Positions 1 to 30,531 of a DNA stretch of 30,531 bases are shown in pieces. Made by a program: the position numbers and the translations under genes. The notes under the pieces are model-generated. The model was given only the letters and a program-made list of their open reading frames with translations, had not been told where the DNA came from and did no database searches. The stretch's first letter is position 1, and the number at the start of each line of letters is the position of its first letter. Origin of the DNA: a virus; IMG/VR virus record IMGVR_UViG_3300010297_000048, positions 1 to 30,531 of that record; one strand, 5' to 3'.

Positions 1-139
1 AGTAGCGCAAAAGGTCATCCTCTTTGCAACACTGCCGCAGGTTGTAGTCAATCCGCCCCCATCCAGCCTTCAGATTGGGGGTGTCTTTATCGAGAATGTT
101 ACAGAGTTCGATCTTTCCGTTTTTCATTTCGTCTTTCAT
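1..139 (-). CDS. partial small hypothetical protein (N-terminus only)
   Basis: Reading the minus strand from the ATG at 139 gives an open frame of 46 codons that runs off the window's left edge. It begins MKDEMKNGKIELCNILDKD and contains a GWGRIDYNLRQCCKEDD stretch. I do not recognise the family. The start is supported by a promoter (149-177) nearly identical to that of the next gene upstream and by the shared leader ending in ATAAGCACA just before the ATG. A second in-frame ATG at 127 is possible. Base composition is richer in G+C than the late genes on the plus strand. It looks like one of a series of small, separately promoted phage genes of the early or accessory type. Confidence 0.6.
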   Translation of the reverse strand, partial: MKDEMKNGKIELCNILDKDTPNLKAGWGRIDYNLRQCCKEDDLLRY

Positions 140-148
140 TGTGCTTAT

Positions 149-177
149 AGCTTAACCCCGAAACCCCATTCTGTCAA
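149..177 (-). promoter_or_regulatory. sigma70-like promoter of the left-edge gene
   Basis: On the minus strand a perfect -35 box TTGACA (172-177) is followed by a 17-nt spacer and TAAGCT (149-154) as -10. An overlapping TATAAG (144-149) is an alternative. The expected transcript start falls 2-4 nt before the ATG at 139, so the leader would be almost absent. The TGA stop of the upstream gene lies inside the -35 box. The same layout occurs at 351-379. Confidence 0.65.
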
Positions 178-341
178 CCCCCCACTTTGACAAACTTAAC
201 TTGTGAGAAGCGCAACCTCTTCAGCATGACCCACGTTTCAAGGGTCACGATGCAGCCTCTCTTGAGTTCCTTGCCGTCTTTATCCATCAGCACGTATTCA
301 GTTTCGTCGTGCTGTGGGTTGAGGATCTTGTCGTTCTTCAT
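174..341 (-). CDS. small hypothetical protein, 55 aa
   Basis: The minus strand from ATG 341 to TGA 174 encodes 55 residues starting MKNDKILNPQHDETEYVLMD and ending VKFVKVGG. It is charged, has no membrane segment and no motif I recognise. The central part (YVLMDKDGKELKRGCIVTLE) reads like a small beta-rich domain. Support as a real gene comes from the TTGACA promoter with ideal spacing in front of it, the same leader as the next gene, and the compact junction: its stop codon overlaps the -35 box of that gene. Function unknown. Confidence 0.6.
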   Translation of the reverse strand: MKNDKILNPQHDETEYVLMDKDGKELKRGCIVTLETWVMLKRLRFSQVKFVKVGG

Positions 342-350
342 TGTGCTTAT

Positions 351-379
351 AGCTTATATCAAAAACCCCATTCTGTCAA
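351..379 (-). promoter_or_regulatory. sigma70-like promoter of the 55-aa gene
   Basis: TTGACA (374-379, minus strand), a 17-nt spacer and TAAGCT (351-356), with the ATG at 341. The -35 box, the first half of the spacer (GAATGGGGTTT) and the leader (ATAAGCACA) match the promoter at 149-177, while the second half of the spacer differs. Conservation outside the two boxes suggests a duplicated cassette, or a binding site for an additional factor. Confidence 0.65.
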
Positions 380-511
380 CCCCCGCCAAGCGTTTTTCTC
401 ACTTTTTTTATGGGTTCGCAATAAATTCCGCGCCAACCCCGGCACCCCCCCTATTTTCGAAAAAATATTTTTGCTAAATACATCATGCGCGGCGGGGGGT
501 GGTTTTTTTAG

Positions 512-652
512 ATCTACCCATAACATTTTTATCAAATAATAATATTAATAATATCAACAAATATAAACAACAATAAAACACACAACAACAACAACAACCA
601 AACAAAACAAAATATAAAAAAAAATATAAACAAAAATATATTAATTTATTTT
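512..652 (+). other. 141-nt G-free, CAA/AAT-rich tract
   Basis: From 512 to 652 the plus strand has no G. It is built of A, T and scattered C, including runs of ACAACAACA near 581-600. Such a tract would be easily melted and, as RNA, essentially unstructured. It directly abuts the GC-rich repeat array. It could be a DNA unwinding element, a strand-biased replication start or an unstructured leader; nothing in the sequence decides between these. Confidence 0.7.
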
Positions 653-656
653 GCAA

Positions 657-786
657 GCCGCATTCGGCCCAGTGTAGGCCGACATCCGGCCCAGCGTAAG
701 CCGACATCCGGCCCAGCGTAAGCCGACATCCGGCCCAGCGCAAGCCGACATCCGGCCCAGCGCAAGCCGACATCCGGCCCAGCGCA
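657..786 (+). repeat. 22-bp tandem repeat array, 6 units, GC-rich
   Basis: Five near-identical units begin at 678, 700, 722, 744 and 766, preceded by a degenerate unit at 657. The unit is GCCGACATCCGGCCCAGCG followed by TAA or CAA; the last unit is one base short. Each contains a small inverted repeat, GCCG-ACATC-CGGC. Because 22 is not a multiple of three and the flanks are low-complexity, this is not a protein repeat. There are no spacers, so it is not a CRISPR array. The unit length (about two helical turns) and the adjoining A/T-rich tract resemble iterons of replication origins. Confidence 0.8.
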
Positions 787-828
787 GCCCCCCCCCTATT
801 AATCAAAAAAAAATAAAAAAATACCGCG

Positions 829-865
829 CCCCCCTAGGGGCAAAGCCAAAAAAACGCCCCGGGGG
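829..865. terminator. GC-rich hairpin with T-runs on both sides
   Basis: CCCCC (830-834) can pair with GGGGG (861-865), and GGGGC (837-841) with GCCCC (856-860), giving ten GC pairs with a 2-nt bulge and a 14-nt loop. The plus strand continues into TATATTTTTTT. The minus strand continues, after a short GC stretch, into long T runs. It can therefore act as a terminator in either direction, or be part of a structured RNA. No gene ends next to it, so the role is uncertain. Confidence 0.45.
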
Positions 866-980
866 TATATTTTTTTAAATGGTGTGCAACGTTATGTAGC
901 GGCAGAAATTGGCGCATTTGTAGCCAGAAAAAGCATGTGGGAAAAATGCAGAATCCTTATAACTTGTATTGATTCGGCGG

Positions 981-986
981 TATAAT
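981..986 (+). promoter_or_regulatory. -10 box of the HNH gene
   Basis: A perfect TATAAT ends 7 nt before the ATG at 994. A transcript starting at the usual distance would begin at or next to the start codon, giving a leaderless message. I see no convincing -35 box at the right spacing. Confidence 0.45.
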
Positions 987-993
987 ACGCGCA

Positions 994-1758
994 ATGACTC
1001 AACTTGATTTGAATTTTAATGTTGTAAAAAAATGCACAAAATGCAAACAAGACAAAACCGCCGAAGATTTTTGCAAAAATCGGGCATTGTGTAAAGAGTG
1101 CCGAAAAGAGTACAACAAGGCTTACCGCAAGCAAAACGCCGAGAAGATAAAAGAGCGGAGAAAGGCTTACTGCGAGCAAAACGCCGAGAAGATAAAAGAG
1201 CGGAAAAAGGCTTACTACGAGCAAAACGCTGAGAAAATCAACGAGCGGAAAAAGGCTTACCACAAGCAAAACCGCGAGAAAATCAAAGAACAGAGAAAGG
1301 CTTACTACCAGCAAAACCGCGAGAAGGTCAAAGCTTACCAAAAGCAAAACGCCGAGAAGATCAAAGCTTACCGCAAGCAAAACCGCGACAAGATGAGAAT
1401 TTATGAGAGAAATAAACACAAAACAGATATCAATTTTAAATTAAGGGGTAATTTAAGAAATAGAATGCGCCGCGTCCTCAATGGAAAATCGAAATCTAAA
1501 AAGACAATGGATTTAATTGGATGTTCGGCTAACTTTTTAAAAAAACATCTTGAAAATCAATTTCAACCGGGAATGAGTTGGAATAATTATGGAAATCCAA
1601 ATGGGGATCATAGTGAGTGTTGGCACGTTGATCATATTGTTCCTTGCGCGTCTTTTGATCTCAGCGACCCGAAACAACAACAAAAATGTTTTCATTATAC
1701 AAATCTTCAACCTCTTTGGGCAAAAGATAATATGAGTAAGGCCGCAAAAATAAATTAA
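994..1758 (+). CDS. HNH endonuclease with zinc ribbon and KAY-repeat linker
   Basis: This 254-residue protein is probably a free-standing phage HNH nuclease of the homing-endonuclease type. Residues 14-36 form a zinc ribbon (C14-x2-C17, C33-x2-C36). Residues 42-130 are a lysine/glutamate-rich run of imperfect 15-residue repeats of the form KAYxxQNxEKIKERx, probably a long helical DNA-binding linker. The C-terminal part has the HNH core: WHVDHIVP (H211, D213, H214) and YTNLQPLWAKDN (N237). Such proteins nick or cut DNA and often spread themselves between phages. The start at 994 follows TATAAT directly and a strong terminator follows the gene, so it is a self-contained transcription unit, as expected of a mobile gene. 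Confidence 0.85.
   Translation: MTQLDLNFNVVKKCTKCKQDKTAEDFCKNRALCKECRKEYNKAYRKQNAEKIKERRKAYCEQNAEKIKERKKAYYEQNAEKINERKKAYHKQNREKIKEQRKAYYQQNREKVKAYQKQNAEKIKAYRKQNRDKMRIYERNKHKTDINFKLRGNLRNRMRRVLNGKSKSKKTMDLIGCSANFLKKHLENQFQPGMSWNNYGNPNGDHSECWHVDHIVPCASFDLSDPKQQQKCFHYTNLQPLWAKDNMSKAAKIN
1117..1383 (+). repeat. in-frame 45-nt tandem repeats inside the HNH gene
   Basis: Four 45-nt units (1117-1296) encode KAY-xxQNxEKIxERx, followed by shortened units of about 33-36 nt that lack the KERx part. Units remain similar at DNA level, which suggests recent expansion and copy-number change by slippage or recombination. Confidence 0.75.
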
Positions 1759-1781
1759 CAAATTGGAAAACACAAAGCTTT

Positions 1782-1816
1782 CCCGCTTTTCTTCGGAGGA
1801 GCGGGTTTCTTTTTTT
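1782..1816 (+). terminator. Rho-independent terminator after HNH gene
   Basis: CCCGCTTTTC (1782-1791) pairs with GAGGAGCGGG (1796-1805) around a TTCG tetraloop, ten pairs including two G-T pairs, followed by TTTCTTTTTTT. It ends the HNH transcription unit and separates it from the PhoH-like gene. Confidence 0.85.
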
Positions 1817-1835
1817 GGGTATTACCATTATATAA

Positions 1836-1847
1836 GTGTAATATATA
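1836..1847 (+). promoter_or_regulatory. candidate late promoter motif (GTGTAATATATA)
   Basis: GTGTAATATATA lies 19 nt upstream of the PhoH-like start, just after the terminator at 1782-1816, where a new promoter is needed. It is one of six copies of a GTGTAAt/a motif found in intergenic gaps of this window. No -35 box is apparent. Confidence 0.5.
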
Positions 1848-1854
1848 GTGCAAT

Positions 1855-2673
1855 ATGCCAAGAAACAAAATGTCTGGAAAAGGGACAAAAAATGTGCGCC
1901 TGTCAAGGGCTCAGGAAAAAAGAAACACCGAAAAGCTTGTGGGCGAAGATCTTTTGCCGGAAATGTTTTTTCAAAAACCTCCACTTAAAAATCAAATCAA
2001 AATCAAAGAGTTAAAGTGGACTGAAAAGCAGCGCGATTTTTTCAAACTTGCACTTGACGATCAAACGCGAGTTATGTTTTTGAGTGGTCCTGCCGGAACT
2101 TCCAAAACCATTATGGCCGTTTATGCTGGACTTCGACTGCTCAATCAACAAAAAGTGTCGGATATTATGTATTTGAGATCCGCCGTTGAATCAAGCGAGT
2201 CGCGACTTGGATTTTTACCCGGATCGGCAGAAGAAAAACTTGCTTTTTATAATTTACCATTTTTAGATAAACTAGACGAACTCGTTTGCAATGCAAGCGC
2301 AGAAAAGCTTGAAAAAGAAGGGCGAATTTCAATGTTTCCTGTTAACTTTGCCAGAGGAATGAACTGGAATGGAAAATTTATCATTCTCGACGAAGCCCAA
2401 AACAGTTCTTTTAAAGAAATCGTCACAGTTTTGACCCGACTTAGTCACGGCACAAAATGTTTTGTTCTTGGCGATCCAATGCAAACCGACTTGAGAAATG
2501 CCTACGGATCATTCAACGAAGTTTTGAGTGCTTTTTCTGGCGAAGAAAGCCGAGAAAAAGGAATTCATACATTCAAGCTCGACGAAGACGACATTTTAAG
2601 AAGTGAAATAGTAAAATTCATAGTTAAAACAATAAACAAACATCAACAATCAAAAATTAATGTGCCAAATTAA
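1855..2673 (+). CDS. phoH: PhoH-like P-loop ATPase
   Basis: This 272-residue protein belongs to the PhoH-like family, superfamily 1 helicase-type ATPases common in phages. The first 55 residues are a basic, probably flexible extension. The ATPase core shows Walker A GPAGTSKT (78-85), Walker B with DEAQ (IILDEAQN, 176-183) and the GDPMQTDL motif (206-213). Family members bind ATP and probably act on RNA or DNA; the role in phages is not settled. I chose the ATG at 1855 because the GTGTAATATATA motif sits just in front of it; MSGKG at 1870 is an alternative. The N-terminus MPRNK resembles that of the gene at 22797 (MPRKK), which may be coincidence. Confidence 0.9.
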   Translation: MPRNKMSGKGTKNVRLSRAQEKRNTEKLVGEDLLPEMFFQKPPLKNQIKIKELKWTEKQRDFFKLALDDQTRVMFLSGPAGTSKTIMAVYAGLRLLNQQKVSDIMYLRSAVESSESRLGFLPGSAEEKLAFYNLPFLDKLDELVCNASAEKLEKEGRISMFPVNFARGMNWNGKFIILDEAQNSSFKEIVTVLTRLSHGTKCFVLGDPMQTDLRNAYGSFNEVLSAFSGEESREKGIHTFKLDEDDILRSEIVKFIVKTINKHQQSKINVPN

Positions 2674-2709
2674 TATACTAATTTAAAATTTATTATTTAA
2701 TAATTAAAA

Positions 2710-3177
2710 TTGAAATTCGACACACAATTTTATAAAAAAAGATTCAGCCAAAATTTAAAAGCAAGCGGGGCCTTGATTTTTTGTATTTTTGTTTTACAAA
2801 CCTTTTTCTGGAGATTCTACCAAGTAGAAGGCGACAGTATGAGTCCCAGCTACGAAAACAAAGAAAATGTTTTTGCTTCTAAATTGTATTATCGAATTTT
2901 TGATCCGCAACAATTTGACATAGTTATAATCAAAGTCGGCAACGAATCTATTATAAAAAGAGTAATTGCTGGGCCAGAAAGCGAGCTTGGATCATCAAAT
3001 GGAGTTTTAACCATAAACGGCACCAATTATAAAGACATTTTTGGTGAAATTTATTTTTACAAAGGCCCACCCAAAAAATTAGAAAAAAATCAATATTATT
3101 TGACCGGAGACAATCGCAAACAAACAGAAGACTATATTGTCGAGCGAAAACAAATCGCGGCAAAAGTTGTTTTTTAA
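2710..3177 (+). CDS. type I signal peptidase-like protein (S26 family)
   Basis: This 155-residue protein resembles bacterial type I signal peptidase, which cuts leader peptides from exported proteins at the outer face of the cytoplasmic membrane. A hydrophobic segment at about residues 18-37 would anchor the N-terminus. It is followed by the catalytic serine box EGDSMSPSY (S43), the general-base lysine in IIKRVIAGPE (K83) and the LTGDNR box (131-136). The order and spacing fit S26A enzymes; the length is near the minimum. The frame opens with TTG (2710); a stop lies 9 nt upstream and no ATG is available, so a rare start is required. There is no clear ribosome binding site. Signal peptidases are unusual in phages. 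Targets may be phage envelope-acting proteins, but none is visible here. Confidence 0.8.
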   Translation: MKFDTQFYKKRFSQNLKASGALIFCIFVLQTFFWRFYQVEGDSMSPSYENKENVFASKLYYRIFDPQQFDIVIIKVGNESIIKRVIAGPESELGSSNGVLTINGTNYKDIFGEIYFYKGPPKKLEKNQYYLTGDNRKQTEDYIVERKQIAAKVVF

Positions 3178-3187
3178 AAATTAATTT

Positions 3188-3700
3188 TTATTCAAAAAAG
3201 CAAACTTGCTTCAAATCGGTGGCCAATTGTTTTCTTGTGGAAAAATCACTCAAAGAAGCAATCGAAACAATTTTCAACTCGCCGGACGCAACAAAAACAA
3301 AGTGCTTTAAATTTTTGTGTCTTTTTAAAATGGTGCTTTGAAGGTGTTCAACAAATCTTTCAACAAAATATCCGTCTTTTGCCGCGCCAAGATAAAAAAT
3401 GATACAGTCGCCATCGTCGCGATTGATTTCGTCTTGCTTTTCTGCGAAAAAATCAAGAACAGGAAAAGACAAATCATAATTGACTGCTTTATAATAAAAA
3501 AAGTACTCGCCTTCAGAGTAAAAGCAGTTTCCTTGAAAATGATTTATTCTTTGATCAAATTTTATCAATGCTTCCTGCTCGTTGTCTTTTCTTACGCAAA
3601 GAAAGTGTTTGGGATTGTTTTCAGCTAAAAAGTCCTGCAAAAAAGCAAATTCTTTTGTTTTTGTTTCAATATCGTTTTTAAGAAAGTTTTTAAATTTCAT
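3188..3700 (-). CDS. hypothetical protein, 170 aa
   Basis: The protein begins MKFKNFLKNDIETKTKEFAF and I do not recognise it. It is soluble and mixed alpha/beta in look, with hydrophobic strands such as DCIIFYLGA and LKHFVFVAS that suggest a Rossmann-like or nuclease-like core. There are no clear catalytic motifs. It converges with the signal-peptidase-like gene, leaving 10 bp between the stops; an A/T palindrome (AAAAATTAATTTTT) there may help end both transcripts. Together with the 54-aa gene upstream it forms a minus-strand pair inserted in a plus-strand region. Confidence 0.7.
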   Translation of the reverse strand: MKFKNFLKNDIETKTKEFAFLQDFLAENNPKHFLCVRKDNEQEALIKFDQRINHFQGNCFYSEGEYFFYYKAVNYDLSFPVLDFFAEKQDEINRDDGDCIIFYLGAAKDGYFVERFVEHLQSTILKRHKNLKHFVFVASGELKIVSIASLSDFSTRKQLATDLKQVCFFE

Positions 3701-3747
3701 TTTTTTTATATTTTTATCGTTTGGGGAATAAATGAGCTTTTATTATT

Positions 3748-3773
3748 GGATATTTATCATTTAGTAAATATCC
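3748..3773. promoter_or_regulatory. perfect 9-bp inverted repeat, possible operator or attenuator
   Basis: GGATATTTA (3748-3756) and TAAATATCC (3765-3773) form a perfect inverted repeat around an 8-nt gap. It lies between the stop of the 54-aa gene and the start of the 170-aa gene, both minus strand. No T-run follows on either side, so an operator or RNA hairpin between the two genes is more likely than a simple terminator. Confidence 0.5.
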
Positions 3774-3777
3774 CGAG

Positions 3778-3942
3778 CTAAATGCCGCGCTCGTTTTCTT
3801 TTACCATGTCAAATGCAAGATTGTTTATTTTATAAGCTGCCGAGCTAACTTTTTCGTCAGGATGCTCGCAAAGCTCAAAGCTTATTTGCAAAATTTGACG
3901 AAGAACTTCCTCGTTACACTTATTTTTTTTAATTTTTTTCAT
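3778..3942 (-). CDS. small hypothetical protein, 54 aa
   Basis: The minus strand from ATG 3942 to TAG 3778 encodes 54 residues, starting MKKIKKNKCNEEVLRQIL and ending MVKENERGI. The composition is that of a real soluble helical protein (basic N-terminus, then amphipathic helices) and the gene fills an otherwise empty gap. It is divergent from the zinc-ribbon gene; the 33-bp gap carries A/T-rich promoter-like sequence for both directions. I do not recognise a family. Confidence 0.6.
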   Translation of the reverse strand: MKKIKKNKCNEEVLRQILQISFELCEHPDEKVSSAAYKINNLAFDMVKENERGI

Positions 3943-3975
3943 TATATTTATAATAATATGTTGTAATTACTATTT

Positions 3976-4398
3976 ATGAATATTTTTTGTCCGAAATGTG
4001 GAAAGAAATCTGTTGGAGCAGGTAAATTCTGTTCTTATTGCGGAGCGAGCTTAAAATCAACTGGATTAAACATACAGCCAAAGCCAGCGGCAACACAGAC
4101 ACAAACGCAGGCGAAGTCTTCTTTTACACCTTTCTCAAAACCTTTAACCGATAGGCTTCAGCCGGAATACGACAAAGAAGACGGCATAAACGTTCATTAC
4201 TTCGATTCTTCTATGATTCAAGGTTTGGAAGTTGAGTACGATGAATCTCCTTCTGTCAGACCTATTACATTCGGAGAAATGAAAAGCTCATTTGTCCCCT
4301 CACCAACCAGAGAAAAAAGCACTGAAACACTTTCTAAGGAAGAGTTTATGCAACAATGGAAAAAGGAAGCAGGGAACTCTAAATCCTTAGATGATTAA
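3976..4398 (+). CDS. zinc-ribbon protein, possible transcription co-factor
   Basis: This 140-residue protein starts with a compact zinc ribbon, FCPKCGKKSVGAGKFCSYCG (C5, C8, C19, C22). A low-complexity Q/T/P/S linker (about 32-55) and an acidic, probably disordered tail follow, with conserved-looking patches HYFDSSMIQGLEVEYDE and LSKEEFMQQWKKEAG. It overlaps the start of the sigma-like gene by 8 nt in a different frame, so the two are translationally coupled. A role as partner of that sigma factor is inferred from the coupling only. TTGTAATTAC at 3961-3970 is a weak variant of the late motif seen elsewhere. Confidence 0.6.
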   Translation: MNIFCPKCGKKSVGAGKFCSYCGASLKSTGLNIQPKPAATQTQTQAKSSFTPFSKPLTDRLQPEYDKEDGINVHYFDSSMIQGLEVEYDESPSVRPITFGEMKSSFVPSPTREKSTETLSKEEFMQQWKKEAGNSKSLDD

Positions 4399-5074
4399 AA
4401 AGAAAAAAACAAGCTTCGAAAATAATATATCAATTATTGACGAAGAACTAAAGAAAAGAAGGCCGAAGTGGAGCTTGCATTCTATAACTTGGATGGATTA
4501 CGAGGATGTTTGCCAAATTATAAGAATACACATTTATCAAAAATGGGACCAATACGATGAAACAAAACCACTTGAACCTTGGCTAAACAAAATCATATCG
4601 AATCAAATTAAAAACATAATACGCAACAATTATTCTAATTATACAAAACCATGCAGTAAATGCGCTGCTTGTATTGGGGAAGATGATTGTTCTTTATACG
4701 AAAACCAATCTTTTGAATGTCCACTTCTTAGTCATTGGTTAAAAAAGAGAAAATCCGCTTTTGATGTTAGAATGCCTTTGCCAATAGAAAATCATTCTTT
4801 TGAAATTCATTCGATTACAGACGATCAATCAAATCTTTCTGAAAAATTAGAAAACTTCCACGAAAAAGTCAAAGAAATTTTAAAGCCCAATGAATGGAAA
4901 GCTTATAAGCTTCTTTATGTGGATGGAAAAAGCGAAGAAGCCACGGCTAAAGAATTGGGATACAAAACTTCTGAAAAAAATAGAACACCCGGGTACAAGC
5001 AGATAAAAAATGTAACCAAAAAAATTATCTCAAAAATCAAAAAAGAGATTCAAAATGGTACCATAGAAATATGA
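4391..5074 (+). CDS. sigma-70-like factor with an inserted cysteine cluster
   Basis: This 227-residue protein has the layout of a small sigma factor. Residues 32-79 resemble region 2: MDYEDVCQIIRIHIYQKWDQ, then LEPWLNKIISNQIKNIIR. Residues 160-218 resemble region 4, with a helix-turn-helix-like EEATAKELGY and a basic tail. Between them lies an insertion with C88, C91, C94, C100 and C110 (spacing CxxCxxCx5Cx9C), which could bind zinc or an iron-sulfur cluster. It overlaps its neighbours on both sides by a few bases and precedes the packaging genes, a sensible place for a late-gene sigma factor. The candidate target is the GTGTAAT motif. A sigma-like fold is fairly secure; the specificity is inferred. 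Confidence 0.7.
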   Translation: MIKKKKTSFENNISIIDEELKKRRPKWSLHSITWMDYEDVCQIIRIHIYQKWDQYDETKPLEPWLNKIISNQIKNIIRNNYSNYTKPCSKCAACIGEDDCSLYENQSFECPLLSHWLKKRKSAFDVRMPLPIENHSFEIHSITDDQSNLSEKLENFHEKVKEILKPNEWKAYKLLYVDGKSEEATAKELGYKTSEKNRTPGYKQIKNVTKKIISKIKKEIQNGTIEI

Positions 5075-6165
5075 ACGACGACATACAATTAAACGACGAT
5101 CAAAAAAAAGTTATTTTAGATAGTTGGAATCAAGGAGTAAGTGATCTAAAAGATCTTACAACCAGCGTTTTCGGGGGAGAATTCGACGGAAGAAGCAAGC
5201 AGGGTAGAGCGGTAAAAAGATATCTCGGCTCTTTGAATTTAAAGCCAAAGCCAGCCCAAGTATACAAGCAAAAAGACAGGCCGGATTTAACAGAGGATCA
5301 AAAGCAATTCATTCAAAACAACGTGGGTAAAATGACGGCTATAGAAGTAGCTAGAGTTTTATTTTCTAATGATAAATTAAGAAACGTAAGCCCAGAATCA
5401 AAGGCTGTAATAGAATACTATGAATCTCAGGGGCTTGATCCATACAGTGCAGATGGAGCTACATTAGAAGAAGCTGAGGAGGTTTCTGAATGGAGGGCAC
5501 CAATTAGTTTCGATAGAACGTTAACAAGAGTAAATAAATTTGTTATTGATGGACCCCAAAAAGAAAATTTAAAACCCGAAGATAAAAGAAGAATACATGC
5601 CTTGATGACATATCTTCAAAACTATAGATTTGGGCACCAAGCAAATTCTTTTCGGGAAGAATCAGAAAGACTTTTGTTTGAATCTACTTTCGTTAGATAT
5701 GCATTCGATAAGCCAGACTTAACGCAAGAAGAAGTTGATCAATATATGCTTTTGGCAACAGAATCTGTGATGGGTTCAAGAATTCAAAGAAGAGTCGAAA
5801 GGCTTCAAAGGCTTTTGGATGAGCAAGCGGATCAAACAGATGAAGGAGCAAGAGTTTCAATGGCTTTGGTTGAAGCTATTGGTAAAGCGCAGGGAGAATA
5901 CAATGCTTGTGTAAAAAGACAGCAAGACCTTGTAAACAGCTTGAAACAAAAAAGAAGTGACCGATTAAACAAGCAAATTAAAGAAACGGCAAGCGTTATC
6001 AGCTTGGTTGACATGTGGAAAGAAGAAGAAAGCCGACTAAAGCTTCTTAAAATAGCTGAACTTCAAAAGAAAGCTGTTGAAGACGAAGTAGAAAGACTTT
6101 GGAATATGGAAGAAGTTAGAAGCAAAATTATCGGCTTGTCAAAAGAGGAGGCTCTAAATGGGTGA
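5071..6165 (+). CDS. possible terminase small subunit
   Basis: The 364-residue protein has two similar N-terminal segments (LNDDQKKVILDSWNQG and LTEDQKQFIQNNVGKMTAIE) that look like repeated helix-turn-helix units. A middle domain (about 150-240) and a long charged coiled-coil region (about 235-345) follow. DNA-binding units plus coiled coil, directly before the nuclease and large terminase genes, is what a terminase small subunit would show, but I do not recognise sequence identity and it is longer than usual. It overlaps the sigma gene by 4 nt and the ERCC4 gene by 8 nt; the latter is preceded by GAGGAGG inside this gene's end. An unrelated DNA-binding protein is the alternative. Confidence 0.5.
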   Translation: MNDDIQLNDDQKKVILDSWNQGVSDLKDLTTSVFGGEFDGRSKQGRAVKRYLGSLNLKPKPAQVYKQKDRPDLTEDQKQFIQNNVGKMTAIEVARVLFSNDKLRNVSPESKAVIEYYESQGLDPYSADGATLEEAEEVSEWRAPISFDRTLTRVNKFVIDGPQKENLKPEDKRRIHALMTYLQNYRFGHQANSFREESERLLFESTFVRYAFDKPDLTQEEVDQYMLLATESVMGSRIQRRVERLQRLLDEQADQTDEGARVSMALVEAIGKAQGEYNACVKRQQDLVNSLKQKRSDRLNKQIKETASVISLVDMWKEEESRLKLLKIAELQKKAVEDEVERLWNMEEVRSKIIGLSKEEALNG

Positions 6166-7093
6166 AAGATGCAAAATCTGCAACCAAATTTTTGAAAAAG
6201 AAAAGGAATTTAATTACCACCTTAGAAAACACGCTATTACAATAGCTGCATACTATCAAAAATATTATCCAAGACACGATTTGCACACAAACGAAATCAT
6301 TTTATTTAAAAACAAAGAATTTTATTTTACTAGTGATTTCAATAATAAAAACAGCTTGAGATATTGGTTGGGCAAGCAAGAAAAGGAAGCTCAAAGAGAT
6401 TATTGTTTAAAGCTGCTGCAAGTAAGAAAAGATAGGAAAAAAATAAAATACGCTCCGTGTCAGGCGGAACTCAGAACTCTTATGATACCGGCCATAAACT
6501 ATCTTGACGAAGTTTTTGGGGGTTACTATCAAACTTGCGAACAAATGGGCTTGGAGGTCAAATACGAAACAAGGAGTGAGCCTATAAAGGAGTATGAGTT
6601 AGAAGAAGATCCGGTCGTGTTCATCGACACAAGAGAAAAAAGACCGCTTAGGTTCAAAAAGTTTAAAACAGAAGTCCGAGGTCTCAAGTATGGAGATTAC
6701 GCACTTAGTTCGAAAAAAGACACATGCAATCTTCATATAGAAAGAAAATCTCTTTCTGATTTTTACGCGACTTTGAGTGGTGGATTTGAAAGATTTAAGC
6801 GTGAGTTAGATAGATCTGTAAATGAATATGCCAACATGGTTGTTGTTGTAGAAAGCAAAATAGACAAAGTAGCTTCTTTTAAATATACAAGAAGTGTTTT
6901 CAACAAAGTAAAGACTTCTCACGACTATATTTTTAGGAACATGCGCGAAATCATTCAAGAGTATCCAAATGTTCAATTTCTTTTTGTAGATGGAAGAAAA
7001 GAAGCTGTTCGGATTATAGAAAAGCTGTTTTCCTGTAAGTGCGAATACATAAAAACAGATCTACAGCTTGAATACGATTTAAAAAGACTATAA
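6158..7093 (+). CDS. C2H2 zinc finger plus ERCC4-type nuclease
   Basis: This 311-residue protein joins an N-terminal zinc finger (CKICNQIFEKEKEFNYHLRKH; C5, C8, H21, H25) to an ERCC4/XPF-type nuclease domain. The nuclease motifs are VFIDTREKRPLRF (D157, R159, E160), KYGDYAL (G179-D180-Y181) and IERKSLSDF (E195, K197, D201), which match the catalytic D...ERK core. Family members cut branched or flap DNA. It has the best Shine-Dalgarno in the window (GAGGAGG, about 10 nt before the ATG), and its stop overlaps the terminase ATG (TAATG). The position suggests trimming branched replication intermediates before or during packaging; that role is inference. Confidence 0.85.
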   Translation: MGERCKICNQIFEKEKEFNYHLRKHAITIAAYYQKYYPRHDLHTNEIILFKNKEFYFTSDFNNKNSLRYWLGKQEKEAQRDYCLKLLQVRKDRKKIKYAPCQAELRTLMIPAINYLDEVFGGYYQTCEQMGLEVKYETRSEPIKEYELEEDPVVFIDTREKRPLRFKKFKTEVRGLKYGDYALSSKKDTCNLHIERKSLSDFYATLSGGFERFKRELDRSVNEYANMVVVVESKIDKVASFKYTRSVFNKVKTSHDYIFRNMREIIQEYPNVQFLFVDGRKEAVRIIEKLFSCKCEYIKTDLQLEYDLKRL

Positions 7094-8943
7094 TGTGGTA
7101 CTCTCCAAATAAATACCAAAAAGATGTAATCGACATCAACGCTGAGTTGATGAATCTAAAAGGAACTTTAGATGACAAAGAAGCCAAAATCACTTTGGCA
7201 AAGTTTTTGAGATATAACTTGGCTTTTACGGTTAATTTGCTTACGGGAATTGAGCTTGCTCCGTTTCAAGAAATTACACTGAGAGGAATGTTAAATAGAA
7301 ACTACTCCATGTGCGTATGGGGTCGTGGATGCGGTAAGACTTTCATTAGTTCTATTTTTTCGATAATACAAGCAATATTTCATCCTAATTCCAAAATACT
7401 TATAGCTGGACCGACATTTAGAACTGCGAAATTTATTTTCAACAAAATTGAAGAAATAGCGGAATCAAAAAACGCGGTTTTGCTTAGACAGGCTCTTGGT
7501 TCAAACAAGGTAAAAAGAAACGATATTCACGAATGGAGACTCCCAAATGGTTCTAGTATAGTAGCTATTCCATTGAATGGAGAAAAGATTCGTGGTTTTA
7601 GAGCAAACATTTTGATTATCGACGAGTATCTTTTGATGAGCAGAGAAATTATTGATACGGTACTTATTCCGTTCTTGACGGCTCCTCAAGATATTGGAGA
7701 AAGACAAAAAATCATACAAGCAGAAAATGATTTGATCGGTAGGGGTTTGATGACAGAAGAACAAAGAACAAAATTCGAAAACAAAACAAAAATTATTGCA
7801 TTATCTTCTGCCAGCTATACATTCGAAAACTTGTATGTTACTTACTCAGATTGGTTGGGGAAAATATACGAAGAAGCAAACAAAGAAATTGATGCAAAAT
7901 ATTTTGTGAGCCAGATGTCTTGGGATTCAATTCCAAAACACATGATAAACAAAACTGTAATTGAAGAAGCCGAAGGAGGAGGAACTTCAAATGCGGTTTT
8001 TCAACGCGAATATTGTGCCCAGTTCACTGACGGCAGCGAAGGCTATTTTTCTGCGAAAAAAATGCACAAATGCACGATTCCTGATGGAGAATTGCCAACC
8101 ATAGAAATCAAGGGAGATTCTGACGCAGAATACATTTTAGCGATTGACCCTTCGTTTTCGAATGCTCCAAATTCTGACGATTTTGCAATGTGCTTGCTTA
8201 AAGTTGATTCAGAAAAAAAACATGGGGTACTAGTACATGCATATGCCGAGCATGGAAAAGATCTTAAAGATCACATAAAATATTTTTATTATTTGTATAC
8301 TCATTTTAATATCAGCTTGATTGTTATCGACAATGCTGGATATCAGTTTATTGATGCCTGTAATGAAAATAAGTTGTTTCAAGAAAAGGGTATAGACTTT
8401 AAGTTTATTGATTTTACAAGTTCAAAAGAAGGATCTGATTACGAAGCGGAAATAAGAAATTTAAAATCTGAATACAGTAAAGAGCTTCATAGAATAGTAT
8501 ACAAACAAGTATTTAGTAGCAACAATTTCATTCAAAAAGCAAATGACTATCTACAAGGCTCTATTGACTATCAGAGAATCTGGTTTGCTTCAAAAGGACA
8601 AGCTCACGGTTCTGCATTTGATAGATTGGTAAATACAAGGATTGATTTTGAAAATGCTAAATGCAGTGAATTAATACAAACCCAAGGCGACTTTGTTGAG
8701 CATATTGGATATTTAGTTGACTTGACAAAAAAAGAATGCGCTTTGATAGAAGTGAAAAGTAATTCTAGAGGCACTCAGAGCTTTGACCTGCCCCAACACC
8801 TTAATAGGGAAAACGGAGAAAATAGAGCGCGAAGGGATAGTTATACAGTTCTTTTCATGGCTAATTGGGCTTTAAAGTGTTATTTTGATTTTAAAGAAGT
8901 GCCACAGGAAGAGGATTTAAGTTTTAGGCCATTTTTTATTTAA
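7093..8943 (+). CDS. terL: terminase large subunit (ATPase/nuclease)
   Basis: This 616-residue protein is the DNA-packaging motor. The ATPase half has Walker A WGRGCGKT (residues 76-83), Walker B ILIIDE (173-178) and the SSAS coupling motif (238-241). The nuclease half begins with the acidic motif LAIDPSFS (D352), continues with LIVIDNAG, and has a late AFDRLVNTRIDFE segment with further acidic residues. The length is typical. It docks on the portal, pumps DNA into proheads and cuts the concatemer. It starts one base inside the stop of the ERCC4 gene and is followed by an intergenic gap with a GTGTAAT motif. No intein or frameshift is seen. Confidence 0.93.
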   Translation: MWYSPNKYQKDVIDINAELMNLKGTLDDKEAKITLAKFLRYNLAFTVNLLTGIELAPFQEITLRGMLNRNYSMCVWGRGCGKTFISSIFSIIQAIFHPNSKILIAGPTFRTAKFIFNKIEEIAESKNAVLLRQALGSNKVKRNDIHEWRLPNGSSIVAIPLNGEKIRGFRANILIIDEYLLMSREIIDTVLIPFLTAPQDIGERQKIIQAENDLIGRGLMTEEQRTKFENKTKIIALSSASYTFENLYVTYSDWLGKIYEEANKEIDAKYFVSQMSWDSIPKHMINKTVIEEAEGGGTSNAVFQREYCAQFTDGSEGYFSAKKMHKCTIPDGELPTIEIKGDSDAEYILAIDPSFSNAPNSDDFAMCLLKVDSEKKHGVLVHAYAEHGKDLKDHIKYFYYLYTHFNISLIVIDNAGYQFIDACNENKLFQEKGIDFKFIDFTSSKEGSDYEAEIRNLKSEYSKELHRIVYKQVFSSNNFIQKANDYLQGSIDYQRIWFASKGQAHGSAFDRLVNTRIDFENAKCSELIQTQGDFVEHIGYLVDLTKKECALIEVKSNSRGTQSFDLPQHLNRENGENRARRDSYTVLFMANWALKCYFDFKEVPQEEDLSFRPFFI

Positions 8944-8947
8944 AAAT

Positions 8948-8954
8948 GTGTAAT
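8948..8954 (+). promoter_or_regulatory. candidate late promoter motif (GTGTAAT)
   Basis: GTGTAAT followed by TAATAAATAA lies 26 nt upstream of the collagen-like fibre start, in the gap after terL. Confidence 0.45.
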
Positions 8955-8973
8955 TAATAAATAAGGGTCTGGG

Positions 8974-11385
8974 ATGCCAAATTATAATTTAATTCAATTA
9001 AGTCAGGTAAAGCAGTCGGATTTCAGCGGGTTTGTGTTGGATGTACTGGGAGCTTCTGGCTTAATAGCAAATGAAAATGGCATTTTCCCAACTGGATCTG
9101 GCATTTCTGATATTGGGTCTTCTTCTGTTCCTTTTAAAAGTATATATTCTCAATCTGGAATATACTTGGGTCAATATCAAGACAGGCTTTGGGTTAGTGG
9201 AGACGGGCAGCTTTATCTAAATGATACCGCAATAACTGGAGCTTCTGGTCAAGCCGGGGTTATTGGACCTAGTGGTGCTACTGGACTATCTGGAACAAGC
9301 GTAGTTGGAGTTTCGGGCTCTGGGCTTTCGAATGGCGGCTATCAGTATCTTTATCTTCTTCTTTCTGGACAGGGAGACTCTTCTTATACTCTTTCTTCTA
9401 GCTTGGCTATTCCAAGCGGTGCAAGTGGACTTTCTGGAGCACAAGGGGAAAGCGGCACGTCTGTAACGGGATATTCTTCAAGCGGCTCTGGAGATTTTAC
9501 AGTTGTCAAATTCCTTTTCAGTGACGGAACAACGGGTTCTTCAGTAAACATTAGCGGGGTTACCGGATCAAAAGGAGAAAAGGGAGATATCGGTGGAACA
9601 GAATATGAATTCTCTGAGATAACTGGGCTTTATTCTGGTGAAATTGCTCCATACGCATCAATATCTTCAATCGCAGGTATCAACCCAAAGATCAATCTAA
9701 TCGAAGGCTTTTCTTACGTAATAAGCCAAGGGGGGCTTGATTCTTATACTGCTTATAATCCAGACTTGTCTTCTAATGTTTCTACAAACTGGCTTGTTAC
9801 AACTGGAGACGGTGAGCCAGTACAATATGAAACTTCTATTACTGGAGACTCAGAAACAGGATCATATTTAAGATTTTCTTTGTACACCACTGGAACTCCA
9901 ACAGGGAGATTCATTCCAGACGAAGGATTTCCAAGTGGGATTGAAACAAATGGCTCTGGAGAATACCTTGATTTAGCTGATTATTTTAGAAACATAGCAG
10001 ACACAAGCGGCTCTGGCGTTTCAGATCTAGCGAGAACAAAACTTAGTTTTACAGTAAACTTTGGAACTACTGGTTACTACAAATATGGGTTTACCAGATA
10101 CCAATACGACGCAAGCGCAAGAACAACAAATGAATCAGATTATGTTCTTGGAGATTTGCAAATTTGGAGTCATATCCCAAGTGGAGAAAAGGGGGAAAAG
10201 GGAGATCAAGGCGATATAGGAGCTACTGGTCCAGAGGGACCGCAAGGACCGGCTGGAGACACTGGACCAGCGGGATCATCTGGTCCTCAAGGGCCGAGCG
10301 GAGCCACTGGTCCTGCTGGAGATATATCGAACGCATTTGTTGGATCTTGGTCTGCCGCAGAAACTTATAGCGCAGGTCAAATTGTTCTTTTAACGAGCGA
10401 TAAATCGACTTATGTGGCTAGAGAATCAAGCGTTGGAGTAAATCCAAAAACGGCTTGGGATGCAAATAATGATACTTCTGCTTGGATCTTGCTGGCTTCT
10501 GGAGGAATAGATGGGGCAGTTGGTGCTACTGGACCAGCGGGAAGTATTTCAAATAAATTTTCTGGAGAATGGAGCAATGTAGAATCATACTCAATAAATA
10601 GCATTGTAAGTTATAGTGGATCTTCTTATTTTTCTATTACTGGAACTAATGTTGGATATAGACCAGATCTTTATCCTACAAGATGGACCCTGCTTTCATC
10701 TGGGGTCGTAGGTCCAAGTGGAGCAACTGGAATCACTGGGCCGGAAGGAGCTTTGTCGAACAATTTCAAAGGGACTTGGGACGAATTCACAAATTACTAC
10801 GAATCCGATGTTGTGTTTTTGTCTGGCTCTTCTTTTCTAGCTCATATTGATGTATCGGCAACAGCAAACCCAATAGAAAACGTAGAAGCTGGAGATGGGC
10901 AGTCTGGATCTTATTGGTTGGTTTTAGCTTCGGGGGGAGAAAAGGGAGATCAAGGTGCGCCGGGATCTATTGTTTATAATGTTTCCGGGGGAGACTCTTT
11001 GAGAAAGCTTGAGGTAGGAGACAATACAATTTCATTTAACACTTACGATGCCCAAGAATACTTTATAACAGGAGCAAACTCTATAGATTCAAGAGTCAAT
11101 CTATATTTCGATTTAACAACAATGGGAACAGGCTCTGTTTATTTGGTTAAAATTTTAAATTCTGGACTATCCGACTCTGCTGTTGGATCTGACGATATTT
11201 TTACTTGGAATTTAAGTGGTTCGGGGGCTTCTTCTCCGTTTCCAACGGTTTATTGGCCAAACGATTTAGATCCGATTTTTCCCACAGCAACAGGTCACTC
11301 AACTTTATTTACTTTGGTGAGATTTGCCGACAGAGGCTCAACACCAATCGTTTTAGGAACATTTTCAGACAATTATTTCATATAA
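8974..11385 (+). CDS. collagen-like fibre protein with three carbohydrate-binding-like modules
   Basis: This 803-residue virion protein begins with IQLSQVKQSDFSGF, a segment shared with the protein at 23166, so both may attach to the same virion site. A beta-rich region with short GxS/GxxG stretches follows. At 10183-10326 (residues 404-451) there are 16 unbroken Gly-X-Y triplets rich in Pro, Lys and Glu, a real collagen-like segment. Next are three related 55-60 residue modules (about 454-510, 526-580, 596-653) with the pattern FxGxW...Y..G.IV...SxYxA...P...W.LL, resembling chitin-binding CBM5/12 folds and separated by short Gly-X-Y linkers. A C-terminal beta domain ends the protein. It is probably a trimeric fibre or head decoration that binds glycans. 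Its place between terminase and portal is unusual. Confidence 0.75.
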   Translation: MPNYNLIQLSQVKQSDFSGFVLDVLGASGLIANENGIFPTGSGISDIGSSSVPFKSIYSQSGIYLGQYQDRLWVSGDGQLYLNDTAITGASGQAGVIGPSGATGLSGTSVVGVSGSGLSNGGYQYLYLLLSGQGDSSYTLSSSLAIPSGASGLSGAQGESGTSVTGYSSSGSGDFTVVKFLFSDGTTGSSVNISGVTGSKGEKGDIGGTEYEFSEITGLYSGEIAPYASISSIAGINPKINLIEGFSYVISQGGLDSYTAYNPDLSSNVSTNWLVTTGDGEPVQYETSITGDSETGSYLRFSLYTTGTPTGRFIPDEGFPSGIETNGSGEYLDLADYFRNIADTSGSGVSDLARTKLSFTVNFGTTGYYKYGFTRYQYDASARTTNESDYVLGDLQIWSHIPSGEKGEKGDQGDIGATGPEGPQGPAGDTGPAGSSGPQGPSGATGPAGDISNAFVGSWSAAETYSAGQIVLLTSDKSTYVARESSVGVNPKTAWDANNDTSAWILLASGGIDGAVGATGPAGSISNKFSGEWSNVESYSINSIVSYSGSSYFSITGTNVGYRPDLYPTRWTLLSSGVVGPSGATGITGPEGALSNNFKGTWDEFTNYYESDVVFLSGSSFLAHIDVSATANPIENVEAGDGQSGSYWLVLASGGEKGDQGAPGSIVYNVSGGDSLRKLEVGDNTISFNTYDAQEYFITGANSIDSRVNLYFDLTTMGTGSVYLVKILNSGLSDSAVGSDDIFTWNLSGSGASSPFPTVYWPNDLDPIFPTATGHSTLFTLVRFADRGSTPIVLGTFSDNYFI

Positions 11386-11394
11386 TAGGAATCC

Positions 11395-13326
11395 ATGAAT
11401 CAAGAAAACAAAACTCCACAAAAAAAGACGGCTTCAAAATCTAAAAGGGTAAAAAAGCCAGTCGTAGAAACTTTTGCAACTGCCCAGCCACTCATGGTTT
11501 ACGAAACTTCAGCAGCGGTCAATCAAAGGAGAAACACCTCTTCAATTATAGAAAGAACCGATAGATACAAAAATATTGAAGACGGAATCATTCCATTCAA
11601 GGGGATAACAAAACTTGGCTCCCAATCTAATATTTCAGTAAGGGATACTGTAGAGCTTTGCCAAAAAGCTTATTATAACTTTGCTGTATTTAGAAACACA
11701 ATTGATGTGATGACGGAGTTTTCAATCAGTGAAATTTACTTCAAAGAAGGAACTCAAAAAGCTAGAGAATTTTTCAAGGCTCTTTTTAGGAGAATCAACA
11801 TTTGGGATTTGCAAGATAAATTTTTCAGAGAGTATTATCGGAGTGGAAACGTTTTTATTCAAAGATTCGAAACAAAAGTCAAGCAGGAAGAAGTTAAAAG
11901 AATCACTCAGGTTTTTGGCAAAGAAAGCCAAACGATAAAAGCTGCTGAATCTTATAATCTCCCAATCAGATATATTATACTAAATCCATCAGATATTTAT
12001 CTCGCTGGATCAATCAATTTCGCATCTCCAAACTATTACAAAATTTTAAATAATTACGAAATTCAGAGGCTCAAAAATCCAACAACGGACGAAGAAAGAG
12101 AATTTTTTAAGAGTCTTCCGAAGGAATTGAGGGACTCGATAACAAATAAAGCGGCAACAAGCAGTGAGCTAGCCTACTTCTTAGATCCAAGCAATGTTGT
12201 TGCTGTTTTTTATAAAAAACAAGACTATGAACCGTTTGCTATCCCAATGGGATTTCCTGTTCTTGAGGATATAAATTTTAAACAAGAATTGAAAAAAATG
12301 GATATGGCTGCTGCCAGAACAATGCAGCAAATCGTTCTTCTTGTTACTACGGGAGCAAAGAAAAGCGAGGGCGGCGTAAATCCAGCAAATATAAAAGCTA
12401 TCCAGCAGCTTTTTGAAAATGAATCTATTGGAAGAGTCTTGGTGGCAGATTACACAACAGATGTGAAGTTTGCGATTCCAGATATTTCGAGTTTTATGGA
12501 CCCGAAAAAATATGAAATTTTTGATCGAGACATAAACGTCGGTTTGAATAACATTTTTACCGGTGGAGAAAAGTTTGCAAACCAAAGCTCAAAAATTGAC
12601 GTATTCATTTCTAGATTAATGCAAGCAAGAGAAGCTTTTATAAACAATTTCTTGTTTCCAGAAATCAAAAGAATATCAAAGCAGCTTGGATTTAAAAATT
12701 ACCCTGTTCCTGTTTTTGAGGACGTATCCTTAAAGGATAATTCTATTTTTGCTAAAATTTATACAAGATTGGGAGAATTAGGAATTTTGACTCCAGAGGA
12801 AGTACTCAATGCAATTGAAACAGGAACGCTTCCAGATCAAGAAAGCTCGTTGTCTTCTCAGGAAAAGTTCAAGCAGCTTAGAAATCAGGGATACTATTCT
12901 CCCATTATTGGAGGAGCAAAATCTCCCGGTTCAGCAGGAAGACCAGAAGGAACTGGTACGCCGAAACAGACAGACACTACGAGTCCAATTGGAGCAGGAG
13001 CTTCAACCAAAAGGTTTAGCTTGTCCAAATTAAAAGATAATTTAATTTTGGCGAATTCATTGGAATCGGAAGTCTCAAAATTTTTCAAAAAGGAAAAAAA
13101 TAAGAAAAGGTTATCTGACGCTGATAAAAGAGCCATAGAGTCTCTTTCGCGGGTAATCATATCAAACGAAGACCCAGAGAATTGGATTTCGAATATAGCA
13201 AAATATTATGAAAATCCGACTCTTGAAAATGAAGACAGGCTCCAATTTATAGATTCAATTGCTTCAGAACATGGTCTAGATCTGTATACATCATCGCTAC
13301 TTTCTGTAAGCGTTTATAAAGACTAA
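11395..13326 (+). CDS. portal protein
   Basis: This 643-residue protein is the likely portal, the dodecameric ring at one capsid vertex through which DNA passes and to which terminase and neck bind. Support comes from its size, its position after the terminase, and the general pattern: a basic disordered start (1-35), a YYRSGNVFIQRF segment, and a helical stem or crown part with LGELGILTPEEVLNAIETG, as is common near portal C-termini. A Gly/Pro/Ser-rich linker (about 500-545) leads to an extra C-terminal helical domain of about 95 residues. AGGA sits 8-9 nt before the ATG. No walker or nuclease motifs are present. Confidence 0.8.
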   Translation: MNQENKTPQKKTASKSKRVKKPVVETFATAQPLMVYETSAAVNQRRNTSSIIERTDRYKNIEDGIIPFKGITKLGSQSNISVRDTVELCQKAYYNFAVFRNTIDVMTEFSISEIYFKEGTQKAREFFKALFRRINIWDLQDKFFREYYRSGNVFIQRFETKVKQEEVKRITQVFGKESQTIKAAESYNLPIRYIILNPSDIYLAGSINFASPNYYKILNNYEIQRLKNPTTDEEREFFKSLPKELRDSITNKAATSSELAYFLDPSNVVAVFYKKQDYEPFAIPMGFPVLEDINFKQELKKMDMAAARTMQQIVLLVTTGAKKSEGGVNPANIKAIQQLFENESIGRVLVADYTTDVKFAIPDISSFMDPKKYEIFDRDINVGLNNIFTGGEKFANQSSKIDVFISRLMQAREAFINNFLFPEIKRISKQLGFKNYPVPVFEDVSLKDNSIFAKIYTRLGELGILTPEEVLNAIETGTLPDQESSLSSQEKFKQLRNQGYYSPIIGGAKSPGSAGRPEGTGTPKQTDTTSPIGAGASTKRFSLSKLKDNLILANSLESEVSKFFKKEKNKKRLSDADKRAIESLSRVIISNEDPENWISNIAKYYENPTLENEDRLQFIDSIASEHGLDLYTSSLLSVSVYKD

Positions 13327-13330
13327 TGAA

Positions 13331-13972
13331 ATGGGAACTCCTTTCAACAAGCTACAGAATTTGGAATTTGATTATTCCGGCAGAGAATATGGAGTAGTTG
13401 CTAGAACAAATTTAATATTTGATCAAAATCAAAATTTGTCTTTTGCCCCGTTCAAAAAGTCTTTTCAAAGAAAAGGTTTGGGAGAAGACCCTTCGGTTGG
13501 GTTGACATCATTTTCTGGCTCTCAGAAAGCTGGAGTGCAAGAATCAGCTTCGAATGATTTTAATTTTTCTTCTGGCAATCAGATAGCAGCAGTAGGAGAA
13601 AATCAAAATTTTGAAATCTCTTTTTCTGGGTTTTTAGAGGCTCCACTTTCAGAAACTTCAAATATTAGTATTTTATTTGAAACGGCTTCTCAAGTTGGGG
13701 TGATTGTTGATGAAACGTTTTTTTCCTCGACAATATCGTCTGGCCAACTTTCGGGATTCGACGGGGAAATTGGAACAGTAGGTATTGAAACAAAATCTGG
13801 AAAATTTAGTCCAATAAAAAAAGACGAAGTGGCTTTGGATATCGAATTCTTCTCTGGAAACTACGCCGATGGAAATGTTCCGAGGGTGCCAAATACTGGA
13901 GAAAATAATGTAGAAGATATTGCCACTATTGACATCCTAATTATTAGTGGATCATATGGAGTCAGTTTATAA
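13331..13972 (+). CDS. hypothetical virion protein, 213 aa
   Basis: The protein begins MGTPFNKLQNLEFDYSGREYG and I do not recognise it. It is acidic, rich in Ser, Gly, Phe and Asn, with repeated short beta-type segments (for example FNFSSGNQIAAVGE, FEISFSGFLEAPLS, ISILFETASQVG). This is typical of phage structural proteins. It starts 4 bp after the portal stop and shares its transcript; the next gap carries a late-type motif. It may be a neck, adaptor or capsid accessory protein. Confidence 0.65.
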   Translation: MGTPFNKLQNLEFDYSGREYGVVARTNLIFDQNQNLSFAPFKKSFQRKGLGEDPSVGLTSFSGSQKAGVQESASNDFNFSSGNQIAAVGENQNFEISFSGFLEAPLSETSNISILFETASQVGVIVDETFFSSTISSGQLSGFDGEIGTVGIETKSGKFSPIKKDEVALDIEFFSGNYADGNVPRVPNTGENNVEDIATIDILIISGSYGVSL

Positions 13973-14005
13973 ACTATATAAAACGAATATTTTTAACATT
14001 TTTTT

Positions 14006-14011
14006 GTGTAA
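14006..14011 (+). promoter_or_regulatory. candidate late promoter motif (GTGTAA)
   Basis: GTGTAAATACATTATATT begins at 14006, 29 nt upstream of the next start. Here a Shine-Dalgarno (AAGGA, about 14024) also lies before the ATG, so this gene should have a short conventional leader. Confidence 0.45.
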
Positions 14012-14034
14012 ATACATTATATTAAGGAACAGGT

Positions 14035-16605
14035 ATGTATACAGCAGTAGCCAAAACGAACGCTCAACTAAAAGGGGAATATAAAGTAGATATTCTCAAC
14101 GACAAAGGAGAATTAATCGAAGAAGGAGAGTGGTTTCCTAATTTTATAACCCAGACAGGTTTGTTTTATCCAAAGTTGTATAGTTTCGCGGACTGCTTCA
14201 GATTTTTGAGCGTTGGCGGTGGCGTTAGTCCAACTGCGAACTCAATGACAACAACTGGTCTTTCGGCAGGGGCTTCCACAGAAATTGCAGTCGTAGATTC
14301 GGCATCAAAGCTAAATAGCGCAAATCAATCTATTCGATACATGTCGAAAGACCAATATCATGTTCCTCTTGCAGATGATGGTATTGCTGGCTGTGGGACC
14401 ATTTCTACACCCAAGGGTCCAATCATGTTTCGAGCTTGGGAAATTCCAAGCGGTAACAACGTAGCAAGCGTAAGCCAAACATTTAGAGAGTTTATGGTTT
14501 CTCCGAATAGCGGAATTACGGGCTTAGACGCCTACGCATCTGGAAACGGATATAGTGGACAGTTGGCATTTAGCAGGGTGATAAAAAATATCACAATTCC
14601 GCAATATTCAAAAGCCATTGTAACCTTTCGATTGAGTCTTTTTTACGATCAAACTGGAGTTAAAACTTTTGACGCTGGAACATTTGACACTGGTTCGGCA
14701 AATGTAGAAGACGACACATATGACTTGATGAATACTTGGTCTAACTTGAGCGGGTACTACAAACAAGTTTATCATGGCTTGCGACTTGTTGACAATTTCG
14801 GAGCGACTTTTGCTCCAAAATATGGAGATCCACTTGAACCATCTAGAGTAGATTCAAATAAAATAGTTTCTTGGATATCTCCAGATTATAATCAATTTTC
14901 TGTAGCAGCTACCGGAGGTTCTCAAGCTTCAGAAAGTGATGCGTACTCCTCTGATGGGCTATGTAAAACTTTCAACCCGGATTTCCAAGGGATAAAATCA
15001 AATAGAGCGTCGATAACCGATTCTTCATATTATATTACTGGTGATATTACCCTAGAGAACTTTGATGGAAACTCCGCAGCTAATAATCCAATTGCCAATA
15101 TAAGAAGCCATGAAGTGAAAGCTCCAATAGCTTCAGATTATACCACCCAAACGAGTAATATAGATTTTAGAACAGCAGATTCTACTCATTTGACAAATGC
15201 TAGGATCATAGCTACTCCGGGGATAAGCGGATATAAATCGGATGAAATTTCTTTGGGGGACAAAAGAAATCTGTCAAGTTTAACAACAGAGCTTCCATAT
15301 ACTTTCGACTCAGGTAATAGAAAACAATCTATTTCCAAAAAAATGTTTTTCCCGGCGGCTCAAAATTTTGGATACAACAGCAGACTTGCCTCTATGGTTA
15401 TGGCGTTCAACAATAACGGAACATATTATCCGTTTATGGACTCATTGTTTTTTGATAGTTCTGGTAGATCCTTGCCAATGCACTACAGGCAAGTTACAGG
15501 CATTAATTTTTCAGAAAGCGGTTCGGGAGTTTATTCTGCTTCAATAATAAAAGATACAGAGCCGGACAAAACTGGATATCTGATCACCAACGATAAAGTT
15601 TCTGGTGGTGCCGTCACTGGTTATTCGTCTAGTCAGACTTTGTATCTTCTAGCTGATCATAATACTGGCGCAGGGACTCCTTCCTCTACTGGGGTAACTT
15701 ATTGGCCATATGTTGGTTCTTCTTACGAAACAAATTTAAGTTATGGATACGTAAATTTTACGGGCATTAACAAAAATATATTGAACGCTCCGATTGAAGA
15801 CACGAGCAAGTACTTCTCAGACAAACAAGTAATGGATTATATTAGTTTTACTCCATTGACAAATACAAATGGTCTTTCTGGAAGTGTTTTTTCTCATGTC
15901 GAGCAGAATAAAACGATAAACTCAAACGTAATGAATGGCTTTTTCTTGAGCACCGGTCAAATTGGAGAAGTTCTAGCTGGCAGCGGAGAAATGAAAACAT
16001 ATATGGAGGAAGAGTGGTTTAATTATAGTGCTACTCCAAGTGGATTTCTTTATTTGAGTGGTGATTTCGGTCAGGTTAACGTTCTTTTAGATGACTTTAT
16101 CTCAACAGAGTCAATGCAGGTTTATACTGGCGATGCACTAAAAACGTTTTACTTCAAAAGACTAAACGGAACATTTGAAGGCTACAGATCTGGACTAAAT
16201 CTAGGAAACAGACTATCTGGATATAATATAAATGAAAATTCACTAATAAGTGGCGAATTTGATTTGTCTGGACAAGGAGGAATCCCTCTGTATTTAGTTT
16301 ACATAACTGGGCACGTTAATAATCCAGAATCTAGCGATGAACAATTTTTGCTTCAAGGTAACTTTGAAACTGGATTTGTGACAACTAAATTCACTCATCC
16401 ATCTGGAAGGTTTGAGCACGAAGAGGCTTTCAGACTTATGCCAAATCATGGGTCTGGAAACTACTCAACAAATGTATATTCTGCTGGTGTTATCGGTGGA
16501 GAATACCCAGCGTTGAGTTATAACAACACGCTTGAAGTATTCTACGACTTTTCTTGGTCTGCGAGATGTGGAGATGTAGGATCGCCATGCGTTGACCCAA
16601 GCTGA
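14035..16605 (+). CDS. large virion structural protein, first of a paralogous pair
   Basis: This 856-residue protein is beta-rich, with many short turns of the GSGxY/SGxY type as in phage tail or fibre proteins. Its N-terminal domain (GEYKVDILNDKGELIEEG, then NFITQTGL) is related to that of the next gene. Further matching blocks occur at AFSRVIKNITIP, at TGVKTFDAG and a following NLSGYYKQVYHGL, and at the C-terminus with a WSARCGDVGSPC ending. The insert between these blocks accounts for its greater length. Probably a tail, baseplate or fibre component. I do not recognise a named family. Stop and next start are separated by 1 nt. Confidence 0.7.
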   Translation: MYTAVAKTNAQLKGEYKVDILNDKGELIEEGEWFPNFITQTGLFYPKLYSFADCFRFLSVGGGVSPTANSMTTTGLSAGASTEIAVVDSASKLNSANQSIRYMSKDQYHVPLADDGIAGCGTISTPKGPIMFRAWEIPSGNNVASVSQTFREFMVSPNSGITGLDAYASGNGYSGQLAFSRVIKNITIPQYSKAIVTFRLSLFYDQTGVKTFDAGTFDTGSANVEDDTYDLMNTWSNLSGYYKQVYHGLRLVDNFGATFAPKYGDPLEPSRVDSNKIVSWISPDYNQFSVAATGGSQASESDAYSSDGLCKTFNPDFQGIKSNRASITDSSYYITGDITLENFDGNSAANNPIANIRSHEVKAPIASDYTTQTSNIDFRTADSTHLTNARIIATPGISGYKSDEISLGDKRNLSSLTTELPYTFDSGNRKQSISKKMFFPAAQNFGYNSRLASMVMAFNNNGTYYPFMDSLFFDSSGRSLPMHYRQVTGINFSESGSGVYSASIIKDTEPDKTGYLITNDKVSGGAVTGYSSSQTLYLLADHNTGAGTPSSTGVTYWPYVGSSYETNLSYGYVNFTGINKNILNAPIEDTSKYFSDKQVMDYISFTPLTNTNGLSGSVFSHVEQNKTINSNVMNGFFLSTGQIGEVLAGSGEMKTYMEEEWFNYSATPSGFLYLSGDFGQVNVLLDDFISTESMQVYTGDALKTFYFKRLNGTFEGYRSGLNLGNRLSGYNINENSLISGEFDLSGQGGIPLYLVYITGHVNNPESSDEQFLLQGNFETGFVTTKFTHPSGRFEHEEAFRLMPNHGSGNYSTNVYSAGVIGGEYPALSYNNTLEVFYDFSWSARCGDVGSPCVDPS

Positions 16606-16606
16606 A

Positions 16607-17932
16607 ATGATTGGCGGACTTAAATTACAAGGATATTTTAATATCAGCGTTCTTGATGCGAGGACTTTAGAAAAAAAGTCAGAACATCAAGTCAGAAACT
16701 TCATCACTTCTTCCGGTTTAAATTTTCCATATACCAAAAAGTTCAGAGACTGTTTTACTCATTTTTCTATTGGGAGCGGAACTGGGCAAAATACAGTTTA
16801 TACTTCCGGCTTGGAAAGTGGAGACTCAAATTTTACAAATGTAGAAAATATAGAGGAATTAAGAGCAACAAGAGAGTCCACTAGTGGTATAGACTTGACT
16901 AGAGCTTGTTATATATCTGGGGGGCCTATTCTAAATGGAGACTATAGCTTTAATGAGGTTATGGTGGGAACCGGAGACTCATTGGCTTTTTCAAGAATTA
17001 CTGGAGATTTCTCTATTCCGAGCGGAGATGTGGGACTTCTTGAATATACCTTGAAAATATCTTCGCCAACCGGCGTAAAACTTTTTTCAAGTGTTATACA
17101 GGACTCTCATGTAACAAGCGAATTCATTTCAACTTGCTCTAATTGGGGCATACTTTCTGGTGCCTATAGTTTGTGTCATAATGGAATTGTGCCAGTAGAA
17201 CGTGATGGGGCACTGGGAGGTTTATTTGAACCTTCGTTGGCGGTTGATGGATCATTTCAATCAAAATATAAATGTAGTTTATATCAAGACAATAAACAAT
17301 TCTTGGTTGACTCTATTTCTGGTGGATTAAGTGGTGTCGGTGGCGATTATGCTTTGTTGAGATACAATTACCTATTAAATACGTCAAATACAAATACTAC
17401 TTACAATGGAGTTACAATAGGAACAATTAGAGAAAGAGTAAAAAATTCAAGAGATCTTTCTGAATCTTCGAACAGGTGGCCAGCGACAGGAAACGTAAAA
17501 ACAGAACAAAATGCTTCAAATTTTTATAATAATTTGTCTGATTTGTACGATGTAACGAAAGACCCATTGGAAAGCTCGTCAGTAACAAATACCAATGAGG
17601 CTTATATAGAAACCGGTAGGTCGCGATCTCAAATTAGAAAATTTAGCTGGGGCGTACAAACATATAGACACAGTGTTAATTCAATAGACTTAAAACTAAA
17701 ATCTCTTCAAATTGTAGATAATAATTATTATCCATTCTTAGATATGGTTTTTGGAGCTTCGGGGGATTTATTTTCTTATGAAGTAAGCGGAGTAGGCGGT
17801 GGTTTGAGCGGATACAATCCAACAGGAATTCCAGAGGAAGATTTCTACTTTGTAGATCCGCTTAACGCACTAGACATATCATTTAGACAAAGCTGGAGTT
17901 CTCCATGTCCAAGTGATGTGAGTGGTTGTTAA
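16607..17932 (+). CDS. virion structural protein, second of a paralogous pair
   Basis: From the ATG at 16607 the protein has 441 residues and begins MIGGLKLQGYFNISVLD. A TTG start 15 nt upstream is open, but the ATG fits the N-terminal alignment with the previous protein better. Shared features are an NFITSSGLNFP segment, DCFTHFSIGSG, AFSRITGDFSIPSG, PTGVKLFSS and a cysteine-containing C-terminal end (WSSPCPSDVSGC). It looks like a shortened copy of the protein at 14035, so the two arose by tandem duplication and may form a hetero-assembly or alternative tips. Function otherwise unknown. Confidence 0.7.
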   Translation: MIGGLKLQGYFNISVLDARTLEKKSEHQVRNFITSSGLNFPYTKKFRDCFTHFSIGSGTGQNTVYTSGLESGDSNFTNVENIEELRATRESTSGIDLTRACYISGGPILNGDYSFNEVMVGTGDSLAFSRITGDFSIPSGDVGLLEYTLKISSPTGVKLFSSVIQDSHVTSEFISTCSNWGILSGAYSLCHNGIVPVERDGALGGLFEPSLAVDGSFQSKYKCSLYQDNKQFLVDSISGGLSGVGGDYALLRYNYLLNTSNTNTTYNGVTIGTIRERVKNSRDLSESSNRWPATGNVKTEQNASNFYNNLSDLYDVTKDPLESSSVTNTNEAYIETGRSRSQIRKFSWGVQTYRHSVNSIDLKLKSLQIVDNNYYPFLDMVFGASGDLFSYEVSGVGGGLSGYNPTGIPEEDFYFVDPLNALDISFRQSWSSPCPSDVSGC

Positions 17933-17969
17933 TAAAATTCCATTATTTATAGTGTTTTTTCAATAAATT

Positions 17970-17979
17970 GTGTAATATA
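17970..17979 (+). promoter_or_regulatory. candidate late promoter motif (GTGTAATATA)
   Basis: GTGTAATATA starts exactly 15 nt before the ATG at 17985, the same spacing as at 23151 and 25822. No Shine-Dalgarno is present between motif and ATG. Confidence 0.55.
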
Positions 17980-17984
17980 AAATA

Positions 17985-18302
17985 ATGAGTATCCAATATT
18001 CTTTTTCTAGACTAGAAGCTAAAGAGGCTAAGATTTGTGATGATAATTGTGAGGCGGGTAATATATGCTCTTTGGTCGTGGGAATGACCGCTACATCTGG
18101 AGACTATTCTGCTTACATAGATGGCGTTACAGGATGCTTGAATTATTCGAAAGAAGACTTCAGCGGAGTAATTGGTCAGATTGCAAATGATTTCGCAGCG
18201 GCCCAAAATTTCAAAGAAACTCTTAGCAATCAAATTTTCTCAAAAGCAAGCAAGCCGATCAATGCCACGAATTTCGTCGCTCCCCCCATAACAGTAAATT
18301 AA
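17985..18302 (+). CDS. hypothetical virion-cluster protein, 105 aa
   Basis: The protein begins MSIQYSFSRLEAKEAKICDD. It has three cysteines close together (C18, C22, C28) and then a short beta/alpha region with GDYSAYIDGVTGCLNY and a C-terminal helix FAAAQNFKETLSNQIF. I do not recognise it. It is the first gene after a GTGTAATATA motif and is followed 2 nt later by the next gene, so it leads the transcript of the capsid assembly genes. Confidence 0.65.
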   Translation: MSIQYSFSRLEAKEAKICDDNCEAGNICSLVVGMTATSGDYSAYIDGVTGCLNYSKEDFSGVIGQIANDFAAAQNFKETLSNQIFSKASKPINATNFVAPPITVN

Positions 18303-18304
18303 AA

Positions 18305-19549
18305 ATGAATCAAGAATTCGACATCTCAAATTATATTGAAGCCAAAACGCTCAATAAGCCGTTTAGGACTCCGAAAGGTCCGAAGAAATTTTCTGTTTAC
18401 GTTAAAAACGAAAAAGGAAACATCGTGAAGGTTAATTTCGGAGATCCAAACATGGAGATCAAAAGAGATGACCCCAACAGAAGAAAGAATTTTCGTTCAA
18501 GACACAACTGCGAAAATCCCGGCCCCAAAACAAAAGCTCGTTATTGGTCTTGTAAAATGTGGGAATCGAAAAAAAGCGTTACAGACTATACAAGTGGTTC
18601 AGAATGGGATGGAGAAACACTTTGGGACGAAACGAAGCTTCTACTTTCAAATCCTTCTCTGGCGAATGCCGAAGAAATCATGGAGGAATACGAAGAATGC
18701 GAAGAATGTGAGGAAGTTGAAGAAGCTAATGAAGAAGAAGATTACGAAGCTAGTATGATGGTTTCTCAATTAACCAAAATAGCTCATCAGTCATCTTCTA
18801 TGATATTGAAGCTCAAAACGATGGAGGGAGAAAACATCGAAGCATGGGTTCAAGACAAAGTATCGAAAGCGGAACATTTTATTGAAGCGGCATTCGACTA
18901 CATGATGTATAGTTCCGAAGCTCGGGGGGCTAGACCCGGGCCAAAATCTTCAGCGCAAACTCCAGCGAAGCCAGAAGAAAAAAAGAAGGGGTCTTCAAAA
19001 AATCCCCCCGGTTCGGCTGGAACAAAGCCAGATGCAAAAAAAATTGCACAGGAAAATTTAGAGAAAAAAGACGAAAAAAGTAAGGTAAAAATGATTGAAA
19101 GCGACTCTGAGGCAATCCAATTTTCCGCTCAAGTAACAGAGTCTTTGAAAAATAAAGTAAAAGAGCACAATCAAAAATACCCATCAAAAAAAGTTACCCT
19201 CAGTCAGCTTAAAAAGGTTTACCGTCGTGGGGCTGGAGCTTTTTCCTCTTCTCACAGACCCGGAAAAACGCGGGGGCAGTGGGCAATGGCGAGGGTGAAC
19301 ATGTTTCTAAAAATGAAAAGAGGGGGAAGTGTCAAAGACGCTTATAGAAAAGCGGATCAAGATATTGCCAACGCAACAGAATTTGATGTTGTTGAAATGA
19401 TTCCCTCTGAGCAAGACCTAGCGGAAGCTAAAGCAGAGCTTGAGCAAGCTGGACTTTTTGATTTGGATTTCGATAATTCTGATCAGCTTTTCTTGGACGA
19501 TAGTTCAGAAAAGTCTGCTCTTGGTTTTATTTTAGATAGGTATATTTAA
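18305..19549 (+). CDS. multi-domain phage head-assembly-associated protein
   Basis: This 414-residue protein strings together three small modules that I recall from large phage and cyanophage structural proteins. The first, at about 27-86, is KFSVYVKNEKGNIVKVNFGD with NFRSRHNCENPGPKTKARYW and a WSCKMW end. The second, at about 155-203, is SSSMILKLKTMEG with EAWVQDKVSKAEHFIE. The third, at about 280-360, has VTLSQLKKVYRRGAGAFSSS and RPGKTRGQWAMARVNMFL. A strongly acidic E-rich stretch (about 122-147) and a Lys/Pro-rich linker (about 205-255) separate them. It sits directly before the protease-scaffold gene, so a role in head assembly or maturation is likely, but no activity can be assigned. 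Confidence 0.6.
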   Translation: MNQEFDISNYIEAKTLNKPFRTPKGPKKFSVYVKNEKGNIVKVNFGDPNMEIKRDDPNRRKNFRSRHNCENPGPKTKARYWSCKMWESKKSVTDYTSGSEWDGETLWDETKLLLSNPSLANAEEIMEEYEECEECEEVEEANEEEDYEASMMVSQLTKIAHQSSSMILKLKTMEGENIEAWVQDKVSKAEHFIEAAFDYMMYSSEARGARPGPKSSAQTPAKPEEKKKGSSKNPPGSAGTKPDAKKIAQENLEKKDEKSKVKMIESDSEAIQFSAQVTESLKNKVKEHNQKYPSKKVTLSQLKKVYRRGAGAFSSSHRPGKTRGQWAMARVNMFLKMKRGGSVKDAYRKADQDIANATEFDVVEMIPSEQDLAEAKAELEQAGLFDLDFDNSDQLFLDDSSEKSALGFILDRYI

Positions 19550-19550
19550 T

Positions 19551-20990
19551 ATGAACATTGAAGATTTAATCACAACTAGTTTTAGTTCGCAGTTAAGATC
19601 ACTTGTTTCAGAAGACAAAGACAAATATCTTGCGATGGCAAGTCTTGTTGATGTTGGTGAATTTATTCCAGATATTGACACTGAAGCAAACGTCGATCTT
19701 TTGCCAATTGCATTCAATGCTTTTGTAGTCAACAGAGCGAACAAAAATGGAGATGTAATAGATACGCAAACAGCACTTGCAATATACAAGGATTTTGCAA
19801 ACAAGCCAATTAATCTAGAACACAATAGAAAAAATATTATTGGAGTTATTCTTAATGCTGGATTCAGTGAATTTGGGACAGACAAGCCAATAACAGAAGA
19901 TCAAGCGAAAGACATGACTGGTCCTTTCAACGTGGTTCTGGGAGGAGTCATGTGGAGGATAGCTGATAGAGATTTGGCTGCCAAAATTGAAGAATCTAGT
20001 GATCCACAATCAGAGGATTACGGACTCGTTTCTGCAAGTTGGGAGCTTGGATTTTCTGACTATAATGTAATAAAAGTCGCTGAAGGATCTAAAAATATTG
20101 AAGACGGAGAAGTCATAGCAGAAGAAATTCAAGTAGAAGAAATCAAGAAGTATCTAAAGGGATTCGGTGGTAGCGGAAAATTCGGAGAATATAATGTTTA
20201 CAGGCAGCCAGTTGGCCAAGTTATTCCTTTGGGAATTGGTTTAACAGAAAATCCTGCGGCAGAAGTTCAAGGAGTAGCTACGTCAAAAACGGTAGAAAAC
20301 AAAGAGGTAGAACAAAATATTTCACAATCTAGCGAAAACAATGTAATAGAACATAACGATTCTAACCAAAAAAAGGACGTTGTCATGACAATATCAAAAA
20401 TCGAAGACATCACAGATGAGGCTCTACAAGAGTTGTCCGCAAGTGCCATTACTGAGTTTATTTCAGAAGAAATTAAAAAGGCTTCTGTTCAATTTGACTC
20501 TGAAAAGAAGGAAGTTCAAAACGCTCTTGAAATTGCCGAAAGTCAATTTAAGTCCTTGAGCGAAGATTTTGAATCTTCAAAGCAAGAAATGGCTGACTTG
20601 AAGGATAAGCTCGCTCAGTTCGAAGCTGCTCAAGCAGAAGCTGAGAAGTTAGAGAAGTTTAATGAACGCATGTCGGTTCTCGACACTGCTTACAATCTTA
20701 GCGATGAAGTTCGCGAAGTAATCGCCAAGCAACTTCTTGAAGTTGAAAGCGATGAGCAGTTTGAAAGCTGGAGTGCTAGTATGAAAGTTTTCCTTTCTCC
20801 GTTTGAAAAAAGAGAAGAACAAGAAGAAGTTCAAGCAGAAGAACAGGAAGAAACAGTAGCCGAAGTAGTTGAAGAGGCTATTGAAAACGGAGAAGAACAA
20901 CAAGTTGCTCTTGCTAATTCGATGGAAGGACAAGCTCCGAAATCGAAATGGGAAGGTGCTTTGAAGGTCGAGGATCTAATCCTCTCTTAA
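19551..20990 (+). CDS. prohead protease fused to scaffold protein
   Basis: In this 479-residue protein the first ~230 residues look like a herpesvirus/HK97-type maturation protease: NLEHNRKNIIGVIL gives the candidate catalytic His91, and GLVSASWELGF the candidate serine (S161 or S163). After a polar linker, residues 280-400 are acidic and strongly coiled-coil (for example FKSLSEDFESSKQEMADLKD), typical of a scaffold core. A short C-terminal domain follows an E-rich stretch. Proteases are commonly encoded with scaffolds, and the order protease-scaffold-decoration-capsid agrees. An internal ATG at 20385 may also produce scaffold alone. The catalytic assignment is from motif position, not proven. 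Confidence 0.75.
   Translation: MNIEDLITTSFSSQLRSLVSEDKDKYLAMASLVDVGEFIPDIDTEANVDLLPIAFNAFVVNRANKNGDVIDTQTALAIYKDFANKPINLEHNRKNIIGVILNAGFSEFGTDKPITEDQAKDMTGPFNVVLGGVMWRIADRDLAAKIEESSDPQSEDYGLVSASWELGFSDYNVIKVAEGSKNIEDGEVIAEEIQVEEIKKYLKGFGGSGKFGEYNVYRQPVGQVIPLGIGLTENPAAEVQGVATSKTVENKEVEQNISQSSENNVIEHNDSNQKKDVVMTISKIEDITDEALQELSASAITEFISEEIKKASVQFDSEKKEVQNALEIAESQFKSLSEDFESSKQEMADLKDKLAQFEAAQAEAEKLEKFNERMSVLDTAYNLSDEVREVIAKQLLEVESDEQFESWSASMKVFLSPFEKREEQEEVQAEEQEETVAEVVEEAIENGEEQQVALANSMEGQAPKSKWEGALKVEDLILS
20385..20990 (+). CDS. possible nested scaffold protein (internal start)
   Basis: An in-frame ATG (codon 279 of the protease-scaffold gene) is preceded by AAAAGGACG at a workable ribosome-binding distance. 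It begins exactly where the coiled-coil scaffold part starts (MTISKIEDITDEAL), giving a 201-residue product. Phage lambda makes its scaffold from an internal start in the protease gene in the same way, so the arrangement is plausible. It remains an inference from the start site and domain border. Confidence 0.5.
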   Translation: MTISKIEDITDEALQELSASAITEFISEEIKKASVQFDSEKKEVQNALEIAESQFKSLSEDFESSKQEMADLKDKLAQFEAAQAEAEKLEKFNERMSVLDTAYNLSDEVREVIAKQLLEVESDEQFESWSASMKVFLSPFEKREEQEEVQAEEQEETVAEVVEEAIENGEEQQVALANSMEGQAPKSKWEGALKVEDLILS

Positions 20991-21014
20991 TTAAACAAAA
21001 AACAATAAAATATT

Positions 21015-21572
21015 ATGCCTACACTAAGACCATTCAGAGATTACGACGAAAAAGACGTAATTAATCTGTACTCATATAGCGGCACAATTGGAACGAGCGC
21101 AGGCGACAAAGTCGGTGCTGGTACGGTTGTGAAAATTCAAGGCGACGGCTGGAAAGCAACTGACGAACCAAATGAACTTTTGGGTGGCGTTGGAGCCAGC
21201 TTTGCAAATACTGTTTCCGAGCGTTATGGTGTCACAGCCAAAGTCGCACAATGCGGAGCCAGTGACGCGCCTCTCGGTATCACTCTCTTTGACGTTAGAG
21301 AAGTTGATGAAAATGGTGAGCTTTTGAAGTTCAACCCACGCAAAGCTGCCGAAATCGAAGCTGTTATCAGCGGACAAGCAGTTCCTGTCGTGACTCGCGG
21401 AACATTTCTTTACAGTGGAGCCACGCTCGCTGCTGAAACTGTTGCCGCTGGAGCTTCTCTCTATACCGCTGCAAACGGCGAAGTCACAACTGGTACCGCT
21501 GGTACAAAGATTGGTGTCGCCCTAGGAGCTAAAGACACGAACAATCACGTTCTTATCAAGCTAGACCTGTAA
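21015..21572 (+). CDS. putative capsid decoration/stabilisation protein
   Basis: This 185-residue protein starts MPTLRPFRDYDEKDVINLYS and is rich in Gly, Ala, Val and Thr with alternating beta segments (GAGTVVKIQGDGW, GQAVPVVTRGTFLYSG, GTKIGVALGAKDT). This is the look of small capsid decoration proteins of the lambda gpD or DUF2190 kind, and its place directly before the capsid gene agrees. Codon use is shifted to C/G-ending codons, as in the capsid gene, a sign of very high expression. No Shine-Dalgarno precedes the ATG. A precise family cannot be named. Confidence 0.6.
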   Translation: MPTLRPFRDYDEKDVINLYSYSGTIGTSAGDKVGAGTVVKIQGDGWKATDEPNELLGGVGASFANTVSERYGVTAKVAQCGASDAPLGITLFDVREVDENGELLKFNPRKAAEIEAVISGQAVPVVTRGTFLYSGATLAAETVAAGASLYTAANGEVTTGTAGTKIGVALGAKDTNNHVLIKLDL

Positions 21573-21582
21573 GGATAAAAAT

Positions 21583-22704
21583 ATGAAAGCTACATTCAAA
21601 CTAAAAGAAACTCCAGAACAGGTTGCATTGATTCAAGCGATTGGGTCTAAAAATCTCCAAGTTTCAATGGAGGCTCAACAGAGTCTCGCTGAGTTTCTTG
21701 GTCCTGTTGTCCAAAAAGTCCTTATGACTAAGGGAACAGCTTCTGCTGTTTACACTGATGTGCCTTACGATGAGGATGACTCTCCTTCCTTCCCATTGGA
21801 TCTTTATTATGGCGAGGGAGAAGGTTACGTTGAGGTTTGGAGCCAGCAAGTTGCTGGAGGTCTTCCGACATCTCAGGTAACTGGAAACAGCGAATTGAAG
21901 TTCATGACCTACACTCTTGACTCTGCGACCTCCTTTAACAAGAGATACGCTCGTAAGAGTCGCCTTGACATTGTAAGCAAGGCTACCGAGAGAATGATCA
22001 ACGAAGTTCTCGTCAAGCAGGAGAGAAACGCATGGGCTGTTATTCTCAAGTCTTTGGCCGAAGCTTCTACTGGTGGTAATAGTCACGTTATCCGCGCCGG
22101 TACGGCAACAGATTTCGTGCTGAACGACCTCAATGATCTAATGACAAGAATTGCTAGAATCAACGAGTCTTACTCAAACAACACTCCTCTTGATGTTTAC
22201 AGTAACGGTCCTACGGATCTTTATGTTTCTCCAGAGATTGTTGGTAAGATTCGCAAGATGGCTTCTCAACCAATTGATACAAGTGCATCCAATACCGTTC
22301 AGAGTCTTCCTGACGAAGTTCGTATGGAGATCTTCAGAAACGCTGGTATGCAAAGCATCTTTGGTGTCAACATCAATCAAATGAACGAGTTCGGAGAAGG
22401 TAAGAAATACAATACCCTTTTCGATACGTTCGCTGGTTCAACAGCGTTTACCACAATCACCGGTGGACTCTCCGAAGTATTCCAGAGCGATCACCAAATT
22501 CTTGTTGGTATCGACAACTCAAGGGGTGCTTTCGTAAGACCCGTCGCCAGAGGCGAAGACGGTGCCACGTTCAGAGTGCAGCCAGACGACCAGTTCAACC
22601 TCGCAAGAGTTGACAAGGCTGGTTTCTGGGGCCACCTTGAAGAAGGTCGCGTGTGTCTCGACGCCAGAGCGGTTGCTGGTATCATCGTTGACAATCTTGC
22701 TTAA
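21583..22704 (+). CDS. major capsid protein, HK97-like fold
   Basis: This 373-residue protein is the likely capsid shell subunit. It has the size and layout expected of an HK97-type fold: a helical N-arm (1-40), a beta-hairpin region (about 55-105), a long spine-like helix (SKATERMINEVLVKQERNAW), a P-domain stretch with DLMTRIARINESY, and the A-domain with VYSNGPTDLYVSPEIVGKI. No cleavage site is obvious. It has a good ribosome site (AAGGA before the ATG), noticeably more C/G-ending codons than its neighbours and a strong terminator after it, all fitting the most abundant virion protein. The assignment rests on position and pattern, as no signature motif defines this fold. Confidence 0.85.
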   Translation: MKATFKLKETPEQVALIQAIGSKNLQVSMEAQQSLAEFLGPVVQKVLMTKGTASAVYTDVPYDEDDSPSFPLDLYYGEGEGYVEVWSQQVAGGLPTSQVTGNSELKFMTYTLDSATSFNKRYARKSRLDIVSKATERMINEVLVKQERNAWAVILKSLAEASTGGNSHVIRAGTATDFVLNDLNDLMTRIARINESYSNNTPLDVYSNGPTDLYVSPEIVGKIRKMASQPIDTSASNTVQSLPDEVRMEIFRNAGMQSIFGVNINQMNEFGEGKKYNTLFDTFAGSTAFTTITGGLSEVFQSDHQILVGIDNSRGAFVRPVARGEDGATFRVQPDDQFNLARVDKAGFWGHLEEGRVCLDARAVAGIIVDNLA

Positions 22705-22723
22705 TCAAGATAAACAACTTATC

Positions 22724-22754
22724 AAAACTGGGGGGGCAACCCCCCAGTTTTTTT
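22724..22754 (+). terminator. strong Rho-independent terminator after the capsid gene
   Basis: ACTGGGGGG (22727-22735) pairs with CCCCCCAGT (22740-22748) around a GCAA tetraloop, then seven T. Three further A-T pairs can extend the stem. It ends the capsid transcript. Confidence 0.92.
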
Positions 22755-22796
22755 ATATACATTAACGTTTTAGATATATAATAAAAAAGGATTAAT

Positions 22797-23150
22797 ATGC
22801 CAAGAAAAAAAATCAAAAACCTAGATCAAATTTCTCAAGCCCACGGAAAAGAAGAAAAGTTTCAGCCGACAACCTTGGAGCAAATTTGGGGGTCAGATGG
22901 AACAGATAAATATTTCACAACGAATCAAGAAGAGTACGAGCAGTGGATTCAGTCTGCTCCAAAATCTGATTTGTTCAAACACGCGACAAAAGTTGGTTTT
23001 GTTCCGACAGACAATGTAGGAATGTTGAGAAAGAAATTGGTGCAAGAGTTTAAAAAAGTTATGAGCACATACAAATTTCCAACTGGTAAAGACAAAAAGA
23101 ATCCAAATATCAGCAAAAAAGCTTTAGATATTCTAAAAGAAGGCTCATAA
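22797..23150 (+). CDS. conserved-type hypothetical phage protein, 117 aa
   Basis: The protein begins MPRKKIKNLDQISQAHGKEE and contains WGSDGTDKYFTTNQEEYEQW, then DLFKHATKVGFVPTDNVGML and a basic C-terminus. I recall similar small proteins next to capsid genes of T4-like cyanophages, but the role is unknown to me. It is alpha-helical and charged, with AAGGA before the ATG. It stands between the capsid terminator and the GTGTAAT motif, so it may be a one-gene transcript. TATATAATA at about 22776 is a possible promoter box. Confidence 0.65.
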   Translation: MPRKKIKNLDQISQAHGKEEKFQPTTLEQIWGSDGTDKYFTTNQEEYEQWIQSAPKSDLFKHATKVGFVPTDNVGMLRKKLVQEFKKVMSTYKFPTGKDKKNPNISKKALDILKEGS

Positions 23151-23160
23151 GTGTAATTTT
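23151..23160 (+). promoter_or_regulatory. candidate late promoter motif (GTGTAATTTT)
   Basis: GTGTAATTTT begins directly after a TAA stop and 15 nt before the ATG at 23166. No Shine-Dalgarno is present. Confidence 0.5.
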
Positions 23161-23165
23161 ATTAA

Positions 23166-23687
23166 ATGGCTCAGTTTAATAGAATACAGGTATCTCAAAT
23201 AAATCAAGAAGATTTTTCTGGTTTTATCGAAGACACTTTAAACGGGAAAACTGGACTTTACAGACCAACTGGAGCTTCTGGGTCATTTCAATTCAATAGC
23301 GGAGGCTATTTCGGAGAAACGAATTTATCGTTTTATAACAATAAGATAGGATTCAATCAACCTACCCCTTCTTATGACTTTGAGTTAAGCGGAAAAAACT
23401 TGAAGGTAATAGGAACGGGGTATTTTGATGATATTTATTTGGGCGTTTATCAGGTAACAACAAACAATAATTTAAATGCCTCTGGAGAATATTTAGAAAA
23501 TTTAACAACCCAACAAGTTTCAATTATTAGTGGCTTGTTGAAAACAGGCTACATGTCGAGTGGATATATAACTGGGAATTACTATCCATTGTCAAACCCT
23601 TCTGGTTTTATAACGGGATCAGACGCTGTTTCAGCAACTGGATTGAATTTAGAAAACAATATAATAGCAAACCAAGTTTTTAGTTAA
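23166..23687 (+). CDS. small fibre/adaptor protein sharing an N-terminus with the collagen-like fibre
   Basis: This 173-residue protein opens with MAQFNRIQVSQINQEDFSGF, closely matching the start of the 803-residue fibre at 8974. The next section (PTGASGSFQFNSGGYFG, then NKIGFNQPTPSYDFELSG) resembles fibre modules of the QFNNGG and GIGTTSPxxKLHV kind found in the giant fibre at 26177. It is probably a short fibre, or a base onto which other fibre chains attach. The C-terminus is rich in SGY/TGY turns. No enzymatic motif is present. Confidence 0.65.
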   Translation: MAQFNRIQVSQINQEDFSGFIEDTLNGKTGLYRPTGASGSFQFNSGGYFGETNLSFYNNKIGFNQPTPSYDFELSGKNLKVIGTGYFDDIYLGVYQVTTNNNLNASGEYLENLTTQQVSIISGLLKTGYMSSGYITGNYYPLSNPSGFITGSDAVSATGLNLENNIIANQVFS

Positions 23688-23688
23688 T

Positions 23689-24045
23689 ATGGCTACATTT
23701 ACAAAACAAAAACTGAGTCAATCATCAAACGGAAGACAAATAGTTGTTGACACAACTGCCAGATCAACAGCTAGGCTAATTCACACATCAACTTCTGGAA
23801 CAACGAATTGGGATGAAATTTGGATTTACGCCACAAATGTTTCTTCTAGCGATGCCGTATTAACAATTTGCTGGGGCGGGACAACTGCTGACACAGATGA
23901 AATGCACATTACAATTCCATCCAAGCAAGGAAGGACGCTTGTTGTTGATGGAAAACTCCTGCAAAATTCGCTACAAGTAAGAGCCTATGCTTCTGTTGTA
24001 AGCGTTATTAACATTGACGGCTTTGTAAATAGAATAACGCAATGA
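23689..24045 (+). CDS. small virion protein, 118 aa
   Basis: The protein begins MATFTKQKLSQSSNGRQIVV and is a compact all-beta domain (WDEIWIYATNVSSSDAVLTI, a CWGGTTADTDEMHITIP strand pair and a terminal VSVINIDGFVNRI). I recall proteins of this size and pattern among tail-associated proteins of large environmental phages, but no function. Its stop overlaps the ATG of a 23-codon reading frame (ATGA), and it lies among fibre genes, so it is probably part of the tail or fibre assembly. Confidence 0.65.
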   Translation: MATFTKQKLSQSSNGRQIVVDTTARSTARLIHTSTSGTTNWDEIWIYATNVSSSDAVLTICWGGTTADTDEMHITIPSKQGRTLVVDGKLLQNSLQVRAYASVVSVINIDGFVNRITQ

Positions 24046-24113
24046 GAAGATTCACTTTAACAAAAACGAATTTGTCAAGTAGAAGCTGCAAGGGGAGAAG
24101 ATTTTTTCTTTAA
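24042..24113 (+). CDS. 23-aa microORF, possible remnant of a paralogue
   Basis: The frame starts at the ATGA overlap with the previous stop and ends with TAATG overlapping the glycosyltransferase start, so it is coupled at both ends. It encodes MRRFTLTKTNLSSRSCKGRR plus three residues. The start resembles that of the preceding protein (MATFTKQKLSQSSNGRQ), suggesting a truncated copy of that gene, kept either as a translational bridge or as a decayed duplicate. Confidence 0.4.
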   Translation: MRRFTLTKTNLSSRSCKGRRFFL

Positions 24114-25072
24114 TGGAATTGGGGCCAATTTTACTTATTCGGAACGACGGGGAGACAGTTGTTTCTTTAAAAGAAGAAGAAAAGAATGTGTTTTCCCTGC
24201 CAGACGAAAATTACTTTTTTAAAATATTGACTGGCTCTGACAATATAACCACAAAGGTTAAAGAAATTCTTTGTCAGCAAAAAATTGATCCGCCAACGAC
24301 TTGTTCTCAAAAAAATATTCAAAGCTTTTGTTTCGTTACAACGGATCAGTTGAAATCAGAAGCAGCCATCCTCCTTTTTTCCTTGAGGCAACACCACGAT
24401 CAAGAAGTTTTTGTTGTTGCGGATCAGCCATCTATCGACTACTTAAAGGCTTTCGACTTCAAAAATGTAAATTATAAACTATTCAAAGTAGAAGAAAAAG
24501 TTGTCTCAGAGTTGAGAAAAAAATATGATCACATAAATACATTTCATAAAGTTGATTGCATTTATGCAAAAATGTATGCGATGGAATGGGCTTTGGAATC
24601 ACATAGTAATACATTTTTTCTTGATAGTGATATTATTGTTTTAAATTCTTTGCAAGAAAATTTTTGCTTGGATATTTGCTTTTCTAAACATAACCACGAA
24701 GAAATGAGGCTTGACAATAGAGTGGGAATATATAATGCGGGATATGTTTTTTGCTCTAATAAGGACTTTCCGAATTGGTGGAGAGAAAATTATATTACAA
24801 GATCTTTATTCTACGAGCAGGAGTGCATGAACAGGGCAGTTCAAAGATTTTCTTTGCAGATATTCTCAGAAAATCATAATGTGGGATTTTGGAGGTTTAA
24901 ATATCCGACAAACAATATCAAATCATTTCATAATCATCTGTCTACATCTTTCGATGAAAATCAGCCAGCCCAAATAAAAGAAAAAAATTTGAAGTTAAGA
25001 AAATTCATTTATGAGTATTTGCAAAAAAACAACTTCAAAGAACTTCTTGATTTTATAAAGGGCGTACTATGA
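24113..25072 (+). CDS. glycosyltransferase, GT-A fold
   Basis: This 319-residue protein is a likely nucleotide-sugar glycosyltransferase. Residues 71-110 start the Rossmann-like half (FCFVTTDQLKSEAAILLFSL). A metal-binding DxD sits in FFLDSDIIVLNSL (D171, D173), followed by IYNAGYVFCS (207-216), as in GT-A enzymes that keep a NAG motif, and FYEQECMNRA. The first ~65 residues form a separate segment of unknown role. It is coupled to the sulfotransferase-like gene by a 4-nt overlap and lies among fibre genes, so it may glycosylate virion fibres; modification of host surface or phage DNA is the alternative. The acceptor and sugar cannot be told. Confidence 0.75.
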   Translation: MELGPILLIRNDGETVVSLKEEEKNVFSLPDENYFFKILTGSDNITTKVKEILCQQKIDPPTTCSQKNIQSFCFVTTDQLKSEAAILLFSLRQHHDQEVFVVADQPSIDYLKAFDFKNVNYKLFKVEEKVVSELRKKYDHINTFHKVDCIYAKMYAMEWALESHSNTFFLDSDIIVLNSLQENFCLDICFSKHNHEEMRLDNRVGIYNAGYVFCSNKDFPNWWRENYITRSLFYEQECMNRAVQRFSLQIFSENHNVGFWRFKYPTNNIKSFHNHLSTSFDENQPAQIKEKNLKLRKFIYEYLQKNNFKELLDFIKGVL

Positions 25073-25809
25073 ATCAAAAAAACAAAATAGCATTTATTCA
25101 TTTTGGAAAAGCTGGCGGCGTATACATAAACAGATATTTCAGAGAAAGAATACTAAAAAACAAAAACTCAATTAACAAAAATTTATGGCTCGAAAGTCAC
25201 AAAAACAAAAATATAGCGGGAAGAGATTGGAACAAGCAAGAATTAATTGAGTTCTCAAAACTAGAAAATCCAGATGGTATTATTTTTGTTCATAATCATC
25301 ACAACAATTGGGATTCTGAAATTTTAAAAGAATACAAATCAAACGGATGGTTTACATTTTGCTTTTTGAGAGATCCGAAAGACATAATTTGTTCTTTGTA
25401 TTTTTTCAGCAAAAAGCTTATCGAGAATGGAGGACATACGGCGATTGGTCCATTGGGGGTTTTGGCGGGATATAAAAAACACGGAGCTTTTCAAGTTATA
25501 GATGTGGAAGCGGTTACGCTAGATCAGTTTGTTCTAAAAATGATAGAAGATAAAAATCAACATATTTTTTGGAAGCTTCCAGATTATATAGATGATTTAA
25601 GCTATGCGAAACAGATAAACGAAAAAAATTTAAAGCAATTTTTCAGAGATTTTTTTAGTCACTGTTATTTCGCTATGAGAAAGGCTAATGTGTCTTCTAA
25701 TATGGGTTATAATTTTTACAGGGCAATTGGAGAGATTTCTGACGCAACCCATGAAAAACTCGTTTCTCATCCAGAATACATAAAATACAAAGACTATTTG
25801 GATAAATAG
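25069..25809 (+). CDS. sulfotransferase-like protein
   Basis: This 246-residue protein resembles carbohydrate sulfotransferases, which move sulfate from PAPS to a hydroxyl group. The 5'-phosphosulfate loop is AFIHFGKAGGVYINRYF (8-24), with the usual P-loop-like GKAGG. The 3'-phosphate segment is TFCFLRDPKDIICSLYF (R101, S109). It overlaps the glycosyltransferase gene by 4 nt, so the pair is co-expressed, and a sugar laid down by the first may be sulfated by the second. The C-terminal half is more divergent. No signal peptide or membrane segment is present, so it would act in the host cytoplasm. Confidence 0.75.
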   Translation: MNQKNKIAFIHFGKAGGVYINRYFRERILKNKNSINKNLWLESHKNKNIAGRDWNKQELIEFSKLENPDGIIFVHNHHNNWDSEILKEYKSNGWFTFCFLRDPKDIICSLYFFSKKLIENGGHTAIGPLGVLAGYKKHGAFQVIDVEAVTLDQFVLKMIEDKNQHIFWKLPDYIDDLSYAKQINEKNLKQFFRDFFSHCYFAMRKANVSSNMGYNFYRAIGEISDATHEKLVSHPEYIKYKDYLDK

Positions 25810-25821
25810 GCAAAAAAATAA

Positions 25822-25831
25822 GTGTAATATA
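25822..25831 (+). promoter_or_regulatory. candidate late promoter motif (GTGTAATATA)
   Basis: GTGTAATATA starts exactly 15 nt before the ATG at 25837, at the head of the giant fibre transcript. There is no Shine-Dalgarno in between. Confidence 0.55.
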
Positions 25832-25836
25832 CCTAT

Positions 25837-26175
25837 ATGAGTACCTATAACATAAGCGTAACTCAGGGGGAAACGCTGGATTTAGATTTGACTTTAAAGG
25901 ATTCTAATGGGAATCCCGTTAATCTTTCTGGATACAATATCAGGGGAAAAGTCAAATATTCTTATGGGTATCCAAACGCAATTTATGATTTAGAGCCAGC
26001 TATTTCTGGAGACGGAACAAGCGGTTTTGTAAACGTAACAATTGAGGCAACTGGAACCGCGTCCCTTCCGGTAACAAAAGCTTATTACGAAATCGAAAGA
26101 TACACCAACGATGACGTTTTTGTTGGTAGTATTCTAAAAGGCACTTTCACGGTCAATCCACAGGTAGGAGCATAA
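25837..26175 (+). CDS. small Ig-like/baseplate adaptor-type protein, 112 aa
   Basis: The protein begins MSTYNISVTQGETLDLDLTL and continues KDSNGNPVNLSGYNIRGKVK. This pattern is common at the N-terminus of phage baseplate or fibre-attachment proteins (BppU-like or Ig-like beta sandwich). The rest is all beta, ending GSILKGTFTVNPQVGA. The next gene starts 1 nt after its stop, with TAGGAG near its end serving as that gene's ribosome site. Probably an adaptor joining the giant fibre to the tail. Confidence 0.65.
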   Translation: MSTYNISVTQGETLDLDLTLKDSNGNPVNLSGYNIRGKVKYSYGYPNAIYDLEPAISGDGTSGFVNVTIEATGTASLPVTKAYYEIERYTNDDVFVGSILKGTFTVNPQVGA

Positions 26176-26176
26176 A

Positions 26177-29100
26177 ATGGCAGAACAAGTAGAAGTAATA
26201 ATACAGGCTGGGAATACGATTGAGGTAAATCCTTCTACTTCTGGAATTACGGTAGAAATCGGAGACTCTACTCCACAAGGAGGACCGGCTGGAACAAGCG
26301 GATCTTCTGGATCAAGCGGGTCAAGTGGATCGAGTGGGTCTTCTGGGTCAAGTGGATCAAGTGGGTCTTCTGGGACAAGTGGCTCTGGCGGATCAAGCGG
26401 AACAAGTGGCTCTGGCGGATCGAGCGGAACAAGCGGAACCAGTGGTGTATCTGGAACGAGTGGAACAAGCGGAACTTCTGGCATTTCTGGAACAAGTGGG
26501 TCTTCTGGATCGAGTGGATCAAGTGGGCAAAGTGGGCTTCCCGGTAGTTCTGGAACAAGTGGTTCTTCCGGCGCGGCGGGATCGAGCGGAACTTCTGGGA
26601 TTGATGGTGGTCTTATAGTTCGTTACGACTATAGTGACTCAACAAGCATGTCCAATCCCGGAAATGGATATTTGAGATTTAGTGCCGCCGCCCAATACGC
26701 TTATATAAATCAGGCCACTAGAATGACTCTTAGTGGAAGAGATAGAAATGATTCTCTTGTTTATCAGGTTTATCAAATTTTAAACTCTGTTTCTAATTCA
26801 AATCAAATTGCTATACTGACGGTTTATAAAGAAAGTCAACCGACAATGTTTGCCTCCTTCAAGGTTACGGCAACCAATATAACTGCAACTAGTTATGCGG
26901 ATTTGGACATTTCATATATAAATGCGTCTTCAGATTTTTACTTGGTTGGAGAAGATCGCGTTGTTCTTGCTTACGAAATAGTTGGATCTGATGGAACAAG
27001 CGGAAGTTCTGGAACAAGCGGAAATTCTGGAACAAGTGGAACGAGCGGAACAAGTGGATCTTCTGGTTCAAGTGGAACCTCTGGATCTAGCGGCACAAGT
27101 GGTTCCTCTGGATCTTCTGGGTCTTCTGGATCTTCTGGAACATCTGGTATAAATGGAACTTCTGGAACGTCTGGTATAAATGGAACTTCTGGAACAGACG
27201 GCACTTCTGGTTCGTCAGGAACTTCTGGTTCGTCAGGAACTTCTGGTTCATCAGGAACTTCTGGATCGTCAGGAACTTCGGGTTCAGACGGAAACTCTGG
27301 AGGCATTGAGTTTCAATATACATTTAGTTCTAGTACATCAGAAACAGATCCCGGCGCAGGATATTTGAGACTAAATGATTTAACTCAGTCTAGCTCCACT
27401 TTCGTTTTTATTGACACTGTAGATTTCTTTTATCACAACTTAACAAGTTACTTGTTGAGTATAGCTGATGTAAGCGGAACAGAAAAAGGATTTTTTCAAA
27501 TAGCCAATAGAACAGATCCATCTAAACACTTATTATTTAAAATAACTAGTTCTGTTTATGATTCTGGCGGATTTGTTAAAATCGGGGTAACGAATTTGGC
27601 TAGTTCGTCTTCTTCTCCGTTTGCCAACAATGACAGTATTGTTATATCTGTAACCAGAAGTGGCAACCCCGGAACCAGTGGAACCAGCGGATCGAGTGGA
27701 ACTTCTGGATTGGATGGATCATCTGGTACAAGTGGGTCTTCTGGAACGAGTGGAACGAGTGGAACAAGTGGATCTTCTGGTTCAAGTGGAACCTCTGGAT
27801 CTAGCGGCACAAGTGGAAGAGATGGAAATTTTGGTGGAGCCAGTTTTAAGTATAACTTTCTCACTTCAACAACGCAGCTTGATCCGGGATCGGGTAATTT
27901 CAAATTAAATAATGCCAGCCAAAGTTCTTCTACGGCAATTTATATAGATCAAATAGATTTGGGTGGAACAGATATTTCGCAATACCTACAAACAGTTGAT
28001 GACTCTACTTCTACAATCAAAGGTCATGTAAAACTGTCGAAAGAATTTTCTAGCGCAGATTTTATCTTGGGTACAATTTCCTCTGTTTCTTATGATTCTG
28101 GTGGTTTTTATATAATAAATATTTCGGTTGTAGATCAGTCAACTTCTTCTCCTTTTTCGAGCGGAGATGATATAGTGTTGACTTTCGCGAGAACTGGCGA
28201 TAAGGGAGACGATGGTACGAGCGGGTCTTCTGGCACAAGTGGGTCTTCTGGCACAAGCGGCTCAAGCGGTTCTTCTGGTTCTAGTGGAACGTCTGGATCA
28301 AGTGGCACAAGTGGAACGTCTGGATCTGCCGGTGGAGAAGGTGGAGCATCTTTTGTTTACAATTTTGACTCATCAACAACTGGGTCAGATCCGGGTAGCG
28401 GAAATATAAGACTAAATAATGCGACCCAAAATTCTTCAACAGCTATTTATATTGACACAATAACTTTAACTAGCGCAAATATAAACTCTTTTCTTTCTGC
28501 TATTGGAAGTTTAACTGGGTCTCCAAAGGGATACGTAAAATTAACGAAAAAAACTTCTCCTCAAGATTTTTTGCTTTTTAATATAACGGGCTCTTCTTAT
28601 GACTCTGGTGGGTTCTACAATATAGCAGTTACAAATTCTGCATCTTCAAGCTCTTCTCCTTTTTCTGATGGAGATGATTTGGATGTATCGTTTACGACAA
28701 ATGGAAACGACGGAACAAGTGGAACATCTGGAACTTCGGGTACGAATGGAGTAGCTACTGCCGGTGGATCTCAAGGAGACGTTCAATTTAATAATGGTGG
28801 CGCAGTATACGGCGTATCAAACTTAAACTGGGATGGAAATGGTCTTTACTCTAATGGTTACATAAGTGGTCAAGCTATAAGCGGTCAGAACTTGTTTGGT
28901 ATTTCTGGTGAATTTGGAACTGCCGCTAGAGGGGCAAGTGCTTCCACTCCCAGCAGTCTAGTGAGGATTCATGGGTACGACAATCCAAAGATTTCTCTAT
29001 ACGCTTCGAATGGCTGGTCTAACTGGGAAATTCATGGCGGCGTCAATGACTACCTTGAAATCAAAAATGCTGGTACTAATCCTAACAAGTATGTCAATTT

Positions 29101-30531
29101 AGACAATCTCTCTGTTGGGACGCATACCACTTTAGGTGAATCATCTTTTTATAGTAATACAACAAAACCCGCCATCTATGCTACTTGTGCTGGTGGTAGT
29201 GCAAATGTCATATTTAGTGGTCAGTATGGTGGAACACCAATCTTTGTTTTTAATAGGAATGGGAATGTATTGATGGGTGCAAAAACTGCTCAAGGTCAAG
29301 TGTCCATTTCGGGTATTATGAACGGCACTCCCGTTATGACTATTATTGAGGGAGCCAATACAACCGACATTCTACAACTAAAAGATACCAGCAACAATGT
29401 TGGTTGGGTGGTTGATACTGATTTTAATTTAGGTATTGGGACAGCTTCTCCTTCCGCTAAACTTCATGTGGTTGGGGGAGCGAGAATAGATGGAAATACT
29501 CTAGTTAAAAATAACGGAGGTGCGCCAGTTGACTTTACCATCTCTGGAGACAATAATGTCACTCATAACATAAAAACAACCCAATCCAACAGGGGACTAA
29601 ATCAGTTAATTCAAAATACTGATATAGGTAATTACATTTACTCTCTAGTTCAACATAGCAGTGATAGTATTACTGACGGGGTTAATTTCGTAAGCGGAAC
29701 AAAATTGTTATTTAACTCCCCTACAGCGAGCGCAGGCTCAATGTTAGGAACCGTTTCCAATACCGACCTTTATCTATCCACCTACAATCAACACAGAATT
29801 AAAATAGAAAAAGGGGGCAATGTTGGCATTGGAACAACTAGCCCCGCAACCAAACTTCATGTCGAAGGAGACATTACTGGCCAAGCAATAAGTGGAACGA
29901 GCATTTCTGCGCCAGAAATAACCAATCTTCAGACTGCTACGGGAACTCTTCGTGCTGACATCGACAGTAACGACACAGACATTTCTGCGCTGCAAACAGC
30001 TACAGGGGTATTGTCGCAAGTATCTGTAACAGGATCTTCGTCAATTCACGCTCCAGATCTGACTGGCGTTGGAAATGTTACGGTAACGTTAGACGGTAGC
30101 ACCGTCAAAATCAGTGGGGCATCAGCGGGTGGAGGAACTCCTGCTGGATCTGACAACCAAATCCAGTTCAACAATGGCGGCTCGTTCGGAGCATCTTCTA
30201 ATTTAACTTGGGATGATAATGGTCTTTATGTTAATGGTTACATTACTGGACAAGCGATAAGTGGAACGAGCATTTCTGCGCCAGAAATAACCAATCTTCA
30301 GACTGCTACGGGAACTCTTCGTGCTGACATAGACAGTAACGATACAGATATTTCTGCGCTACAAGCAGCAACGGGAGTTCTTCGCGGAGATATAGATAGC
30401 AACGATACCGATATTTCTGCGCTGCAAGCAGCTACAGGGGTATTGTCGCAAGTATCTGTAACAGGATCTTCGTCAATTCACGCTCCAGATCTGACTGGCG
30501 TTGGAAATGTTACGGTAACGTTAGACGGTAG
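26177..30531 (+). CDS. giant modular tail fibre protein, open at window end
   Basis: The frame opens at 26177 (TAGGAG upstream) and stays open to the window end: at least 1451 codons without a stop. After a ~35-residue head come five Gly-X-Y blocks, at 26282-26605, 26984-27298, 27662-27832, 28196-28339 and 28703-28756 (36, 35, 19, 16 and 6 triplets). They are almost pure GTS/GSS with two prolines in the Y place. They separate four beta modules of 126, 121, 121 and 121 residues, the last three sharing YDSGGF and SSPF. Then come QFNNGG modules, GIGTxSPxxKLHV repeats (about 29430 and 29824) and coiled-coil-like LQxATGxLRxDIDSNDTDISA units. It is probably a trimeric receptor-binding fibre; a chaperone domain may follow beyond the window. 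Confidence 0.85.
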   Translation, partial: MAEQVEVIIQAGNTIEVNPSTSGITVEIGDSTPQGGPAGTSGSSGSSGSSGSSGSSGSSGSSGSSGTSGSGGSSGTSGSGGSSGTSGTSGVSGTSGTSGTSGISGTSGSSGSSGSSGQSGLPGSSGTSGSSGAAGSSGTSGIDGGLIVRYDYSDSTSMSNPGNGYLRFSAAAQYAYINQATRMTLSGRDRNDSLVYQVYQILNSVSNSNQIAILTVYKESQPTMFASFKVTATNITATSYADLDISYINASSDFYLVGEDRVVLAYEIVGSDGTSGSSGTSGNSGTSGTSGTSGSSGSSGTSGSSGTSGSSGSSGSSGSSGTSGINGTSGTSGINGTSGTDGTSGSSGTSGSSGTSGSSGTSGSSGTSGSDGNSGGIEFQYTFSSSTSETDPGAGYLRLNDLTQSSSTFVFIDTVDFFYHNLTSYLLSIADVSGTEKGFFQIANRTDPSKHLLFKITSSVYDSGGFVKIGVTNLASSSSSPFANNDSIVISVTRSGNPGTSGTSGSSGTSGLDGSSGTSGSSGTSGTSGTSGSSGSSGTSGSSGTSGRDGNFGGASFKYNFLTSTTQLDPGSGNFKLNNASQSSSTAIYIDQIDLGGTDISQYLQTVDDSTSTIKGHVKLSKEFSSADFILGTISSVSYDSGGFYIINISVVDQSTSSPFSSGDDIVLTFARTGDKGDDGTSGSSGTSGSSGTSGSSGSSGSSGTSGSSGTSGTSGSAGGEGGASFVYNFDSSTTGSDPGSGNIRLNNATQNSSTAIYIDTITLTSANINSFLSAIGSLTGSPKGYVKLTKKTSPQDFLLFNITGSSYDSGGFYNIAVTNSASSSSSPFSDGDDLDVSFTTNGNDGTSGTSGTSGTNGVATAGGSQGDVQFNNGGAVYGVSNLNWDGNGLYSNGYISGQAISGQNLFGISGEFGTAARGASASTPSSLVRIHGYDNPKISLYASNGWSNWEIHGGVNDYLEIKNAGTNPNKYVNLDNLSVGTHTTLGESSFYSNTTKPAIYATCAGGSANVIFSGQYGGTPIFVFNRNGNVLMGAKTAQGQVSISGIMNGTPVMTIIEGANTTDILQLKDTSNNVGWVVDTDFNLGIGTASPSAKLHVVGGARIDGNTLVKNNGGAPVDFTISGDNNVTHNIKTTQSNRGLNQLIQNTDIGNYIYSLVQHSSDSITDGVNFVSGTKLLFNSPTASAGSMLGTVSNTDLYLSTYNQHRIKIEKGGNVGIGTTSPATKLHVEGDITGQAISGTSISAPEITNLQTATGTLRADIDSNDTDISALQTATGVLSQVSVTGSSSIHAPDLTGVGNVTVTLDGSTVKISGASAGGGTPAGSDNQIQFNNGGSFGASSNLTWDDNGLYVNGYITGQAISGTSISAPEITNLQTATGTLRADIDSNDTDISALQAATGVLRGDIDSNDTDISALQAATGVLSQVSVTGSSSIHAPDLTGVGNVTVTLDG
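27047..27102 (+). repeat. 56-bp exact repeat, copy 1
   Basis: The sequence is identical to 27761-27816, offset 714 bp (238 codons), so both copies are in the same frame. Recombination between them would remove or add one rod plus one globular module without a frameshift. Confidence 0.8.
27761..27816 (+). repeat. 56-bp exact repeat, copy 2
   Basis: Second copy of 27047-27102. Synonymous codon choices are also identical, although serine and glycine codons vary freely elsewhere in the rods, which points to recent duplication or conversion. Confidence 0.8.
29882..30099 (+). repeat. long fibre repeat, copy 1
   Basis: Encodes QAISGTSISAPEITNLQ, one 21-residue coiled-coil-like unit and a GVLSQVSVTG domain. 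It matches 30251-30531. The 5' ~70 bp and the final 101 bp (29999-30099) are identical, with synonymous changes between. Confidence 0.8.
30251..30531 (+). repeat. long fibre repeat, copy 2, reaching the window end
   Basis: Same as 29882-30099 but with one extra 63-nt unit, i.e. one more LQxATGxLRxDIDSNDTDISA (21 residues, three heptads). The last 101 bp (30431-30531) are identical to 29999-30099, and the window stops inside the match. Confidence 0.8.

Follow-up and report, generated by a model that had tools for sequence, protein, structure and literature searches.

Two plus-strand genes of an uncultured tailed-phage contig (IMG/VR record IMGVR_UViG_3300010297_000048) encode a predicted glycosyltransferase (GT) of 319 aa (24113..25072) and a predicted sulfotransferase (ST) of 246 aa (25069..25809). 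The overlap of 4 nt reported in an earlier note is exact, the two open reading frames (ORFs) sharing an ATGA. The window, that is, the whole stretch of 30,531 bases analysed here, has no end repeats, and its gene content includes PhoH, a sigma factor, an ERCC4 nuclease, a terminase, two collagen-like fibres, and structural genes. Most of the structural proteins encoded between 11395 and 22704 are kept in a dozen related contigs and show weak PHROG matches or none, and the terminase shares about 30% identity or less with the listed matches among known phages, which indicates that this phage lineage is poorly described.

The pair belongs to an inserted cassette (23151..25836) that also holds two small plus-strand genes. 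The first encodes a small fibre-like protein of 173 aa (23166..23687), with weak BLASTP similarity to the two collagen-like fibres of the window (E 7e-4 and 0.002), and the second a 118-aa protein of phrog_30535 (23689..24045; PHROG E 1.9e-27), which has no assigned function and a homologue of which lies beside a fibre in L016. On the other side, and also on the plus strand, a 112-aa protein of phrog_1084 (25837..26175), which weakly matches BppU_N and L-shaped tail fibre assembly families, is followed by a giant collagen-like fibre (26177..30531), which is open at the window end and matches PHROG tail fibre families (best E 3.8e-48). The pair had been described as lying between small fibre proteins and the giant fibre; this placement stands, except that the 112-aa gene intervenes and that the gene on the 5' side is the phrog_30535 member. 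No match to a flippase or membrane glycosyltransferase family was found among the neighbours of the window pair, which are fibre-type genes or small genes without assigned function.

The flanks of the cassette are adjacent in other members of the lineage. The homologues of 22797-23150 and those of 25837-26175 are separated by 26-96 bp (measured between alignments) in at least 12 relatives (L013, L015, L016, L018, L020, L021, L029, L033, L040, L045, L050, L056, and others), and the 2.7-kb insert with the two small genes, the GT, and the ST is not present in the closest relative. In L033, where it spans 9023-10717, and in L035 and L040, a fused GT-ST gene is found on the opposite side of the giant fibre from the window pair, which suggests that in the window lineage the enzymes change place yet stay beside the fibre. 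The pair is AT-rich (GC 0.31-0.33), and since the genes of the window span 0.31-0.49, a recent acquisition inferred from GC was discarded. The collagen-like fibre gene at 8974-11385, which has a weak CBM_5_12 match and lies directly 3' of the terminase gene, looks like another insert, since in L013, L018, and L020 no gene separates the terminase from the next structural gene.

The GT should be a GT8-type glycosyltransferase of the GT-A fold, predicted to transfer a sugar from a nucleotide sugar. This assignment is based on its AF2 model (mean pLDDT 76), on Foldseek comparison with the PDB, in which glycogenin, LgtC, XXYLT1, LARGE1, and UGGT were on top (prob 1.0, E ~1e-9 to 1e-8), and on 39% identity to the GT half of the fused protein P0001; the top BFVD matches of the fold search also include GT8 viral proteins. 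The DxD (D171-S-D173; 24623..24631, plus strand), a predicted metal/nucleotide-sugar site, is located within FFLDSDIIV, and N208-A209-G210 (24734..24742, plus strand) forms a GT8-type N-x-G motif. Residues D171, D173, N208, A209, G210, H255, G258, and H273 are invariant across 32 GT clusters. The phage GT thus has the GT-A fold, DxD, N-x-G, and C-terminal His in common with GT8 enzymes such as glycogenin, LgtC, XXYLT1, and LARGE1, but it is divergent, falls below the Pfam GT8 cut-off, and holds its own conserved HNxGxWR motif. The Pfam GT8 profile (PF01501) gave no match with the window GT, matched two out of 10 relatives (E 0.028 at best), and scored 13.1 bits on one fused relative, below the cut-off of 24.3. 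A GT8 match above the cut-off in contig G019 corresponds to a gene separate from the studied GT and was not counted. GTs of ~760 aa, with a C-terminal extension of ~340 aa without assigned kind, occur in L050, L056, L072, and L083, where one or more sulfotransferase genes are located two to five genes 3' of the GT.

The second protein should be a PAPS-type, Sulfotransfer_2-like sulfotransferase, as predicted from its AF2 model (mean pLDDT 84), Foldseek, and 38% identity to the ST half of P0001. It holds a 5'-phosphosulfate-binding loop FIHFGKAGGVY (25093..25125, plus strand), in which F9, I10, H11, K14, and G17 are invariant over 12 sequences (A3), and a 3'-phosphate-binding motif FLRDPKDIICSLY (25363..25401, plus strand), in which F99, R101, P103, C108, and S109 are invariant (A3). 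Within FIHFGKAGG and FLRDP....CSLY, we take K14, R101, and S109 to be the residues expected for PAPS binding in the sulfotransferase family. The DxD and PAPS-binding motifs that the earlier note regarded as intact are present, and the residues named here do not vary over the 32 GT clusters and 12 ST sequences. The best sulfotransferase match in Foldseek is the heparan sulfate 2-O-sulfotransferase 4ndz (prob 0.99, E 9e-4, TM 0.49), the structure of which was determined with oligosaccharide and PAP bound; the list also includes many other sulfotransferases, as well as P-loop kinases and folds at similar scores.

At the level of sequence families, the window ST shows a weak match to phrog_3347 (galactose-3-O-sulfotransferase; E 0.013), and none of the 12 window-type ST family members reaches the Pfam PF03567 cut-off; in other phages, an ST encoded near a related GT exceeds this cut-off. 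The phage ST has the Lys of the PAPS loop and the R...S 3'-phosphate motif in common with heparan sulfate 2-O-sulfotransferase and other Sulfotransfer_2 enzymes, but it lacks the Pfam match, its loop reads FIHFGKAGG instead of FIHIPKTAGT, and it is often fused to a glycosyltransferase. In L038 (9929-11425), the ST is fused to a nucleotidyltransferase-like domain, which elsewhere is encoded by a separate gene after GT-ST.

Single-sequence scans of the viral collection with the window GT and ST recovered no relatives, and Pfam and PDB sequence searches with both gave no usable match. With no useful Pfam or PHROG match for either ORF, the motifs alone could not settle their identity. The breakthrough came via synteny: a fused relative was found, alignments were built, and the viral collection was rescanned. 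Contig 3300031605_000005 (L015/L024/L035) encodes, directly after its collagen fibres, a single ORF of 648 aa; one of its segments shares 39% identity with the window GT, and its final segment shares 38% with the window ST. As both window proteins match parts of one ORF, the two genes have a natural bifunctional protein as their counterpart. Alignment-based scanning yielded 13 ST loci and 43 GT loci, and the GTs were collapsed at 90% identity into 32 clusters, window included. Relatives of both enzymes with 32-43% identity keep the motifs, indicating that the window pair is not due to chance.

The fusion of GT and ST into one protein of 538-768 aa, observed in 14 of the 32 GT clusters, is new here. 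An ST gene of the same family adjoins the GT in six clusters, including the window, and three have no detected ST, two of them with the GT directly after a collagen fibre. In the other nine, another kind of ST is encoded within three genes of the GT, a class that is not independent of the GT neighbours because the profile used was built partly from them; all five seed ST neighbours tested pass the Pfam Sulfotransfer_2 cut-off alone. Up to two genes away from a GT, 21 of 166 genes encode an ST, compared with 7 of 617 in the rest of the same loci (Fisher p 7e-10, an optimistic value because near-identical contigs are counted). GT and ST distances correlate when both proteins come from the same two families (r 0.79, permutation p 0.0002, n = 20), a correlation to which shared phage ancestry contributes. 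In the tree, 11 fused forms constitute one supported set, and the branch of the window GT is long and could not be placed; its separation from the ST could be either ancestral or the result of fission.

The genomic context of the GT is that of virion-structure genes in at least 23 of the 32 clusters (22 from the neighbour table plus L062), the criterion being that a fibre, a laminin-G-family protein, or the conserved small gene of this block lies no more than five genes away. In many clusters, the gene order is collagen fibre, laminin-G-family protein (Pfam match E 4e-11), a protein of ~80 aa, and GT-ST. Tail fibre or baseplate PHROGs are found upstream of the GT in L041, L051, L058, and L062. 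Moreover, in T4-like phages (head and neck families in L043 and L058) and in a third phage type (L062), the upstream gene is of fibre or baseplate type and lacks collagen repeats. A phoH gene, and not fibres, adjoins the unit or its ST in L034, L036, L037/L057, and L038, and in L037 and L038 nucleotide-sugar and glycosyltransferase-like genes do so as well. Up to a distance of five genes, L073, L077, L078, and L081 showed neither collagen nor laminin-G genes nor the small gene. The small gene of ~80 codons directly upstream of the GT (8796-9041 in L033, and its homologues) is conserved in about half of the clusters, mostly overlaps the GT start, and has no PHROG match; its product could possibly be a fibre chaperone or an acceptor.

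It had also been proposed that the Ser/Thr-rich Gly-X-Y rods of the giant fibre are the target of the pair. The abundance of these residues was confirmed: there are 451 Ser plus Thr in 1451 visible residues, and in the 116 Gly-X-Y triplets 182 of the X/Y positions (78%) are Ser/Thr. However, when the suggested co-occurrence of the pair with Ser/Thr-rich fibres was checked in relatives, rod content did not track the enzymes (10-48% Ser/Thr in relatives that carry them vs. 3-44% in relatives without them nearby), and some GT-ST units lie beside fibres that lack collagen repeats. Targeting of Ser/Thr rods was thus abandoned as a general rule, the window being extreme among enzyme carriers. Laminin-G and fibre-tip proteins are the acceptor candidates at which we would look first.

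The donor side of the reaction is represented in some of these phages. An APS kinase would make the sulfate donor, and L052 encodes an APS-kinase-family gene 3 kb downstream of its fused gene (E 5.5e-13), which fits real sulfation. Genes of this family were detected in three of the 35 records searched, the other two elsewhere in the contig (L102 and, weakly, L098); the L098 candidate (26.9 bits) also matches zeta toxin and was not relied on, the L052 one being stronger. Phages with no APS kinase of their own would rely on the sulfate donor of the host, although most records are fragments. The L052 gene belongs to a glycan cassette (4207-10286) located before T4-like neck and head genes. This cassette encodes a laminin-G-family protein, an 84-aa protein, the fused GT-ST, and the APS-kinase-family protein, together with a further glycosyltransferase-like protein and a pyruvyltransferase-like one (both named by sequence reading only) and methyltransferase-like and nucleotidyltransferase-like proteins. 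In a relative of the window phage, contig 3300031606_000394 (L027 281-8978, L028 6519-10075), genes for an NTP_transferase (RmlA-like), a dehydratase (RmlB-like), a UDP-glucose dehydrogenase, and a carbamoyltransferase occur among structural genes, where three Sulfotransfer_2 genes are also spread.

Outside the viral collection, no match was obtained when the window GT and ST, together with four relatives, were compared by tblastn with 50,697 phage records. When 84,980 bacterial and archaeal genomes were scanned with sequence patterns, no GT relative was revealed, and the ST had a single relative. It comes from a gammaproteobacterial bin, where two glycosyltransferase-like genes, one of them confirmed as Glycos_transf_1, adjoin it and an MBOAT acyltransferase gene is close by. 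As the sensitivity of these scans is limited, GT and ST should be regarded as not found there rather than absent.

The fusions, the adjacency in diverse phages, the correlated divergence, the fibre neighbours, and the APS kinase together give good support to the sequential addition of a sugar and a sulfate, and the functional pairing claimed at the outset is borne out by them; it is very probable that the pair carries out both reactions, presumably in the order proposed below. According to this model, the GT8-like enzyme would first pass a sugar from its nucleotide-sugar donor to an acceptor, and the sulfotransferase would then use PAPS to sulfate that sugar or a group next to it. The acceptor would most likely be a fibre or laminin-G-like adhesin encoded in the same structural block. 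Expression would occur late in infection, and the finished phage would bear negatively charged fibre glycans that may alter adsorption or provide shielding. That the two genes constitute a virion-decoration unit acting on such an acceptor is the reading we favour, with a probability of around 55%. Against it stand the units or STs that adjoin phoH or lie away from recognised fibres, the Ser/Thr content of the rods, which does not follow the enzymes, and the moderate, mixed fold match of the ST. The extension of this reading to a phage-specific family of bifunctional enzymes that add both sugar and sulfate to tail-fibre or laminin-G-like adhesins, with some phages encoding a sulfate-donor kinase, is more tentative, at slightly below even odds.

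The location of the unit in structural blocks with fibre neighbours favours a virion protein as the acceptor, and polysaccharide-type genes in some cassettes keep alive a role at the host surface, as genes of the sort expected in surface-polysaccharide loci (epimerase, carbamoyltransferase) occur in some phages of the group. The main rival explanation is that during infection a sulfated sugar is placed on lipopolysaccharide or capsule, which would prevent sister phages from binding to the infected cell or to its debris. The only cellular ST relative found sits in a polysaccharide-type locus, epimerase and glycosyltransferase-like genes adjoin the unit in L037 and L038, and the fold matches of the GT include LgtC, a GT8 enzyme that acts on lipopolysaccharide. 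Phage serotype conversion is mostly due to gtrABC genes of temperate phages, which include membrane proteins and act on host lipopolysaccharide. These systems resemble the window pair in using phage glycosyltransferase genes, but their GTs are membrane proteins, they are not known to include a sulfotransferase, and they lie outside the fibre block; no membrane-protein genes of gtrABC type were seen beside the window pair. Given also the structural blocks in which the unit is embedded, modification of the host surface seems unlikely, at perhaps half the weight of virion decoration or less.

Some other acceptor, such as a small molecule, a host protein, or a non-protein glycan, with the fibre neighbourhood as a tolerant insertion site near variable fibres, would agree with the mosaic nature of fibre regions, the location of the window pair in an insert relative to its closest phages, and the further cargo enzymes within structural blocks; nevertheless, the same GT-ST keeps fibre neighbours across phage types (L058 and L062 vs. 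L033), and the small gene directly upstream is conserved together with it, making this explanation improbable. Finally, that the genes are decaying passengers or assembly noise without function in the window phage is very hard to believe, for although a close relative of the pair was not recovered by single-sequence scans and the identical contigs behind L002 and L003 do not cover the GT-ST stretch, both frames are intact, the expected motifs are kept at ~35% identity to relatives, and the GC content of the pair lies inside the span of the window genes.

Virion decoration by the phage itself has a precedent in mycobacteriophages, the virion glycosylation of which was reportedly described by Freeman et al. 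in Cell Host Microbe in 2023. In these phages, virion proteins are glycosylated by phage-encoded glycosyltransferases, as predicted here, and the decorated proteins are those of the capsid and tail tube (cited in PMC12619734); the available portion of that source mentions no sulfotransferase, whereas sulfate is predicted for the window pair, with a fibre or adhesin as the putative acceptor. Sulfotransferase genes from marine and glacier-ice phages have been considered auxiliary metabolic genes, with a role called unclear (PMC10580990, PMC8290583). They are likewise phage-borne, but in the passages considered these sources describe neither a glycosyltransferase partner nor a fused one next to fibre genes. 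In the open-access literature searched on phages with a sulfotransferase and a glycosyltransferase, we found neither such a pair, nor a GT-ST fusion, nor a sulfated virion.

Descriptions of glycosylated phage particles are limited to few groups, and the literature searched yielded no sulfated ones. If the proposed decoration is correct, many environmental phages would chemically edit the surface with which they contact their hosts, and the GT-ST family may explain the recurrence of sulfotransferase genes without a role in environmental viromes. This work yields a defined gene family with conserved residues, which recurs in uncultured phages of several lineages. The fold search also retrieved distant viral proteins with a GT8 fold, some of them from cultured phages, such as Synechococcus phage S-SCSM1.
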